From Pirellulales bacterium (GTDB lineage: Bacteria; Planctomycetota; Planctomycetia; Pirellulales; PALSA-1355), in NCBI GenBank assembly GCA_022844125.1, contig JALHMI010000006.1, positions 310,001-374,000 of the forward strand: DNA of 64,000 nt. Direction: 5' to 3'. Below the pieces are notes generated by a model. That model saw only the letters and a program-made list of their open reading frames with translations. It did not search any database and was not told the DNA's origin. This document shows, piece by piece, positions 1 through 64,000 of this stretch. Both the position numbers and the translations under genes were made by a program. Position 1 is the first letter of the stretch, and each line of letters starts with the position of its first letter.

Positions 1-1
1 G

Positions 2-136
2 TCGCCGGCTCAGCCCACTCAAGCGGCGCGCGAAGTTGCGTCTCCGCCGGCTCCCCTGAGTGCCTCCCGACTCGCTTCCGAGACCGTCTTGGCTGCGCCC
101 CTCAAAGCCGAGCGATTGCCAACCGTCGAACCGTAG
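2..136 (+). CDS. C-terminal end of a possible upstream gene (partial)
   Basis: An open frame enters from the left edge and ends at TAG 134-136, giving 44 residues rich in Ala, Pro and Ser that end LKAERLPTVEP. About two thirds of its codons end in G or C, consistent with but not proof of coding. No domain is recognisable. The composition resembles the Pro/Ala-rich tails of other exported proteins in this window. It could also be a chance open frame, and only sequence to the left can decide. Confidence 0.35.
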   Translation, partial: SPAQPTQAAREVASPPAPLSASRLASETVLAAPLKAERLPTVEP

Positions 137-229
137 TATCCGTCGCCGATTTTCCATGCGTCACCGCAGCAGGATCAATTCGCCAAAAGCGGACGGTTCC
201 ATCAGGCCGCTTCTGTCCAGGGATTAAAT

Positions 230-1162
230 TCAGCAGATCGAGTTGCTCCTACGTCTGCTGCGATTCTGTCGTAACCAGAACCAAACACCTGCCGCTCCCA
301 GTCCCGCAAGAAACACGCTGCCGGGCTCCGGTACCACGGCAAGCGCTAACGTATAGTCTCCGGCGGCCACGTGGGCGCCGGTAAAGTTTGCATCGCCCAC
401 GCCCGTCACCCCGATCTTCACTCGGCCCAGCAAGTCGGCCGTGCCGGTGAGGGTTGGAATCGCGTCGAAGGCACTCGTCTGTGCAATCCGCGCGTTCGCC
501 GCATCGTATAGCGCGAGCAGTCCCGCGAACTCGCCCGCGAACGTGGCAGTAAATTCTTGAAACGGCGCGAGTCCCGTAAACACCCAGAAGTCGAGTGAGT
601 CGCCCGTGCCCGGCCCGATCACGTTGTTCAGCGTGATGTCAGCCGTGTAGCCCTCCCAGTTCGGGTTTTCCGGGTCCGGCGAGACCGCCGGGTCGAGCCA
701 CTCGGTGTCGGACGTCATCGGCGAGAGTTCATCGTTTTGCCACTTCGAAAGGCTCGGGACCAGGCTTCCGCCCGGATCGCGCACGTCGAGATACCAGGCG
801 TACTTGCCGGACTCGAGATGCAGATCCGCAAAGGCGACGTCGGCGCCGCCGGTAATCTGAAAATAAAGGGAACCATCAGAGCGTAGTGGTACGCCGATCA
901 ACTGACTGGCGAAGCCGTTGCCCAAGGGACTGCTGTTATCGTCGACAAGCTGCAAGGTGGTGAACGATGGATCGAAAATGCCCAGCCGCGTGTCGGGGCG
1001 CCCCGGCGTCCCATCCAGGCTATCGTTCACGAACAGTGTTCCGCCCGGCAGAATCGTGGCCGTGGGCGGCGTGTTGTTCGGCTCGGCCGCGCGTGCAGCG
1101 ATCGCGGATAAAACCGCCACGCTGAACGCGAGTGCCAGGGCTTGTCGTCGTACTCGTTGCAT
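230..1162 (-). CDS. PEP-CTERM sorting domain protein, exported
   Basis: About 310 residues. I chose the ATG at 1162 because it begins directly with a signal peptide (MQRVRRQALALAFSVAVLSA, ending near AARA); the longer frame only adds a basic non-signal extension. The C-terminus has the PEP-CTERM arrangement: VPEPGS, a hydrophobic stretch (FLAGLGAAGVWFW) and an Arg-rich tail. In known systems exosortase removes this tail and the protein goes to the cell surface or exopolysaccharide matrix. The middle is a beta-rich segment without a domain I recognise; acidic and glycine turns suggest an extracellular fold. No exosortase gene is in this window. Function unknown beyond surface targeting. Confidence 0.85.
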   Translation of the reverse strand: MQRVRRQALALAFSVAVLSAIAARAAEPNNTPPTATILPGGTLFVNDSLDGTPGRPDTRLGIFDPSFTTLQLVDDNSSPLGNGFASQLIGVPLRSDGSLYFQITGGADVAFADLHLESGKYAWYLDVRDPGGSLVPSLSKWQNDELSPMTSDTEWLDPAVSPDPENPNWEGYTADITLNNVIGPGTGDSLDFWVFTGLAPFQEFTATFAGEFAGLLALYDAANARIAQTSAFDAIPTLTGTADLLGRVKIGVTGVGDANFTGAHVAAGDYTLALAVVPEPGSVFLAGLGAAGVWFWLRQNRSRRRSNSIC

Positions 1163-1549
1163 AACCGTCCTGTATGTGCGTATTCGCTTCGTAAGTCGCG
1201 CAACAACGACGGAGTGGATGTGAAACCTTGCTTGTCCGGGAGCGCATGGGGCGCGCACGGAATAACACGGATCACGACCGCTGAGGGGACGCGAGGGGTA
1301 GAGTCGTCAGAAAGCGCACTTCTCGCTGGACGCGGCAAAGCTAACCGCGGCGCGGGGTGCAAACGACTCTTACAAAGCGAGCATTGGCAATCCGAATGGG
1401 ATTCCTAAGGTCTAACGAGGGTGATCGGGGAATCTCCCTCAAAGTACGAGTCACTCTAGTCAGCGCCGAATCGAGTGTCAAGCAACTTCTGCTGCGGAAA
1501 TGTCGCATTCTTTGGAGGGACAACCGCGCCCTCGGCTCCACGAAAACGC
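1163..1549. other. Intergenic region between the PEP-CTERM gene and the GDPD gene
   Basis: 387 bases without a convincing gene. It must hold the end of the sugar-phosphate transcription unit and the start signal of the PEP-CTERM gene. I see a candidate minus-strand promoter (listed separately) and a short inverted repeat, GAGGG/CCCTC, around 1419-1442. No strong intrinsic terminator is visible. Confidence 0.6.
1453..1481 (-). promoter_or_regulatory. Candidate sigma70-type promoter for the PEP-CTERM gene
   Basis: On the minus strand a perfect TTGACA (1476-1481) is followed after 17 bases by TAGAGT (1453-1458), 4 of 6 matches to the -10 consensus. The predicted start near 1446 would leave an unusually long leader of about 285 bases before the ATG at 1162. 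Seen by eye; no score was computed. Confidence 0.35.
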
Positions 1550-3390
1550 TCACTGCAAGTACAGCGATTTTAACCTGAGTAGCAGTCGTTCGCCCGGGTC
1601 GAGATCCGCCCTTTCCTTGAGCAGCTCGACCAATACAGCCGGCTTCTTCGTGATGATGCTGTTTACTCCCCGGTCCAACAGCAACTGCATATCCCGCCGC
1701 TCGTTAATCGTCCACACATAGACTTGACGCCCCCGGGAATGAGCCGTCGCCACCAAGGCGTCGGTCGCCTGCCCCAGCGAAACGGCCAGAAAATCCACCT
1801 CCAGCCGGGTGAGGTCGCCAATTCGGGCAGTGGCCAAAAACCCTACGCGCAGCCGGGGTTCGAGCTGTTTCACGGCCCGGACTTCTTCGTAGACGAACGA
1901 CATGACATTGGCCTCGGCGAGTACCTCGCGGCGGCGGAGCACTTCCACCACGCCTTCGACCAACGCCTGCCCGTCGCCTCCCAGGCTTTTCAGCTCGACC
2001 AGCAGCCCCACGCGTCCCTTGGCCAGATCAATCACTTCGTCCAGCGTGGGGATCGGCTCGCCGTCGACCTTGATCGCGCGAATCTCATCGAACGTGGACT
2101 TCTGCACCACCAGAGGCGCGCCAGCCACGCGTTTTAGATCGGTGTCATGCATCACCACGATTTTGCCGTCCGCCGTTCGCTGCACGTCGAGCTCGATCGC
2201 GGTGGCCCCTTCGTCGATTCCCAGTTCGAATGCTTTCAGGGTGTTTTCTGGCGAGGCGAGCGACGAGCCGCGATGTGCGACGATCCCGACGCGATCCTCA
2301 AAATTCGTATTCAGGAGCACCCCACGTACAACGAGGGCCGCGAGCACCGCCATTCCCAGGACGGCATAGATCGGTCCCCGGCGACCGATGGACCATCGCG
2401 GTCGATCGTCCAGCGACTCTAGTTCGCCGATCGCTGCCGGTATCGCAATCTTCCGGCAGGTCGCGACCTGATAGAGCCGTGCCAGCAGCCCACAGGCGGT
2501 CGCGACCGCCAGCAGCGTGAGCACGAAGTTCAAGACCAGTGCCAGCGCGGTGACGGCACCCAGCAGGGCAAGCTGTGTACCCAGATGATCGCCCACGGAG
2601 AAGATTGCCAGGCCCGCGAGCCAGTAGCTAAGCGCTCCGACGGCCAGACTCGCAAGCTGCCAACCTACGAACCAGGTCACCAGCAGCATGGCGATTCGCG
2701 ATCGCGTTCCGCTGGCCAGTCGATAGCTCGACTTTACCGCTGTCCGGGCAGACCGCTCGGCGAACAGCACCTCGGGCAGCACGAACACCAGCGGCACAGC
2801 CACCAGCAAGGCCGCACCGATGGCGCAGACCAGCAGGACCGCGCCCGCCCTGAGCGCGGCGATGAACTCCGGCGGCCGAACCTCCAGGTAGTAGTTGATG
2901 TCGAACTCGCTCAATTTGTTCGCCGCGACCAACAGTGCGGCGCCAATGAAAGGCAGCAAGGCGACTACCAGCAGACACAGCACCAGCAGGCTGGCAAGCA
3001 AGATTCGCCCAAACCGCAGTCCGACAAACCGCAGCGAGTCGAAATAGGTCACGCGCTTACCGAGCGCGGCACCATAGAGGATTGTCAGCACGCCAGCGAC
3101 GTCGGTCATCACAATCGCCAGCGCCACGGCCAGGATCATCAGTCCCAATAGCGAGCCTGTGGGAGTGAGCAGAAACCAGGCGATGTCGAGGTTTCCCACG
3201 GCCGCATTGCCGCTGGTCGCCGCCAACCGATTGAAGAGCCATGCCACCAGTGGCGACAGGGCGACGAGCCCCAGGATGGCAAACACGAGCTGACACAAGA
3301 GCACCTGCGGCAGCACACGCCATAAGTCGCTCGCCGCGCGGTGGACCAGCGTCCGCACACTTGCCTGCTCACGACTTACCGCTTGTTCAT

Positions 3391-3394
<4 letters not shown>
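1550..3394 (-). CDS. Polytopic membrane protein fused to a glycerophosphodiester phosphodiesterase domain
   Basis: 614 residues. Residues ~25-350 hold about eight hydrophobic segments, like the membrane domain that precedes GDPD domains in some bacterial proteins. The C-terminal ~240 residues are a GDPD (UgpQ-like) catalytic domain: AHRGSSLASPENT (catalytic His near residue 374), ELDVQRTADGKIVVMHDTDL (acidic metal ligands and second His), then VELK and a late VYVWTIN strand. Family members hydrolyse glycerophosphodiesters to glycerol-3-phosphate and an alcohol; the fusion suggests action at the membrane on lipid-derived substrates. Its ATG overlaps the stop of the DUF2090 gene by 4 bases, so translation is probably coupled, making it the last gene of the sugar-phosphate operon. 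Confidence 0.88.
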
Positions 3395-5978
<2,584 letters not shown>

Positions 5979-5987
5979 TCATTTCAA

Positions 5988-6701
5988 TCAGCCGGAAGCG
6001 GTGGCGGAGGGATGGGGTTTTTTCTGACCGTTGGTCGTGGTTGGCTGCACGCGGTCGGATTGCCAGAGACGGAACCCACCCTTAAAGGCGTTGGCGTTCG
6101 AGCCGAGTCGACACAGGGGCGGCAGTTCCCTAAGTTCCTTCGAGTTGCCTCCGCCGAGCACGATGTCCGTCGGTTGCAGGGCCATCGTCAACTTCTCGAC
6201 GACGTCGAACACGAGCTTGCGCCATTTCTTCTTACCGAAGCGCTCCAGGCCGCGCAGACCCAGGTAGTCTTCGTAGGTTCGCTTGCGGTAAGGAAGGTGG
6301 CCGATCTCCATCGGCGCAACGACTCCCTCGACAACCATTGCGGTGCCCAGGCCGGTGCCCAGCCCCAAGAACAGCATTTTGCCCGTTTCGTAACTGCCCA
6401 AGGCTTGCATCGCGGCGTCGTTGTACAACTTCACCGGGCAGCCGAAAACCTCAGCAAAATCGAAGTGCAGCCAGCCTGGTCCCAGGTTCATAGGATCAGC
6501 CACGATGTGCGCTTCGTAAACTGGGCCGGGATACCCGATGCTGACCGCTTCGTACGTCCAGTCGCTGGTCGCCTGCTTGACGCCTGCGACCATCTGCTCG
6601 GCGGTCATGGTCGGGCCGGAGACGAACTTCCGTGGGATTGTTTCGCCGGTTTTCAGGCATTTGATGTGCGTTCCGCCCACGTCAATTACGAGTACTTGCA
6701 T
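5988..6701 (-). CDS. ROK-type glucokinase, polyphosphate-glucokinase-like
   Basis: 237 residues, short for a ROK kinase. It begins with the phosphate-binding loop VIDVGGTHIK, has the catalytic LYNDAAMQALG, then FLGLGTGLGTAMVVEG and a late IVLGGGNS loop. The overall pattern matches polyphosphate/ATP glucokinases of the PpgK type, which make glucose-6-phosphate; which phosphoryl donor is used cannot be read from the sequence. The classical ROK zinc motif is absent, as expected for PpgK-like members. It lies 12 bases after the histidine phosphatase gene and 33 before pgi, so it would feed the isomerase and glucose-6-phosphate dehydrogenase of the same operon. The last ~20 residues are polar and low in complexity. 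Confidence 0.85.
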   Translation of the reverse strand: MQVLVIDVGGTHIKCLKTGETIPRKFVSGPTMTAEQMVAGVKQATSDWTYEAVSIGYPGPVYEAHIVADPMNLGPGWLHFDFAEVFGCPVKLYNDAAMQALGSYETGKMLFLGLGTGLGTAMVVEGVVAPMEIGHLPYRKRTYEDYLGLRGLERFGKKKWRKLVFDVVEKLTMALQPTDIVLGGGNSKELRELPPLCRLGSNANAFKGGFRLWQSDRVQPTTTNGQKKPHPSATASG

Positions 6702-6713
6702 CTCTTCCGCCTT

Positions 6714-7334
6714 CTACTTGTCGCGTTCGGGGTCCATCGCGCAATCGACGACATGGCGGTTGTCGTTCCACAACCGCAGCACGGGTTCGTCCAGAGTATG
6801 GTCATAGCCCAGAATGCTCAAGGTCGCAGTGCCCAGAAACAAGAGTTCTCCACCGGTGGGTTCAAGCTTCAGCCACCCTGCCGCGAGCACACGAAAGAAG
6901 TGTCCGCTGGAAAACAACAGCACGTTGCCCGGAATCGAATGTACGAGCTTGATCACGCGATCGGCTCGCGCAGCCACATCCGCAGGCATTTCGCCGCCGG
7001 GGCAGCCGTCGCGAAAGATCTGCCAGTCGGGCCGCTTCTGGCGAATTTCAGTCGTGGTGATGCCTTCGTACTCACCATAGTTCCATTCTACGAGGTCATC
7101 GAGCAGTTCGGCTCGCTGGCCAAAACCGGCCAGCTCGCAAGTGCTGCGCGTGCGGAGCAGGGGGCTGCAGAAAACTCGTGCAAACGAATCGTCGCCAATC
7201 AACCCGCCCAGGTTGCGGGCGTTCATTTCGCCGCGCTGGGTCAGCGGCAGATCGGTTAGCCCGGTATGCTGACCAGTAATGGTCCAGGCCGTTTCGCCGT
7301 GCCGCGCCAGATAGACAAGTGGCAGGTTGCTCAA
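6714..7334 (-). CDS. Histidine phosphatase superfamily protein (phosphoglycerate-mutase-like)
   Basis: 206 residues with TTG as start codon (GAGGG about 10 bases upstream). The phosphohistidine motif is LARHGETAW with the catalytic His at residue 12; the second catalytic His is in LLFSSGHFFRVLA; a Glu-rich EWNYGEYEG segment matches the family's general acid region. The family includes cofactor-dependent phosphoglycerate mutases and small-molecule phosphatases; at this length a phosphatase acting on a sugar phosphate is more likely than a glycolytic mutase. It lies 20 bases after rpiA and 12 before the glucokinase. The precise substrate is unknown. Confidence 0.85.
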   Translation of the reverse strand: MSNLPLVYLARHGETAWTITGQHTGLTDLPLTQRGEMNARNLGGLIGDDSFARVFCSPLLRTRSTCELAGFGQRAELLDDLVEWNYGEYEGITTTEIRQKRPDWQIFRDGCPGGEMPADVAARADRVIKLVHSIPGNVLLFSSGHFFRVLAAGWLKLEPTGGELLFLGTATLSILGYDHTLDEPVLRLWNDNRHVVDCAMDPERDK

Positions 7335-7354
7335 AGCCGATTCGCCCTCGCAGA

Positions 7355-8032
7355 TTATTGGCCGCGCACTTCCACGCGATCCGTGTGTCCGGTGATGACG
7401 ATAGGTTTCATATCAAGAAACAATCCCGTGCCCACCACGCCAGGTATCGCCCGCAGGTCCAGCTCCAGTTTCTGCGGATCGGCGATCGGGCCGGTGCCGC
7501 AATCGAGAATATAGTTGCCGTTATCCGTGATCAGTGGCTTTCCGTCCGTCGCTCGCAACCGCGGGTCGAGGTTCAGTCTCTGGATCGCCAGCTTACAGGG
7601 CGTGAGTCCCAGCGGAATCACCTCTACGGGAATGTTACCTCGCTGGCCAAGCTGCGAGACGATCTTCTCGGCACCGACCAGAATTACGAGTTTGTCGGAA
7701 GCGACCGCCACGATTTTCTCTCGCACCAGTGCCCCGCCATATCCTTTGATCAGGTTGCCCTGCGGGTCGACTTCGTCCGCGCCGTCAAAATCGACCGCCA
7801 GCCGCGGGCATTCGTCCAGCGTGGTGAGCGGAATGCCGAGCCGCCGAGCCAGTTCGGCCGAAGCTTCGGAGGTCGGCACCCCGCGGGTCTTGAAACCGGC
7901 TTTCAGCCGCGCGCCAAGTGCTTTGATAAACGCCATCGACGCGCGACCTGAACCGAGCCCGATGGTTGCCCCCTCGGGAACGAATTGTAGTGCGCGGTCG
8001 GCGACTTTCAGGATGGCAGGATCGGTGGACAT
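7355..8032 (-). CDS. rpiA: Ribose-5-phosphate isomerase A
   Basis: 225 residues from the ATG at 8032, which starts the usual RpiA N-terminus; the longer frame adds 33 unrelated residues. It interconverts ribose-5-phosphate and ribulose-5-phosphate. Family signatures are GLGSGRAS near residue 25, the acidic DFDGADEVDPQGNLIKGYGGAL region with catalytic and phosphate-binding residues, and PVEVIPLG, with a C-terminal GVVGTGLFLDM. It lies 123 bases downstream of zwf and 20 upstream of the phosphatase gene and supplies the step after 6-phosphogluconate dehydrogenase. Confidence 0.96.
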   Translation of the reverse strand: MSTDPAILKVADRALQFVPEGATIGLGSGRASMAFIKALGARLKAGFKTRGVPTSEASAELARRLGIPLTTLDECPRLAVDFDGADEVDPQGNLIKGYGGALVREKIVAVASDKLVILVGAEKIVSQLGQRGNIPVEVIPLGLTPCKLAIQRLNLDPRLRATDGKPLITDNGNYILDCGTGPIADPQKLELDLRAIPGVVGTGLFLDMKPIVITGHTDRVEVRGQ

Positions 8033-8155
8033 GCGAAGTAGGTTTGGTATCCCTGGTGTGGATGCCGATCGGTGGAAGCAACATATTAGCTCGAAGCGCC
8101 AGGGAGGATACCCTGCTGCGAGAGTATCCATTCATCAAGGAGCCCGCACGCCTGA

Positions 8156-9529
8156 CTAGCAATCAATTACAGGATCGTTCCAGCCGCCTGGTGGACAAAG
8201 CTTCTTGAGCGCATCGGCCGGACCCCAGGTGTTTGGTTCGTAGATCTCAACCGGCACAACATTACCTAACACCGGAGCGACGACGTGCCAGGCCGCTTCG
8301 ACGGAATCTTCGCGCGCGAACAGTGCCGGATCTCCTCGCATCGCGTCTCCCAGCAGCCGTTCGTACGCGTCCATCTCGTCGCCGCCCGACTGATGCCTGA
8401 GCACAAGTTCGGCTTCTTCTCCTAGCATGGCTTCGCCCGGCTTTTTGTGCACGGTACCCAGCGCGATCGTCACATCGGGCGCTACGCGGAAACGCCAGTG
8501 ATTGGCTTCCGGCGGAGAGCCGTAGATCGGCGGCGGCGGGTCCATTTCCACGTAGACTTCCGTGCAAGTGACCGGCAGACACTTGCCCGCGCGAATGAAG
8601 ATCGGCACGCCCTTCCAGCGCCAGTTGTTAATTGCCAGCTCGAGTGCAACGAAGGTTTCGACTTGCGAATTCGGCTTAACGCCCGGCTCGTCGCGATAGC
8701 CACGGAACTGCCCGCGCACGACTTGCGCGGGATCGAGCGGCAGGATGGACTTGAAGAGCTGCACTTTCTCGTTGCGGACGCTATCGGCGTCCAGCGACGA
8801 AGGAGGCTCCATCGTCAGAATAGCCAGCACTTGCAAGAGATGGTTCTGCACGACGTCGCGAATCGCGCCGGCCTCCTCATAGAACGCTCCGCGACCTTGC
8901 ACGCCGAACTCTTCGGCCATTGTGATCTCGATGCTGCGCACATAGCGGCGATTCCAAACCGGCTCCAGCACCGTGTTGAAAAAACGAAAGTACATCAGGT
9001 TCTGCACCGGCTCCTTGCCCAGGAAGTGATCGATCCGGTAAACCGCATCCTCCGGGAAGTTGCTCATCAGCACCGCGTTCAGCGCTTGCGCGCTTTCCAG
9101 GTCGCGGCCGAACGGCTTCTCGACGATCACGCGGGCACCTTCAGTGCAGCCGCTTTTGCCCAGCTGTTCGACGACCACGGGGAACATAACGGGCGGGATT
9201 GCCAGGTAGTGGGCGGGATGCTTCGCTCCGTCGAGCAATTTGCGAAGCGTGGCGAACGTCACCGGATTGGCGTAGTCGCCATCGACGTAATGCAGCAGGC
9301 CGCAAAGTTTGTCATAGATCGCCGCGTCGAAACCGCCGTGCGTGGTGAGGCTGTCCTTGGCTCGTTTCTTCAGGTCATCGAGCCCCCAGTCGCTTTTGGC
9401 CACGCCGATCACTGGCGCGTTGAGCTGTCCGCGCCGGATCAAGCCGGCCAGCGCCGGAAAGATCTTCTTATAGGCCAGGTCGCCCGTCGCACCGAAAAAC
9501 ACGAGGGCGTCCGATTGTGTTAGAGCCAT
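8156..9529 (-). CDS. zwf: Glucose-6-phosphate dehydrogenase
   Basis: 457 residues. It oxidises glucose-6-phosphate to 6-phosphogluconolactone with NAD(P)+. The N-terminal dinucleotide fold has FFGATGDLAYKK (residues 11-22), then EKPFG (K138) and the signature YRIDHFLGKE (164-173) with the substrate-binding and catalytic His/Lys. The length is slightly under the ~490 of enterobacterial Zwf. The ATG is preceded by GGAAGA at 7 bases. It lies 83 bases after the 6-phosphogluconate dehydrogenase gene. A 6-phosphogluconolactonase gene is not present in this window, so the lactone step is supplied elsewhere or is spontaneous. Confidence 0.96.
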   Translation of the reverse strand: MALTQSDALVFFGATGDLAYKKIFPALAGLIRRGQLNAPVIGVAKSDWGLDDLKKRAKDSLTTHGGFDAAIYDKLCGLLHYVDGDYANPVTFATLRKLLDGAKHPAHYLAIPPVMFPVVVEQLGKSGCTEGARVIVEKPFGRDLESAQALNAVLMSNFPEDAVYRIDHFLGKEPVQNLMYFRFFNTVLEPVWNRRYVRSIEITMAEEFGVQGRGAFYEEAGAIRDVVQNHLLQVLAILTMEPPSSLDADSVRNEKVQLFKSILPLDPAQVVRGQFRGYRDEPGVKPNSQVETFVALELAINNWRWKGVPIFIRAGKCLPVTCTEVYVEMDPPPPIYGSPPEANHWRFRVAPDVTIALGTVHKKPGEAMLGEEAELVLRHQSGGDEMDAYERLLGDAMRGDPALFAREDSVEAAWHVVAPVLGNVVPVEIYEPNTWGPADALKKLCPPGGWNDPVIDC

Positions 9530-9612
9530 TCGATGGTCTTCCGTCTATTGCCGAAGCATGCTGTTGTTTCTGGCGAAAGCATTCGCAGGGATGTTTCGTC
9601 CTTCGCGCACGA

Positions 9613-10626
9613 CTATCCCTTCTTTTCAACGTGTCCGCCGAACTGATAGCGCATCGCCGAGAGCAGCTTGTCGGCGAACTCGCTTTCGCCGCGCGAACTG
9701 AAGCGTTGGTACAACGCGGCCGACAGCACGGGCACCGGCACCGCCTCGTCAATCGCGGCCTTGATCGTCCAGCGACCTTCGCCCGAGTCGGACACGCGGC
9801 CGGCGAACTTGCTCAGCTCGGGATCGGCGGCCAAGGCAGCGGCAGTCAGGTCCAACAGCCAGGAACCGATCACGCTCCCACGCCGCCAGAGTTCCGCTAC
9901 ATCGGACACGTTGATGTCATACTGATAGTTCTCGGGATTGCGCAGCGGTGTGGTTTCGGCGTCGACGGTGTGTTCGCGCTTTCCGACGTTGGCCTCGCGC
10001 AACACGGCAATTCCCTCAGCGTACGCGGCCATTACCCCGTACTCGATGCCGTTATGCACCATCTTCACGAAATGTCCAGCGCCATTGGGTCCGCAGTGCA
10101 GGTAGCCGTGCTCGGCCGTCCCGCGCGACTGCTCGCGTCCTGGTGTCGGCGGAGCCGAATCCATCGAAGGCGCCAATGCCGCGAAGACTGGGTCGAGCCT
10201 GGCCACGACGTCCGCTTCGCCGCCGATCATCTGGCAGTAACCGCGCTCCAGTCCCCAGACGCCGCCGCTTACGCCGACGTCAACATAGTGCAGTCCTTTG
10301 GTCTTGAGGTGACCCGCACGGCGCAAATCGTCGATGTAATAGCTGTTGCCACCGTCGATCAGGGTGTCGCCCGGCGCCAGCCGGTTTTCGAAGTCCTTGA
10401 TCGTGGCGTCGACGATTCCCGCCGGGACCATCATCCACACGAAGCGGGGCGTTTTAAGCCTGGCCAAAAACTCATCCAGCGAGCCGCTCCCGATGGCGCC
10501 CTCTTGGACCAGTTCGTCCACGGCCGGCGGATGAATGTCGTAGACCACGCACTGGTGCCCGGCTTTCATCAGCCGCCTGACCATGTTGGCGCCCATCCGC
10601 CCCAGTCCGACCATGCCCAGTTGCAT
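9613..10626 (-). CDS. gnd: 6-phosphogluconate dehydrogenase, decarboxylating (short form)
   Basis: 337 residues from the ATG at 10626, preceded by AGGAGA; the longer frame adds a Cys/Arg-rich extension unlike the family. It makes ribulose-5-phosphate, CO2 and NAD(P)H. The Rossmann loop is GLGRMGAN (residues 7-14), the substrate loop is DVGVSGGVWG (117-126), and the catalytic segment is GHFVKMVHNGIEY with K188 and N192. The length fits the short GndA/YqeC-like class rather than the 470-residue E. coli form. It is the first gene of the minus-strand block, whose promoter should lie in the 130 bases between it and the terminator at 10759-10792. Confidence 0.94.
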   Translation of the reverse strand: MQLGMVGLGRMGANMVRRLMKAGHQCVVYDIHPPAVDELVQEGAIGSGSLDEFLARLKTPRFVWMMVPAGIVDATIKDFENRLAPGDTLIDGGNSYYIDDLRRAGHLKTKGLHYVDVGVSGGVWGLERGYCQMIGGEADVVARLDPVFAALAPSMDSAPPTPGREQSRGTAEHGYLHCGPNGAGHFVKMVHNGIEYGVMAAYAEGIAVLREANVGKREHTVDAETTPLRNPENYQYDINVSDVAELWRRGSVIGSWLLDLTAAALAADPELSKFAGRVSDSGEGRWTIKAAIDEAVPVPVLSAALYQRFSSRGESEFADKLLSAMRYQFGGHVEKKG

Positions 10627-10758
10627 TGCTGGTGTCTCCTGCCTGCGAGAGCAGCGCGCACAGAATACGCGCCGTGAACCTCCTCCATAACATAACGCGC
10701 AACGGGCGAGCTCGATAATCGCCCGAGAAGTTGGGCGCTTTGTGTCCGCCAAAGAAAG

Positions 10759-10792
10759 CGGGGCAGTTCACCAGAATCGGCGAACTGCCCCG
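10759..10792 (-). terminator. Intrinsic terminator of the redoxin/PHM-like gene
   Basis: Perfect 11-bp stem (CGGGGCAGTTC with GAACTGCCCCG) around a 12-base loop, followed on the minus strand by CTTTCTTT. It lies 32 bases after the stop of the upstream gene and separates it from gnd. Confidence 0.8.
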
Positions 10793-10823
10793 CGACTGCG
10801 TGCGGCAAACATCGAAGACGTGC

Positions 10824-12863
10824 CTAGTCTTTCTTGTTGCCCTTAATCAGCTTCAAGACAAACGTCAGCTCTTCCTCGCTGACGAAACCGTCGCCATTAG
10901 AGTCGATGAACTGGAACTTGTCGCGGAACTGCTCGGGCAACTCTTCCTGAGAGACCTTGCCGTCCTTGTTCGCGTCGACCTGAGCGACGATCTGCTTTGG
11001 ATCGAGGCTGTCTAGTGGATTGCTGGGCTTGGCGGCCTGGCCCTTGGGAAACCGCTCCACGAAGAACCCGATCATCATCTCCTCGAAAGTCTGCTCGCCC
11101 CAGGACACGTCCTTCGTTGGATCTGGATTCGAAAGGTTCTCTTCCGAATTGTCCCATACCGCAGTGCAAACGAGCTTCGTTCCCTTGGGAATCTTCTTCG
11201 GCTCGGCCAGTTCGTACGTCGTCTGCCAGTTGAAGTCGTACTGCGGCACGTCCAGCAGCACTTCGCTGGTTCCGTCCGGATAGAACGCCTCGTACTTGAA
11301 TGCCTTGCCGCGGGTGTGCATGTGCGGCGAAAAACTTACAATTGTGGTGTCATTGTCAAAGATCTTTTCAGCCGTCGCGGTGTAGTCGCTGGCACCAGCC
11401 GGGATCGAGAAGAACGTGTTCAGAACTGCCGTGCTGCGAGCTTCGTACTCGACGGTTGCTGGGTCGGTGAACTTGAAACCGACATAGCTCATGTCCTCCT
11501 GCGGATAACCGTTCGGCGTGTAGTGCATCTGGAATACCAGCTTGCTGCCGGCCTTCACGTGCACTGCCGTTTTGCCGTCGGTGTTGTACAAAGCGTTCGC
11601 ACCCGGAGCATATGCAGCAATCAGGTTGCCGCTGGTGAGCGCGCCGCCTTCTCCGTCGCCACCACCACCCCGACGTCCGCCGCGACCGCGCCGTCCCGGC
11701 GCGCCGTTGCCCAGTTCGCGCGGCTGCTTATCCGGCGGAACCACGAACACCAGAATATGGTGCACGGTTTCCAGGCTGCCCGGCTTGGCCTCGGCTCCGA
11801 TGATCCACTTGTCCTCGGTCCAGCCCGGATCGACCGTGAAGTGGTAGTAGTCGATCACGCCTTCGGCCGCAACCTTCACCGGTTCGTCGCGCATGTTGAT
11901 GATCTGGTCCGGCTTGCCGATGCTCCAGCCTTCGACAAACTCACGCGGTTCGGGAAGCTTACTCTTGTCACCTTCGGGGCAACCATTGTCGACCCAAGTG
12001 CGAATCAGCGACTTTTCCTCATCGGTGAGTCGTGATTCGTTCGCGAACTTGCCGTGCTCCGGACTGGCATGCCAGGGGGGCATGCGGCCGTCGTCCACGA
12101 CTTCGCGAATCATCTCGCCCCAGCCCACGACGTCTTCGTAGTTCGTCATCACGAAGGGGCCGATCATGCCTTCGCGGTGGCATTCCACGCAGTGCTGTTG
12201 GAAAATCCGCGCGATCTGATCGCTGTAGGTCACTTCCGAGTTGGCAACGGGCTCCTTTACCCGGCCAATGTGGCACCCCAGGGCTTCGGTCGTCGGCACG
12301 CTGACCTCCTTGCCGGCGAGCAATTCTTTCACGGCTTCGACCAGGTCGCGGCGGGAAGGCTCGGGACGTTGGAAGCCCAGGCCCTCAGCAAAACCGTACT
12401 GATCGTCGATGCGGCCCCAGTAGCGGACCGTGCGGTTCTTATCGAGCACGAAGATTTCGGGCGTGCGGATTGCACCAAAGTGATCGGCGACCAGGTTCTT
12501 CACGTCCTTCAAGACAGGGAACTCGATCTTGTTCCGTTCCGCGAATGCTTTGATCTCTTCAATCGAATCCTGCTGATTCGCGTCGATGGCGACGAACGCC
12601 ACCTTGTCCTTCGGCAACTCCTTCGCCAAGTCCGCCAGACGCGGAGCATACAGCTTCGCCAACGGGCATTCGGTTCCGAGGAAGGCCACCACGACGATAT
12701 CCTGCTTCAGGCTCGCCAGCGCGTGGTCCTTGCCAAACTGATTCTTTAGATGAAACGGCTTGATCTGCTTGCCGACGCGCGTGGCGTCATCGGCAGCCCC
12801 CACGCCGCTTGCCAGCAGAGTCAAGAGCAGGCACATGAACGAAACGGAACACAAACGACGCAT
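10824..12863 (-). CDS. Exported redoxin - c-type haem - PHM-like copper monooxygenase-fold protein with two EF-hands
   Basis: 679 residues from the ATG at 12863 (GAGGAGA upstream; signal peptide to about residue 24). Order: thioredoxin-like redoxin domain (~25-190) with a single Cys in GTECPLAK (C66); a haem-binding CVECH (225-229) in a cytochrome-like segment; then a region matching the two-domain core of peptidylglycine/dopamine monooxygenases. That region holds the copper-ligand pattern: H368-H369 (VHHILVF), H447 (QMHYTP), H514-x-H516 (HMHTRG) and M596 or M597 (EEMMIGFF), with spacings close to those in PHM. Two canonical EF-hand loops (630-641 and 654-665) end the protein, and a Gly/Arg-rich loop interrupts the first copper domain. 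Known relatives in planctomycetes are annotated only as redoxin-domain proteins. Periplasmic copper redox chemistry is inferred; the substrate is unknown. Confidence 0.85.
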   Translation of the reverse strand: MRRLCSVSFMCLLLTLLASGVGAADDATRVGKQIKPFHLKNQFGKDHALASLKQDIVVVAFLGTECPLAKLYAPRLADLAKELPKDKVAFVAIDANQQDSIEEIKAFAERNKIEFPVLKDVKNLVADHFGAIRTPEIFVLDKNRTVRYWGRIDDQYGFAEGLGFQRPEPSRRDLVEAVKELLAGKEVSVPTTEALGCHIGRVKEPVANSEVTYSDQIARIFQQHCVECHREGMIGPFVMTNYEDVVGWGEMIREVVDDGRMPPWHASPEHGKFANESRLTDEEKSLIRTWVDNGCPEGDKSKLPEPREFVEGWSIGKPDQIINMRDEPVKVAAEGVIDYYHFTVDPGWTEDKWIIGAEAKPGSLETVHHILVFVVPPDKQPRELGNGAPGRRGRGGRRGGGGDGEGGALTSGNLIAAYAPGANALYNTDGKTAVHVKAGSKLVFQMHYTPNGYPQEDMSYVGFKFTDPATVEYEARSTAVLNTFFSIPAGASDYTATAEKIFDNDTTIVSFSPHMHTRGKAFKYEAFYPDGTSEVLLDVPQYDFNWQTTYELAEPKKIPKGTKLVCTAVWDNSEENLSNPDPTKDVSWGEQTFEEMMIGFFVERFPKGQAAKPSNPLDSLDPKQIVAQVDANKDGKVSQEELPEQFRDKFQFIDSNGDGFVSEEELTFVLKLIKGNKKD

Positions 12864-12953
12864 TGAAATCTCCTCGAAGGTCGTTAGCGGGCACGCCGGA
12901 GCGGAGAAGCCGCTGGGGGGATTCGCAGAACCGAGCGAACGCGGCGAGGATTC

Positions 12954-12983
12954 AGTATAGCCACGCCGCCCGAGCCGCTCCAA
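12954..12983 (-). promoter_or_regulatory. Candidate promoter of the redoxin/PHM-like gene
   Basis: Minus-strand TATACT (12954-12959, 5 of 6 to the -10 consensus) with TTGGAG 18 bases upstream (12978-12983). The predicted start lies about 85 bases before the ATG. The -10 is good and the -35 is weak. Confidence 0.4.
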
Positions 12984-13211
12984 GCGGAAAACCAGGCCAC
13001 TCATGAGTTCCTCATCAGCCGCCCAGACACTTGCCGCGGACACGTTGCAATCATCCGTCCTTGTATACCCACGGTTACCGCGATTTGGTTGCAGTTGAGT
13101 GGCGTTTTTTAATGTCCGAGGGTTGGGCGTCGCGCCGCTCGATCGATGGACTGGATGACCCAAACAGGAAGTCAGCCGATTCCAGCAACCGCGACGGCCA
13201 GCTTCCTTTCG

Positions 13212-13239
13212 CCGGTCTTGCGCGATCGCGCAAGACCGG
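13212..13239. repeat. Perfect 28-bp palindrome
   Basis: The left half CCGGTCTTGCGCGA is followed immediately by its exact reverse complement, with no loop. The centre contains GCGATCGC, the octamer known as HIP1 in cyanobacteria. It lies 25 bases past the stop of the SEC-C gene. It could act as a cruciform or strong hairpin ending that transcript, although no T-run follows, or as a dimeric protein-binding site. Confidence 0.85.
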
Positions 13240-13263
13240 GTTGTCACCAGGCTAAAAGGCGAC

Positions 13264-13401
13264 CTAGTGCAGACAACATATCTTGAACTTCTTGCCGCTG
13301 CCGCAGGGACAAGAATCGTTCCGGCCGACGACGCGCGAATCGCGGACAATGGTGTCGATCGGGGGAGGCAGTGGATTTTCATCCCAAGTAGGGAGCCGCA
13401 T
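13264..13401 (-). CDS. Small SEC-C zinc-binding motif protein (45 residues)
   Basis: A 45-codon frame, ATG at 13401 to TAG 13264-13266. The C-terminal third is a textbook SEC-C motif, [18 protein letters not shown], with the four zinc-ligand Cys at 31, 33, 42 and 43 followed only by LH. The N-terminal 25 residues ([14 protein letters not shown]...) carry no other domain. An in-frame stop at 13441-13443 excludes a longer protein. AAGGG lies 7 bases before the ATG and an extended -10 promoter sits about 30 bases upstream, both supporting expression. In SecA the same motif binds zinc and contacts SecB or ribosomes; small free-standing versions are known but their role is not clear. Confidence 0.75.
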
Positions 13402-13714
13402 GCTTGCACCCTTGAAGAAGTCCTTGTATCGCCCGAGATTCTAGCAGCTCAGGGCGATTTTCAAGTAATCCTGACGCCGCTTCATCTTCACTTCATGTGC
13501 CCCCCGCTAAAGTTCACGGCATGGTCGCAGCGAGGTTCCTGTGCGGCCTTGGGAATGCGACCTCGAGCGTGTCCGCGCCCGCGCTGTCTTTGAGGAGAGT
13601 GGCGCTACAGCGTGTGAGAACTCGGGGTCGCAGTCCGCGGCATGCTGCATTGGCCCGCTGAACCAGCCGGAATGATCGAAGAGCAACGTTCTCAAAATCG
13701 AAAGGGTTCGCACG
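13402..13714. other. Divergent intergenic region between SEC-C and EF-hand genes
   Basis: 313 bases. It holds the SEC-C promoter on the minus strand and the AAGGG ribosome-binding site before the EF-hand gene on the plus strand. I see no further gene and no clear plus-strand promoter. Confidence 0.5.
13438..13464 (-). promoter_or_regulatory. Candidate extended -10 promoter of the SEC-C gene
   Basis: Minus strand: TTGAAA (13459-13464), a short 15-base spacer, then TAGAAT (13438-13443) preceded by TGC, an extended -10 motif. The predicted start is about 30 bases before the SEC-C ATG. Confidence 0.4.
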
Positions 13715-14380
13715 ATGAAAGCCATTTGGAGTTTGTTAACCATCGCAGGCCTGGGCATCGTAACGGTCGCGGCGTACGCCCAACCGCCCGATGGTCCTCC
13801 GCCCGGCCGCGGTGCACGCGGCGATGGCCCCGGTCGCGGCCCTGGCGGTCCCGGCGGACCGCCGGTGGTTCGCGCCCTTGATACCGACAAGGACGGCGAG
13901 ATCTCGGCCGACGAGATTGCCAAGGCGGCCGAGTCGCTCAAGTCACTCGACAAGAATGAAGACGGCAAGCTCACCGAAGACGAACTTCGTCCGCCGCGCC
14001 CGGAAGGTGCACCCGATGGCCCCGGCCCTGGCGGTCCGGAAGCGCGTCGCGGTCCCGGTGGCCCGAACGGTCCGCCGCGTGGCGATGGTGCCATCCCGCG
14101 CGAGCGTCGTCGTTTCTCACAGGATGGTCCCGGTCCGCGTGGGCCTCGCGGGCCGCGCGGTGACTTCGGTCCTCCGCCGGGTCCTGGCGGTCCGCCAGCG
14201 ATGATGCCGCCACACTTGAAGGAGATGCTCGATCTGTCCGAGGATCAAGTCAAACAGCTCGACGCGTTGCACAAGGAGTCGCGCGAGAAGTTCGAAAAGA
14301 TACTCACCGCCGAGCAACTCGAAAAGCTCAAGGAGCACGGCCCCCCGGGTCCGCCGCACGAGCGTGAACGCGACGAGTGA
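13715..14380 (+). CDS. Exported Gly/Pro-rich EF-hand protein with CpxP/Spy-like C-terminal helices
   Basis: 221 residues. A signal peptide (to AYAQ, about residue 23) is followed by a Gly/Pro/Arg-rich stretch, two EF-hand loops ([12 protein letters not shown] near 56 and [12 protein letters not shown] near 79), a long collagen-like GPR-rich segment, and a C-terminal helical part ([38 protein letters not shown]) resembling the LTxxQ-type helices of Spy/CpxP-like proteins. It should be periplasmic and bind calcium or another metal; a chaperone or sensor-partner role is only inferred. AAGGG precedes the ATG. It lies directly upstream of a response regulator/kinase pair but a hairpin separates them. 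The kinase's sensor segment has similar Gly/Pro richness. Confidence 0.8.
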
Positions 14381-14460
14381 ACCGCAGACGCTGATTACCA
14401 AGCTAAAGCCGGGGGAATACCTTCCGCCGGAACTTTGCTCAAGGTTCCTTTTGCCCCAAG

Positions 14461-14483
14461 CCCAGGGAATGCACTTCCCTGGG
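14461..14483 (+). terminator. Hairpin after the EF-hand gene
   Basis: Perfect 9-bp stem (CCCAGGGAA with TTCCCTGGG) around TGCAC, followed by TTTG. It lies 80 bases past the stop and before the response regulator. The T-run is short, so termination may be partial. Confidence 0.55.
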
Positions 14484-14567
14484 TTTGCGGCGTTTCGATT
14501 GCTCCCGTCAGCTATTATCTACTAGTGGAACCAGTGGATCGATTAATCGGCAGTTCGCGCCCCTTTC

Positions 14568-15221
14568 ATGCGTATCCTCGTTGTCGAAGACGAACTCGAG
14601 CTCTTGAAGATCCTGGCGCAGGCCTTGCGCGAGGAAGGTTACGCCGTCGACACCGCGGCCGATGGCGAAGAAGGGATCTTCCGCGCCGAAAGCTGGGACT
14701 ACGATGCGATTGTGCTCGACCTGATGCTCCCCAAACTCAGTGGCATGCAAGTGCTCGAGCGCCTGCGGCTTGAGAAGAAGACGCCGGTGCTGATCCTTAC
14801 CGCGCGCGATACCGTGCCTGATCGCGTGCGTGGACTGGATGGCGGGGCGGACGATTACCTGGTGAAGCCGTTCGAGCTCAGCGAACTATTCGCCCGGCTT
14901 CGCGCTCTCATCCGCCGCGCGAACGGTCAGGCGGTGCCCACGATCGAAGTTGGCGGGGTCACAATCGATACCCGCGCCCGCCGGGCCACGCAAGGCGGCG
15001 AAGCGGTGTCGCTCACGGCCCGCGAATACGCCTTGGTCGAAATGCTCGCCCTGCGCCGTGGACAGGTCGTTTCACGCACCGAAATGTACGAGCACCTTTT
15101 CGACGAGAACGAGGACACGATGTCGAACCTGCTCGACGTACACGTCTCGAACATCCGCCGCAAGCTCGGCAAAGACTTCATCACCACACGCCGTGGTCAC
15201 GGGTACTCGATCGATGATTAA
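14568..15221 (+). CDS. OmpR/PhoB-family response regulator
   Basis: 217 residues. The receiver domain (1-115) has the acidic pair ED in VVEDELEL, the phosphorylated Asp in IVLDLMLPK (near residue 51), Thr in LILTARD and Lys in LVKPFE. A winged-helix DNA-binding domain follows (~125-217; LTAREYALVEMLA, then LLDVHVSNIRRKLG and TTRRGHGYSI). It would be phosphorylated by the kinase encoded immediately downstream, which overlaps it by 8 bases. The receiver sequence is typical of regulators for metal or envelope stress systems of the CusR/PhoP type; the target is unknown. Confidence 0.95.
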   Translation: MRILVVEDELELLKILAQALREEGYAVDTAADGEEGIFRAESWDYDAIVLDLMLPKLSGMQVLERLRLEKKTPVLILTARDTVPDRVRGLDGGADDYLVKPFELSELFARLRALIRRANGQAVPTIEVGGVTIDTRARRATQGGEAVSLTAREYALVEMLALRRGQVVSRTEMYEHLFDENEDTMSNLLDVHVSNIRRKLGKDFITTRRGHGYSIDD

Positions 15222-16932
15222 GTCGATGCGCCTCCGATTGCAGGTCTGGTATGCGGCGGTGCTGCTGTTTGTGATCACCGCCTTCGCCGGTGCGCTGTAC
15301 GTGCACACGCGGCTTGAGCGGATGCGCGCCACCGACGCCCGGCTCGAAGCCGCCGCCAGTTACCTGCAGGCCACGCTCCGCGGTCTGCCGCCCATGGACG
15401 AGCGGCCGTTCTTTTCGATGCAGCGAGCCATCCGAGCGCGGATGTCCGGCGAACGAGGTCCACGCGATCACGGTCCTCCCGAGCATGGCCCCCCTGAGCG
15501 TCGGCTCCCCGAACCCGGTCCTCGCCATCACGGTCCCGGTGGCGATCATCCCGCCGGCCCGCCGCCCGGCGACCATCCCGACTTTCCGGACCGGCCACCG
15601 CATCCTGGTGCGGGGCCTGCCGAGCGGCTGCGCGCGGCGATGACGCTGCCTGGCTCGCTGCTCGATGCGCCAGACTCGCCGCAGCAGGATTGGCCTTACT
15701 TCAAGATCTGGCATGCCGACGGCACGGTGCTGGCCGAGTCGGACAACCTCGCCCCGCCCGAAGACAGTGACGAACGCCGGCCGGACGTGCCGCAGATCGG
15801 ATCGCCCCCGGGCTTTCCGCCGGGGTTCCGGTGGCGCGAACCCGATCGCCGCGAGATTGTGCTCAGCGGCCCGCGCGGATCGACGATTCTCGTCGGTAAA
15901 CCATTCGGCCGCGAGTTGGCCGAGCTGCGCCGCCTGGCCTGGCGGCTGTTCGGCGGCGGGATGATCGTGATGGTAGTCGGCCTCGCAGGCGGATGGCTGA
16001 TCTCGCGGAGCATCACCCAACCGATTCAAACGATCGCGACAACCGCTTCGGAGATCTCCGCCCGAAACCTCGCGCGGCGGATTGAAACTTCGGGGCTGGA
16101 CAAGGAGTTGATTGGCCTGGCGACGATCTTGAACGAGATGTTCGAGCGTCTCGAAGGTTCGTTCGAGCGTCAGTCGCGATTCACGTCCGACGCTTCGCAC
16201 GAACTGCGAACGCCGCTGGCGGTACTGCATGCGCATGCCGAGCTAGCGCTCGCGCGGCCGCGCTCGGCCGAGGAGTATCGCGAAACGCTGGCCGCGTGCC
16301 TGAAAGCGGCCGCCCGCATGGGGACGCTCGTCGACGGATTGTTAATGCTGGCCCGCGCTGATGCTGGCCGGCTCGATCCGCATTTTCGCCGCCTGGATTG
16401 GCGCGAAGTCGTGGACGACGTGGTCGATCAGTATCGCCCGCAAGCGGCCGCCGCTGGCATCGAGTTGTCGACTGATCTAGGGGAGCAAGTGCCTGTGCGG
16501 GGCGATGCGGCACTTCTCGCCCGCGTGTCGAGCAACCTGCTGGGTAACGCACTGCGCTACACACCCCGGGGGGGCCGGATTCACATTGCTCTCAAGGCAC
16601 AGGGAAGTGACGGCGCCGTGCTGACTGTCGAAGATACCGGCTGCGGCATCGCGGTCGAAGATCAAGCCCACGTCTTCGAGCGATTCTTCCGCGCCGACAA
16701 GGCCCGCTCTCGTTCGCAGGGAGGCAACGGCCTGGGACTCGCCATTTGCAAGTCGCTCGTCGAAGCCCACCACGGACGGATCGGCTTCACTTCCATTCCG
16801 GAGCAAGGCGCGCGGTTCGAAGTCTGCCTGCCACTCGATGGCGAGCCGAATCCAACGCGACCTGTGCCAGGCGCTGTGGCATTGCTTGAGTCCGCACACG
16901 TCGAGCCAACCGGCGGCCGGGCCGGGGGCTGA
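15214..16932 (+). CDS. Sensor histidine kinase with His/Pro/Gly-rich extracytoplasmic segment
   Basis: 572 residues from the ATG at 15214, inside the end of the response regulator gene (a second ATG lies at 15226). TM1 is residues ~12-30. The sensor segment contains a His/Pro/Gly-rich stretch (79-135) with seven His in pairs such as DHG, EHG, RHHG and DHP. TM2 lies near 245-265, then HAMP, the phosphoacceptor helix with SDASHELRTPLAV, and the ATPase domain (N-box NLLGNALRYTP, DTGCGI, GGNGLGLAICKSLVE). Partner of the upstream regulator. Repeated His residues outside the membrane suggest metal sensing (copper, nickel or zinc), which is an inference. The gene ends 6 bases from a convergent gene, leaving no room for a terminator. 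Confidence 0.93.
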   Translation: MIKSMRLRLQVWYAAVLLFVITAFAGALYVHTRLERMRATDARLEAAASYLQATLRGLPPMDERPFFSMQRAIRARMSGERGPRDHGPPEHGPPERRLPEPGPRHHGPGGDHPAGPPPGDHPDFPDRPPHPGAGPAERLRAAMTLPGSLLDAPDSPQQDWPYFKIWHADGTVLAESDNLAPPEDSDERRPDVPQIGSPPGFPPGFRWREPDRREIVLSGPRGSTILVGKPFGRELAELRRLAWRLFGGGMIVMVVGLAGGWLISRSITQPIQTIATTASEISARNLARRIETSGLDKELIGLATILNEMFERLEGSFERQSRFTSDASHELRTPLAVLHAHAELALARPRSAEEYRETLAACLKAAARMGTLVDGLLMLARADAGRLDPHFRRLDWREVVDDVVDQYRPQAAAAGIELSTDLGEQVPVRGDAALLARVSSNLLGNALRYTPRGGRIHIALKAQGSDGAVLTVEDTGCGIAVEDQAHVFERFFRADKARSRSQGGNGLGLAICKSLVEAHHGRIGFTSIPEQGARFEVCLPLDGEPNPTRPVPGAVALLESAHVEPTGGRAGG

Positions 16933-16938
16933 CAGCCG

Positions 16939-19653
16939 CTACTGCGCGGCCGAACCGTCCGCCGCCGCGCCGCCGGTGAAAATCTTCACCCGGTGGCCGT
17001 GCTTATTGCGAATGTGCACCGCCGGCCGAACCGGCTGTTCGACTTCGAATTCTTCGGTGGTCTCTTCGGCGGTCGACTCTTCATCGGCTGTATCTTCGGC
17101 CGTGACGACGCCGGTGTCGGTTTCATCCTGCTCTTCGAGTTCTTCTTCGTCTTCTTGCTCAGCGCGGCTGGTGCGCGCGGTTCGTTCGACCTGGCGACGT
17201 CCGCCACGCTGGACAGACCCAGCCGGTTGGCGCTCGTCCTTGCGCGCCAGCAGCTCGCGATCTTCGAGCTTGGTCGCGCTGGCCGCAGCCGCGGTCGATT
17301 GTCGCAGCTCGTGGACGGGCTGTCGCTTCGACGCCGAACGCTTAGGCGGCGCCGGCTGCTCGGGCTGCTCATCGTACAGCTCAGACTGTTCGAGTTCCTC
17401 GTCGCGGGCGTACTCTTCACGAGGTGCTTGCTGATGGCTTTCGACGCCGTCGGCGGCGGACTTGAGTGGCGAAGGAGGTTTGGTCATGTCACGGAACACC
17501 GCTAGCGGACCTGTTAACCCATGTTTCACGTCTTCGCCCGTCAACCGGCGATAGCTCTTTTTCGCACGCTGTTCGGCCATCCGGGCTCCGTTCGAGGGAC
17601 TACCTGCGGGGCTGGTCGACTTCGGTCGCGTGGCAGCTGGGGAGCGCTGGGTTTTGGCGGCTCGTCGGACGGCGGCCTTTTCCTGTTCCAGTTCGTCGGT
17701 TTCGAACGGTACGCGCGGCTGTTGTTCAAGCGTTTCCTCGCCGCGCTCCATCGTCTGCCGCGCGATAGCAGCCCTGCGGTTCGAGACTGCGCCGATTTGT
17801 TGGCGTTCAACCGCCTCGAGTTGGGCCTCGACTTCGCTTTCCCAAGGAGCGGCATAGTACGAGTCGGTCGATCGCGCCGAAGTGTCGTGGGCGCGACGCA
17901 CCGGGTGCGTCTGACCGGCCACGACTTCAGTCGCGGCTACCGTCGCGATGTCAGCCTTCGCGTGTTGGTGCGTCGGCCGACTGGGCTTTTCGAGAGCCGG
18001 AAGCAAGGCAGCCACATTTGGCAGAATGGCCTTCGAGTTTGCGACCGGCTGCTCGACCTTCTTTTCGGCCGCCAGGAGTGCGTCTCGTTCGGCCTGCCGT
18101 CGCCAGGGATCGCGACCGTCGCCTGTGTTCCGCGGTGTTTGAGCCGACATCGTCGGGAAATGCTTACCCAGCAACGCTCGCTCGCGCGAGGCCGGCGCAG
18201 TGCTGACGGCTTGTGCGGCCGGCAGATACTGCCCGTGGCGATGTGTCGAATGCGTGTTGACCGTTGGGGGTGCCGTCTCCGCGGTCGGTTGGTCCGCCGC
18301 TGCCGTCGTTACGGGCCGAGTACTGATCGAATCAGCCGGTTCCGTGGCCTGGACAGCAACAGCTTCTGGCTGCGTCTCCTTGGGAGCATCGGTTGTTCGC
18401 TCAGCGACTTGAGCCGGCGCCCCCTTGGCCCGCCACTTCATCTTCGGGTCGTCGCTCTTCACCGCTTGCAGTTGGCCAGGCAACGGATTGGACACGGTCG
18501 GCGGAGCAGGTGGCTGAACTTCCGGATCGCTCGCTTCGACGGTCGTCGTGGGAGTCATGGGCGGCGCACTCTGACCCGGCGGCAGCGGCGTTTCCGGGGC
18601 GTACTGCGGAACGACGGCCGGCGCAGGCGCTGCGACTGCCTCCTCGTTCTTTCGTCCAAAGGCGAACAGCGCTTTCGAGCCGGTGCTCGGCGGCGCCACC
18701 TCGGGCTTGTTCATCGGTTTCGAGAGCAGCGAGAACAAGGCCCGGGTCTTCGATGCCTCCGGTTGGGGTTCCGGCTGCGTGGGTCGCGGAGCGAAGAGAG
18801 CCTTTGAAGCGGGTTGCGCTTCCGTGGCCGGGGCTACCGGCGTGGTCGGCTGCGGAGCCGGTGTCGTGGCGTATATTTCCTGGTTCACTGCGGGCCCCGC
18901 CTGGGGAGCGACGGGCGCGGCCTGCGGCTGAGCGACGATCGCCTGCGGGTTGGCAGGAGCCGCGGCGAACAAGGCGCGCGATGCGGACGGCTCGGGCGCG
19001 GGAGCTTGCGGTTTGATCTCCGGTTCACCGATCGTCGAGCCAGTGATTTTTTTGGCGATCTGCGGCCAGTCAAACAGCCCCTTTCGGCTACCGTCACCCA
19101 TGGGGTTGCGCTGCGAAGTAGGCCAATGTTCGGCCGGCACTTCCGGGCTGAGCACTGTACGCGGCGCGAACGTGTAGTTTCCATCGGGCTGCCAGCCGGC
19201 GGGCATCATGATCACCACCGGCGACTGCGCTGTCTGAAACGGCATCTGTCCTGCGGCCGGAAGCGGAAACTGTCCGCTTGTGAGTTGCACCGGCGGCACG
19301 CTCGGCGGTAGCACGCTCGGGTAATCCCCCCGCGCCGCTGCCGAAGCGAGCGGCTGGACGGGCGCGCTGTTCGTGGCAGGAACGGCTTGAGTCGTACCCG
19401 AGCTCGCCGGTAGCGGCTCGACCGCGCTGGCGGGCGTGACTGCCGAATTCGTTTCAACCGGCTCGGCGTGGTCTGCCTGCTCGTCTGTCTTGAAGCGCGA
19501 GAGAAAGTCCAGCTTGAACGAGACCAACGCCTTCTGCTTGGGCTCCGCTTCGGCCTGCTGGGCCTGCGTGCTCGCAGTGACGGTTGCCAATCCGATCGCC
19601 AATGCCGAACCGAGCGTGACGCAACGCCTGGTGAATTCGTGCCGCATGGTCAT
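16939..19653 (-). CDS. Large exported Pro/Ala/Glu-rich protein with repeated ALF motifs
   Basis: 904 residues. A signal peptide (to about TQAQQ, residue 33) is followed by low-complexity sequence rich in Pro, Ala, Gln, Thr and Glu with no globular domain I recognise. Between about residues 220 and 335 the motif [ST]-[KR]-ALF-[AS] recurs four times (SRALFAAAP, SKALFAPRP, KTRALFSLL, SKALFAFGR). A Glu/Asp-rich stretch near 840-880 precedes a basic C-terminal RNKHGHRVKIF. Coding is supported by length, a sensible start and codon-position GC bias. It looks like an intrinsically disordered envelope or cell-surface protein, possibly using the ALF motifs as short binding elements. Function unknown. 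Confidence 0.75.
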   Translation of the reverse strand: MTMRHEFTRRCVTLGSALAIGLATVTASTQAQQAEAEPKQKALVSFKLDFLSRFKTDEQADHAEPVETNSAVTPASAVEPLPASSGTTQAVPATNSAPVQPLASAAARGDYPSVLPPSVPPVQLTSGQFPLPAAGQMPFQTAQSPVVIMMPAGWQPDGNYTFAPRTVLSPEVPAEHWPTSQRNPMGDGSRKGLFDWPQIAKKITGSTIGEPEIKPQAPAPEPSASRALFAAAPANPQAIVAQPQAAPVAPQAGPAVNQEIYATTPAPQPTTPVAPATEAQPASKALFAPRPTQPEPQPEASKTRALFSLLSKPMNKPEVAPPSTGSKALFAFGRKNEEAVAAPAPAVVPQYAPETPLPPGQSAPPMTPTTTVEASDPEVQPPAPPTVSNPLPGQLQAVKSDDPKMKWRAKGAPAQVAERTTDAPKETQPEAVAVQATEPADSISTRPVTTAAADQPTAETAPPTVNTHSTHRHGQYLPAAQAVSTAPASRERALLGKHFPTMSAQTPRNTGDGRDPWRRQAERDALLAAEKKVEQPVANSKAILPNVAALLPALEKPSRPTHQHAKADIATVAATEVVAGQTHPVRRAHDTSARSTDSYYAAPWESEVEAQLEAVERQQIGAVSNRRAAIARQTMERGEETLEQQPRVPFETDELEQEKAAVRRAAKTQRSPAATRPKSTSPAGSPSNGARMAEQRAKKSYRRLTGEDVKHGLTGPLAVFRDMTKPPSPLKSAADGVESHQQAPREEYARDEELEQSELYDEQPEQPAPPKRSASKRQPVHELRQSTAAAASATKLEDRELLARKDERQPAGSVQRGGRRQVERTARTSRAEQEDEEELEEQDETDTGVVTAEDTADEESTAEETTEEFEVEQPVRPAVHIRNKHGHRVKIFTGGAAADGSAAQ

Positions 19654-19892
19654 CTCACGCGTTTGTGCCTGGAATCCGAAGCGATCGGCTGCCAGTGCCG
19701 GTCGCGCAAAATCTCTGGCCGCCGAGGGCAGCCCTTCACATTCAAGTATTCGGGTGATAACGGCTGTAGCGTGGGTTTAATCGATATGGCCGGGAGAGTC
19801 ACCGAATGCGACAGAGTTTGCCGGACAGGCAAGGTTTCGCTGGCTTGCCGAGAGTGTCACGCGACGGGGCGTGCTAGCATGAGAGCCGAGGA

Positions 19893-21488
19893 CTACAGAG
19901 CGGAGACGCCGGCCTCGCGCAACTTATTCAGGGCGTGCGATACTGTTACCTCGCGCGAGTCGCCAGATGGCACGACATGCTGTCGTGCCGCGACAGTGTG
20001 TGCGATCGGTTCCCAGACCTTGGCGGCCCGTTGATAGATCGCCCAGTCCGCATCGGAAGCGTCGCCTTGCCGCGTGTCCAGCCGCTCGCGAATCACTTCC
20101 GCTGGAGCATCGCACACCAGCAGGAGCATCGGCACTCGCAGCCGGGCGGCTAAATTGAAGAATGCTTCCCGGCGGACTCGTTCGCGAAAGCTTGCGTCGA
20201 CGATCACGCGTCGTCCTTCGCGCAGGAGGGACTCGGCCCGAACCAGGCATTCGGTGTACGTGCGAGCATTCCATGCGGCGGTATAGATGCCCTCGCCGAA
20301 TGAGCCCGATTCGGTTGCGGAGGGGGCGTTGGCGGCGAACTCCTTCCGCACCAGGTCTGAGCGAATCACTTCGAAGTTCGCCTGCTCGCCAAGTTGCGCC
20401 GCCAGTGTGCTCTTGCCGCTGCCGGGGAGCCCAGCCACCAGCACAAGCGCCGGCCGTTGCTGCGGCGGTTCGAGAGCGCCCAGCGCGAGCAGCCAATAAC
20501 CGGTCGCCCGCCGCATCGCTTGTTCGCGTTCGTCCCGCGGGACCTCCGTTTCGGCCGCCGTCAGACCTTCGACCTTTCCGCGCACGGCCGCGCGGTAGCC
20601 GATATAGAACGGCAACAGCCGGCGACCCTCTTCGTCACCCGTTGTCGCGAAGTAGCTGTCGGCGAATGCCGTCGCCAGGTCCTGGCGACCGGCGAACTCC
20701 AGGTCCATTGCGAGAAAGGCCATGTCCGCCACCGGATCGGCATACCGAAACGCGTCGTTGAATTCGAGGCAGTCGATCACCACCGTGTTCGGCTGGTTCG
20801 CCGCGCCGGCTTCCACGAAGTAAACATGATCGGCGCGCAGATCGCCGTGCGTGTCGCAGGGAATGCCGCGCGCCGCGCGACTTTCTAGCAGCGGGCCGAG
20901 CTCCGCGAGCAAGTCCTCCGTGCGCCGCTCGATTCGCTCGAACACCGCGGCCGTTACCATGTTGCCGACCTGCGACTGCGACTGCTCGAAGTTTCCCCGG
21001 GCGTTTGCGGCCACCACGTGGGTTCGCCCAAACTCGGAGATCCGCGGACTGCGTTCCGCCTGGGCGTGAAACTCGGCGAGCTGCCGCGCTAAATCTTTGA
21101 GTTGTTCGGGCGTGACGTGCCCGCGCTCGAGCCGGCTGGCCAAGGTATCCTCGTCCGCGAGCCGCCGCATCTTGACGGCCCATTCGATCGGCTCGCCCGC
21201 GCCTTCGATCTTCAGCCTACCCGTTTGCCGCACGATCGGCACGACGCCCAGATACACGTCGGCCGCGAGTCGCGAGTTGAGCCGCACCTCGGCGTCGCAA
21301 TCCCGCTTTCGCAGCTCGAGCGTGCTGAAGTCCACGAACGGCAGCTTCACCGGCTTGCGGATTTTGTAGACCAGATCGTCCGCCAAGAGCACGAGCGAGA
21401 TGTGCGTCTGACGCACCTCGACCGAGGCGGCCGGCCACGGGAGCACTGCCGGATCAGACAGTTCAGCGAGGAAACGAGCAAGATCCAC
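19893..21488 (-). CDS. Bifunctional APH-like kinase / P-loop kinase protein
   Basis: 531 residues in two halves. Residues 1-~340 resemble aminoglycoside phosphotransferase-like kinases: a Lys in VYKIRKPVKLPF, the Brenner motif THGDLRADHVYF with the catalytic Asp, and VIDCLEFND for metal binding. Residues ~345-531 are a P-loop zeta-toxin/gluconokinase-like kinase: LVAGLPGSGKSTLAAQLG (Walker A), VIRSDLVRKEFA, and IVDASFRERVRREAF. This architecture is a known but poorly characterised bacterial family. The substrate is unknown; resistance should not be assumed. It may be downstream of the SYLF gene (74 bases) on the same transcript. Confidence 0.85.
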   Translation of the reverse strand: MDLARFLAELSDPAVLPWPAASVEVRQTHISLVLLADDLVYKIRKPVKLPFVDFSTLELRKRDCDAEVRLNSRLAADVYLGVVPIVRQTGRLKIEGAGEPIEWAVKMRRLADEDTLASRLERGHVTPEQLKDLARQLAEFHAQAERSPRISEFGRTHVVAANARGNFEQSQSQVGNMVTAAVFERIERRTEDLLAELGPLLESRAARGIPCDTHGDLRADHVYFVEAGAANQPNTVVIDCLEFNDAFRYADPVADMAFLAMDLEFAGRQDLATAFADSYFATTGDEEGRRLLPFYIGYRAAVRGKVEGLTAAETEVPRDEREQAMRRATGYWLLALGALEPPQQRPALVLVAGLPGSGKSTLAAQLGEQANFEVIRSDLVRKEFAANAPSATESGSFGEGIYTAAWNARTYTECLVRAESLLREGRRVIVDASFRERVRREAFFNLAARLRVPMLLLVCDAPAEVIRERLDTRQGDASDADWAIYQRAAKVWEPIAHTVAARQHVVPSGDSREVTVSHALNKLREAGVSAL

Positions 21489-21562
21489 GGCGGACGACGA
21501 CCTCCACAGGTGAAGGGTACGTCATCCAGTTGAGCAGAATGGACCGCTCCCTTGAAGGGGCG

Positions 21563-22603
21563 CTACTTCGCCCCTGGCGGAGGCGGCAGCGCCAGAGCAG
21601 GCGTTCCTTGCTGGGCACGCTTCTCCGCATAGTCCCGCAACTTGGCATACGTGTTCTGGAACTCGGGCCGCGAGTACAGCGACTCGAAGCTGGGATTCTG
21701 CACCACCCGATTGTAACGCGACAGCGATTCTTGCAGCGCGGCGAGTGTGGGCGGATTGGTGCCGCTGAAAACCTCCGGCGGCAGAGCCAGATATTTGCGC
21801 CACTCATCGTCGAGCAACGCAAACAATCCCTTCGCCTGAACGGCCAGTTGCTCGCGCGGCGTTGCGACAATCGGCTGCGGCACGGGACCCGCGTCGACCA
21901 GCGGCGTCTCGGTCACGACGGTTCCCGGCGCGGCTACGCGCGAGGTGGACGAAAGATTCGTAATCTCTTGCACCAAATTCAATGCCGACTGCGGAATCTG
22001 CGTCGGCGCCTGTCCGGCGGGCACGCCGTAAAACGTCTGCCAGGCCACCGGATCCATGTCGATCACCGAGCCGTCGAGTGCCACGCCGGCAAACAGCCCC
22101 CGGCTGCGCGAGTACGAGAGAATTTCGGCTTTGAACCGGGCATCCGTCGCGGCCGAGGCGTTGCGTCCCACGGGGCCCGCCGAAGCCGAGGCATCGGCTC
22201 CGATCGTGAACTTGCCGCTCATCAGCCCGTCGACGCTCTTCTTGGTCGTGAACACCAGAACGACGTCGGTTCCTTGCACGCCGGCCTGCCAGCCCACACT
22301 TCCACCGGTCAGGGTGATGAACGCCGGTAACGACCAGGCGCCGTTGGGCTCGCGAACCATGACTACTCCGCGCCCGCGCCGAAACGCGGCCACGAAGCCG
22401 ATCTTGAACACGTTCGGAATGATCGCCACGCCGTGCGCTTCGGCCAGCAGCGCTTCCGGAATCCGGCTCGCTGGAATCGTCGTCTGTTCCCGCAGAATAT
22501 CCGCGGCCGAAAGCACGGTCTGTTCCGGGCTATTCCCGCGCGCCTGGGTGGCGACAAGCGTGACGAAGCACAGGGTGATTGATCCAAGCAGCAACTGTCG
22601 CAT
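21563..22603 (-). CDS. Exported SYLF (Ysc84-type lipid-binding) domain protein
   Basis: 346 residues from the ATG at 22603, which begins a clear signal peptide (MRQLLLGSITLCFVTLVATQ). Residues ~30-210 are a SYLF domain: IPEALLAEAHGVAIIPNVFKIGF, GRGVVMVR, GGSVGWQAGVQGTDVVLVFTT, FTIGADASASAGPVGR and SRSRGLFAGVALDGS. The family binds phosphoinositides in eukaryotes and is common but unexplained in bacterial periplasms. Residues ~215-346 are a Pro-containing extension with helices (LFALLDDEWRKYLALPPEVF, then RAQQGTPALALPPPP) not part of the usual domain. Confidence 0.88.
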   Translation of the reverse strand: MRQLLLGSITLCFVTLVATQARGNSPEQTVLSAADILREQTTIPASRIPEALLAEAHGVAIIPNVFKIGFVAAFRRGRGVVMVREPNGAWSLPAFITLTGGSVGWQAGVQGTDVVLVFTTKKSVDGLMSGKFTIGADASASAGPVGRNASAATDARFKAEILSYSRSRGLFAGVALDGSVIDMDPVAWQTFYGVPAGQAPTQIPQSALNLVQEITNLSSTSRVAAPGTVVTETPLVDAGPVPQPIVATPREQLAVQAKGLFALLDDEWRKYLALPPEVFSGTNPPTLAALQESLSRYNRVVQNPSFESLYSRPEFQNTYAKLRDYAEKRAQQGTPALALPPPPGAK

Positions 22604-22831
22604 CTGATTGATAACTCCGCGCGGGGCAGGGGGGGCCGCAACCTGTTCTGGGCCGCCGTGTTCTAACCGCCAGGACCGAAAAACTGCAATCGCGATCCGC
22701 GGTATCGACGCAATTTCGCCAGATGACAGCACGGCCAGCTAGCTATTCTGCCCGCCGTCACGGTACATTGGCGTACATCTGATCCGAAGTCTCCGCCGTC
22801 CGCTTCCCGTCCTTTCGGCTGGAGGAAAGCC

Positions 22832-24553
22832 ATGTACGCCAACGCCAACCCATCGCCTGAAGAACGTTTGCCCACCGACCTGCCTGCGCCGAAATCCGCG
22901 CGCGGACCCAAACACAGGTGGGTGCCGATTCTGGGCCTCGTCCTCTCGGCCGCCGGCATGCTTGCCCTGCAATTGCTGTTGCCCGAGACGATCGACACCG
23001 GCGGCAAGCGCATGCTCACGCTGATCGTCGCGCTCGTCGGCTGCCTCTGGGTGCTGGGCTGGTTTTTCTTCGCCTCGGGACTCTCCCCACGCGCCCGCAT
23101 CGGCACGGCCGTTGTGCTGCTGGCCGCGGGACTGGCCACCGGCCTGTCCATACGGCGCGTCGAATTCTCGGGAGACATGGTCCCGTCGTTCGACTGGCGG
23201 TGGACAAAGGATCGGTATGTTGCGTTGGAGGAGCATCGCACGCGGGGCAGCGAGCAGGATGACGATGCCGTCTTGGGCCTGGTCGATTTGGCGGCCGTGA
23301 CGCCCGGGCAGGATGATGTCCTGGAGTTCCGCGGTCCCCAGCGCGATGGCGTTTCGCCAGGTCCGGCACTCGCCCGCGATTGGACCACCTCACCACCGAA
23401 ACTCCTCTGGCGGCAACCGGTCGGCGGTGGATACGCCTCGTTTCTCAAGATCGGCCCGGCCCTGATCACGATCGAACAACGACGCGATAAAGAAGCGATC
23501 GTTGCCTACGCAGCCGACACCGGACACGAACTCTGGGTCTACGAGTATCCCGCACTCTTCAGCGAAACGCTCGGCGGCGATGGTCCGCGGGCCACGCCCA
23601 CCTATCACGACGGCAAGATTTATTCGCTGGGTGCGACGGGCGAATTGGTGGCCCTCGAATTCGCCACCGGCAAGAAGCTGTGGCAGCTCAACATCCTTAA
23701 GGACAACGAGTGCGGCAATCTCGACTGGGGCATGAGCGGTTCCCCGCTGATCCACGAGGACGTCGTAATTGTGAACCCCGGTGACCAGAAGGGGACCGAC
23801 AATAGCCGGGCAGTCGTGGCCTATTCCTTGGCAGACGGCCAGCGTCGCTGGGCTGCCGGCCGCGCGAAGACCGGCTATGCTTCGCCGATGTTGGTGACGC
23901 TCGGCGGCACGAAGCAAGTTTTGATCTTCGACGGTGTCGGCCTCGCCGGGTGCGATTCAACCGATGGCCGCGAGTTGTGGCGGTTCCCCTGGAAATCGGA
24001 CTTCGATATCAATGCCGCCCAGCCGGTCATCCTCGACGACCAGCGGATCGTGATTACGTCGGCTTCGGGTTCCGCCCTCGTGCAGGTCAATCACGACGCC
24101 GGCGCGTGGACGGCTGAGCAAGTGTGGATGAGCCGCCGACTAAAAGGCGGCTATGCCAGCCCCATAGCCTATGATGGCGCGCTCTATGGTATCGACGAAA
24201 GCATCCTGGTCGCCCTCGACCTGGCCGATGGCAAGCAGAAGTGGAAGGACCGCCAGGGGCAGTACGGCCACGGACAGATGCTCCGCCGCGACGACCTGCT
24301 GGTCATCCTCGGCGAGGCGGGCGAGCTCGCGCTTGTCGAAGCCACGCCCACCAAGTTCAACGAGTTGGCCCGGGTCCAAGCCATCGAGGGCAAGACCTGG
24401 AATGTGCCACTGCTGGTTGGCAACCGCGTCTACGTCCGTAATCATCTGGAGATGGCCGCCTATGAACTGCCGACGGCGGAGATTTATGATCCAGAAGCAG
24501 CGCCCAACACCGCCGCCGAAGAAACGTCATTGCCAGCAAAAGTTAACGAGTGA
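22832..24553 (+). CDS. Membrane-anchored PQQ-like beta-propeller protein
   Basis: 573 residues, with GGAGGAAAG before the ATG. A cytoplasmic N-terminus is followed by three hydrophobic segments (about 30-48, 60-80 and 88-106), then a soluble beta-propeller of PQQ-binding-like repeats (LWVYEYPA, GKKLWQLNIL, GRELWRFPW, GKQKWKDRQG), with VLEFRGPQRDGV introducing the propeller as in many planctomycete PQQ-like proteins. No PQQ-ligand motif or haem site is visible, so it may be a non-catalytic scaffold like BamB or a dehydrogenase of unknown substrate. It ends 63 bases before a VOC enzyme gene and may share its transcript. Confidence 0.88.
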   Translation: MYANANPSPEERLPTDLPAPKSARGPKHRWVPILGLVLSAAGMLALQLLLPETIDTGGKRMLTLIVALVGCLWVLGWFFFASGLSPRARIGTAVVLLAAGLATGLSIRRVEFSGDMVPSFDWRWTKDRYVALEEHRTRGSEQDDDAVLGLVDLAAVTPGQDDVLEFRGPQRDGVSPGPALARDWTTSPPKLLWRQPVGGGYASFLKIGPALITIEQRRDKEAIVAYAADTGHELWVYEYPALFSETLGGDGPRATPTYHDGKIYSLGATGELVALEFATGKKLWQLNILKDNECGNLDWGMSGSPLIHEDVVIVNPGDQKGTDNSRAVVAYSLADGQRRWAAGRAKTGYASPMLVTLGGTKQVLIFDGVGLAGCDSTDGRELWRFPWKSDFDINAAQPVILDDQRIVITSASGSALVQVNHDAGAWTAEQVWMSRRLKGGYASPIAYDGALYGIDESILVALDLADGKQKWKDRQGQYGHGQMLRRDDLLVILGEAGELALVEATPTKFNELARVQAIEGKTWNVPLLVGNRVYVRNHLEMAAYELPTAEIYDPEAAPNTAAEETSLPAKVNE

Positions 24554-24616
24554 GGCAGTTCCAGGGGAAAGTATTCCCCGGGCTTTCGTTCCACTGACCA
24601 CTAACCACCGCAACAT

Positions 24617-25051
24617 ATGCCGCCTGTCTTTCGCCGACTTGACCATGTTTCCATCGGGGTGAACGATCTGGCCGCCGCGCGTCGACTGTTCGTCGACGTG
24701 CTCGGCGGGGAGCCGCTGCGCGACATCGGCCGCAACGAGGCCGAGAACTTCGAGTGGTTCACCTTCAAGCTGGGTGGCAAGAAGATGGAGCTGGTCAGCG
24801 CCATGACGCCGGGCGAGGGAGGGGTCGGCCGGTACATCGCCAAGCACGGCGAAGGGTACCACCACATTTCCATCAGCGTCGACAACCTGCAGGATGCGAT
24901 CGCCTACTTCAAACAGAACGGCATCCGCGTCCTCTCGCCGAGCGAGGACGACCCGAACTGGAAGCACTGCTACCTGCACCCCGCCGACACCCACGGTGCA
25001 CTGATCCAGGTCTTCGAAGAAAACGAGAAGACCCTGGGACACGCGGATTAA
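24617..25051 (+). CDS. VOC superfamily protein, methylmalonyl-CoA-epimerase/glyoxalase-like
   Basis: 144 residues, two beta-alpha-beta-beta-beta modules. Candidate metal ligands are H9 in LDHVSIGV, E58 in KKMELVS, a His in GYHHISISV and a Glu in GALIQVFEE. The pattern and length match the epimerase/glyoxalase I branch of the vicinal oxygen chelate family; the substrate (methylmalonyl-CoA or a hemithioacetal) cannot be decided. No methylmalonyl-CoA mutase gene is near. The ribosome-binding site is poor. Confidence 0.85.
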   Translation: MPPVFRRLDHVSIGVNDLAAARRLFVDVLGGEPLRDIGRNEAENFEWFTFKLGGKKMELVSAMTPGEGGVGRYIAKHGEGYHHISISVDNLQDAIAYFKQNGIRVLSPSEDDPNWKHCYLHPADTHGALIQVFEENEKTLGHAD

Positions 25052-25084
25052 ATCGCGGAGCGCACCACGGGGCGCCAAAAAAAC

Positions 25085-25103
25085 CCGGCGAATTCTTCGC
25101 CGG
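25085..25103 (-). terminator. Intrinsic terminator between convergent genes
   Basis: Perfect 8-bp stem CCGGCGAA with TTCGCCGG around a 3-base loop. Read on the minus strand it is followed by GGG and seven Ts, a classical terminator for the propeller gene ending at 25135. On the plus strand the T-rich tail is weak, so it may also partly serve the VOC gene. Confidence 0.85.
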
Positions 25104-25134
25104 AAACTGTTTTGAATGCTGGCGCGAGTCCTCG

Positions 25135-26496
25135 TTACTTCCCTGCCACGCTTGTCGGCGCGATGCAATAGATCCGCGCACTCGTGCGGATCAGCAGCTT
25201 GTCGCCCACGATCACAGGCGTGGCCATGCCCATATCGTCTTCGGCCAGCGGGTTGCTATGCAGCAGCTCGAAGTCGCCCCCCGCCTTGATGGCAAACGTC
25301 ACGCCGTCTTCGTTCAGGCAGAACAACTTGCCGCCAAACGCGACCGGCGAGCTGGTGAACGCCCGGCCATTGGGAATCCGCTTCCGCGGATAGATTTCTT
25401 CGCCCGTCTTCGGATCGAAGGCGGCCATGAACCCGCGGTCGTACAGCACGTGCAGCACGCCGCCCTCGATGATCGGCGTGGGATGATAGGGCCCCGTCTT
25501 CAGTGCCGACCAGGCGACGTATTCGTTGCTCGTGGCCGGTTCGACTGGTGTGATGTCGCCGCTGGCGCCCGGCTTGATCGCATACATCGGGTTCTCGCCC
25601 CACAGCACGTGGCCGGCGATCAGGTACAACAACCCTTCGTGCTCGAACGGCGTGGGAATCGCCAGAATCGACTTGCCCTTGAGCTTCCAGAGCAGGTTCC
25701 CCTCGAGATCGTACGACCGCGACCAGCCGACACCCGAGGTGACCAGCTCGGTGCGCTGGTCGTTCTTCCAGATGAACGGAGTCGCGTAGTTCGTCTTCTC
25801 GCCCTCGCGCTCGACACGCAGCACTTCTTCGCCCGTCTTCTTGTCCAGCGCGACGAAATACGACTTCTCATCGTTGTCGTTGACAATGTAGACGCGGTCC
25901 TCGTGCAGGATCGGCGAGATCGAGGTACCCCAGGCATATTGCGTTTCCTGCGGTGGGAACATCTTCTGCCAGAGCGGCTTGCCGTCCATGTCATAGACGA
26001 ACAGCCCCACGTTGCCGAAGTAGGCGTACACTCGCTCGCCGTCGGTGGCCGGGGTTTCCGAAGCGAGCGTGTTCTTGATGTGATGCGGCTTGGGCGGAAT
26101 CGCGGTGTGCGCGGTCGCTTCCCAGATCTTCTTGCCTGAACTCAAGTCCAGGCACAACACCTTCCACTCGTGCGGGTCTTTGGGCTTGGGATACTTGTTC
26201 GCATCGAGGTCTTCGATGTACAGACCCTTCCGCGGTTCGAGGTCCTTGCCGGTGCTGATGCAAGTGGTCAGGTAGACGCGGCCGCCGCTGACGATCGGGC
26301 TCGACCAGGCCAGCCCCGGCACGTCGGTCTTCCAGAGCACGTTCTCGGTCGCGCTCCACTTTTCGGGCGGAGTCACGCCGCTCTCTTTGGCGAAGCGCCC
26401 TTGGAGGAACTGACCGACTTCGGGCTCGGCGGCTACCCCCGCTTGAAGGAAACCAGACACAAGTGCCAAGCAAGCAAGCACCCCGGTGCGTAGCAT
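25135..26496 (-). CDS. Exported PQQ-like beta-propeller protein
   Basis: 453 residues with a signal peptide (MLRTGVLACLALVSGFLQAG). PQQ-like propeller repeats follow: TENVLWKTDVPGLAWSSPIV, GKKIWEATAHT, GKPLWQKMFPP, TGEEVLRVERE, EGNLLWKLKGK and TGEEIYPRKRI. No haem CxxCH is present. Such proteins are abundant in planctomycetes and are usually annotated only by fold; a role in periplasmic oxidation or as a scaffold is possible. It is convergent with the VOC gene and followed by the terminator at 25085-25103. Confidence 0.88.
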   Translation of the reverse strand: MLRTGVLACLALVSGFLQAGVAAEPEVGQFLQGRFAKESGVTPPEKWSATENVLWKTDVPGLAWSSPIVSGGRVYLTTCISTGKDLEPRKGLYIEDLDANKYPKPKDPHEWKVLCLDLSSGKKIWEATAHTAIPPKPHHIKNTLASETPATDGERVYAYFGNVGLFVYDMDGKPLWQKMFPPQETQYAWGTSISPILHEDRVYIVNDNDEKSYFVALDKKTGEEVLRVEREGEKTNYATPFIWKNDQRTELVTSGVGWSRSYDLEGNLLWKLKGKSILAIPTPFEHEGLLYLIAGHVLWGENPMYAIKPGASGDITPVEPATSNEYVAWSALKTGPYHPTPIIEGGVLHVLYDRGFMAAFDPKTGEEIYPRKRIPNGRAFTSSPVAFGGKLFCLNEDGVTFAIKAGGDFELLHSNPLAEDDMGMATPVIVGDKLLIRTSARIYCIAPTSVAGK

Positions 26497-26640
26497 CGGC
26501 CAAACTCCCGCTGAGAGAAGTGAACTTAGGAAGGGATCCGCGCCTGTCTCTGCCGTCTGTGATGCTAACCGCGGCGGGCGGCAGGCGTCAAGAAATATCG
26601 CGGTTTGGCCTGGCGGCGGAGTATAACCGCCGGCAATCGA

Positions 26641-29600
26641 TTACGGAGCCTCGACCGTCACCGCCATGACTACCGGGGCCGTCGCATCGGGCCCCTTTAG
26701 CAGTTCGATCGAGTCGATCGGATCTTGCCGTTTCGGCGAGACGGAGAGATATCGCAACTGCCGGCCGCCCAGGTCGAATGCAAACTTCGATTCCGGCACA
26801 TCCACGCGGCGGATGAAGTCTGCAATGTGTACGCCGTTCGCCAGCTCATGATCCTCGGTCGTGCCGTCCGCATAGTGCAACCGCACGATCATGCTCACCG
26901 AGCCCTTCTCGCCGCCGGGATGTCCCCAGCCGCTCACGCCGCCCAAGAGGTGAATCGCCTTCGCCGGCGCGTGGCAGGGGATGTTCACGCTGCGCGGCAT
27001 GCTCGCCGAGAGCTTCCCCTGCGGGCTGTGCAGCACGATCGCGTTCGCTACCCGACCGTCGCGCGGATCGATCAGCAGAAACGGCACTTCGCCAAACTGC
27101 TTCGGGCTCCACTCGTCGAACATCATTCGCTCGATGTCCAGATCGGGCTGCTGAAATAGCCCGCGCGTGCTCACGCTCGTGGCCACCTTCTCGAGCGGCA
27201 GCGGCAGGTACTTGCCGCGCTGCGTGAGGAATTCGAGCAGGTCCGAGATCTCTCCCGGCGTCACCTGCTTCTCAAACCCCTCGGGCATCAACGACTTTGG
27301 CGAAGCCACGAGTTCGTCGATATCCTCGCGCAAGATCGAATGCTTCTTGCCTTCCGCGTCAAACAGCTCGATGGCCGTTTTCGACTCCGAGCCGAGCAAG
27401 CCGGTCAGCACTTGACCAGCCGTTGTCGCGACGGTGAACACGCGGAAGTTGCCTTCCACGCTGCGGCTCGGATCGAGAATGTTCTCGAGCAGTTCCGCCT
27501 TCGGATGCACCGCCATGCCGGTCAGATCGGGGCCGATCCGCGTACCTTCGCTGCCGTGCACGTGGCACTTCGCGCATTGTTTGATGAACACCTGCTTGCC
27601 GCGCATGGCATCCCCGGTTTGCGAAGCGAGCGGCAACAGCTCATCCAGCACTTTCCGCCGGTCGGGGTTCGGCAGCACGCCGCCGGCCGCCAGCAGTTCT
27701 TCCGCGCGCTTGCGAATCGCCTTGTCGGGATGGTCGGAAAGGGCCCTGCGCTGATCGAGCGAGAGATCGATCCAGGCCAGGCGATCCGAAGCCAGTCCGT
27801 CGACGAGCGCAGTCGTCCAGGCCGGCCGCGACAGGAGCACGCTGATCGCCGCGGCACGCACGGCCGGCGTTTGCGCCGGCAGCCGCTCGACGAGCAGCGT
27901 GCCCAGTGCATCGAACTCGCTTGCACTCAGTGCCGCCAGCAGTCCCGTGGCAAGTTCGGTCGAGGCGCGCGGCGAAATCACGTCCAGCAAGCGGATCGTG
28001 GCCGATTCGTCGCCCGCACGGAGCGTCATCAGATCGCGTGCGGCTGCCACGCGATCGTCAACCGACAATGCATGGTCTTCCACTCGGGCGAAAAGCGTAC
28101 CGGCAATTTCTTGGGCGATCGCTTCGAACCTGGTGCTTCCCCACCGCATCGCCAACTGCACAAGCTGTGCCTGGGCGGCGAAGTCCAGCCGCTCGAGTGA
28201 TGCCTGGAGTTGAGCTTCCAGGCCGGCGAGTGCTGGCGACTTATCTTGCGGCCAACCGGCACGGACACCTGCGATTACGGCCGATGCCAACTGGGGCGGC
28301 ATTTTGGCAAGCGGCGCCACGAACCACTCGGCATCGTCAAATGGTCCGCTGCGTGCGCGATGCTCACTTGTAATCCGGGCGGCGGCCAGAAGCTTCTCGT
28401 GTTTCGCTGCCGACTCATCTGCACTCGCCAGTGCCGTAATGAAGCTTTCGCTGTTCGTGGCCGCCGCGGCTACCAGTGCCTCGCTCAGCCAGCGATCCCC
28501 GGCATTGGATTTTTCGCGTATGAGGTCGACCAGCGTCGTCCCCAAACCACGCCGCGGCGGCGCATCGGCGATCGCCAAGAATGCGGCCAGTCGCACCTGC
28601 GGATCCGTGTCGGCCAGTGAACCCGCCTCCACGATCGCGTCCGTTGTTGCGTCTGCTGGCGTCAATACCTGAATTGCATTACGCCGCACGCCCGCCGACG
28701 GATGTGCGAGCGCTCCGATTACGGCGCCAATTGCCTCGGGGTGTTCCGTCGAGATTGCGCCCAGTCCGTGCATCGTCCACAGGGCATGAGTCGCACCGAC
28801 GTTCAGGCCGATCGCATCGACGCTCTTGTTTTCGACCAAAGCCACCAGCGCCGGTAGCACGTCGAGCTTGCCGCGCTCAGTCAAAAGCCGCTGCGCATGT
28901 CTGCGCCACAAGAGATTGTCGTCGGAGAGTGCCTGCACCAGCTCGTCCGGCGTGGCCCCGGCCAGTGATCGGCGCGGCTCGCGCGACTTGCCCTCGCCAA
29001 CGGGCCCGTCGTACACGATCCGGTAAATCCGCCCGTGCGCCTTGTCGCGCAGGTCGGTCTCGTAGGCTTGTCCCTTGCCGGTCTCGAAACCGCGCGGCGT
29101 GGGGTTGTGCTGCACGATGTAGTTGTACCAGTCGATGATCCAGACGTTGCCATCGGGGCCGACCTCGGCCATCGTCGGCGCGCTCCACTCGTCGTCGCTG
29201 GAAATCAGGTTGAACGGATTTGTTGAACGGAAGCCCGCGCCGTCGGGCGTCAGCACAAACGTACCGACCAGATGCCCTGTCGGTTCGCAGACGAATGCGG
29301 TGCGGTTCCAATACTGCTGCGGATAGCGGCGCGCGGTGTACAGCGAGTGTCCCGCCGCGGCCGTGTAGCCGCCAAAGTGATCCATCTGGCGTAGCTTGTC
29401 GGTGCTCGCCTGGAACAGGTGCGAGTCGGCGATCGGTTCGAGCACAAGCGAAGGCGTCCAGCCGCGCACCCGTTCGTAATACCGATTCGCGATCGGCATG
29501 AACACGCTCGGGTTGTGATTCGCGGTCGAGGCGAACACCAGGCCCGACGCATCGAAACCCAGGCCCCAGGTGTTGTTGTTTGTCGAGCGGATGAACTCGA

Positions 29601-30417
29601 ACTGCGAGCCGTCCGGCTTGAAGCGATAGATGCCCTGCCGCAGGCGATGCTCGACGCCGCCCACTGTGAGCTTCGTATCGTTGTAGCCCTGCGTCCCCCA
29701 GATCCAGCCGTCGAGCCCATACTGCATGTTGCTCGGGCCGGCGTGCGTATCGCGCTGATTCCACGTCCCAAACAGCACCGTGCGCTCATCGGCCACGTCG
29801 TCGCCGTCGTTGTCCTTCAGAAACACGGTTTCCGGTCCGTCGAACACGATCACGCCGCCGCGGGCAAACGTGAGGCTGGTGGGAATGCTGAGCTGCTGGG
29901 CGAAGACCGTGAACTTGTCGGCCCGGCCGTCGCCATCGGTATCTTCGAGAATTCGAATCCGATCGCGTCCCTCGCCCCGCTTCTGCTGTTCGTTCGGGTA
30001 GTCGAACGTCTCGCACAGCCAGAGCCGGCCGCGTTCGTCCCAGTTCATCGCCAGCGGCTTGCCGCCGATGTCCGGCTCTGAGGCGAACAGCTCAACGCGA
30101 AATCCCTCCGGCACGATGAAATGCTTGAGCGATTCGCGCGCAGGCAGAGGATCCTGCATCTTGGTTTGCGGTTCGCTCTGCACACCCCACTTTTCGCCGG
30201 GCGTGTAGATCGGAATCTTCGCGCCAACTTCCGTATAGGTGAACGGCGCGACGTCGGTCCGACGCTCGGTCATCTTGGGAATCGGAAAGTCAGAACTCGC
30301 GGACTCTTTGCGATTCGGCTCTTCTTGCGCCGGATCCTCGGATGCGCTGGTCGTCGAGAGCAGTGTCGCTAAGCAGGTCAACAGTACCCATGCCGCACGT
30401 GCCGCCCACCTTCGCAT
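26641..30417 (-). CDS. PVC-type haem-binding CxxCH protein with sorbosone-dehydrogenase-like propeller and HEAT repeats
   Basis: 1258 residues. Signal peptide (to ~25); residues ~90-480 form a dehydrogenase-like beta-propeller (FIVPEGFRVELFASEPDIGGKP, WLCETFDYPNEQ, ILEDTDGDGRADKFTVFA); residues ~500-900 are HEAT-like helical repeats; a c-type haem site C948-AKC-H (CAKCHVHGSEGTRIGPDLTG) with ligand-type Met further on lies in a cytochrome domain to ~1090; a C-terminal beta-rich segment ends the protein. This is the characteristic planctomycete/verrucomicrobia membrane-bound dehydrogenase family. It is exported and probably oxidises a carbohydrate-type substrate with electrons passed to the haem; the substrate is not known. 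Confidence 0.93.
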   Translation of the reverse strand: MRRWAARAAWVLLTCLATLLSTTSASEDPAQEEPNRKESASSDFPIPKMTERRTDVAPFTYTEVGAKIPIYTPGEKWGVQSEPQTKMQDPLPARESLKHFIVPEGFRVELFASEPDIGGKPLAMNWDERGRLWLCETFDYPNEQQKRGEGRDRIRILEDTDGDGRADKFTVFAQQLSIPTSLTFARGGVIVFDGPETVFLKDNDGDDVADERTVLFGTWNQRDTHAGPSNMQYGLDGWIWGTQGYNDTKLTVGGVEHRLRQGIYRFKPDGSQFEFIRSTNNNTWGLGFDASGLVFASTANHNPSVFMPIANRYYERVRGWTPSLVLEPIADSHLFQASTDKLRQMDHFGGYTAAAGHSLYTARRYPQQYWNRTAFVCEPTGHLVGTFVLTPDGAGFRSTNPFNLISSDDEWSAPTMAEVGPDGNVWIIDWYNYIVQHNPTPRGFETGKGQAYETDLRDKAHGRIYRIVYDGPVGEGKSREPRRSLAGATPDELVQALSDDNLLWRRHAQRLLTERGKLDVLPALVALVENKSVDAIGLNVGATHALWTMHGLGAISTEHPEAIGAVIGALAHPSAGVRRNAIQVLTPADATTDAIVEAGSLADTDPQVRLAAFLAIADAPPRRGLGTTLVDLIREKSNAGDRWLSEALVAAAATNSESFITALASADESAAKHEKLLAAARITSEHRARSGPFDDAEWFVAPLAKMPPQLASAVIAGVRAGWPQDKSPALAGLEAQLQASLERLDFAAQAQLVQLAMRWGSTRFEAIAQEIAGTLFARVEDHALSVDDRVAAARDLMTLRAGDESATIRLLDVISPRASTELATGLLAALSASEFDALGTLLVERLPAQTPAVRAAAISVLLSRPAWTTALVDGLASDRLAWIDLSLDQRRALSDHPDKAIRKRAEELLAAGGVLPNPDRRKVLDELLPLASQTGDAMRGKQVFIKQCAKCHVHGSEGTRIGPDLTGMAVHPKAELLENILDPSRSVEGNFRVFTVATTAGQVLTGLLGSESKTAIELFDAEGKKHSILREDIDELVASPKSLMPEGFEKQVTPGEISDLLEFLTQRGKYLPLPLEKVATSVSTRGLFQQPDLDIERMMFDEWSPKQFGEVPFLLIDPRDGRVANAIVLHSPQGKLSASMPRSVNIPCHAPAKAIHLLGGVSGWGHPGGEKGSVSMIVRLHYADGTTEDHELANGVHIADFIRRVDVPESKFAFDLGGRQLRYLSVSPKRQDPIDSIELLKGPDATAPVVMAVTVEAP

Positions 30418-30545
30418 TGTCAGTCCTCATTGCCGGTGCATAGCTTCGCGGTTCCACCTGCCCGCTACTCGCAAGGTTACATGATAATTGACCGCCCTGC
30501 CGCGATGAAACCATTCGGGCAACGCTGCTGTCCGATCACCGCTCT

Positions 30546-31343
30546 TTAGTAGGCCGCGGAAATGCTCGCTGCCAGCCAGTTGCCGGCTTCCACCTTCAGC
30601 CCGAACCGCTCGACCAGAATCGCGAGTAATTCCGGGTCCGATTCGATTGCGCGGCTGGTCGCGCCCGCCGCGGTGATCACCGTGTAGTCGCGGCCGACGA
30701 GGATATGCCGCTCGTCGAGGCCCGGCCGCTGGGCGATCAGATGCTGGCGGAAGATCGAGGTGGGATAGTTCCACACGTAGTAGTTCGGCGGTTCGAAGTC
30801 GATCAGCTCGTACGGCTCGCGCGTCAGCGTATACAAGTCGACCATCCCTTCTTCCAGCGGCGCTTGCAGCACCCACCACCGCGAGTCGGCCTGCTTGAGA
30901 TGATAGTCCCAAATGCCTTGCGTCGCGCTTCCTTCCTGGAATGGAATCGGCTCCAAGAGGCCATGTCCGCCGAAGCCCACATCGCACAGCCAGTGCCGCC
31001 CATCGGCTTCGACGTCGAGCGCCATGTGCGTGAGCGGCAGCGTGTGCTGCGAGCGAAACTTGACCCGGGCTAACAGCCGCTTGAGCCGAAAGCCGATCGC
31101 TTCCAGCGCGGCCGCCAGCAACATGTTTTGTTCGAAGCAGTATCCTCCACGACGATCGGTCACGAGCTTCCGTTGCAAGCTCTCCAGATCCAAGCGGATC
31201 GGCAGTTCGCGAAGGACGTCGATGTTTTCGAATGGGACGTGCGTGGCGTGCGCCAGGTGAATCGCGCGGAGCACGTCGGCGGTCGGCACGCGCGCACCGG
31301 CATAGCCGATCCGGTTGAAGTACGCGTTCAAATCGAAGGTCAT
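30546..31343 (-). CDS. Arylamine N-acetyltransferase
   Basis: 265 residues from the ATG at 31343. I prefer this start to the ATG 15 bases upstream because it places the catalytic triad at C69 (RGGYCFEQN), H106 (LTHMALDV) and D121 (LCDVGFG), nearly the numbering of characterised bacterial NATs (C69/H107/D122 as I recall). The enzyme transfers an acyl group from acyl-CoA to arylamines, hydrazines or related amines via an acyl-cysteine. N-terminal AYFNRIGYAG and HVPFENIDV are family-typical. It is a single gene, divergent from the VCBS gene. Confidence 0.93.
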   Translation of the reverse strand: MTFDLNAYFNRIGYAGARVPTADVLRAIHLAHATHVPFENIDVLRELPIRLDLESLQRKLVTDRRGGYCFEQNMLLAAALEAIGFRLKRLLARVKFRSQHTLPLTHMALDVEADGRHWLCDVGFGGHGLLEPIPFQEGSATQGIWDYHLKQADSRWWVLQAPLEEGMVDLYTLTREPYELIDFEPPNYYVWNYPTSIFRQHLIAQRPGLDERHILVGRDYTVITAAGATSRAIESDPELLAILVERFGLKVEAGNWLAASISAAY

Positions 31344-31520
31344 GTCATCAGCTTCCATCGCTTACGCGCTCCGCGCCATCTAGGGAGACCTGATTTTACC
31401 GAATCCCAATACTTCACCCCAGACACGAAAGTTAGCCACTCGGGCAGTTTGCGAGCTTAGAACTTACTTGCCCGGCGCGGCCTGGCTTGGTACCGTCGGA
31501 CGCAAGGAGAACCTCCGATC

Positions 31521-33494
31521 ATGCCTCGTTTGCTTGCTGTCTTTACCTTGGCCATTTTATTCGCGGCTGCCACGCTGAGTGCTGCCGCCGAGGATCTTGC
31601 CCCGCTGCATTACAACAATGACGGCCTCGCGGTCGATCTTGGCGTCGGGCTTTGGGCTTGGCCCGTGCCCTGCGATGCCGATGACGACGGCGACTTCGAC
31701 CTGATCGTCTCCTGTCCGGACAAACCCTACAACGGCATCTGGCTGTTCGAGAACACCACGGGGGACACGGCCAGGCACAAGTTTCCAGTCTTCGCGCCCC
31801 CGCGCCGCTTGAGCAAGACGGTGCACTATGTGCTGCCGAGCTACGTGAACGGCAAGCTGCGCGTGCTGTCTCCCGGAACGGAGTATCCCGACTTTGTCCG
31901 CACGGGCCTCGACAGCAAAGTACCGCTTCCCGCGCCCAAGACGATCCACAATCCCACGGGCAACGCCTCGGGCTCGCGCAACAAGATTCGCCACAACGAG
32001 TGGCGGTACGCCGACTACGACGGCGACGGCGCGACCGACCTGATTATTGGTATCGAAGATTGGAGCCACTACGGCTGGGACGACGCCTGGAACGCCGAAG
32101 GCAAGTGGAAGAACGGACCCTTGCGCGGCATCGTCTATTGGCTTCGCAATGAGGGCACCGACAGCGAGCCCAAGTATGCCGCTCCGGTGCAGGTGATGAC
32201 GCAGGATGGTCCGGTCGATACGTTCGGCTGTCCCACGCCGAACTTTGCCGACTTCGATGGCGATGGTGATCTCGACCTGTTGTGCGGCGAGTTCCTGGAT
32301 GGTTTTACCTACTTCGAGAACACTGGCACGCGCACCGCGCCGTCTTACTCCGCCGGCCGTCGCCTGCTTACGGAGAACGGCGACAAGCTGGCGATGGATC
32401 TGGAAATGATCGTTCCGATCGCGTTCGATTGGGACAAGGATGGCGATCTCGATCTGGTGGTTGGCGATGAGGACGGCCGCGTGGCGCTCATCGAGAACAC
32501 GGGCAGTCTCGGCGGAAATCGTACGCCGCAGTTCCTTGAGCCGCGGTACTTCCAGCAGCAGGCCGAGCTGCTCAAGTGCGGCGCGCTGGCTACGCCGGTC
32601 GGCGTCGACTGGGATGGCGATGGAGATACTGACATCATCTCCGGCAATACGGCCGGCTACATCGAGTTCTTCGAAAACCTCAGCGGGCCGAGAGTCGCGA
32701 CGCCCAAGTGGGCGGCGCCGGTGCGCCTCACAGCGGGGGGCAAGACGTTTCGCGTGATGGCTGGCCCTAACGGCAGCATTCAAGGTCCCTGCGAAGCCAA
32801 GTGGGGTTACACCACGCAATCGGTCGCCGACTGGAACGGAGACGGTCTGCCGGACATCGTGCTCAACTCGATCTGGGGCCGCGTCGAGTGGCTCGAAAAC
32901 ATCGGCACGCGCACCGAACCGAAACTGGCCGCGCCGCAGCCAGTCGAAGTCGCCTGGGAAGCCACGCCGCCCAAGCCCCAGTGGACCTGGTGGCAGCCGC
33001 CGGGCAAGCAGCTCGTGACGCAGTGGCGCACGACGCCGCTGGTGTACGACTTCACAGGCGATGGGTTCGCCGACCTGGCGATGCTGGACCCCGAGGGGTA
33101 CCTGGCGCTCTACGAACGCGCGAAGCGCGATGACAAGCTCGTGCTGCTTCCTCCCCAGCGTGCGTTTGTCGATGAAGCCGGCCAGCCGCTGCGGCTTAAC
33201 GAGCGCCGCGCGGGTGGCAGCGGACGGCGGAAGCTGTGCGTCGTCGATTGGACCGGCGATGGCAAGTTTGACCTCCTGCTAAACTCCGCGAACGCCGATC
33301 TCTTGGAGCAAGTCGACCACCGCGACGGGAAGTGGATCTTCAAAAAGGCCGGTTCGATCGCCGAGCGGAATATCGAAGGACACGACGTCAGCCCCACGGC
33401 CGTCGACTTCGATGCTAACGGCATCCCCGACTTCCTCGGCGGCGCCGAAGACGGACACTTCTACTTTCTCAAGAATCCGCGCGCCACGCGCTAA
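31521..33494 (+). CDS. Exported VCBS/FG-GAP repeat protein
   Basis: 657 residues, AAGGAGAA before the ATG, signal peptide to about residue 23. About nine calcium-binding-type loops of the form DxDGDGDxDL recur (DADDDGDFDL, DYDGDGATDL, DFDGDGDLDL, DWDKDGDLDL, DWDGDGDTDI, DWNGDGLPDI, DFTGDGFADL, DWTGDGKFDL, DFDANGIPDF), interspersed with WLFENT/YFENTGT strands, indicating an integrin-alpha-like propeller. It is probably extracellular, binding carbohydrate or a surface partner. The sulfatase gene starts 12 bases downstream, so both are likely co-expressed, for example in use of sulfated polysaccharide. Confidence 0.9.
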   Translation: MPRLLAVFTLAILFAAATLSAAAEDLAPLHYNNDGLAVDLGVGLWAWPVPCDADDDGDFDLIVSCPDKPYNGIWLFENTTGDTARHKFPVFAPPRRLSKTVHYVLPSYVNGKLRVLSPGTEYPDFVRTGLDSKVPLPAPKTIHNPTGNASGSRNKIRHNEWRYADYDGDGATDLIIGIEDWSHYGWDDAWNAEGKWKNGPLRGIVYWLRNEGTDSEPKYAAPVQVMTQDGPVDTFGCPTPNFADFDGDGDLDLLCGEFLDGFTYFENTGTRTAPSYSAGRRLLTENGDKLAMDLEMIVPIAFDWDKDGDLDLVVGDEDGRVALIENTGSLGGNRTPQFLEPRYFQQQAELLKCGALATPVGVDWDGDGDTDIISGNTAGYIEFFENLSGPRVATPKWAAPVRLTAGGKTFRVMAGPNGSIQGPCEAKWGYTTQSVADWNGDGLPDIVLNSIWGRVEWLENIGTRTEPKLAAPQPVEVAWEATPPKPQWTWWQPPGKQLVTQWRTTPLVYDFTGDGFADLAMLDPEGYLALYERAKRDDKLVLLPPQRAFVDEAGQPLRLNERRAGGSGRRKLCVVDWTGDGKFDLLLNSANADLLEQVDHRDGKWIFKKAGSIAERNIEGHDVSPTAVDFDANGIPDFLGGAEDGHFYFLKNPRATR

Positions 33495-33506
33495 CCGGAG
33501 TTCATC

Positions 33507-34925
33507 GTGCGAGCCATCCTGCTGCTATCGCTTTCCGTGTTCATGATTGCTGCGAGTGACGCCGCCGAGCGCCCTAACGTCATTCTGATTCTGGCAGATG
33601 ACATGGGCGCCCATGACCTCGGCTGCACCGGCTCGACGTTCTATGAAACGCCGCGGCTCGATCGGCTGGCCAGCGAAGGGATGCAGTTCACGCAGGCCTA
33701 TGCCGCATGCCCTGTCTGCTCTCCGACGCGCGCGGCCCTGATGACCGGACGCTATCCGGCGCGAGTCAAGATCACCGACTATATTCCCGGCGCTCGCGTG
33801 GGCAGGCTGCTGCCGGCCGACTACCTGCACCAGCTTCCACATGAAGAGGTCACGATTGCCGAAGCGATGAAGGAGGCTGGCTACCGGACCGGCATGTACG
33901 GTAAGTGGCATCTCGGCGGCGAGGGCTACCTGCCCGACTCGCAGGGCTTCGACGAATCGGACAGCGGCCAGAACGGACGCGGCTTTGCCGGCGTCGACCG
34001 CGCCGACCCGGTGACGGAGAACGCCCTCGCGTTTCTGGAGCGCAACAAGGACCAGCCGTTCTTGCTCTACCTGCCGCACAACCTGGTGCACACGCCGCTG
34101 TTGGGCAGGGACTCGCTGCTGCCGAAGTATGAAGCCAAGGCCGCGGCCCTTCCCCCGAAGACCGATGCCGAGCGTTTCCGACCCGAGCGAGATCGCCAGG
34201 ATCGCCGCGTGCAGGATCACGCCGTTTATGCTGCGATGATGGCCGACATCGACGCCCAGGTGGGACGCGTGCTCGACAAGCTCGACGAGCTCAAGCTGGC
34301 TGACAATACGCTCGTCATCTTCACCAGCGACAACGGTGGTCTCTCGACCAGCGAAGGCTCGCCCACGTCGAACGCTCCGCTCCGCACCGGTAAAGGCTGG
34401 CTTTACGAGGGCGGCATTCGCGTCCCACTCATCATCAGCTGGCCCGGCGTCGTAAAGCCTGGCTCAGCGTCGAGCGTCCCCGTCATCTCGACCGACTACT
34501 TTCCTACGATCCTGGCGGCCATTGGCGCGCCGTCGCATCCCGAGTGGCACATGGACGGCGCGAGTCTCTTGCCGCTGCTGAAGCAATCCGGCGAGCTCAC
34601 TGCGCGACCACTCTACTGGCACTATCCGCACTATGGCAATCAGGGGGGCCGACCCGCGGGCGCCGTGCGCGACGGCAACTGGAAGCTGATCGAGTTCTTC
34701 GAGGACGGGGACCTGGAGCTGTACAACTTGGCGGATGATCCAATTGAGGCGGTCGACCTGGCCGACAAGGAGCCCCAGCGTGTGCAGCAGCTCCATGCGC
34801 AGCTCAAGGCGTGGCGCAAGCAGGTCGACGCCAAGATGCCCACGGTGAATCCGAATTACACCGGCAAGACCGAAGTCCCCGGCCGCCCCGAGCGACCCAA
34901 GCGCCGCCAGTCGAAGCAAAAATAA
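33507..34925 (+). CDS. Exported sulfatase (formylglycine type)
   Basis: 472 residues with a GTG start (GGAG 6 bases upstream) and a signal peptide to about residue 20. Metal ligands are in ILADDMG (D31, D32). The formylglycine signature is C71-SPTRAALMTGR, the Cys-type site modified by the formylglycine-generating enzyme. KWHLGG and FTSDNGG are the further sulfatase motifs, and the C-terminal LYNLADDPIEAVDL is typical. It would hydrolyse a sulfate ester, probably on an algal-type polysaccharide in the periplasm or outside. It is coupled to the VCBS gene upstream. No sulfatase-maturing enzyme is present in the window. Confidence 0.95.
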   Translation: MRAILLLSLSVFMIAASDAAERPNVILILADDMGAHDLGCTGSTFYETPRLDRLASEGMQFTQAYAACPVCSPTRAALMTGRYPARVKITDYIPGARVGRLLPADYLHQLPHEEVTIAEAMKEAGYRTGMYGKWHLGGEGYLPDSQGFDESDSGQNGRGFAGVDRADPVTENALAFLERNKDQPFLLYLPHNLVHTPLLGRDSLLPKYEAKAAALPPKTDAERFRPERDRQDRRVQDHAVYAAMMADIDAQVGRVLDKLDELKLADNTLVIFTSDNGGLSTSEGSPTSNAPLRTGKGWLYEGGIRVPLIISWPGVVKPGSASSVPVISTDYFPTILAAIGAPSHPEWHMDGASLLPLLKQSGELTARPLYWHYPHYGNQGGRPAGAVRDGNWKLIEFFEDGDLELYNLADDPIEAVDLADKEPQRVQQLHAQLKAWRKQVDAKMPTVNPNYTGKTEVPGRPERPKRRQSKQK

Positions 34926-35149
34926 GAGGCAAACCCTCGCAGCCCCACGATCTTCCGCGGGTTACTTCGTGTTCTAGGTGGCTCGTGGTAGCCTTTGCCT
35001 CCGTGCCGCGGGGAGCACCTCGAGGTCGCAATTGACACAAAGTCGGCAACCGAATGTGACAGATGCCCTTGGGCGTGCCAGAATGGAGGGGTCCTTGGGC
35101 GGCCCGTCCCGCGCAAGGCGGCACATCTGGAATTGGGTTCGAATGTTTC

Positions 35150-36151
35150 ATGCCCCCTCGGCGCGTCACTGCTGATCGATCCACCCCGCATCGAGCGTTC
35201 ACACTTGTCGAGCTGCTGGTCGTGATCGCGATCATCGGCGTGCTAGTGGCGCTGCTGCTGCCGGCCATTCAGGCCGCGCGCGAAGCGGCCCGCCGCTCGA
35301 GCTGCACGAACAACCTCCGGCAGCTCGGCATCGCGATGCATCATTGCCACGATGCCCAGGGTTCGCTCCCCTCGGGCCGCGGCGCGCCGGCTCCCAAGAT
35401 CTTCTCGCCGCAAGCGTACTTGCTCCCGTATGTCGAGGAGGGCGCGCTCGACGCGCTGATCGACTTTAAACAGGCGCCGGTGTTCGTCGTCGTGGCCGGC
35501 GTGCCTTACAGCGGTGATGCCAACAACGCCGCCGCGATTGAAAGCGTGCCGCTCCTGCTTTGTCCCAGCGATGCGGTGGCCGGGCGAGTGCCGGGCTCAG
35601 CCTATGGCGCCACGAACTACGTCGCCAGTACCGGCAGCGGCAAGAATGATTCTGGCACAATCAACAACGCCGACGGCGTCTTCTACAACGGTTCACACGT
35701 CAACTTCAAGCACATTACCGATGGCACCTCGCACACCGTGGCGTTCAGCGAGCGCGGCCTCGGCCCTGGCCTGGAGTTCACCGGCCCTGCGCTCCCAGCC
35801 GATCAACGTCCGAGCTACATCCTCGAGTTACTCAACGCCACGCCCGTCTCCGACACGGGCTGCGCCGATCCGACCAAGGGCACCTGGTACGAAGCGCGCG
35901 GCGCGAAGTGGATTCTCGGCAACTACGGCAACACGCTCTACAACCATTACCTGACGCCCAACAGCCAACAGTGGGACTGCATGAACCTGCCGCAGCAGAA
36001 GGGCTACCTGGCGGCCCGCAGTTACCATCCCGGCGGCGTGAACGCGCTCTACTGCGACGGGAGCGTCCGCTTCATCGAAGATGGCATCAACTGGTCCCCC
36101 TGGCGTGCGCTCGCCACGCGTGCGGGCGCCGAGATCGTCGAAGGGTATTAG
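35150..36151 (+). CDS. DUF1559 protein with type IV prepilin-like leader
   Basis: 333 residues from the ATG at 35150. A short basic leader is followed by the prepilin cleavage motif [20 protein letters not shown], so it would be processed by a prepilin peptidase and anchored by its hydrophobic helix. The rest is the DUF1559 (SBP_bac_10) domain: [50 protein letters not shown] and the C-terminal [12 protein letters not shown]. The family is greatly expanded in planctomycetes and is proposed to build pseudopilus-like structures; no partner pilus gene is adjacent. The ribosome-binding site is weak. Confidence 0.93.
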
Positions 36152-36176
36152 CCCCGGTAGGGGCGGCCGCTAATAG

Positions 36177-36196
36177 CCGGGGGTGGAAGCCCCCGG
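36177..36196 (+). terminator. Hairpin after the DUF1559 gene
   Basis: Perfect 7-bp GC stem CCGGGGG with CCCCCGG around TGGAAG, 25 bases past the stop and between convergent genes. No T-run follows, so it may act as a factor-independent but inefficient terminator or protect the 3' end. Confidence 0.55.
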
Positions 36197-36232
36197 ATAC
36201 CGTCTCGAAAAGGGCGAACGGGCGCCTGGACG

Positions 36233-38158
36233 TCACTCCAGCCCGATTGCCACCAGCTTCCGGTCCGACGTGGCTACCACGACAAACTGCTTGTCGCCGG
36301 CCATGTACGTCATCGGGGTACCGCTTGGCGCTGCCGGCAGTTGCACCTCGGCAACCACCTTGCCGTTCGCCTTGTCGAACGCGCGGAGCACGGCGCCGCC
36401 GCCCCCTGAGCGTCCGCCGCGACCGGCCGAACCTTGCCCGATGAACAGCAACGACTTGGTGAGCACCGGTCCGCCGCCACCGCTTCCCAGCGGGCCAACG
36501 TCTTTACCGACCAGCTCGCTGACCTTTTCGCGGGGGCCATCGCCGTGCGGCACCATCCAGGCGTGATCGCCCGTGTTCAGGTCGATCGCCGTGATCCGTC
36601 CCCAGGGCGGCTTGAACAGCGGCAAACCCTTCGGGCCGTTGACCGGCTGGCCGAACGCACCGCCGCCCCGCACGAACGTCAGGTTCGAACGCTTCGGATC
36701 GGGCCGTTGCAGCTTGACCGAGATCGGCGCCGAGATCGACGGAACATAAAGCATGCCCGTTTCCGGATCGAATGCCGCTCCCCACCAGTTCGCTCCGCCG
36801 GCCCAGCCGGGCAGATTGATCGTGCCCTTCTCCGTGGGCGGAGTAAATAGCGGTCCGTGATCGAAAGCGTCGAGCAGTTTCTTGGCCTCAGCCTTCAGCT
36901 CAGGCGTAAAGTCGATCAGGTTCTCTTCCGTCGCCCCTTGCAGTTCATACGGCGCGGGCTTGGTTGGCACGGGCTGCGTCGGCGAAAGCTTCTCGCCCGG
37001 CACGGCGCTGGGCGGAACTTGCTTTTCTTCGATCGGCCACACCGGTTCGCCCGTCTTGCGATTGAATACGAACGTGAAGCCGGTCTTGGTGATTTGCGCG
37101 ACGGCCGGAATCTCTTTGCCATCGACCTTGATGTCGCACAGAATTGGCGCGGCGGGCAGATCGTAGTCCCACACGCCGTGGTGCACGGTTTGGAAGTGCC
37201 ACACCCGCTTGCCGGTCTTGGCCTCGACGCACACCAGCGATTCGGCGAACAGATTGTCGCCGTGCCGCTGTCCGCCATACCAGTCGTTGGTCGGCGTGCT
37301 AAGCGGGAAGTAGAAGTACCCCAGCTCTTCGTCGGCGCTCATCAGCGTCCAGAGGTTCGTGTTGCCGGTGTACTTCCAGGAGTCGTTCTCCCAGGTTTCG
37401 TTGCCGAACTCGCCTTCGCGCGGGATGGTGTGGAAGGTCCAGGCCGGCTTACCGGTCCGCACGTCGTAGGCCTGTACATCTCCCTTGGGAGCTTCTTTCT
37501 GCTGGGGACCATCGTTGATCGACGAACCCACGGCCACCACATCGCGGCAGACCAGCGGTGGCGAAGTGATCGTGTAATTCTCGGGAGCCTGGGCGCCTTC
37601 GATGCCGGCGGCCACGTTCACGCGGCCACCTTCGCCGAACTCGCTGATGCCCTTGCCGGTCTTGGCGTCGATCGCGTACAGGTAGCCGTCATGCGCGGCC
37701 AGGAACAATCGTTCCTCCTTACCGTCCGTCCAGTAGTCGATCCCTCGGTGCACAAAGCCCAGGTTGGTGGGACGGCCCGCCTCGTAGGCCTTGGGATTGA
37801 ACACCCACAGCGTCTCGCCCGTCGCGCCGTCGATGGCCGCGACTTGGGCGAGCGAGGTGCTGGTGTACAGTATTCCGCCCACCGCCAGCGGAGTGTACTC
37901 GTGCGCGAAGGAGAACAGCCGGCGGTTCTTGTCCTGAATCGGAATGTCCGGCGAGTCCCAGGTCCAGAGGATCTTCATCTTGCTGGCGTTCTCGGCGTTG
38001 ATCTGATCGAGCGGAGCATACTTCATGCTCCCTTTGTCGCCACTGTAATGCCGCCAGTCGCCGACGGGCTGTTTCTCGGCAGCCAGCAAGGTAGTGGCCG
38101 TGGCGAGCACAAGGCAGAACGACGCAACGAGCGCAAACGGGTGCAGTCTGGCGACCAT
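36233..38158 (-). CDS. Exported PQQ-dependent dehydrogenase-like quinoprotein
   Basis: 641 residues from the ATG at 38158, which starts the signal peptide ([26 protein letters not shown]). The sequence follows the membrane/soluble quinoprotein dehydrogenase family: [85 protein letters not shown] and LGTP-like PSGTPMTY. No haem motif is present, so electrons would leave via another carrier. A Gly-rich loop ([11 protein letters not shown]) interrupts the last blades. The substrate (glucose, alcohol or other polyol) is not determinable. Confidence 0.92.
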
Positions 38159-38250
38159 AAGAAAGCGAGCCCCCTGGTAGATTCGCAACGAACGAGACCG
38201 GCGGCAGAACTGTCGCCGAGCCGAAATTATGACCTAGCTTGCGGGCGGGT

Positions 38251-39003
38251 TCAACAAGCCCACCGCCAGCTTTTTCGGGCGACTGTTTCGCGGTAATTCC
38301 CACCGAGCGTCCCCCCACCGACGGCAGAAGCACGCCTGAGTCGGCTTCTTCGAGTGCACTGCCGTTCGGCTTGACCTGGCAATTGCTCTGCACACTTGGC
38401 CACCAGCCGGACGAGTGCATGCCAGTCCATCGGTTTGATGGCATAGTCGTCGCAGCCCGCCTTCAGGCAGCGCCCCCGCCGCGCACCGCGTGGGCCGTCA
38501 GGCCGATAAATCGCCCCTGATACTTGGCCGCTCGCAGCCGCTCGGCCGCCTGATTCCCATCGACCAGCGGCATCTGAATATCCAGCAGCACCACGTCAAA
38601 GGGCTCTCCCGCGGCTCTTGCCGCCAGCGCCGCGCGACCTCGCCATCGCATACTGTGCTAACCCGCGCGCCGGCTTGTTCCAGCACATACCAGATCAACC
38701 GCCGGTTGTCAGGTCCATCCTCGGCCAGCAGCACCCGGCGGTCGAGGCTCGGCGCTTGCCAATCAGATTGATCAGAATCTGACGCAGCCGCAGTGGATCG
38801 GTCGTGATTGCGTCGGGAATGGGTCCGCGGAACTTCAGATTCAGGGTCAGGCATTTGTGCTTCGCTCGGATGCGCATCATCCGCACGATGTCGCTTACCG
38901 TTTCGACCGGCGAACAGTCTTCCTCCTCGAGCACGAATTTGCGACTTCGATCTTTGACAGGTCGAGAATGTCGCCCATGATCTGCACCGCCCAGGCTTGG
39001 GAA
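38251..39003 (-). pseudogene. Decayed hybrid sensor histidine kinase / response regulator
   Basis: Read across three frames, fragments of one protein appear in order: phosphoacceptor-domain end QAWAVQIMGDILDLSKIE (from ~39003), then RKFVLEEEDCSPVETVSDIV to LRLRQILINLIG in another frame, directly joined to the receiver domain start SLDRRVLLAEDGPDNRRLI, then FDVVLLDIQMPLVDGN to GLTAHAVRGG in a further frame, and finally RCLKAGCDDYAIKPMDWHALVRLV. At least four frameshifts are needed, the ATPase domain after the N-box start is deleted and the sensor end is missing. No frame could make a functional protein. The receiver retains its Asp and KP motif, so decay appears recent. Confidence 0.88.
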
Positions 39004-39188
39004 GCCCGTTTGCATTCTGGCACAACGGTAAACCAGCCTATTTGCGGCCAGCGGCCGCCCGGCGATCAGTCTGATTCGGCACTAGTCGCGCGCGAGAAAG
39101 GTCTCCGAACGTGAATTCATCAGGAATCGACGACCCCGCCGCGGCAAACGTGCTGTTTCGCACTGAAGCTGCCCGCTGTCCCTCCACG

Positions 39189-39201
39189 GCACGTGACGTG
39201 C
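39189..39201. promoter_or_regulatory. Short inverted repeat upstream of the PDZ gene
   Basis: GCACGT-G-ACGTGC, a 13-base dyad 57 bases before the PDZ gene ATG. It may be an operator; no family can be assigned and chance is possible. Confidence 0.3.
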
Positions 39202-39257
39202 ACAAGCTGGCGGTGTCACGTTAGATCAAGCGGGAAGGGCATTCGGAGGACCTTGTC

Positions 39258-40325
39258 ATGTCGTCGAAAATCGCAACCAGCATCCCCTGTAGTCGTGGTC
39301 TCGTCCGTTGGACTCTCGTGGTCACCCTCGGAGCGCTGGGATTCAGCGCCGCGAACGCGCGCGGGCAAGCACTCCCTCCTGATCCAGTGGACACAGTGAC
39401 CGAAGCCGAGAATGTTCCACGCGAAGCTGAACGAGCGCCAGAAGATGCCCAGCCACTGCCACTGCCAGCGCCGGCAGTCGATCAGCCGTCTAATAGCGCC
39501 TCGCAAACCCAGGCGCAAGAACAGCCGCTTGCGCCGCCGACCACGGACGAGGGGACGACCGCCGCAGCAATGACCGCGCCGCCCGCGCGAATCGACTTCC
39601 GCCGTTTCGGAGTGAGGTTCGAAAACGCGCTCACATCGACTCAACCCACACCCTCAGATCAAGCAGGGCCCGGCGCGCTCACGATCGCCAAAATTCGCAC
39701 GCCCAGCGCCGCCAGCCAACTCGGCCTTCAGTCGGGCGACCAGATCGTCTCTATCGGTGACCAGTCGGTGGCGACTATTGGCCAGATTGGCCAGGCAATA
39801 GAGAAGGCACTCGCCACGGGCCCACGCGAGGATCACGTCGCGATTCCGCTGGTCGTGCGGCGCGAGGGCGTGGAACAGTCCTTTACGATCTCCAACGCCG
39901 AGCTAACGATGGCCGGCTACGGTCCGCTGCTCACCGAGTTCGGCCACTACGTCCCGGCGCAGCACGTCACCGGTTACCGCGGCGCGATGGACGATCCCCA
40001 CATTCCGGCTAATCCGGCCGGCGCGTACCTCGGCGTTGAGCTTGCCAGCCAGTATCGCAATGCCGCGATCGTCTCCCGCGTGCTGCCGGGCACTCCGGCC
40101 GCCGAGGCTGGGTTGCAGGAAGGCGATCGCATCTTCGCCATCAACAATCGGCCCATCGAATCTCCCAACGAGCTCATTTTCTGGGTTGGACAAATGCAGC
40201 CAGGTGACTCGATTGAGATCAGTTTCGAACGGGCACACGACGTCGACGTCACGCTTGGCACGCGCGCCCCGCATGCTAGCGAGCAGCCGGCTCCAGCCTC
40301 GCCCGCGCCAGCACCGGGTAACTAG
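39258..40325 (+). CDS. Exported protein with two PDZ domains
   Basis: 355 residues, GGAGG before the ATG. An N-terminal signal or anchor (RWTLVVTLGALGFSAANA) and a Pro/Ala/Gln-rich linker (~40-105) precede two PDZ modules: residues ~108-205 (TPSAASQLGLQSGDQIVSIGDQSV) and ~245-335 (AYLGVELASQ, GTPAAEAGLQEGDRIFAINNRPI). The C-terminus is Ala/Pro-rich. No trypsin-like protease domain is present, so it is an adaptor-like relative of the PDZ part of DegP/HtrA. It probably binds protein C-termini in the periplasm. A strong terminator follows. Confidence 0.88.
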   Translation: MSSKIATSIPCSRGLVRWTLVVTLGALGFSAANARGQALPPDPVDTVTEAENVPREAERAPEDAQPLPLPAPAVDQPSNSASQTQAQEQPLAPPTTDEGTTAAAMTAPPARIDFRRFGVRFENALTSTQPTPSDQAGPGALTIAKIRTPSAASQLGLQSGDQIVSIGDQSVATIGQIGQAIEKALATGPREDHVAIPLVVRREGVEQSFTISNAELTMAGYGPLLTEFGHYVPAQHVTGYRGAMDDPHIPANPAGAYLGVELASQYRNAAIVSRVLPGTPAAEAGLQEGDRIFAINNRPIESPNELIFWVGQMQPGDSIEISFERAHDVDVTLGTRAPHASEQPAPASPAPAPGN

Positions 40326-40360
40326 TAGCAGAGTTTACTTGGCTAGAGCCGAAGGAGTTG

Positions 40361-40390
40361 AAACCCTCGCCCAGGTGCGAGGGTTTTCTT
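40361..40390 (+). terminator. Intrinsic terminator of the PDZ gene
   Basis: Perfect 10-bp stem AAACCCTCGC with GCGAGGGTTT around CCAGGT, continuing into TTCTT. It lies 35 bases past the stop. Confidence 0.88.
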
Positions 40391-40486
40391 AATGAGACCG
40401 AGGAGAGTCTCCGCAGCTCGCGTTATCAATTCGCCGAGCCTGTGGTATTCTTCTACAGGTTCATGGTCTTTGCTCGGAGAATTCTG

Positions 40487-41470
40487 ATGCGGCTCGTCGC
40501 GCTCGCCTTGCTACTACTCGTTCCGCTGCAGACGCTCCGCGCCGAGGAGTCCGCCGAGGCGGGCAGGGGCGGCGAACTGGCCAAGCTCGTCGCTCCCTTC
40601 GTCGACCATCAAACGCTGGCCGTGATCCATGCCGACCTCGCGTCGTTCGACGCGGTCGACACGACTGATGTCCTGGCCGAATTCTTCCACCTCGGCGATG
40701 ACACACGCGACTTCCTGCAATCCGAGATTGCGCCGATCGCGGTTGTCGCCCAGTCGCTGCCGCCGGAGGCCAGGTTCGACATCTTCTTTGTCGTCAGTTT
40801 TTCCGATCTGGCGAAAGTGCCGCTGTTTATCGTCATGCCGCTTGCAGGTGGCGCACCGGCCGCGCCTGTCGCACTGGAAATTCGGCACGGACTTTCCGAC
40901 CGCTTTCGCACCGAGATCATCAGTGAAGAAGTTCACGGCGCGCTCATCACCGGCACGCCCCACACGATCCATCGGCTGAAGAAGCTGCCGCCTGCTCCGC
41001 GTCCCGAGATCGCGGCCGCGTTCGAAGCCGTGAGCGACAGCGAGCTGCAGGTGCTCATGGTCCCTTCGGCCAACGCCCGCAAGGCGCTGGAACTGGTCTA
41101 TCCGAAGCTGCCCGCGTCGCTCGGCGGCGGACCGACGCGGGACCTGATGCAGAAATTTGAATGGCTGGCCGTCGGACTCACGCTGCCGCCAAACGATTCG
41201 GGCCTCCGCGCCGTCATGCAGTCAACCAGTGAAGACGCGGCCCAACAGCTCGCTGAATCGGTGACAACGTTGGTCGCTGCACTCAACAAGGACACGGCGC
41301 TCGAAGCTTCGCACGCCTCCAAGCTCACCGAACGGATCGTGCCGGAAATCGAAGGCACGCGGATCACCATCGAGGTGACCGCCGCGGTCGACGAGGTGGC
41401 CGACTACGGCACGCTGCTGGCGCCGCTGTTCACGATGGCGGGGCCAGCCGCCACGCCGGCCGCCGAGTAG
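40487..41470 (+). CDS. Exported protein of unknown function
   Basis: 327 residues. I chose the ATG at 40487 because GGAGA lies 7-8 bases before it and a signal peptide (MRLVALALLLLVPLQTLRAE) follows; an ATG at 40463 is an alternative. The mature protein is an alpha/beta sequence (ELAKLVAPFVDHQTLAVIHADLASFD, ALELVYPKLPASLGGG, WLAVGLTLPPNDSGLRAVMQ) with no recognisable catalytic motif. The phrase FEWLAVGL...AVMQS with repeated alternating strands suggests a two-lobed fold resembling planctomycete exported hypothetical proteins. Function unknown. Confidence 0.8.
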   Translation: MRLVALALLLLVPLQTLRAEESAEAGRGGELAKLVAPFVDHQTLAVIHADLASFDAVDTTDVLAEFFHLGDDTRDFLQSEIAPIAVVAQSLPPEARFDIFFVVSFSDLAKVPLFIVMPLAGGAPAAPVALEIRHGLSDRFRTEIISEEVHGALITGTPHTIHRLKKLPPAPRPEIAAAFEAVSDSELQVLMVPSANARKALELVYPKLPASLGGGPTRDLMQKFEWLAVGLTLPPNDSGLRAVMQSTSEDAAQQLAESVTTLVAALNKDTALEASHASKLTERIVPEIEGTRITIEVTAAVDEVADYGTLLAPLFTMAGPAATPAAE

Positions 41471-41790
41471 TCGAGCCGCCGGGTGGCGGATGGAGCAGTC
41501 GGTTCCGGTTCTGCCGCTCCCAGTTTCGGCGAAGCGACTTTTGGCCTTTCTTTTGCGGTGTTTCTGCTCGGCAAGGCCACGTTCGGGTCGAGGAATGCAC
41601 CAATTTGCGACTGAGAGTGCCCCTTTCTTTCGCTGAGGGAATTCGTACTGAGATCCTTTGTTCGTCTTTCCGTGGGGTCTCAACCGTGCACTCTCTGGCA
41701 GTTACCTAGCTTTGCTTGAACTTCGTCCGCTGATTTCTTACTCTGCGAACACTGCGGTTCACTAATCTGTTCTCCATCAGGACGACTCCC
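41471..41790. other. Intergenic region before the DUF1579 gene
   Basis: 320 bases without a gene. A weak plus-strand promoter candidate is TTGAAC (41716-41721), 17 bases, then TACTCT (41739-41744), about 45 bases before the ATG. AGGA at 7 bases is the ribosome-binding site. I see nothing else. Confidence 0.45.
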
Positions 41791-42333
41791 ATGCTTCGCA
41801 CCATCCTTGCTCTGGCAGTTCTCGCTGGCGCAGCGTCGCAGATCTGCGCTCAGGACTTCCCCGCTCCGCCCAAGCCGACCAAAGAGCACCAATGGCTCAA
41901 GCAGTTCGTCGGCGAGTGGGATGCGGACAACGAAGCCTCCTTCGGCGAGGAGCAGATCACCTGCACCGGCAAACAAAGTTCGCGGATGCTCGGCGACTAC
42001 TGGGTGATCAATGATGGCGAACTGACCCCCATGGGAACGGTCATGAAGTCGCTGCAGACGATCGGTTATGACCCGGCGAAGAAGAAATTCATCGGTACCT
42101 TTATCAGCTCCGGCGACGGCACATTCTGGGTCTACGAAGGCACGCTCGACAAAGCCGGTAAGAAGCTCACACTCGAGGCCGACGGCCCCAACATGCTGAC
42201 CGGCAAGACGACCAAGTTTCGCGATTCTTACGAGATCAAAACGCCCGACCACATCGCGATGACGGGCGAGATGCTTGGCGACGACGGCAAGTGGATCACG
42301 TTCATGACCGGCAACTTCCAGCGGAAGAAGTAG
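41791..42333 (+). CDS. Exported DUF1579 family protein
   Basis: 180 residues with a signal peptide (MLRTILALAVLAGAASQICA). The mature part follows the DUF1579 pattern: EHQWLKQFVGEWDADNE, GDYWVINDGEL, TIGYDPAKKKFIGTFIS, FWVYEGTLDKAGKKLTLEADGP, then a final ITFMTGNFQRK. This is a lipocalin-like beta-barrel family of unknown ligand, common in planctomycetes. It lies alone between an unknown exported protein and a convergent DUF2892 gene. Confidence 0.92.
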   Translation: MLRTILALAVLAGAASQICAQDFPAPPKPTKEHQWLKQFVGEWDADNEASFGEEQITCTGKQSSRMLGDYWVINDGELTPMGTVMKSLQTIGYDPAKKKFIGTFISSGDGTFWVYEGTLDKAGKKLTLEADGPNMLTGKTTKFRDSYEIKTPDHIAMTGEMLGDDGKWITFMTGNFQRKK

Positions 42334-42371
42334 CGGACGTACAAAGAACCGGTGCCGGGAACCTGTTTTAG

Positions 42372-42394
42372 AAAACGGTTACTGGCGCCGTTTT
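42372..42394. terminator. Possible bidirectional hairpin between convergent genes
   Basis: AAAACGG and CCGTTTT form a 7-bp stem around 9 bases, with T-rich flanks on both strands. The stem is AT-rich at its base, so stability is moderate. It lies between the ends of the DUF1579 and DUF2892 genes. Confidence 0.4.
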
Positions 42395-42419
42395 CGCGAT
42401 GGCACCCGTTTTCGCGCGG

Positions 42420-42890
42420 CTATCGCTGCGGTCGATCAAATTCCTCCTGGATAATTTCCGCCTCGTCCTTTGTCCGACCTTCGCGCCGCCGCAGTTCTTT
42501 CACTTCCTCGGCCGCGATCAGCCTGGCCTGCTCTTCGTCCCGGCCCCGTGCGACCTGCGCTTGCGTGAGCTTCTCCACGCGATCCTTGTCAATCTGGTTC
42601 TTCGCCGGGTATTCATACTCGGGTTCCGGCTCGAAGGTGATGCCGCCCTGGTCCTCTTCGCGGGCAGTGCTGATGCCAAGCATGTCGTACGCATGGCAAT
42701 GCCCGGTGAGACCGCGATAGCCGGCTGCTGCGCCGACCGCCGCCAGCAGCAGTCCGCGAGTCAGGCTGCGCGACATCAATCCACCGGCGAGCAGCGCCCC
42801 GCCGACGCCCAGCGAGATCTTGCGTTCGAGCTTGCTGATGTTTCGGTTCAATTTGGGCCGCGCCGAAGCCTCTTTGTGAGCTGATTGCAT
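42420..42890 (-). CDS. DUF2892 (YgaP-like transmembrane) protein with charged C-terminal tail
   Basis: 156 residues from the ATG at 42890. Residues ~12-70 match the YgaP-like membrane domain: NRNISKLERKISLGVGGALLAGGLMSR, LLLAAVGAAAGYRGLTGHCHAYDMLGI, two membrane segments with the conserved GHC-type Cys. A long acidic/basic helical tail (~75-156; KNQIDKDRVEKLTQAQVARG to EEFDRPQR) is cytosolic and unusual for the family. No rhodanese domain is attached. Role unknown; related proteins are associated with sulfur metabolism or stress. Confidence 0.85.
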   Translation of the reverse strand: MQSAHKEASARPKLNRNISKLERKISLGVGGALLAGGLMSRSLTRGLLLAAVGAAAGYRGLTGHCHAYDMLGISTAREEDQGGITFEPEPEYEYPAKNQIDKDRVEKLTQAQVARGRDEEQARLIAAEEVKELRRREGRTKDEAEIIQEEFDRPQR

Positions 42891-43073
42891 GATGGATGTC
42901 CTTGTTGGCAGTGAACCGAGCGGCACAGCCAGTTGAGTCTGCCGCGTCTTTCCGTAGAGGAAGCAACAACCATGCCGTCTCGCTCGATTCAAGGTATAGA
43001 AGGGAATCCGCTCTCATGGCCTGTCGGTGGCGAGCCTCCCGCGCACGAAGCTCGCATTCCAGAATTGCCAGCC

Positions 43074-44414
43074 CTAAGGTCTGGCCTGTCGGCGGCGCAT
43101 CGAGGCGCGGCCCACAAGCAGCAGCATCCCAATGGCGGCCAGCGCGACCGTGCTCGGCTCGGGCACGGCCCTGAGCCGCACGTTGTCGAAGTTGACTTGC
43201 CCACGATTGAGCGTGGTAGTCGAAGTCGCCTGAAAGACGAAGTTCAGGGGCTGCAGAAGCTCCTCCGGCGTCAACAGACGTGTGTCCAGCACGATCGAGT
43301 TGTCGCGCGACCACGTGCCATCCGCCAAAGCCGAAAGTTGTACAAGCTGATAGGCCTCGCCCACCTGCTGCGAGAAATCCACCAGATCATCGCCCAGCGT
43401 GAAGAATGCCTTGACGGAAATGAAAGGATCCATGTCGTTATTCGGCAGGTTGCCGTTGTCGGTCAGGTCGCGGTTTCCTACGTCGAACGTGACGGTGTAC
43501 TGCATGTTGGGCTTCAGGCTCCCGCCAGCCAGGATCGTCTGATACATGCTTGCGGTGCCGTTCTCTACGTTGATGAACGCGGCATGAGATCCACCCGCGG
43601 CGTTCGGCTTGAATAGGGGGCCGGTCATCGTTTGCACGCTGGCGTAGTTGTTGGGAGTACCCGGCGCCACGCCAATCCATCCTTCTGCGCTGGGATCGGT
43701 GCTGATAGTGCCATTTTCGAAGCCGCCGTTTAGCAAGTCCGGCACATCAGTCCCAGCGATCGGGCGGCTCGCCACAATCTGTCCGCTGACGGTCATCATC
43801 AAGCCTGTCGAAGCCGTTCCGCTTCCTTGAAATGGAATGACGACACGATAGGAATTCCCCACGGTCGTAAAAGTGGCTGGACTCATTCCAACATTGCTGA
43901 GCTTTAACGAGTTCGTCGTCGTCGAGGATGATGGCCCCGTATCCTGGTAGCTGAACGTTTTCGTCAGGAAGGAAAGGTTGATTCCCGAAGGTGTCAAGAC
44001 TCCTCCCGGAGCAATTGTTAAGGGGCCGCTCGACAAAAAGATGTCCGTGGCTCCCAGCGTCGCGTATCCCGTGTTGTTGACGCCGAAGGCGTGATCGACC
44101 TGAATCGCATAGTCAGCCGACGTGTCGGCCGGAAGGAATGAACCGAGTTGTGGCGCGGTATACATACTGCTTCCGAGCAGGCGAATTTGATTAGCATCCG
44201 AAAGCAGGACGTCCAAGTGGCCTCCGTAATAGTTAGTTAGGCTCGAGCCCGGCTGCGCAACGATCGGCTGTGTGTTGTAGGTGCCCCCGATGGTGAGAAA
44301 CGAACTCGTGGGATCGACCACGAACGGCGCCGCCATCGCGGAAGGTGGAGCGAATGAATCTGTGGCCGTTGACAAGAATGTGGCAAACCAAAGCAGAAAG
44401 ACAGATCGGGGCAT
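43074..44414 (-). CDS. PEP-CTERM sorting domain protein with an N-terminal beta-rich region
   Basis: 446 residues. A signal peptide (MPRSVFLLWFATFLSTATDS) leads into a long Ser/Thr/Gly-rich beta region. Around residues 228-420 lies a jelly-roll-like carbohydrate-binding-type segment (LLNGGFENGT, GSHAAFINVENGTASMYQTI, TVTFDVGNRD, NFDNVRLR). The C-terminus is RAVPEPSTVALAAIGMLLLVGRASMRRRQARP, a complete PEP-CTERM tail. It is expected at the cell surface or matrix. It resembles the exported lectin-like PEP-CTERM proteins of exopolysaccharide producers. A good promoter lies about 190 bases upstream. Confidence 0.92.
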   Translation of the reverse strand: MPRSVFLLWFATFLSTATDSFAPPSAMAAPFVVDPTSSFLTIGGTYNTQPIVAQPGSSLTNYYGGHLDVLLSDANQIRLLGSSMYTAPQLGSFLPADTSADYAIQVDHAFGVNNTGYATLGATDIFLSSGPLTIAPGGVLTPSGINLSFLTKTFSYQDTGPSSSTTTNSLKLSNVGMSPATFTTVGNSYRVVIPFQGSGTASTGLMMTVSGQIVASRPIAGTDVPDLLNGGFENGTISTDPSAEGWIGVAPGTPNNYASVQTMTGPLFKPNAAGGSHAAFINVENGTASMYQTILAGGSLKPNMQYTVTFDVGNRDLTDNGNLPNNDMDPFISVKAFFTLGDDLVDFSQQVGEAYQLVQLSALADGTWSRDNSIVLDTRLLTPEELLQPLNFVFQATSTTTLNRGQVNFDNVRLRAVPEPSTVALAAIGMLLLVGRASMRRRQARP

Positions 44415-44824
44415 GGTAACCTGCGCGCGAAAGAATCAAGGGAGATGCTCACAGCGGCGCTCATGACAGCGACCGCGAGCGAAGACCAGTGCGGGCAACG
44501 TGCCGCCTCGGTCACTTGATGAAGAAAGGTTGGCGCAGTAGCAAGGCCCAAGGGGAGTTCCGGACGGGCTTGCCGTTCAGCAGGCCGGGGATCGTCGCCA
44601 CGCATGATAGTTGACCCCTCCGGTCACTTCAACAGGTGCCCGGTGGTGAACGAAACGCCAGCTCTCAGGCGTCTGCGTTCGCCGCCGTGTAGACTCTTCA
44701 CCTCCGCCCGACGTCCGGCCGCAAGATCGTTATCCCACGGCAATTAGGCGCGAGTTCCCCGCAACTTATCGCCCGGGCTAAAAAACCACGTGACGCTTGA
44801 GGTTCACCAGCCTACATATATGTC
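44415..44824. other. Divergent intergenic region upstream of the PEP-CTERM gene and giant membrane protein
   Basis: 410 bases without a gene. It contains the minus-strand promoter at 44604-44632. For the plus-strand giant protein I find no strong promoter; the last 60 bases are AT-richer (CATATATGTCGTG). No RNA structure is evident. Confidence 0.5.
44604..44632 (-). promoter_or_regulatory. Candidate promoter of the second PEP-CTERM gene
   Basis: Minus strand TTGAAG (44627-44632), 17 bases, TATCAT (44604-44609, 5 of 6 to consensus). The predicted start is about 183 bases before the ATG, so the leader is again long. Confidence 0.4.
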
Positions 44825-47800
44825 GTGACACGCCCGAGATCGCCGCGGGCGCCCTGGACGCTGGCAGCCGGAATCGCAACCGTGGAATACCTGTTTAATG
44901 CCCTGTTGGTGCTGGCGGTTGTGACCGTTGTGGGGCATGCGATCTGGGTTGCCCTCGCCAAGCTGTTCGGCCGTCCTTCGTACGAGAAACTGCCGCGCCG
45001 CTGCCCGCGCTGCGGGCTCGCGCTGATCGGCGAAACCTGCAATGTGTGTCATTGGCCCGTCGATCCCGGGCATGTGCGACCCAACGCGCGCGAAGCGCTC
45101 GGGCAGCTCTCAGCCCAAGTGGCGCGGCTCGAACAGCTCAAGATTCTCGATCCTCAGGCGCGGGCTTCATTGGAGGCCGTGATCGAAGCCGAACGAGCAC
45201 GCCGCACACCGCCCGTCGCCCGGCCGGTGATGAAAGCTGCCGAACCTGCGATCGCGGCCACGCTTATCGAGCCGCCCCCGATCAATCCTGCCGCGGTTCA
45301 TTCGGCACAGGCGACGCCGGCCGATCGTGTCGCAGAGTTCGTCGCGCGTCATACATCGACGGCCGTTCCGCCAGCCGACGTTGCGCCCCCGATGCAGTCC
45401 GCGCCGCCGGCCCCTCCGCGCGCAAGCTGGTCCGACTGGCTCGCCGGCTTCATGGAAGAGCGCAACATTCGCTGGGGCGAGCTCGTCGCCGGACTCCTGA
45501 TCGTGTGCTGCTCGATCGCGCTGGTGATCAGCTTCTGGTCCGCCATCGAGGCGCGCCCCTGGCTCAAATTCTTGCTTTTCAACGGCGCGACGGCTGCCAT
45601 CTTCGGCGCTGGCTTCTACTGCGAGCATCGCCTGCGCCTCCGCACCACGGCGCAGGGCATGCTCACGATCGGTTCGCTACTGGCTCCGCTCAACTTCCTG
45701 GCGATTGCGGCACTCTCGAGCGCGCCGGATGCTGGCAACCTGGTGACTATCGGGGCCGAAGGGCTCTCGGCGGCTTTCTTCGCGGCGCTCATCTACTTCG
45801 CCGGGCGCGTGCTTGTGCGGTGTGATGCCTGGTTGTTTACCGCCGGCGTGATGCTGCCGGCCCTGGCGAATCTGCTGGTTCGCCGCTTCATCCATCCCGG
45901 TGCATCGCTCCCGACGCTGGCCCTGGTCGCCGCCGCGCCGACCGCCGCTTACCTCGTGTCGAACCTTTGGTACCTGCGCCGCATTGAGCGGGCAGCCGAA
46001 CCGTCGGAATCCGATGCCAACGCGCTGTTCAAGTTTCTCGGCATCACCAGTTTCGCTGTCGTGCTGCCGCTGGCCCTTTTAGCCTACAAGACCGGCCATC
46101 CGATCCTCGCGCTCCGCCAGCTTCCGCTGATCACCGCGCTTGTCGGCTTTGTGCCGCTCTCCGCAGGACTGACGCTCTGGCAAAAGCTCGTCGATCGCGG
46201 CCTCAGCGGCTTGCGCACCGCCGGAACTGCGGTGGCTATCTTCGGTGCCGCTGTCTCGCTGGCAGGACTTGTCATCGGCTGGCCCGAGCCGAGCGCATTG
46301 CTGCCGGCCGCGGTTGCCGAGTTTGTGCTGCTCAGCTACCTGGCCTGGCGGTACGGAATGTCCGCGCTGCATCTGCCGGTGGGCTGGTGTCTGACGGCCG
46401 TGTGCCTGCTCGCGGCGCATCTGTTTGAAGGGCGAATCGTCTGGTCTGGCGAATCGGCCTCGGGCATGCTCGCGGCATTCGCCTGCGGCGAAACCGGCAT
46501 CCTGCTTGCGCCGCTGGTGGTACTCTATGCCGGACTGGCTGCGGTGTTCCGCCTGCGGGATCGTGCCGAGTGGCGTGCATTGGGCGGAGCCGCTCTCACG
46601 TTGATGACTGCCAGCGCGGCGCTGCTGGTGTGGTTTGGCTATGGCAACGCCGGAGTGCCGCTCGGCGCGGGCTGGATCTTGCTATTCTACGCCGCGGGCC
46701 TGCTCGCGTGGGGCATGCGATCCGAGCGCCGCATTCCGGCCTGGCTCGGCCTCGGCATGCTCCTGCTTGCGACCTGGCAGCTCGTGGTCTTTCGCTTCGG
46801 ACCGAGTCTCGCACTCGCGCGGGCCTGGTTTGACGCGCTGCTAGTCTTCGCCACGACCAGTGCGGCGCTGGGTTTGGTGGTTCGCCATCCGCGCGTCGCC
46901 GTGGCCAACAGCCCGCTGCGAAGCGCCGCGCTGCACGCCTCGCTGGTGGTGAGTGTGGTGGCGGTGGTGGGTGCGCTGCTACCGATGCCGCTGCTGATTG
47001 CGTGGAGTGCCTGGCGGCTGTTGTGGCTGGCCGTGCTGTGGGGAGTGATCGCCCTGGCGCTCAATCGCGCTCCGCTCGGGACCCTCGCTCAGGTGGCGCT
47101 CTCCGCGGCCGCGGGATTTGCCGTCGCGAGTGTCCTGCAGCACCAGCCATGGTTCGCAAGCTCGTCTCGCCCCTGGATCGATCCGCGGATGCTCGGATTC
47201 GCCGGTTTGGCCCTGGCGGGCGTGAACTTCCTATGGATCGCACTGCGTGCCCTGGCACGGCGTTACGAAGCGAGTTCAAACGAACTGCTCGTTCGCGCTG
47301 CCGCGCTGCTGCGATCGCCGTGGCTCTTCGTCGATCGTGCCGTCACCGGCGGGTTGGTCGCGCTGCTCGTGCTGCTCTCGGCCGCCGCAGTGCTGCCGGG
47401 CACGCTGTTGGAGATCATGCCCGCAAGCGCGTCGGCGCGGGACTTCGCCGGCGATTGGCTGCATCTCGGTTTTGACTACACGCTGGCGGGGCAGGGGGGC
47501 ACCTGGCTGCTCGCGGCTGCGCTGATCGCGTTGGTACTGGTCACGCTCCGCCAGACCGCCAATCGCGGGTGGCTGTATGTGCTGGTGCTGACGATCGGTG
47601 CGCTGGCGCCGCTTTCCGCGGCAAGGTTCGACAGCGTTGGCGCTGTCGCCAGCGCGCTCGTCTGGAGCTCGACGATCTTCCTGGCCAGCGCGTCGATCAC
47701 GGTCTGGTGCCGCGAGCCAATAGCGCGCTTGGCCGGGCGGTTGGGTTTTGAAGGCTGGCCGCCGGAGCTCGGCGTCCGGCGTGACCTGACGATCCTCGTC

Positions 47801-50800
47801 CTGCTGATCGGACTTGTGGTTCCGCTCGTGCTTGGCCTGGCCATCTGTGCGCAAGGTCTCGGCCGCGCCGGCACGATACCGCACCTATTGCCGTACTATC
47901 TCGTAGCCGCGGTCGTCTCGACGATGCTGGCCGCGGTGCTCTGGGTGAGCGGCTGGTTCGATGGCGACGGCGCCAGCGGACGCACGAACCTGCCGCTGGC
48001 CACGCCTGCCCTCGCGATGCTGCTCGGCGTGATTCCACTCGTCGCCATGGTCATGTATCACATCGCAGTGGCGCTCGTAGCCAGCCCAATCCGCGGGCCC
48101 GATCCCGCGTCGATCTTTGGGCGGCTGGGCTATCCGCTGAACTACGGCGGGCCGATTGCGATCGTCGCGATCACGCTGGTCGGTTACGCCCTTCGCCAGC
48201 GCTCCGGCAGCTTCGCGCTCGCCGCGAGCTTGATCACCTGTCTAACAATGTGCGTCAGTTGGCTTACGGCAGCCGATCCGATTCTGATCGCCGACACGAG
48301 CACTTGGATTCATCTCGTCCAACTCATCGCCATCGTGGCGGCGCTGTTCACGCTCGGCTGGATTTGGCTGGTAGCTTGGGATCGGCGCAGCGACGGGCGT
48401 TACGGTTATGTCGTGGGCGGACCCTTCTTTGACGTGCAGTCGATGATCGCTCCGGCGCTCGCGGCTCTGCTCGTCGGCTGGACCTGGCTGCGGCTGTTCA
48501 CGCGGCCAGCGCCACAATTCGGCGCAGTCGTTCCGCCCGAGTTTGCAGACGCTTTTGGCGTCGCCACGCTGGCGATCGTGATCCTCGCCGTGTGGCTGAC
48601 GGCGACCGCACTCGCGCGACCGCTCAGTCGGCTGGCCATCAGTTCGCTGCTGGTTACGACAGCCACCGTGGTTGCCGCCATCGCCGCCCGCTGGGACGTG
48701 GGCAACTGGCTCGCCTTTCGCACGCTGTTCGTCGGCCACGCGATCACTGCAGCGGTGCTACTGGCGCTGGCCTGGCGCGAGAGGAAGGGGACGGGAGTCT
48801 TTTCCGCACACAGCTCTCCGCCCGCCGGACAGTTCTGGCCAGCGCTGCAGACGGCCGTGCTGTTCCTGCTTGCGGTGGTTCTGTTCCAGCAGTTTCCCTG
48901 GTGGTCGATCGCCGGTTGGGCCCTTTGTGGAATCGTGTATTCGCCACTACAGTCGATGATCTACCAGCGACGCGGCTACCTCTATGCCGCGTCACTGCTC
49001 ATCAACATTGCGGGCCTCGCCGCCGCCGATCAGCTCAACCTTGTGCCCGATCTGCCTGAGTTTGTTTATTGGAGCATTGCACTGCTGGCACTGCCGGTGC
49101 CGGCCTGGCTGGTGATCGAACAGCGTGCGATTCGCCCCCGCTCTTTCGCGGGTTTGAATTTCCCGCCGGCCCATCGCGTCGCCGCCTGGTTCGCCGCAGG
49201 GTTGCTCGTGCTTGCCGTTGTGAGTGAACTTTCCGCGGACGTCATCGGTGCGAGCGGCACGGTTTCGCTGGCCGGTGTGAGCTGGCTTGCGCTGAGCGTG
49301 GTGTTCATCGCCTCCGCCAGCTTGCTGTGGGATGAGCGCGGCCGAGACGCCTTCGGCCTGCTGTACCTGGTTGGCCTCACCGCTTGCGGCATGCTGGTGG
49401 CCGCGTTCGATCTCACGCCGCCGTGGCTCCTGTGGACCGGCGGGATGGTGCTGGCTGCATACTCTCTGGCCACGAGCACGCTGTGGAGCTTCCGTGCAAG
49501 GCTGGCGGACGTGGCGAGCGCGGTGCGCATTCCGCGGCACGAATCGCACGGTCATGCCCAACTCGCGTGGCTTGTTCCGGCAAACATTTTTCTCATCGGC
49601 GGCGTGATCCTGATCGCGTTCCTGGTGCTGATGACGAGCGCCCGCGTCGATCTGCGAATCCTGATCGCGCAGGCCACGCTCGTGCAGGTCGCCAGCCTGG
49701 CGCTGCTGGCGCGCGGCGAGCGTCGAGACGCGATCCAGCATGCGGCGCTTACCGTGGGGGCAATCGGCGCGGTGTTTTTCGGTTGGGCGTGGCTCGTGCC
49801 CGGCGTAACGTTCACGCTGCTGCACGCCTTGATCGTGCTGGCCGCGGCTACCGTCATCGTCGGTGCGTTCTACGGTCTGGGACTGGTGAAGCTGCTCGGC
49901 GAGGAAAGCCCCTGGCTCAGCGCCGCGCGTCGTTTGCTGCCACTGCTGGTGGCGGTCAGCCTCGGGGCGATCCTCGCCTCGCTCGGCATCGAACTCTATC
50001 AGTTCATCGTCGAAGGCGAAGTGCGCATCGCGATGTTCGCCACGGTCCTGCTCGGGGCCACGATGGTCGCGATTACCGTGGCCGCGCTGGCCGCGGCGAT
50101 CCTGCCCGGGCGCGATCCGCTGGCCCTCAGTGAGCGCGGCCGCGCGGTGTACGTCTATGCGGCCGAGATCCTGCTGGCGCTGTTGTTTGTTCATATTCGC
50201 GTCACGTTCCCCTGGCTGTTTCGTGGGTTCTTCCAGCAGTATTGGCCGCTGATCGTGATGGCCATCGCTTTCCTCGGCGTCGGGGCAGGCGAACTCTTCC
50301 GCCGCCGCCAGGTGCATGTCCTCTCGCGGCCGCTGGAAAACACCGGCGTAATGCTCCCTGTGCTGCCGGTGTTGGGCTTCTGGTTCGTGGAGTCGCAGGT
50401 CGACTACTCGCTGCTCCTGGTGGGCGTGGGTCTGTTGTATGCGACGCTCTCGATCGCACGGCGCTCGTTCGGTTTCGGCGTGCTGGCGGCGCTGGCGGCC
50501 AACGGCGGCTTGTGGTACTTCCTCGGTCATCAAGGGGGCTGGGGCTTTCTGCGTCATCCGCAGGTCTGGATGATCCCGCCCGCCGTGTGCGTGCTGGCGG
50601 CAGCGTATCTCAACCGAAGGCAACTCAATGACGCACAGATGACAACGATCCGCTACGCGAGCTCGATGGCGATTTATCTCTCTTCGACCGCCGACATCTT
50701 CGTCAACGGCGTGGCCAATGCTCCCTGGCTGCCGGGCGTTCTCGCGGGCCTCTCGGTGCTGGGCATTTTCGCCGGCATCATCCTGCGGGTGCGAGCCTTC

Positions 50801-51001
50801 CTGCTGCTGGGCACCGGTTTTCTCGCGCTCGCCATGTTCACGGTCATCTGGTACGCGGCCGTCGATCTGGAGCAGACCTGGATCTGGTGGGCCTGCGGCA
50901 TCCTGCTGGGCCTCGCGATCCTGCTGCTGCTCGCCTTCTTCGAAAAGCGCCGCCAGGACATTCACGAGATGCTCGATCGATTGAAGCAGTGGGAAGGGTG
51001 A
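44825..51001 (+). CDS. Giant polytopic membrane protein with N-terminal zinc ribbon
   Basis: 2058 residues from the first GTG; a GTG at 44882 (start VEYLFNALL) is an equally plausible start and would give a protein opening with its first membrane helix. Residues ~21-45 are a membrane helix, followed by a zinc ribbon C60-PRC63-...-C72-NVC75, a Pro/Ala-rich cytosolic linker (~80-205) with a short coiled segment, then from ~215 to the end roughly fifty hydrophobic helices of Leu/Ala/Val type with short basic loops, ending with a charged helix (EKRRQDIHEMLDRLKQWEG). The start of this region (EERNIRWGELVAGLLIVCCSIALVISFW) resembles the multi-span DUF2339/DUF2157-type proteins. No enzyme motif is visible. 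Function unknown. It ends 4 bases before a convergent gene. Confidence 0.85.
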   Translation: MTRPRSPRAPWTLAAGIATVEYLFNALLVLAVVTVVGHAIWVALAKLFGRPSYEKLPRRCPRCGLALIGETCNVCHWPVDPGHVRPNAREALGQLSAQVARLEQLKILDPQARASLEAVIEAERARRTPPVARPVMKAAEPAIAATLIEPPPINPAAVHSAQATPADRVAEFVARHTSTAVPPADVAPPMQSAPPAPPRASWSDWLAGFMEERNIRWGELVAGLLIVCCSIALVISFWSAIEARPWLKFLLFNGATAAIFGAGFYCEHRLRLRTTAQGMLTIGSLLAPLNFLAIAALSSAPDAGNLVTIGAEGLSAAFFAALIYFAGRVLVRCDAWLFTAGVMLPALANLLVRRFIHPGASLPTLALVAAAPTAAYLVSNLWYLRRIERAAEPSESDANALFKFLGITSFAVVLPLALLAYKTGHPILALRQLPLITALVGFVPLSAGLTLWQKLVDRGLSGLRTAGTAVAIFGAAVSLAGLVIGWPEPSALLPAAVAEFVLLSYLAWRYGMSALHLPVGWCLTAVCLLAAHLFEGRIVWSGESASGMLAAFACGETGILLAPLVVLYAGLAAVFRLRDRAEWRALGGAALTLMTASAALLVWFGYGNAGVPLGAGWILLFYAAGLLAWGMRSERRIPAWLGLGMLLLATWQLVVFRFGPSLALARAWFDALLVFATTSAALGLVVRHPRVAVANSPLRSAALHASLVVSVVAVVGALLPMPLLIAWSAWRLLWLAVLWGVIALALNRAPLGTLAQVALSAAAGFAVASVLQHQPWFASSSRPWIDPRMLGFAGLALAGVNFLWIALRALARRYEASSNELLVRAAALLRSPWLFVDRAVTGGLVALLVLLSAAAVLPGTLLEIMPASASARDFAGDWLHLGFDYTLAGQGGTWLLAAALIALVLVTLRQTANRGWLYVLVLTIGALAPLSAARFDSVGAVASALVWSSTIFLASASITVWCREPIARLAGRLGFEGWPPELGVRRDLTILVLLIGLVVPLVLGLAICAQGLGRAGTIPHLLPYYLVAAVVSTMLAAVLWVSGWFDGDGASGRTNLPLATPALAMLLGVIPLVAMVMYHIAVALVASPIRGPDPASIFGRLGYPLNYGGPIAIVAITLVGYALRQRSGSFALAASLITCLTMCVSWLTAADPILIADTSTWIHLVQLIAIVAALFTLGWIWLVAWDRRSDGRYGYVVGGPFFDVQSMIAPALAALLVGWTWLRLFTRPAPQFGAVVPPEFADAFGVATLAIVILAVWLTATALARPLSRLAISSLLVTTATVVAAIAARWDVGNWLAFRTLFVGHAITAAVLLALAWRERKGTGVFSAHSSPPAGQFWPALQTAVLFLLAVVLFQQFPWWSIAGWALCGIVYSPLQSMIYQRRGYLYAASLLINIAGLAAADQLNLVPDLPEFVYWSIALLALPVPAWLVIEQRAIRPRSFAGLNFPPAHRVAAWFAAGLLVLAVVSELSADVIGASGTVSLAGVSWLALSVVFIASASLLWDERGRDAFGLLYLVGLTACGMLVAAFDLTPPWLLWTGGMVLAAYSLATSTLWSFRARLADVASAVRIPRHESHGHAQLAWLVPANIFLIGGVILIAFLVLMTSARVDLRILIAQATLVQVASLALLARGERRDAIQHAALTVGAIGAVFFGWAWLVPGVTFTLLHALIVLAAATVIVGAFYGLGLVKLLGEESPWLSAARRLLPLLVAVSLGAILASLGIELYQFIVEGEVRIAMFATVLLGATMVAITVAALAAAILPGRDPLALSERGRAVYVYAAEILLALLFVHIRVTFPWLFRGFFQQYWPLIVMAIAFLGVGAGELFRRRQVHVLSRPLENTGVMLPVLPVLGFWFVESQVDYSLLLVGVGLLYATLSIARRSFGFGVLAALAANGGLWYFLGHQGGWGFLRHPQVWMIPPAVCVLAAAYLNRRQLNDAQMTTIRYASSMAIYLSSTADIFVNGVANAPWLPGVLAGLSVLGIFAGIILRVRAFLLLGTGFLALAMFTVIWYAAVDLEQTWIWWACGILLGLAILLLLAFFEKRRQDIHEMLDRLKQWEG

Positions 51002-51005
51002 GCGG

Positions 51006-52028
51006 TTAACTTCCTCCTTGTTCCGCGTACCCTTCCAGCATCACGCTCAGCATCTGCCTGGCCGCCGGCGGATCGCTCACCACGGCGAGCATGATCTTCT
51101 CCAGCGGTAGCGGATCGAGCCGCGCCAGGTGCATCAGTACCCGTGCAATCGGCTGGCGCGGCGGAATCACGGCCAAGAGCCGCCGCCACATTTCGGGCCC
51201 CGCCTGCAAGAGCCAGACTTCATATTCGAGCTGATCGGCCTCGTCTGTCACCTGCTCATACACTTCGTCGCACAGGGTGTTGAGGCCGTGAATGCAGACG
51301 AGTTCCGCCGTCCCCTTCGTCAGTTCGTGCACGAGCAGCGGCAGGCAGATGGATTTGCCGACGACCTTGAACCGCTGGCCGTCGTGCTCGACGCCGCCGT
51401 AGCCGCCGGCGATCTTCCGCGTCCAGCGGCCGACTCGGGTGCGCGGCTCGCGCAGATGGCCGAAGGCCACGTCCCAGGTGATCGCCGCATCGAAACGACT
51501 ATCGTCGATCCCCCAGATTTCGGCCGTGATGCGTTTGGCGGTTGCCTCCAGTTCGCGCTCGTGGCCCTGTTCGGCCTGGAGCACCTGCAAATGCATGCGG
51601 ATGGTTTGCGCGTAGCGAGTAATTGGGAACGACCTCACGCCCTTGCGCCGCGCGCGGTCCATGAGTTCGCGGTTCCCTGCTCGGGCCAGTTCGCCGCCAT
51701 AGCGCGCGAGCAGCGGGTGCCGATGAAACGGGTGCGAACGGAAACCGGTGCGCCACCAGAACCAGCGCCACCAGCCGTAGAGCACGGTCAGATCGCCGGC
51801 CCAATAGTTGAGGTGAAAGCCGACCACCGCCTTGTCATACAGCTCGACCAACCCTGGCTGGATCTGTTCCAGTTCCTCGGCCGCGAGGTGATGGGCGGTG
51901 ATGTAAGTGTGGGCAGCCGCGCCCTGAATCAGCAGGTTAAGCGTCAGCCGCTTGTTGATCTGCTGCAGCAGCTCATCGTCGTGACGGTCTGCGTCGTGCT
52001 TGGCGGGCGATTGAAAGTTCAGGGACAA
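51006..52028 (-). CDS. Uncharacterised protein, non-ATG start
   Basis: About 340 residues. There is no ATG near the N-terminus; TTG at 52026-52028 or CTG at 52020-52022, directly after the stop of the 73-residue gene, are the likely starts. The protein is largely alpha-helical, with QINKRLTLNLLIQGAAAHTYITAHHL, an aromatic patch YGWWRWFWWRTGFRSHPFHRHPLL, and LLVHELTKGTAELVCIHGL. The HEL motif is not completed to HExxH. A Glu/Leu-rich C-terminus follows (EYEVWLLQAGPEMWRRLLAVIPP). No family assigned. It should be translated with the small upstream gene. Confidence 0.7.
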   Translation of the reverse strand: MSLNFQSPAKHDADRHDDELLQQINKRLTLNLLIQGAAAHTYITAHHLAAEELEQIQPGLVELYDKAVVGFHLNYWAGDLTVLYGWWRWFWWRTGFRSHPFHRHPLLARYGGELARAGNRELMDRARRKGVRSFPITRYAQTIRMHLQVLQAEQGHERELEATAKRITAEIWGIDDSRFDAAITWDVAFGHLREPRTRVGRWTRKIAGGYGGVEHDGQRFKVVGKSICLPLLVHELTKGTAELVCIHGLNTLCDEVYEQVTDEADQLEYEVWLLQAGPEMWRRLLAVIPPRQPIARVLMHLARLDPLPLEKIMLAVVSDPPAARQMLSVMLEGYAEQGGS

Positions 52029-52033
52029 GGGTC

Positions 52034-52255
52034 TTACTCGCTGGCCTTGGGCTGCGGCTCGATTCGGCCGGGCGGCCAACTTGGCTCGAACGGATCGAGG
52101 CCGGGCTGCTCTTTCGGTGGTGCTTCTGGCGTCTCCGGTTCCACCTCCGGCTCGGCCGGCGGCGCTTCGGGAGTGGCAGGCAGGGAAAGTGGCATCCGGT
52201 CCCGCGGCTGGGACTCGTCGAACGGTCGCGCGGGTTTTGTCGGGAGAATGGGCAT
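52034..52255 (-). CDS. Small Pro/Glu-rich protein
   Basis: 73 residues, ATG at 52255 to TAA 52034-52036. Composition is Pro, Glu, Ala and Arg (ATPEAPPAEPEVEPETPEAP). It has no signal peptide and no domain. Its stop is 5 bases before the TTG start of the next gene, suggesting coupling. The longer upstream frame runs into repeat-like DNA and is unlikely to be coding. It may be a disordered adaptor or an expressed remnant. Confidence 0.45.
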   Translation of the reverse strand: MPILPTKPARPFDESQPRDRMPLSLPATPEAPPAEPEVEPETPEAPPKEQPGLDPFEPSWPPGRIEPQPKASE

Positions 52256-52290
52256 GGAACCAATTCTACTGCATGGGACTAATTCTTGGC

Positions 52291-52500
52291 ACCGCGAAGC
52301 ACAGATGAACACCGATGAATACAGATGAAGAAGGCTAAGAGATCCACAGATTACTTCGTGGTGTTCTTGGTGCCTTGGTGGCGAATTTGTTTTTTGAATT
52401 CGAAAGCATGGGAACCACAATGTCACGAAGGGCACAAAGGAGGAAGGGAGAGGAGTTGCATTGCGTTTGGTTTGCCTCTGTGACCTCTGTGGTGAATTTT
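52291..52500. repeat. Degenerate CACAGATGAA / CACGAAGG repeat island 1
   Basis: Short imperfect units follow one another: CACAGATGAACACCGATGAA (52300-52319) and the following TACAGATGAAG; TTCGTGGTGTTCTTGGTGCC (52352-52371), the reverse strand of CACGAAGG-type units; CACGAAGGGCACAAAGGAGG (52423-52442); and CCTCTGTGACCTCTGTGGTGAA (about 52475-52496), the reverse strand of CACAGAGG-type units. Such units are recurrent in intergenic DNA of several phyla, as I recall. Confidence 0.7.
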
Positions 52501-52569
52501 CTTATTTTGATCGCCTCGGGCTCGGCGCGCGGAAGGAGACAGAACACTCGCTTGGAGGGTTTTGGTGCC

Positions 52570-52653
52570 GCAGCCTTCGGTCGAGCCGGGAGTTTGGTTT
52601 TAAAGTGGGTTAGGAATGGTTGACAGTTCCACGGTCATTCGACCGAAGGCTGC
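52570..52653. repeat. 15-base inverted repeat pair
   Basis: GCAGCCTTCGGTCGA at 52570-52584 and its exact reverse complement TCGACCGAAGGCTGC at 52639-52653, with 54 bases between. It could be hairpin ends of a small mobile element or a structured RNA. No gene lies between. Confidence 0.7.
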
Positions 52654-53202
52654 TAACACGCGGGGCGCTGCCGTCTGCAATGGGCGTTCAGCCTAGACCG
52701 GGCTGTGGTCGTGCTGTGACGGCAGCCTCAGCTTGGCCGAGGCTGGCCGCGTCGCATCGCTTTTGTCCTGGGCTTCACGCGCTCCACTGCTGTTCGAGTC
52801 CGCAGATGCCGACCACGCGCGCCCGCCACATGTTCTATGCGTCAACAGAGCGGTTGGCGTTTTTCCGCGTGCCGGGTCACAGGGGCTGACTCGGCCGCTT
52901 CACACAATCGGGCAGTCCATCGAACGAACGGCGTTAAGCTACCGCCGGCAAACTCCCCTTTCACCCCGAACTGCGCATGGTCCGTGGTGCACTCGGAGCG
53001 ACTCCGCACTCTCGACACAAGTTTTGCGAGTGGTGTCAGGCGACACGTCACATCCCTTTCTCCGCCGCGTTGAGTCGGCCAAACCAAGACAGCCGACACG
53101 TGGGTGGCATTCACATCGAGAGGCCTTGTCAGGCCGTCGTACTGAAATCGAGTCTGCCAGAAAGGGTGGCCACATTTCAAGCGCGCAAACAGGCCAGGGG
53201 AA

Positions 53203-53541
53203 AAAAAGATGCACCGCAGAGGGCGCGGAGGTGCGCCGAGGGAAGACAGAGGATCCACACAGCGAAGAGCTAAAAGTGAAAGATTCTTCGAGGAAGACGC
53301 AGGTTGCGGGTGGGAGAAGTGTGGATGGCGTGGGCGCGCGGATCGTGCGTGAGAAAGAACAAAAAATTTTGGAAGGAAGATTCACCACAGACGGCACAGA
53401 GAGCACAGAGGAAGAGTGAACCGGAGCAAGGAGCGGGGTTGGCTTGTTTTTTGAACTTGTGTGCTGCTGGTCGGCGTGCTGCTGAAAGAAAGCACGGATA
53501 AAGGAGACTACGACGACACCACGGCACGACGAAGAAGGACG
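53203..53541. repeat. Degenerate CACAGAG / CACGACGAAG repeat island 2
   Basis: Units at ~53209-53240 (GCACCGCAGAGGGCGCGGAG), 53382-53413 (TCACCACAGACGGCACAGAG and following GCACAGAGGAAG) and ~53503-53541 (ACGACGACACCACGGCACGA and following CGAAGAAGGACG), separated by non-coding sequence. It is the same class of unit as island 1 but more diverged. Confidence 0.65.
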
Positions 53542-53604
53542 ATGAGAGAGGCAAGTTAAGTTGTGTTAGGATACGGCTAAGGGATTCTGCAAGCGAGCAC
53601 TCGG

Positions 53605-53832
53605 ATGGTCAATGCCATGGCATCAGTTCGACGAACACAGTTTTCTGTTCGCACGTTATTGGCGGTCGTCACGATTGCGGCAATTGCGATTCCGTCCACT
53701 CAGTTGGTTTCGATGGCGTGGAAGCAGCATCGGAGGCAGCGGACAGCAGCGAATATAAAGGCGTTTGGAATCGCACTGAAGACGTACCACGGCGATTCAT
53801 GCTCGATCCACGTCCATGAGCTCAAAAACTGA
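53605..53832 (+). CDS. Short membrane protein with planctomycete SVRTLL leader, possibly truncated
   Basis: 75 residues. The N-terminus (RRTQFSVRTLLAVVTIAAIAI) is the single membrane segment found at the start of many planctomycete proteins with different C-terminal domains, followed by QHRRQRTAANIKAFGIALKTYHGDS and a stop. Family members are usually longer, so the gene may have been cut by the neighbouring repeat-rich region. It is lower in GC than its neighbours. Function unknown. Confidence 0.5.
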   Translation: MVNAMASVRRTQFSVRTLLAVVTIAAIAIPSTQLVSMAWKQHRRQRTAANIKAFGIALKTYHGDSCSIHVHELKN

Positions 53833-53953
53833 GTGCGGCTGGTTTCGGATTGGCTGTCGAGATGTCGGCTGTGGGCAGAACGCGAACCTTTGCGGGCTCT
53901 GGATTGTCCAGGGCACGGCGTCGACCTTCTTAAATCCCCGAATACGGATCGCC

Positions 53954-54427
53954 ATGAACGCTCTCCTCGACCAGTACGCAGCCGGTGGGCAGAAACTTCG
54001 TCAAGCTATCGCCGGGCTCTCGCCCGAGCAGCTCAAGGCCTTTCCGGTGCCAGGAACGTGGAGCATTCATCAGATCATCATTCACATGATGGATAGCGAC
54101 CTGATCGGGGCGGATCGGATGAAGCGGGTCGCCGCCGAAGACCGCGAGCCGACGCTCATCGGCTACGACGAAACGGCGTTCGTCCGGGAACTGTCGTACC
54201 ACGAGCTCGACGTGCAGAAGGCATTGGAAGTGTTCGATCTGAACCGGCAGCTCACGGCCGAGGCCTTGCGGCGAGTGCCGGCGGATCGCTGGAGTCGCGT
54301 CGGCCATCACAACGAACATCCGCATCCGATGTCACTTACCGATCTCGTGAGGAACTACATCGAGCACCTGGAGCATCACCTGAAGTTCATCGCCGGAAAG
54401 CGGGCGATGGTGGAAGGGCAGGGATAG
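53954..54427 (+). CDS. DinB/YfiT-family four-helix protein
   Basis: 157 residues from the ATG at 53954; the longer frame adds Cys/Gly-rich sequence unlike the family. Features of the DinB superfamily: LDQYAAGGQKLRQAIAGLSPEQLKAFPVPGTWSIHQIIIHMMDSD, with the first candidate metal-ligand His in the HMMDSD segment, and later GHHNEHPHP and YIEHLEHHLKF with further His. The family binds a divalent metal and includes thiol-dependent transferases (bacillithiol/mycothiol S-transferases) but most members are uncharacterised. Single gene; no thiol biosynthesis gene nearby. Confidence 0.9.
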   Translation: MNALLDQYAAGGQKLRQAIAGLSPEQLKAFPVPGTWSIHQIIIHMMDSDLIGADRMKRVAAEDREPTLIGYDETAFVRELSYHELDVQKALEVFDLNRQLTAEALRRVPADRWSRVGHHNEHPHPMSLTDLVRNYIEHLEHHLKFIAGKRAMVEGQG

Positions 54428-54525
54428 ATTTAGTTGGAATCCTTGGCCCGACGCGCCAGCGAAGGTGCCCAGCGCACGGTCGATCACTCGGCGGATACCC
54501 TCGCTAGCGCATCGGGCTAGGATTG

Positions 54526-54978
54526 CTATTTCTTAGCCACGTGCTGAATCATTTCGCGGCAGGCCTTCTCGCACTTGCGGCATTCCGCGGCGCACTTCTT
54601 CATGTGCTCGTCGTCCGGAAACTTTTCGCAGGCTTTGGCGCACATGGCACAAGCATCTGCACAGGGCTTGCAAATTGTTTCGGAGAACGGTCCGCGGCGG
54701 GCCACGATCTGGGCCGCAGCCACGCAAACGTCGGCGCAGTCCTGGCAGGTGGCCAGCGTCCTGAGGTGGTCTTTCTGACCATCGGCCACCAGCGACGCAC
54801 AGTGCGTGGCGCACGAATTGCATTCCCGCTGGCAATCACTGCAGGCCTTTGCGCAGGCGTCAAAGTGTTCGCTGTGCGCGTCGTGTCCCTCGTGGTGGTC
54901 GGCCCGGCTGGTGCCTTGGAGACCAGTCAGCGCGACGGCAGACAAACCCGTGATGGCAAATTCTCGGCGACTGAACAT
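54526..54978 (-). CDS. Cys-rich four-helix copper-storage-like protein with Tat-type leader
   Basis: 150 residues from the ATG at 54978 (GGGGGAA upstream). An N-terminal twin-Arg leader (SRREFAITGLSAVALTG) is followed by a His-rich segment (HHEGHDAHSEHF) and a helical part with 18 Cys at helix-type spacing, such as CAKACSDCQRECNSCATHC, TCQDCADVC, ICKPCADACAMCAKAC and KCAAECRKCEKAC. This matches the copper storage protein (Csp1-like, DUF326) family, four-helix bundles that hold many Cu(I) ions on thiolates. The Tat leader places it outside the cytoplasm. It lies downstream of the metal exporter gene on the same strand (138 bases), suggesting a joint copper or zinc response. Confidence 0.92.
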   Translation of the reverse strand: MFSRREFAITGLSAVALTGLQGTSRADHHEGHDAHSEHFDACAKACSDCQRECNSCATHCASLVADGQKDHLRTLATCQDCADVCVAAAQIVARRGPFSETICKPCADACAMCAKACEKFPDDEHMKKCAAECRKCEKACREMIQHVAKK

Positions 54979-55116
54979 GCTAGTTCCCCCCTCACGTGCA
55001 AGGTTTCTGGTGCGAAGCGAATGACGCCCCGACGGTGATTGCAAATGGAGTGCCGTTCGGGCCAAAAAAGGCGCTGAAACTCTTGCCGAAGCTTGAAGCA
55101 AGGTGGGCGGGCTAAG

Positions 55117-56049
55117 TCAGAATTTCGTCCGGCACTCGCCTGCCGGATCGATCTGGATCGTGACGTGCTCGATGCTGAAGCGGTCGTGCAACACGCGCTG
55201 CAGGGCGGCGAGCGCCATGCGTGAATCGTGCTCGGTTTCCAGCACCGCGTGGGCTGACAGCGAATCGAGCCCGCTGGTGATGGTCCAGACGTGCAGGTCG
55301 TGTACCTCCGAGACGCCCGGTACTTCGCGCATCGCGGATTCGATCTTTTCGAGATCCAGATGCGAGGGTGTGCCTTCCATCAGGATGGCGATTGCCTGTT
55401 TGACCAGATCCCAGGAAGAATAGATGACGAGAATGCCGATGGCGATCGATGCGGCCGGATCGACCCAGTACCAGCCGAACAGGGCGATGAGCGCGCCGGC
55501 CACGATGGCGGCCACGCTGCCCAGGGCGTCGGTCAGCAGGTGCAGCCAGGCGCCGCGAATGTTGAGGCTCGCGTCCTTTCCGCCATGCAGGATCAGCATC
55601 CCCGCGATGTTCACCAGCAGCCCCCCGGCCGCAATTGAGAGCATCAGGACGCCGGCGACCGGCTCGGGCTCTTGAAAGCGGCGGAACGCTTCAATGAAGA
55701 TCACGACCGAAATGGCGATCAGCGTGGCCCCGTTGGCGAGCGCTGCGAGAATTTCGGCCCGGTAGTAACCGTAGGTGAGCTTGTGGGTGGGTGGTCGCTG
55801 ACTGATCCACGAAGCGAACAAGCTGAGCGCGAGCGCAGCGGCGTCGGAAAACATGTGTCCCGCGTCGGCCAGCAGGGCGAGCGAATCGGACAGGTATCCG
55901 CCGACGATTTCGGCGATCATGTAGATCAAGGTGAGCGCGAGGGCCCAGGCCAACCGCTTGCGTCCGCCCGCGCGACCGTCCTTGACGGCGCCACGGCTAG
56001 GAGCGTCGGCGTGATCGTGACCGTGGTGGTGGTGATGACCCATGTGCAA
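55117..56049 (-). CDS. Cation diffusion facilitator family metal exporter
   Basis: 310 residues as given with TTG start; an ATG lies 6 bases downstream. A His-rich N-terminus (MGHHHHHGHDHADAP) is followed by six membrane segments and a C-terminal cytosolic domain. The family's metal sites are present: HMFSD in TM2 (ALLADAGHMFSDA) and HLLTD in TM5 (AWLHLLTDALGS). The cytosolic domain (GTPSHLDLEKIESAMREVPGVSEVHDLHVWTI) is typical. It exports Zn2+ or related divalent ions against protons; residues resemble the zinc/cadmium CzcD/ZitB type. It is encoded just before the Csp-like gene, so a metal detoxification unit is likely. Confidence 0.95.
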   Translation of the reverse strand: MHMGHHHHHGHDHADAPSRGAVKDGRAGGRKRLAWALALTLIYMIAEIVGGYLSDSLALLADAGHMFSDAAALALSLFASWISQRPPTHKLTYGYYRAEILAALANGATLIAISVVIFIEAFRRFQEPEPVAGVLMLSIAAGGLLVNIAGMLILHGGKDASLNIRGAWLHLLTDALGSVAAIVAGALIALFGWYWVDPAASIAIGILVIYSSWDLVKQAIAILMEGTPSHLDLEKIESAMREVPGVSEVHDLHVWTITSGLDSLSAHAVLETEHDSRMALAALQRVLHDRFSIEHVTIQIDPAGECRTKF

Positions 56050-56097
56050 AGTGTACGCTCCGCCTTCGCGGCCGGCAGCCGATTTTGCACTGGGAAA

Positions 56098-57156
56098 TTA
56101 CCGGAGAAACTTCGTGGTATAGGCCCCGCGGACATCGGCCTTCTCGGCCTTCATCTGCTTCGAGGCGATGAGCTGGTCGGCCAGCTTTTGCCAGCGAGCG
56201 CGGGACATGGTGCCCAGGCCCTCGGCTTCGGCCGTCTGGTCGTAGACCAATGGTTCGAGGGTTCGGGCGCCATAGGCCAGGATGTCGAGGTCCATCTGCG
56301 GATTGGCCGCATGGATGGCTTCGTTGGCCTTCTCCGGCGAGTTCACGTACTTTTCCCAGCCGCGGATCGATGCCTTCACCATCTTCTCGACGATCTCGGG
56401 CTGATCGCGAATCTTCTCGTCATTGGTGAACAGCGTGCTGGTGTAGGGATTGAAGCCGATCTCGGAAAGCATCAACACGCGTGGATCGCCGCCGGCCTTG
56501 CGGGCGACGAACGGCTCGCTGAACACGTAGGCCTGCTGGGCATAGTTCTTGTTCAACAGGAAGTGGGTGACGTTGCCCGAGTAGGGCACGATCTTTACGT
56601 TGTCGAGCTTCAGTTCGTGCCGCAGGTACTGCGTGAAGGCGTTCGAGCTGGAAACGGCCAGCGTCACGTTCTTCAGATCGCGGAGGCCGCGGATGCCTGT
56701 GCTTTCGTGCACCAGGATGCAGCGGGGGCTGATTTGCAGCGGCGCCATCACGGCGACGATCGGCGCTTGCTGGGCGCGGCCGAACAGAATGTTGTCGGCG
56801 TTCACGACGCCAAAGTCGACCATCCCGCGGGCAACCTGCTGCACGACGGGTGAATCGGGTCCGCCGGGCAGAATCTTTACGTCGAGCCCGGCCTCTTTGT
56901 AGTAGCCATGCGCGAGCGCGGCGTAATAGCCACCGTGCTCGGCCTCGGGAAACCAGTTGAGTTGGAGCGTGAGGGGAATCAGATCTTCGTCGGCCATTGT
57001 ATTTGCCGGAGCAGGGGATTGCTGCGGCTCGCGAGCCGGCTGGGCAGTGGCCACGGGACGGGCACTCGAGTTGTTGCCGCAGCCGTGCAGCAAGAGGGTG
57101 AGTGCGAGGAGAAGAAACCCTGGCAGAAACCCGGCAAATGCGGTCCGTCGATTCAT
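56098..57156 (-). CDS. NMT1/THI5-like ABC transporter substrate-binding lipoprotein
   Basis: 352 residues with AGGAG before the ATG. The N-terminus has a lipobox (LLLHGC, Cys near residue 26) and a Pro/Ala linker. The mature protein matches the SsuA/ThiY/NMT1 fold: LQLNWFPEAEHGGYYAALAHGYYKEAGLDVKI, then DFGVVNADNILFGRAQQAPIVAVMAPLQ, and a later AFTQYLRHELKLDNVKIVPY. It delivers a pyrimidine/thiamine precursor, sulfonate or similar compound to the permease and ATPase encoded upstream on the same transcript. Ligand undetermined. Confidence 0.92.
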   Translation of the reverse strand: MNRRTAFAGFLPGFLLLALTLLLHGCGNNSSARPVATAQPAREPQQSPAPANTMADEDLIPLTLQLNWFPEAEHGGYYAALAHGYYKEAGLDVKILPGGPDSPVVQQVARGMVDFGVVNADNILFGRAQQAPIVAVMAPLQISPRCILVHESTGIRGLRDLKNVTLAVSSSNAFTQYLRHELKLDNVKIVPYSGNVTHFLLNKNYAQQAYVFSEPFVARKAGGDPRVLMLSEIGFNPYTSTLFTNDEKIRDQPEIVEKMVKASIRGWEKYVNSPEKANEAIHAANPQMDLDILAYGARTLEPLVYDQTAEAEGLGTMSRARWQKLADQLIASKQMKAEKADVRGAYTTKFLR

Positions 57157-57176
57157 GGCAAAACTCCTTTTACCTG

Positions 57177-57980
57177 CTAACGAGTAGTCGAGTCGCGCCC
57201 GGCGGCGACGTGCCAGCGTGCCAAGATGGTGGAGCCCAGCACGCTGACAGTAGCAAATATCGCAATTGAAAGCAGCGTCGATCCGAGGACGCCGGCAAAA
57301 ACATAGGAAGTGTCCAGGGCCGCGTTGGCCCGGGTGATGAGCGTTCCCAGGCCGATATGTTCCCCCTGAAAGCCGGCGTAGATCTCGCCCACGATGGCCC
57401 CGATCACCGCCAGACCGCAGGAGATCTTGGCCCCCGTCACAATGTAGGGGACTGCGTTCGGCAGCCGCAGTTTGAGCAGCTCCTGCAGCCGGGTGGCGTT
57501 ATGCACCGCGAACAGTTCGACCAGGTTCGGGTCGATCTGAGTCAGCCCGCTTGTGGCGGCCGTGATGATCGGAAACAGGCTCAAAATGAAGGATACCGCC
57601 ACCACGCCTTGAAATCCGTAGCCGAACCACAGGATCAGCAGCGGAGCAACCGCCACGATTGGCACGGTTTGCAGGAAGATGGCATAGGGGTAAATGCTGC
57701 GTTGAACCCACTTGAACTGCGAAAATACGAGGCCCAGCAGCGTGCCGCAGACCAGGCTCAGGCCGAAACCAGTGAGGGCCGCGGCGCCGGTCAGCGGGAT
57801 CGCCCAGCCGAGATCCGCAGCGTGCTCCTGGGATGCGGCCCACACGTCCCGCGGGCTGGGTACCAGATAGGGAGGTAGCTGCCAGACGACGATTGCTAGC
57901 TGCCAGCCCAGGACAATCAAAATCAGGAACACCGCCGGTGGTAGCACCGCGCGGGCAGCCGCACGCACCGCTTCGCTCAT
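57177..57980 (-). CDS. ABC transporter permease of the SsuC/ThiX type
   Basis: 267 residues from the ATG at 57980; the longer frame overlaps the ATPase gene and is a shadow. About six membrane helices; the binding-protein-dependent transport signature lies in ELFAVHNATRLQELLKLRLPNAVPYIVTG with the EAA-like loop. Its ATG overlaps the TGA of the ATPase gene by 4 bases and its stop lies 20 bases before the lipoprotein gene. It forms the membrane channel of the NMT1-type importer. Confidence 0.94.
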   Translation of the reverse strand: MSEAVRAAARAVLPPAVFLILIVLGWQLAIVVWQLPPYLVPSPRDVWAASQEHAADLGWAIPLTGAAALTGFGLSLVCGTLLGLVFSQFKWVQRSIYPYAIFLQTVPIVAVAPLLILWFGYGFQGVVAVSFILSLFPIITAATSGLTQIDPNLVELFAVHNATRLQELLKLRLPNAVPYIVTGAKISCGLAVIGAIVGEIYAGFQGEHIGLGTLITRANAALDTSYVFAGVLGSTLLSIAIFATVSVLGSTILARWHVAAGRDSTTR

Positions 57981-58750
57981 CGACTCCCCCGCTCGAGCAA
58001 GGACATGACTTCTCCGCACAGCCTGGCGAAATCCGGCCGCGACCGCAGTTCCATCGTGCGAGGAAACTCGAAAGGGACCTGAACGTCGGCAATGATCCGA
58101 CCCGGCCGCGCGCACATCACGATGACTCGCTGGCTGAGGAACACTGCCTCGGCAATATTGTGGGTCACGAAAACTCCGGTCCAGCGCCGCTGCTCCCAAA
58201 GCCGGCTCAGTTCAGTATTCAGCTTCTGGCGGGTAATGTCGTCGAGCGCGGCGAAGGGCTCGTCGAGCAGCAGCAGCTCCGGCTGCACGACCAGCGCGCG
58301 GGCCAGCGAAGCCCGCATCCGCATGCCGCCGGAAAGCTGGCTGGGAAAACGGCGGGCGAAGTCGGAGAGGCCGACGAGTTCCAGGGCGCTGCGGGCGGCC
58401 TCGATCCGCGCGGAGCGCGCGCCGCCAGCGAGTTCCAGCGGCAGGGCGACGTTGTCTTCGACGCGTCGCCAGGGGAGCAGCGTGGGATCCTGGAACACGA
58501 ACGCCAGGCGAACCGCGCTGCGGCGTGCCCGGCTGGCTGGTTCTCCGGCGACGAGCAGTTTTCCAGCAGTCGGCGCGGTGAGTCCTGCCACGAGCCTGAG
58601 AATCGAGCTTTTGCCGCAGCCCGAGGGTCCGACCAGCGATACGAATTGCCCAGGCGGCAACTCCAGCGAGATATTTTCAAGGGCGCGAACGCCCCCGCGG
58701 TAAACGAGCGAAATGCTTTGCGCGGAAAGTAAAGCATGGCTGGCAATCAA
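57977..58750 (-). CDS. ABC transporter ATP-binding protein of the SsuB/ThiZ type
   Basis: 257 residues. I chose TTG at 58750 because GGAG lies 8 bases before it; the longer frame starts with GTG at 58813 and no ribosome-binding site. Walker A is LVGPSGCGKSS, the signature is LSGGMRMRASLARAL, Walker B is LLLLDEPFAALD, with a downstream switch His in FVTHNIAEAVFL. It energises the permease encoded next. The operon lacks thiamine biosynthesis genes and I saw no TPP riboswitch upstream. Confidence 0.94.
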   Translation of the reverse strand: MIASHALLSAQSISLVYRGGVRALENISLELPPGQFVSLVGPSGCGKSSILRLVAGLTAPTAGKLLVAGEPASRARRSAVRLAFVFQDPTLLPWRRVEDNVALPLELAGGARSARIEAARSALELVGLSDFARRFPSQLSGGMRMRASLARALVVQPELLLLDEPFAALDDITRQKLNTELSRLWEQRRWTGVFVTHNIAEAVFLSQRVIVMCARPGRIIADVQVPFEFPRTMELRSRPDFARLCGEVMSLLERGSR

Positions 58751-58949
58751 GTTAGCTGCTCCGGAATGGCGGCGCCGGGCGCCTCGCGGGGCCGCAGTAT
58801 ACGGAACCGACACAGAAAAGGCGACGACAGTTCGGAACGCTCGGGTGGGGCGGACTCCCCGAGCAAAAGCGGCCTCCTAAGGCCCGCAGATTTGTGCTCC
58901 GCGATCCGCAGGAGGTATTATTCAGGCAGGGTGCGCCTGTCTCACTTGC

Positions 58950-58965
58950 TGCGCGATTTCGCGCA
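58950..58965. promoter_or_regulatory. Inverted repeat overlapping the leader of the TPR lipoprotein gene
   Basis: TGCGCGA-TT-TCGCGCA, a perfect 7-bp dyad, 11 bases before the ATG at 58977 and immediately 5' of the AAGGG ribosome-binding site. It could fold in mRNA and limit translation, or serve as an operator for the divergent ABC operon. Confidence 0.45.
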
Positions 58966-58976
58966 AGGGCTCTATC

Positions 58977-60092
58977 ATGGCACGGTTGGCCGCGTTGGCG
59001 TTGGTTCTGATCGTGCTAGCTTGCGGGTGCAGCCAGCCCGAGGCGCCAACCGATCCTACTTCTGCAGCGCTCGACCAGTTGCGCACGCACAATTACGACG
59101 AGGCGATCCGATCGGCCACCGCGGCGATTCAGCAGTCGCCCAGCAGCGCCGCTGCTTACTTGTATCGCGGTCGCGCTTACTACTACCGCGCCGCCATGGG
59201 CGATGCTCACCGTGCGATCGAGGATCTCGGGGCGGCGATTCGGCTCGCTCCCGAATCGTCCGAAGGCTACTACTATCGCGCGCTGGTCTATCGCGAACTC
59301 GGTCAGACTGATTTGGCGGAGAAAGACGACGTTCGAGCACGCGAACTCGATCACACCGTGCAAGGGATCTTCGACCAGTTGCCTGACAAATCGAACGTGC
59401 TGACCAAGCTGAAACCGATCAGTCCCGAGGATCTCAAATCGAAATCCGGTTCCCAGAAGACCTCTGCCGAGATGTTAAGGGAGAGCGCGGCTGCCGGGGC
59501 GAAAAGTAAATCGCCGGCTGCTTCCACGGACGCACTCGGCGAAACTTTTTCCGGAGGTCTGGAAGGCGAAATTCCCGCTCCGGTAGAGAGTGAGCTGAAC
59601 AAGCAATACCGCGCGCTCCTGGGACAGGGTGCCCCCGGGGAAGGAACTTCCGGATCCGCCGGTGGTTCGACGAAGGACGCGTTTGGCCGTCCGGTGGATC
59701 GCGCAGCCTCTGGCGGGCAGCCTGATTCGCAAACCTATAGCGCGCCGCCGCTCCCAGCGAACGAGAAGGCAGCGGAACCTTCAGCCCGCGGCACCGGAAA
59801 TTGGAGTCGCACGCGGGTTTCTCCGATGCAGTCCCCCTTCGCACAGCGAGCGCCAGTTTCCAACTCGACTTCCAACGCGACGCCGGGCATGCTGCCGACC
59901 ACGCAGTCGCCATTCCCGCAAACTTCGCGCCCCACCGGGTACGTCCCGCCTGTTAGTCCGTTCGGGGCGCCTGGCGGCCAGGCCTCGGGCGCAACGGGCC
60001 TGAGCCGACCATTCAGCGCACCCCGAGCGACCACCGTGCGACCACAGAACAATGTGGTTCGTCCGCCGTTTCCCCGCGACTACAACCCCTAA
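58977..60092 (+). CDS. TPR-repeat lipoprotein with disordered C-terminal half
   Basis: 371 residues. The leader ends in a lipobox LACGC (Cys near residue 16-18). Residues ~25-135 form tetratricopeptide repeats (NYDEAIRSATAAIQQSPSSAAAYLYRGRAYYYRAAMGDAHRAI, then APESSEGYYYRALVYRELGQTDLAEKD). After ~145 the protein is Ser/Pro/Gly/Ala-rich and lacks predicted structure (PPVSPFGAPGGQASG). It is probably an outer- or inner-membrane-anchored scaffold with no known partner. AAGGG precedes the ATG. Confidence 0.88.
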   Translation: MARLAALALVLIVLACGCSQPEAPTDPTSAALDQLRTHNYDEAIRSATAAIQQSPSSAAAYLYRGRAYYYRAAMGDAHRAIEDLGAAIRLAPESSEGYYYRALVYRELGQTDLAEKDDVRARELDHTVQGIFDQLPDKSNVLTKLKPISPEDLKSKSGSQKTSAEMLRESAAAGAKSKSPAASTDALGETFSGGLEGEIPAPVESELNKQYRALLGQGAPGEGTSGSAGGSTKDAFGRPVDRAASGGQPDSQTYSAPPLPANEKAAEPSARGTGNWSRTRVSPMQSPFAQRAPVSNSTSNATPGMLPTTQSPFPQTSRPTGYVPPVSPFGAPGGQASGATGLSRPFSAPRATTVRPQNNVVRPPFPRDYNP

Positions 60093-60135
60093 AGGTTCTG
60101 CATCTCGCAATGTTTCGGGAAACTCCGCGCGGCAT

Positions 60136-61251
60136 TTATGCCTGGTCGAACACCAACTCCACCAGGGCGGCACGGTGATATGCCGAGTCGCCCGTCAGAA
60201 TCTCAAGAGCCTTCGAGCGCTTGTAAAACAACTGCAAGTCGTGCTCCCAGGTGAAGCCGATGCCGCCATGCACCTGAACGCCGCGGTTGGCAACTTCGCG
60301 TGAAGCGTCGGAAGTGTAGGCCTTGGCAATGCCGACCGCGCGACGGGCATCGGCCGGATCGGCGTCGATGGCCCAGGCGGCATAGTATACCGCCGAGCGA
60401 ACGCTCTCGGTCCACAGCACCATATCGGCGAGCATGCTTTGGACGGCCTGGAAGGTGCCGATCGTTTTGCCGAACTGCTGCCGGGTCTTGGCATATTCGG
60501 CCGAAGTCTCGAGGATCCATTGCATGCCGCCCAGCATTTCGGCGCAAGCACAGAGGGCCACCACGTCGAGCGACTTCGACAGAGCTTCTTCGGCCTGTTT
60601 GCGATCCGCGAGCACATCGTCCGGATCGATCTGCACGTTGTCGAACGAGATATCCGCGAGCTTGCGCGTGGCGTCCAGAGCCGCGGTGGGTTCGATCTTC
60701 ACACCGGTGGCGCTTGCGGGCACGGCAACGAGCACGAGACCCTTCGGCGAACGAGCGGCGACGACGAGCACATCCGCCGTGATTGCGTCCAGCACGAATG
60801 ACTTCTTGCCCGAAAGCGTGTAAGTTCCTTCGACCGGCGTGGCTTGCAACTGAATGTCGGCGAGATCCCAGCCTCCTTCCGGTTCGAGCAGGGCGACGGC
60901 GCCTTTGAGCTCTCCAGTCGTCAGCTTCTGCAGCGTGGCGGCGTGGGGATTCGTGGCCGCCAGCAAGGTCGCCGCCCAGACGGTGCCCAGGAAGGGACCG
61001 GGGAAGCAGGCCCGGCCCATCTCCTCGGAGATCACCGCAAGTTCGACCGTTCCCAGACCGATTCCGCCGGTCTGTTCGGGCAGGTGAATGCCGAGCCAAC
61101 CCTGATCGGCCACGGCCGACCACAACTCGGGGTTGAATGCGGTATCGGTGGCCATCAGTTCGCGCACACGCTTGGGCGGGCACTGGCGAGCGAACAGATC
61201 GCGAGCGCTCTGCTGCAGCAGCCGTTGCGGCTTGGAGTGATCGAATTCCAT
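60136..61251 (-). CDS. Acyl-CoA dehydrogenase, alpha/beta-type subunit
   Basis: 371 residues. N-terminal helices (LLQQSARDLFARQCPPKRVRELMAT), LGIHLPEQTGGIGLGTVELAVISEEMGRA, a middle beta domain and a C-terminal QVHGGIGFTWEHDLQLFYKRSKALEIL. The C-terminus has the HGGIGFTWEHDL segment with the catalytic-region Glu. It lies 66 bases after the second dehydrogenase gene on the same strand. Together they resemble the paired FadE proteins that form heterotetramers in other bacteria, which is an inference. Substrate unknown. Confidence 0.92.
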   Translation of the reverse strand: MEFDHSKPQRLLQQSARDLFARQCPPKRVRELMATDTAFNPELWSAVADQGWLGIHLPEQTGGIGLGTVELAVISEEMGRACFPGPFLGTVWAATLLAATNPHAATLQKLTTGELKGAVALLEPEGGWDLADIQLQATPVEGTYTLSGKKSFVLDAITADVLVVAARSPKGLVLVAVPASATGVKIEPTAALDATRKLADISFDNVQIDPDDVLADRKQAEEALSKSLDVVALCACAEMLGGMQWILETSAEYAKTRQQFGKTIGTFQAVQSMLADMVLWTESVRSAVYYAAWAIDADPADARRAVGIAKAYTSDASREVANRGVQVHGGIGFTWEHDLQLFYKRSKALEILTGDSAYHRAALVELVFDQA

Positions 61252-61317
61252 CGGGCGATTCCTTATACGTCTGGCTTGATTGATTTGTGTGTGATTCGCT
61301 AGCTGGTCCGCGGCCGG

Positions 61318-62487
61318 TTAGTAGCTCCGCGGCAAACCGAGCACGCGCTGGGCAATGATGTTTCGCTGGACTTCGCTCGTGCCGGCTTCGATCGTGTTGC
61401 CGCGCGAGCGGAGGTAGTTGTAAACCCAACGGCCGCCGTCGTAGTCGGTGAGCTGGGCATAGGGCCCCAGCACTTCCATCGCGATCTGGGCCATCCGCTG
61501 ATTGAGCTCACTCCAGTACAGCTTCTGAATCGAACCCTCGGGACCGGGCGCGCCCGTCTTGTTGAGCATGCTCAGCGAGCGGGTCGTGTTCAGGCGGAAC
61601 ACTTCCAGGTCGACGTACGCCTGCGCGAGCCGCTGGCGAATCACGGGGTCCTCGATCACCGGGCGGCCACCACGCTTGAGCCTCTTGGCCTGGTCGACCA
61701 TCGCGTCCAGGTTGCGCTTGAAGATCACGTACAGTCCCGTGCCCAGGTTGGCTCGTTCGTTGGCCAGAGCCGTGATCGCCACGTTCCAACCTTCGTTCAC
61801 CTTGCCGATGACCGCGCTCACCGGCACGCGCAGGTTGGTGAAGAACATCTCGTTGAACATCGAGTCGCCAGACATCATTTTCAGCGGCGAAACTTCGATT
61901 CCCGGTGTCTTCATATCGACGAGCAGGGCCGTGATGCCCTTGTGCTTGGCCGCCGCGGGATCGGTTCGCACGATGAGCAGACACTGCTGCGCGATGTGGG
62001 CGTAGCTGGTCCAGATCTTCTGGCCATTGATCACGAAGTGATCGCCGTCGAGCACGGCTTTCGTTTCCAGGGAGGCGACATCGCTGCCGGCGTTCGGCTC
62101 GGAAAAGCCCTGGCACCAGATGTCTTCGCCCGAGAGGATGCGCGGCAGGTACTTCTTCTTCTGCTCCTCGGTGCCGACGGCGATGATCGTGGGGCCGACG
62201 AGCCCCTGGCCGATCGTGCCCATCCGCTCGGGGGCGTCGGCCAGCGCCATCTCTTCCTGGAAGATCGCCTGCTCGATGAACGACGAGCCGCGGCCGCCAT
62301 ACTCCTTGGGCCAGGAGACGCCGGCCCAGCCGCCCTTGTAGAGCGCCATCTGCCAGTCGGAGAGATATTGGTAGTACTCTTTGGCGTTGTCGGCTGACTT
62401 GACCATCTTCTTGGGCAAGTTGGCCTTCAGCCAGGCTCGCAGCTCATCGCGAAACTTCAATTCGCTGTCGGTAAGTCCCAGGTCCAT
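61318..62487 (-). CDS. Acyl-CoA dehydrogenase
   Basis: 389 residues, AAAGG before the ATG. N-terminal FRDELRAWLKANLPKKM, the FAD-binding WCQGFSEPNAGSDVASLETKAV and KIWTSYAHIAQQCLLIVRTD, and the C-terminal GNTIEAGTSEVQRNIIAQRVLGLPRSY, all typical. Its C-terminal TIEAGTSEVQRN lacks the HGGxG segment seen in the next dehydrogenase, fitting a pair with divided roles. It would oxidise acyl-CoA with electrons passing to ETF. It is 61 bases after the Fe-S oxidoreductase gene. Confidence 0.94.
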   Translation of the reverse strand: MDLGLTDSELKFRDELRAWLKANLPKKMVKSADNAKEYYQYLSDWQMALYKGGWAGVSWPKEYGGRGSSFIEQAIFQEEMALADAPERMGTIGQGLVGPTIIAVGTEEQKKKYLPRILSGEDIWCQGFSEPNAGSDVASLETKAVLDGDHFVINGQKIWTSYAHIAQQCLLIVRTDPAAAKHKGITALLVDMKTPGIEVSPLKMMSGDSMFNEMFFTNLRVPVSAVIGKVNEGWNVAITALANERANLGTGLYVIFKRNLDAMVDQAKRLKRGGRPVIEDPVIRQRLAQAYVDLEVFRLNTTRSLSMLNKTGAPGPEGSIQKLYWSELNQRMAQIAMEVLGPYAQLTDYDGGRWVYNYLRSRGNTIEAGTSEVQRNIIAQRVLGLPRSY

Positions 62488-62548
62488 GGCGTGCCTTTCT
62501 AATGTGTTTAGACGCGCTTGATTTTCGTTCCGTGTTGCGGGCGGCGTA

Positions 62549-64000
62549 CTAGCTCGTCGCCCCCGATGTTTTCTCTTCGACCGATTGCCAGAGCAGCTCC
62601 GCGATGTCCATCACCTTCACATCGCGATCACCCTTGCGGGCGTTGATGCCGTCTTCGAGCATCGTCATACAGAACGGGCAGCCCACGGCCACGACGTCGG
62701 CGTCGGTTTCGAGCGCCTGGCGAGCGCGTTCCTGATTCACGCGCTGATTTGGCGGTTCGTCGATGAAGCTCATGCCGCCGCCACCGCCGCAGCAGAAGCC
62801 GTTCGAGCGGTTCTGCTCCATTTCGATCGGGGCCGCGCCGGTGGCGATCTGCACGAGTTGCCGGGGCGCGTCGTAGATCCCGTTGTGGCGGCCCAGGTAG
62901 CAGGGATCGTGGAACGTCACCTTCTGACTGCTAGGCATGTCGCCACTGAGCTTGCCATCCGCTACGAGCTTGGCCAGGAACTCGCTGTGGTGGTAGACTT
63001 CGTACTTGCCGCCCCACTGCGGATACTCGTTCCCCAGCGTGTTGAAACAGTGCGGACAGCTCGTGACGATCTTCTTCACGCCGTAGCGATCGAGCGTGGC
63101 GATGTTGTCCTGGGCGAGCGTCTCGAACAGGAACTCGTTGCCGATGCGGCGGGCCGGGTCGCCGGTGCATTTTTCTTCGCGGCCCAGGATGGCGAAGCTG
63201 ACGCCGGCCTTTTCGAGTAGCTGGGCGAGCGAGCGCACGACGTTCTGATTGCGCTCGACGAGTGCTCCACCGCAGCCGACCCACAGGAGCACTTCGGCGT
63301 CCTTGGCCTCGGCCATGGTTGAGATCTTCAACCCCTGCGTCCAATCCACGCGATTGAACGACGTGCCGCGCATCGGATGGCCGCGGGTTTCCAGCGAGTT
63401 GAGCGCCTGCTGCATTGTCTCGGGAAACTCAGCGTCTTCCATCACCAGGAACCGACGCGTGTCGACGATCTTGGGCATCTGCTCGATCAGCACGGGGCAG
63501 GCCTGCATGCAGGCGGCACAGGTGGTGCACTCCCACATCGCCTCGGGGCTGAGAGCTTCGGTCGAGCCGATGTAAGAGGCCGCGAAGTCGGCGTCCGGCG
63601 CGCGCATCCGGTGCTGGAGGTCGAGAATGATGTCGCGCGGCGAGAGGATCTTACCCACGCGGTTGGCGGGGCAGACCGCGGTGCAGCGGCCGCACTCGGT
63701 GCAGGCGTCGAAGTCGAGCAGATCCTTCCAGGTGAAATCGGCCAGGGCGCTGACGCCCAGCTTCTCGTCCTTTTCGAAATCGAGCTTCTTGAGCGACGCC
63801 CCGACAGGTTCCAGTCGGCCCGTGTAGACGTTCAAGGACGAGTTGAGCACGTGGGCCATCTTGCTGAACGGGGCCCAGGCGATGAACGCGAACACGAGCG
63901 CGAGGTGCGTCCACCAGCCGACGCGGTGGGAGATCAAAAGCGCCTCGTGGCTCATGAGGGGCTTCGAGACGTTGGCCACCACCTTGCCGACCGGCGACCA
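62549..64000 (-). CDS. Membrane Fe-S oxidoreductase, HdrD-like (partial, 5' end outside the window)
   Basis: At least 484 residues; the frame stays open to the right edge, so the true start lies outside (a GTG at 63982 is only an internal possibility). The visible N-terminus has hydrophobic helices (HRVGWWTHLALVFAFIAWAPF) like a NarI-type cytochrome b domain. Two 4Fe-4S sites follow (DACTECGRCTAVCPANRVG and CTTCAACMQACPVLI), then two CCG domains (DPCYLGRHNGIYDAP, NGFCCGGGGGM) of the heterodisulfide-reductase type. This architecture matches the proposed ETF:(methyl)menaquinone oxidoreductases. Next to two acyl-CoA dehydrogenases it would carry beta-oxidation electrons to the quinone pool. No ETF gene is in the window. 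Confidence 0.9.
   Translation of the reverse strand, partial: WSPVGKVVANVSKPLMSHEALLISHRVGWWTHLALVFAFIAWAPFSKMAHVLNSSLNVYTGRLEPVGASLKKLDFEKDEKLGVSALADFTWKDLLDFDACTECGRCTAVCPANRVGKILSPRDIILDLQHRMRAPDADFAASYIGSTEALSPEAMWECTTCAACMQACPVLIEQMPKIVDTRRFLVMEDAEFPETMQQALNSLETRGHPMRGTSFNRVDWTQGLKISTMAEAKDAEVLLWVGCGGALVERNQNVVRSLAQLLEKAGVSFAILGREEKCTGDPARRIGNEFLFETLAQDNIATLDRYGVKKIVTSCPHCFNTLGNEYPQWGGKYEVYHHSEFLAKLVADGKLSGDMPSSQKVTFHDPCYLGRHNGIYDAPRQLVQIATGAAPIEMEQNRSNGFCCGGGGGMSFIDEPPNQRVNQERARQALETDADVVAVGCPFCMTMLEDGINARKGDRDVKVMDIAELLWQSVEEKTSGATS

Follow-up and report, generated by a model that had tools for sequence, protein, structure and literature searches.

Analysis of a 64,000-nucleotide stretch from a Pirellulales bacterium (the window) confirmed that the open reading frame at 44825-51001 is a real gene for a very large polytopic membrane protein. 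The product is very probably a giant single-copy inner-membrane protein, related to the actinobacterial membrane proteins that carry an SCO7613 C-terminal domain but diverged and enlarged. The best overall reading, at a probability of about 0.4, is a giant diverged SCO7613-type protein in the Arc3A niche of membrane-lipid repair. The giant family was previously undescribed; a literature search covering few subscription journals returned no paper recognised as describing it. The features are listed below, and residues are numbered on the 2039-aa protein unless the 2058-aa reading is named.

44825..51001, + strand: open reading frame as first read, 2058 aa from GTG, no internal stop
44882..51001, + strand: likely true extent of the gene, from a GTG at V20, 2039 aa
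44885..44968, + strand: first predicted transmembrane helix, residues 2-29 (AlphaFold2 helix list of the N half, hydropathy)
45002..45049, + strand: four-Cys zinc ribbon, C41, C44, C53 and C56 (sequence and alignment; Pfam DZR E 0.068, below cut-off)
45086..45205, + strand: predicted two-helix hairpin, residues 69-108, followed by a Pro/Ala-rich linker
45473..45715, + strand: conserved N-terminal transmembrane module (FMEERNIRWGE..LLIVCCS..), DUF2157-like (DUF2157 profile matches, invariant residues)
45473..50947, + strand: 57 predicted transmembrane helices in an array (residues 198-2022), as successive hairpins in the AlphaFold2 models
50138..50977, + strand: C-terminal domain homologous to SCO7613_CTERM, residues 1753-2032 (profile-profile comparison, NF047321 matches of relatives)
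50555..50578, + strand: invariant core motif HPQxWxIP, residues 1892-1899 (H1892, P1893, Q1894, W1896 and P1899 invariant in 57/57 aligned members)

The 2058-codon frame of the initial annotation was open throughout, and its codon-position GC (0.69/0.51/0.80) was typical of a genuine GC-rich gene. The nearest relatives (44-52% identity, same family) kept the frame without stops, and one copy of the gene was present in its own genome. Translation probably begins with the GTG codon at 44882 (V20) and not at 44825, which gives 2039 aa, because the relatives begin there (MEYI.., VEVL.., MEYF.., VEAI..). A long opposite-strand ORF at 48992-50965 looks like a GC-rich shadow, and nothing was seen in its support.

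The architecture comprised an N-terminal helix, an optional ribbon, a hairpin, a flexible linker, the DUF2157-like module, about 50 poorly conserved helices and a conserved SCO7613-type end. The N-terminal four-Cys ribbon described from the sequence earlier was recovered (cysteines 60, 63, 72 and 75 in the 2058-aa reading); the motif was present in 30 of 59 family members and absent in 29, and is optional in the family. AlphaFold2 was run on two separate halves of the protein (pLDDT 84, pTM 0.66-0.70). In the N half, the hairpin helices (69-85 and 91-108) had a pLDDT of about 90, while the Pro/Ala-rich linker was mostly below 50; the hairpin presumably resembles SHOCT-like hairpins. The nearly wholly hydrophobic part, placed after residue 215 by the initial annotation, started at 217 in the same numbering. 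Its estimate of about fifty helices was slightly low: hydropathy gave 58 segments at threshold 1.1 and 53 at 1.4, and the AlphaFold2 total, hand-picked from the helix lists of the two halves, was 58. Conservation in the family was concentrated in the DUF2157-like N-terminal module (invariant G199, E200, G204, I207, F233 and P269) and the last 300 residues, and the middle of about 1450 residues had almost no conserved columns in the family alignment.

Profile-profile comparison of the family C-terminus with 27 SCO7613_CTERM-positive proteins gave an E value of 1.5e-22 over 268 columns, against 0.46 for the reversed control. The SCO7613_CTERM model (NF047321) matched 17 of 57 relatives, with a best E value of 2.7e-13. 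When ten relatives were scanned singly, one (L090) was above the curated cut-off, with 50 bits against 45, and L125 reached 40.1 bits; the homologous transmembrane domain covered nearly the whole 188-position model (7-181 in L090, 3-185 in L125). The window protein itself, unlike these, scored nothing against NF047321 (0 families at the single-protein level). It is therefore placed with SCO7613_CTERM as a diverged relative and not as a named member. Both are polytopic membrane proteins, and here the homologous domain (residues 1753-2032 of 2039) lies at the C-terminus of a protein of 58 predicted helices. SCO7613 is about 82 kDa according to PMC8313934, in contrast to the 2039 residues of the window protein, and Planctomycetota have other SCO7613_CTERM proteins, often of 1200-1800 aa. 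The sole mutant of an SCO7613-type protein found in the literature had reduced polyhydroxyalkanoate, and a membrane phenotype is not mentioned in the part of that paper seen (PMC8313934).

A collection scan with the single protein gave nothing, and the scan with the family alignment found relatives. Carriers made up 22 of 57 kin genomes and 18 of 199 genomes across Planctomycetota, and the family was also present in Blastocatellia (acidobacteria). Full-length relatives measured 1635-2459 aa (median 2055). The protein is under selection, because its relatives stay close to 2000 aa in length and retain the invariant C-terminal residues. No partner gene was conserved across the family, the neighbours showing lineage synteny alone.

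Known families and folds gave little. The window protein matched 0 families in Pfam and NCBIfam at E 10 and 0 in PADLOC at E 1, in agreement with the earlier remark that no transport or enzyme motif is visible, and a 14-member alignment searched at E 1 produced weak zinc-ribbon matches, scattered chance matches and nothing else. A sequence-profile search of the PDB gave no credible match; the best, pannexin-2 (E 0.0036), lay over positions 9-206 at the N-terminal end of the profile, largely linker, and was set aside. Foldseek against the PDB returned 0 matches at E <= 0.001 for either half, so that neither sequence nor structure search found the known transporter or glycosyltransferase that would have overturned the first description. 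The best geometric matches of the halves (Foldseek, VIA) were designed helical repeats and alpha-solenoids, the VIA-align lists merely re-ranking Foldseek's own candidates. The matches to soluble alpha-solenoids were not read as kinship, at E > 0.001 and Z <= 13.1, within the tool's 'common arrangement' for helical repeats.

Internal duplication, suggested earlier from the length, was borne out in part. The N half aligned to the C half with an E value of 1.2e-7 (94%), against 0.0043 (8%) for the reversed control, but local modules compared for repetition gave low scores. Internal repetition is likely, and any repeat would be old and degenerate, since the local modules score low. Probes from the DUF2339 C-terminus landed at 591, 1080, 1587 and 1948 with probabilities of just 1-19% (reversed control 0.6%); a four-fold repeat of about 450 residues, considered on that basis, was rejected as unproven.

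The DUF2157 profile (PF09925) matched the window's own genome at 45482-45700 with an E value of 0.0575 (15.1 bits) and five family genomes with E values of 5e-5 to 9e-4 (best 25.1 bits), its model positions 40-128 aligning to the conserved first transmembrane module. All family matches were below the gathering score of 32.4 bits, and the helical start of the model was unmatched. Within the same E range the profile also matched a DUF2339 ORF (G007), and a DUF2157-like N-terminal module is thus present in at least one DUF2339 member. The DUF2339 profile was absent from the Pfam matches of the window protein (E 10) and of the 14 members (E 1), and a scan of the window's own genome with it at E 1e-5 gave none. 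Whole-profile comparison with DUF2339 gave an E value of 3.5e-10 over 82 columns, with narrower probes dropping to <=19% probability; a fusion of two Arc3A-type units end to end was weighed but is not claimed.

DUF2339/Arc3A (PF10101, PA5114) resembles the giant family in being very large, with many helices and without catalytic motifs, and the two occur almost exclusively of each other. They differ in the C-terminal domain and in size, DUF2339 ORFs of Planctomycetota being mostly 600-1300 aa. DUF2339 was found in 0/22 carriers against 10/35 non-carriers in the kin set (P 0.004) and in 0/18 carriers against 53/181 non-carriers across Planctomycetota (P 0.003), counts that ignore phylogeny and include many fragmentary genomes. 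Among 47 genomes bearing the giant family or another SCO7613_CTERM protein, one had DUF2339, and this exception (G319) was SCO7613-positive. Families f2, f3, f5, f13 and f21 contained both types in different genomes, and the control membrane family YfhO co-occurred about at chance (11/22 carriers, 23/57 overall). In GTDB 220, DUF2339 was present in 5 of 50 carriers (2/41 in Planctomycetota, 3/9 in Blastocatellia). The exclusion in Planctomycetota, new here, is near-complete and not absolute.

According to PMC8926400, Arc3A has 35 predicted helices and no catalytic residues, prevents the build-up of LPE and monolysocardiolipin after phospholipase attack in Pseudomonas, and is complemented by relatives from other bacteria; protection against lipase was observed again in PMC12663445, and P. 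protegens was also used in the published work. Because the two families almost never share a Planctomycetota genome though scattered through the same families, the giant protein may tentatively be given an Arc3A-like niche, in which it would guard the membrane against damaged lipids, lysophospholipids among them. Many Planctomycetota have neither, and such a niche is therefore not essential. Speculatively, one-tailed lipids could collect on an extended lipid-facing surface of the long hairpin array, to be bound by the conserved end modules or handed over by them to reacylation or turnover. The ribbon and hairpin, both cytosolic, would serve as an adaptor for partners and not as the working part, because half of the members have no ribbon. 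In its most specific and doubtful form, about 28 helical hairpins, stacked into a transmembrane alpha-solenoid within a single chain, would act as a lipid corral gathering lysophospholipids in the inner membrane and would take the place of Arc3A (DUF2339) in Planctomycetota, a substitution either non-orthologous or very remote.

A role in sensing membrane stress or as an assembly platform, unlikely here, would have the ribbon and hairpin recruit cytosolic partners while the membrane part senses lipid state, as in LiaF-type DUF2157 phage-shock proteins. The DUF2157-like module agrees with this, as does the link of DUF2157, zinc ribbons and SHOCT-like hairpins to envelope-stress systems (PMC11237479); yet the ribbon pattern is missing in 29 of 59 members, no regulator gene was seen to be conserved as a neighbour across the family, and 58 helices far exceed a sensor's need. 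Dozens of helices could instead surround one path or several through which, for example, glycerol or some other small precursor permeates, with the C-terminal domain as gate, and glycerol transport was posed as a question by the authors of the SCO7613 deletion study (PMC8313934, discussion). Such a transporter or channel is unlikely given the empty family and Foldseek searches, a middle region so poorly conserved, unlike a substrate path, and the lack of a binding-protein or ATPase gene accompanying the gene across the family; no known transporter was prominent in the Foldseek and VIA lists, a result that still leaves room for one.

An enzyme integral to the membrane, with lipids or lipid-linked molecules as substrates, would account for the twelve residues invariant within 1788-2021, several of them polar, with H1892, Q1894, W1896, S1935 and E2021 as putative active site. 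It is quite unlikely: profile searches with the protein and the family alignment found no known catalytic motif or enzyme family, and W, P, G and F make up most of the invariant residues, a composition that suits a structural motif. The initial annotation had suggested an organiser of the unusual planctomycete membranes; such a protein would shape invaginations or large membrane domains. The size of the membrane-embedded protein and the helical-repeat and alpha-solenoid geometry of its hairpin model fit that role, which is nevertheless very improbable, and a planctomycete-specific organiser is unlikely, as the family is patchy in both genome sets, extends to Blastocatellia, shares its C-terminal domain with a Streptomyces family and carries the ribbon in just 30 of 59 members.

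With lipid repair in the Arc3A niche as the preferred reading, a very large protein without a family can now be set alongside SCO7613_CTERM and DUF2157, and by occurrence alongside DUF2339, all scarcely characterised membrane proteins. If the exclusion reflects shared function, it would allow the function of these proteins to be tested directly. If true, defence against lipid damage, hitherto studied in Pseudomonas attacked by rival bacteria, would extend to environmental phyla.

Translation of the window showed that the open reading frame at 44825-51001 on the forward strand, which the initial annotation had read as a 2058-residue membrane protein, is genuine. Its codon-position GC was gene-like, it was present as a single copy in the 6.4-Mb source genome, and same-family relatives showed 44-52% identity across long stretches, with open frames. 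Because the relatives start at a GTG equivalent to residue 20 of that reading, the sequence points to 44882 as the most likely start, giving a protein of 2039 residues, the form used for numbering here. Antisense to the gene lies a 657-residue open frame (48992-50965, reverse strand), probably a GC-rich shadow ORF, and upstream lies a divergent gene (43074-44414, reverse strand) whose product combines an HpiC1-like domain with a PEP-CTERM sorting signal. The protein contained the following features:

Residues 2-29: transmembrane helix
C41, C44, C53 and C56: zinc-ribbon motif
Residues 69-108: helical hairpin
After this hairpin: Pro/Ala linker, low confidence
From the linker to residue 2022: about 57 helices

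Hydropathy gave 58 segments, and 58 helices were picked by hand in AlphaFold2 models of the two halves, each built with 57 aligned sequences and confident (mean pLDDT 84.4 and 84.6, pTM 0.66 and 0.70, respectively). Foldseek against the PDB produced no match at E <= 0.001 for the N half or the C half. VIA-align, used only to re-rank the Foldseek candidates, placed designed helical repeats at the top for both halves (8gel_A, Z 13.1, rmsd 7.6 over 345 residues for the N half; 7rdr_A, Z 11.1, rmsd 11.9 over 417 for the C half), Z values that by the tool's own note may reflect merely a common arrangement. The proposed internal duplication was borne out in part: the profiles of the two halves aligned at E 1.2e-7 (94%), against E 0.0043 (8%) for the reversed control, but whole-profile self-comparison of the family listed no off-diagonal match, and short modules compared with each other mostly had low probability (best 82%, residues 1070-1185 against 1338-1422). 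These alignments make an ancient, degenerate hairpin repeat likely without proving it.

The family scan, queried with an alignment of 14 members, gave 136 pattern matches, 124 of them encoding stretches; 80 were retained, representing 76 loci with 57 full-length ORFs. Lengths ranged from 1635 to 2459 residues (median 2055) when the window protein and one more were included. The 2459-residue member (L043 / L114) has additional sequence ahead of the transmembrane array and is probably the one of 14 scanned members with TPR matches (E 0.02). The family is real and well conserved, and no description of it was found in the literature searched. Conservation was highest at both ends; across 57 rows the invariant residues of the N half were G199, E200, G204, I207, F233 and P269, and those of the last 340 residues were W1788, N1874, H1892, P1893, Q1894, W1896, P1899, S1935, G1965, F1980, G2010 and E2021, while the middle (about 1450 residues) retained helices with few conserved letters. 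Since the pattern match found the zinc ribbon in 30 of 59 members, it cannot be the functional core.

The window protein by itself had no match in Pfam or NCBIfam. Among 57 C-terminal domains of the family, 17 matched SCO7613_CTERM (NF047321; best E 2.7e-13); when 10 of the 57 were scanned one at a time, 2 matched and 8 did not. The member L090 scored 50 bits, above the cut-off of 45, and L125 scored 40.1 bits. A profile of 27 SCO7613_CTERM-positive proteins from other Planctomycetota, with three giant-family members excluded, aligned to the giant-family profile at E 1.5e-22 over 268 columns (reversed control 0.46). The protein is not a stand-alone planctomycete invention; judged by sequence, its family is a diverged relative of SCO7613_CTERM proteins. 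SCO7613_CTERM matches occurred in 42 of 294 genomes at E 0.001, 7 of them above the cut-off, and shorter membrane proteins of this kind are present in many other Planctomycetota (L132-L161), often with open frames of 1200-1800 residues. The DUF2157 profile overlapped the first conserved transmembrane module, always with sub-gathering scores: E 0.0575 in the window, 5e-5 to 9e-4 in five giant-family genomes (G012, G015, G038, G043, G052), 0.001 to 0.0098 in 4 of 9 scanned N-termini, and 1.2e-4 in a DUF2339 ORF of genome G007.

Members were found in Planctomycetota (Pirellulales and Rhodopirellula, Gimesia, Gemmatales, Phycisphaerae) and Acidobacteriota (Blastocatellia, Pyrinomonadaceae, gp4). 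In a quick tree, seven Blastocatellia members (L059, L062, L063, L065, L069, L097, L101) nested within a mainly planctomycete set with 98% support, and this placement therefore suggests that the gene moved between the two phyla. No neighbour conserved family-wide was found. The commonest neighbour cluster (14 loci, at scattered distances) comprised what we take to be sulfatases. The Gimesia loci had local synteny in common; the Gimesia-type loci L077, L078, L081 and L085 had the same neighbours, including a convergent GTPase gene, presumably BipA/TypA-like. Directly upstream, on the opposite strand, 7 of 11 Blastocatellia loci (L059, L063, L065, L069, L082, L084, L101) carried a divergent gene for a presumed AMP-binding ligase, and this adjacency is a lineage feature of Blastocatellia. 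In many bacteria aas genes adjoin arc3, according to the available text of PMC8926400; the Blastocatellia ligase is at most a candidate Aas.

Distribution was patchy. Among 57 related genomes, the giant family was present in 22 and DUF2339 in 10, with an overlap of 0 against 3.9 expected (P 0.004, kinship ignored). Across 199 Planctomycetota genomes, the family (C-terminal profile, E 1e-5) was present in 18 and DUF2339 in 53, again with an overlap of 0 (P 0.003, kinship ignored). One of 47 genomes with an SCO7613_CTERM protein or a giant-family match (G319) had DUF2339, against 53 of 199 (Fisher P 4e-5, some genomes standing in both rows and kinship ignored). In GTDB 220, DUF2339 was present in 5 of 50 carriers: 2 of 41 in Planctomycetota (L087, L125) and 3 of 9 in Blastocatellia (L069, L082, L084). 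These genome sets overlap partly, and the counts are not additive. Five taxonomic families (f2, f3, f5, f13, f21) contained both, never in the same genome. As a control, the polytopic family YfhO was present in 23 of 57 genomes and 11 of 22 carriers, near the 8.9 expected. True DUF2157 proteins above cut-off were present in 5 of 57 genomes, two of which also had DUF2339, and in none of the 22 carriers. Kinship is ignored in all of these co-occurrence counts.

In the available text on Pseudomonas aeruginosa, the DUF2339 protein Arc3A is predicted to have 35 helices and lacks catalytic residues. In its absence, delivery of a phospholipase toxin leads to build-up of LPE and monolysocardiolipin, a defect that several relatives of Arc3A can complement (PMC8926400). 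Lipase protection was confirmed, as the accessible part of PMC12663445 states. Given the near-exclusion of the two families, the most economical reading, an inference, is that the giant family would perform the role of Arc3A in genomes that lack it; speculatively, the hairpin array might gather lysolipids. In the rival readings the protein would act as sensor or platform, as transporter, as enzyme or, as the initial annotation had proposed, as an organiser of membranes. For the Streptomyces coelicolor relative, the portion of PMC8313934 available reports that SCO7613 deletion is viable and reduces polyhydroxyalkanoate, an effect its authors consider probably indirect. The giant protein is striking, and the exclusion with DUF2339 makes its function testable, with the mechanism unproven.
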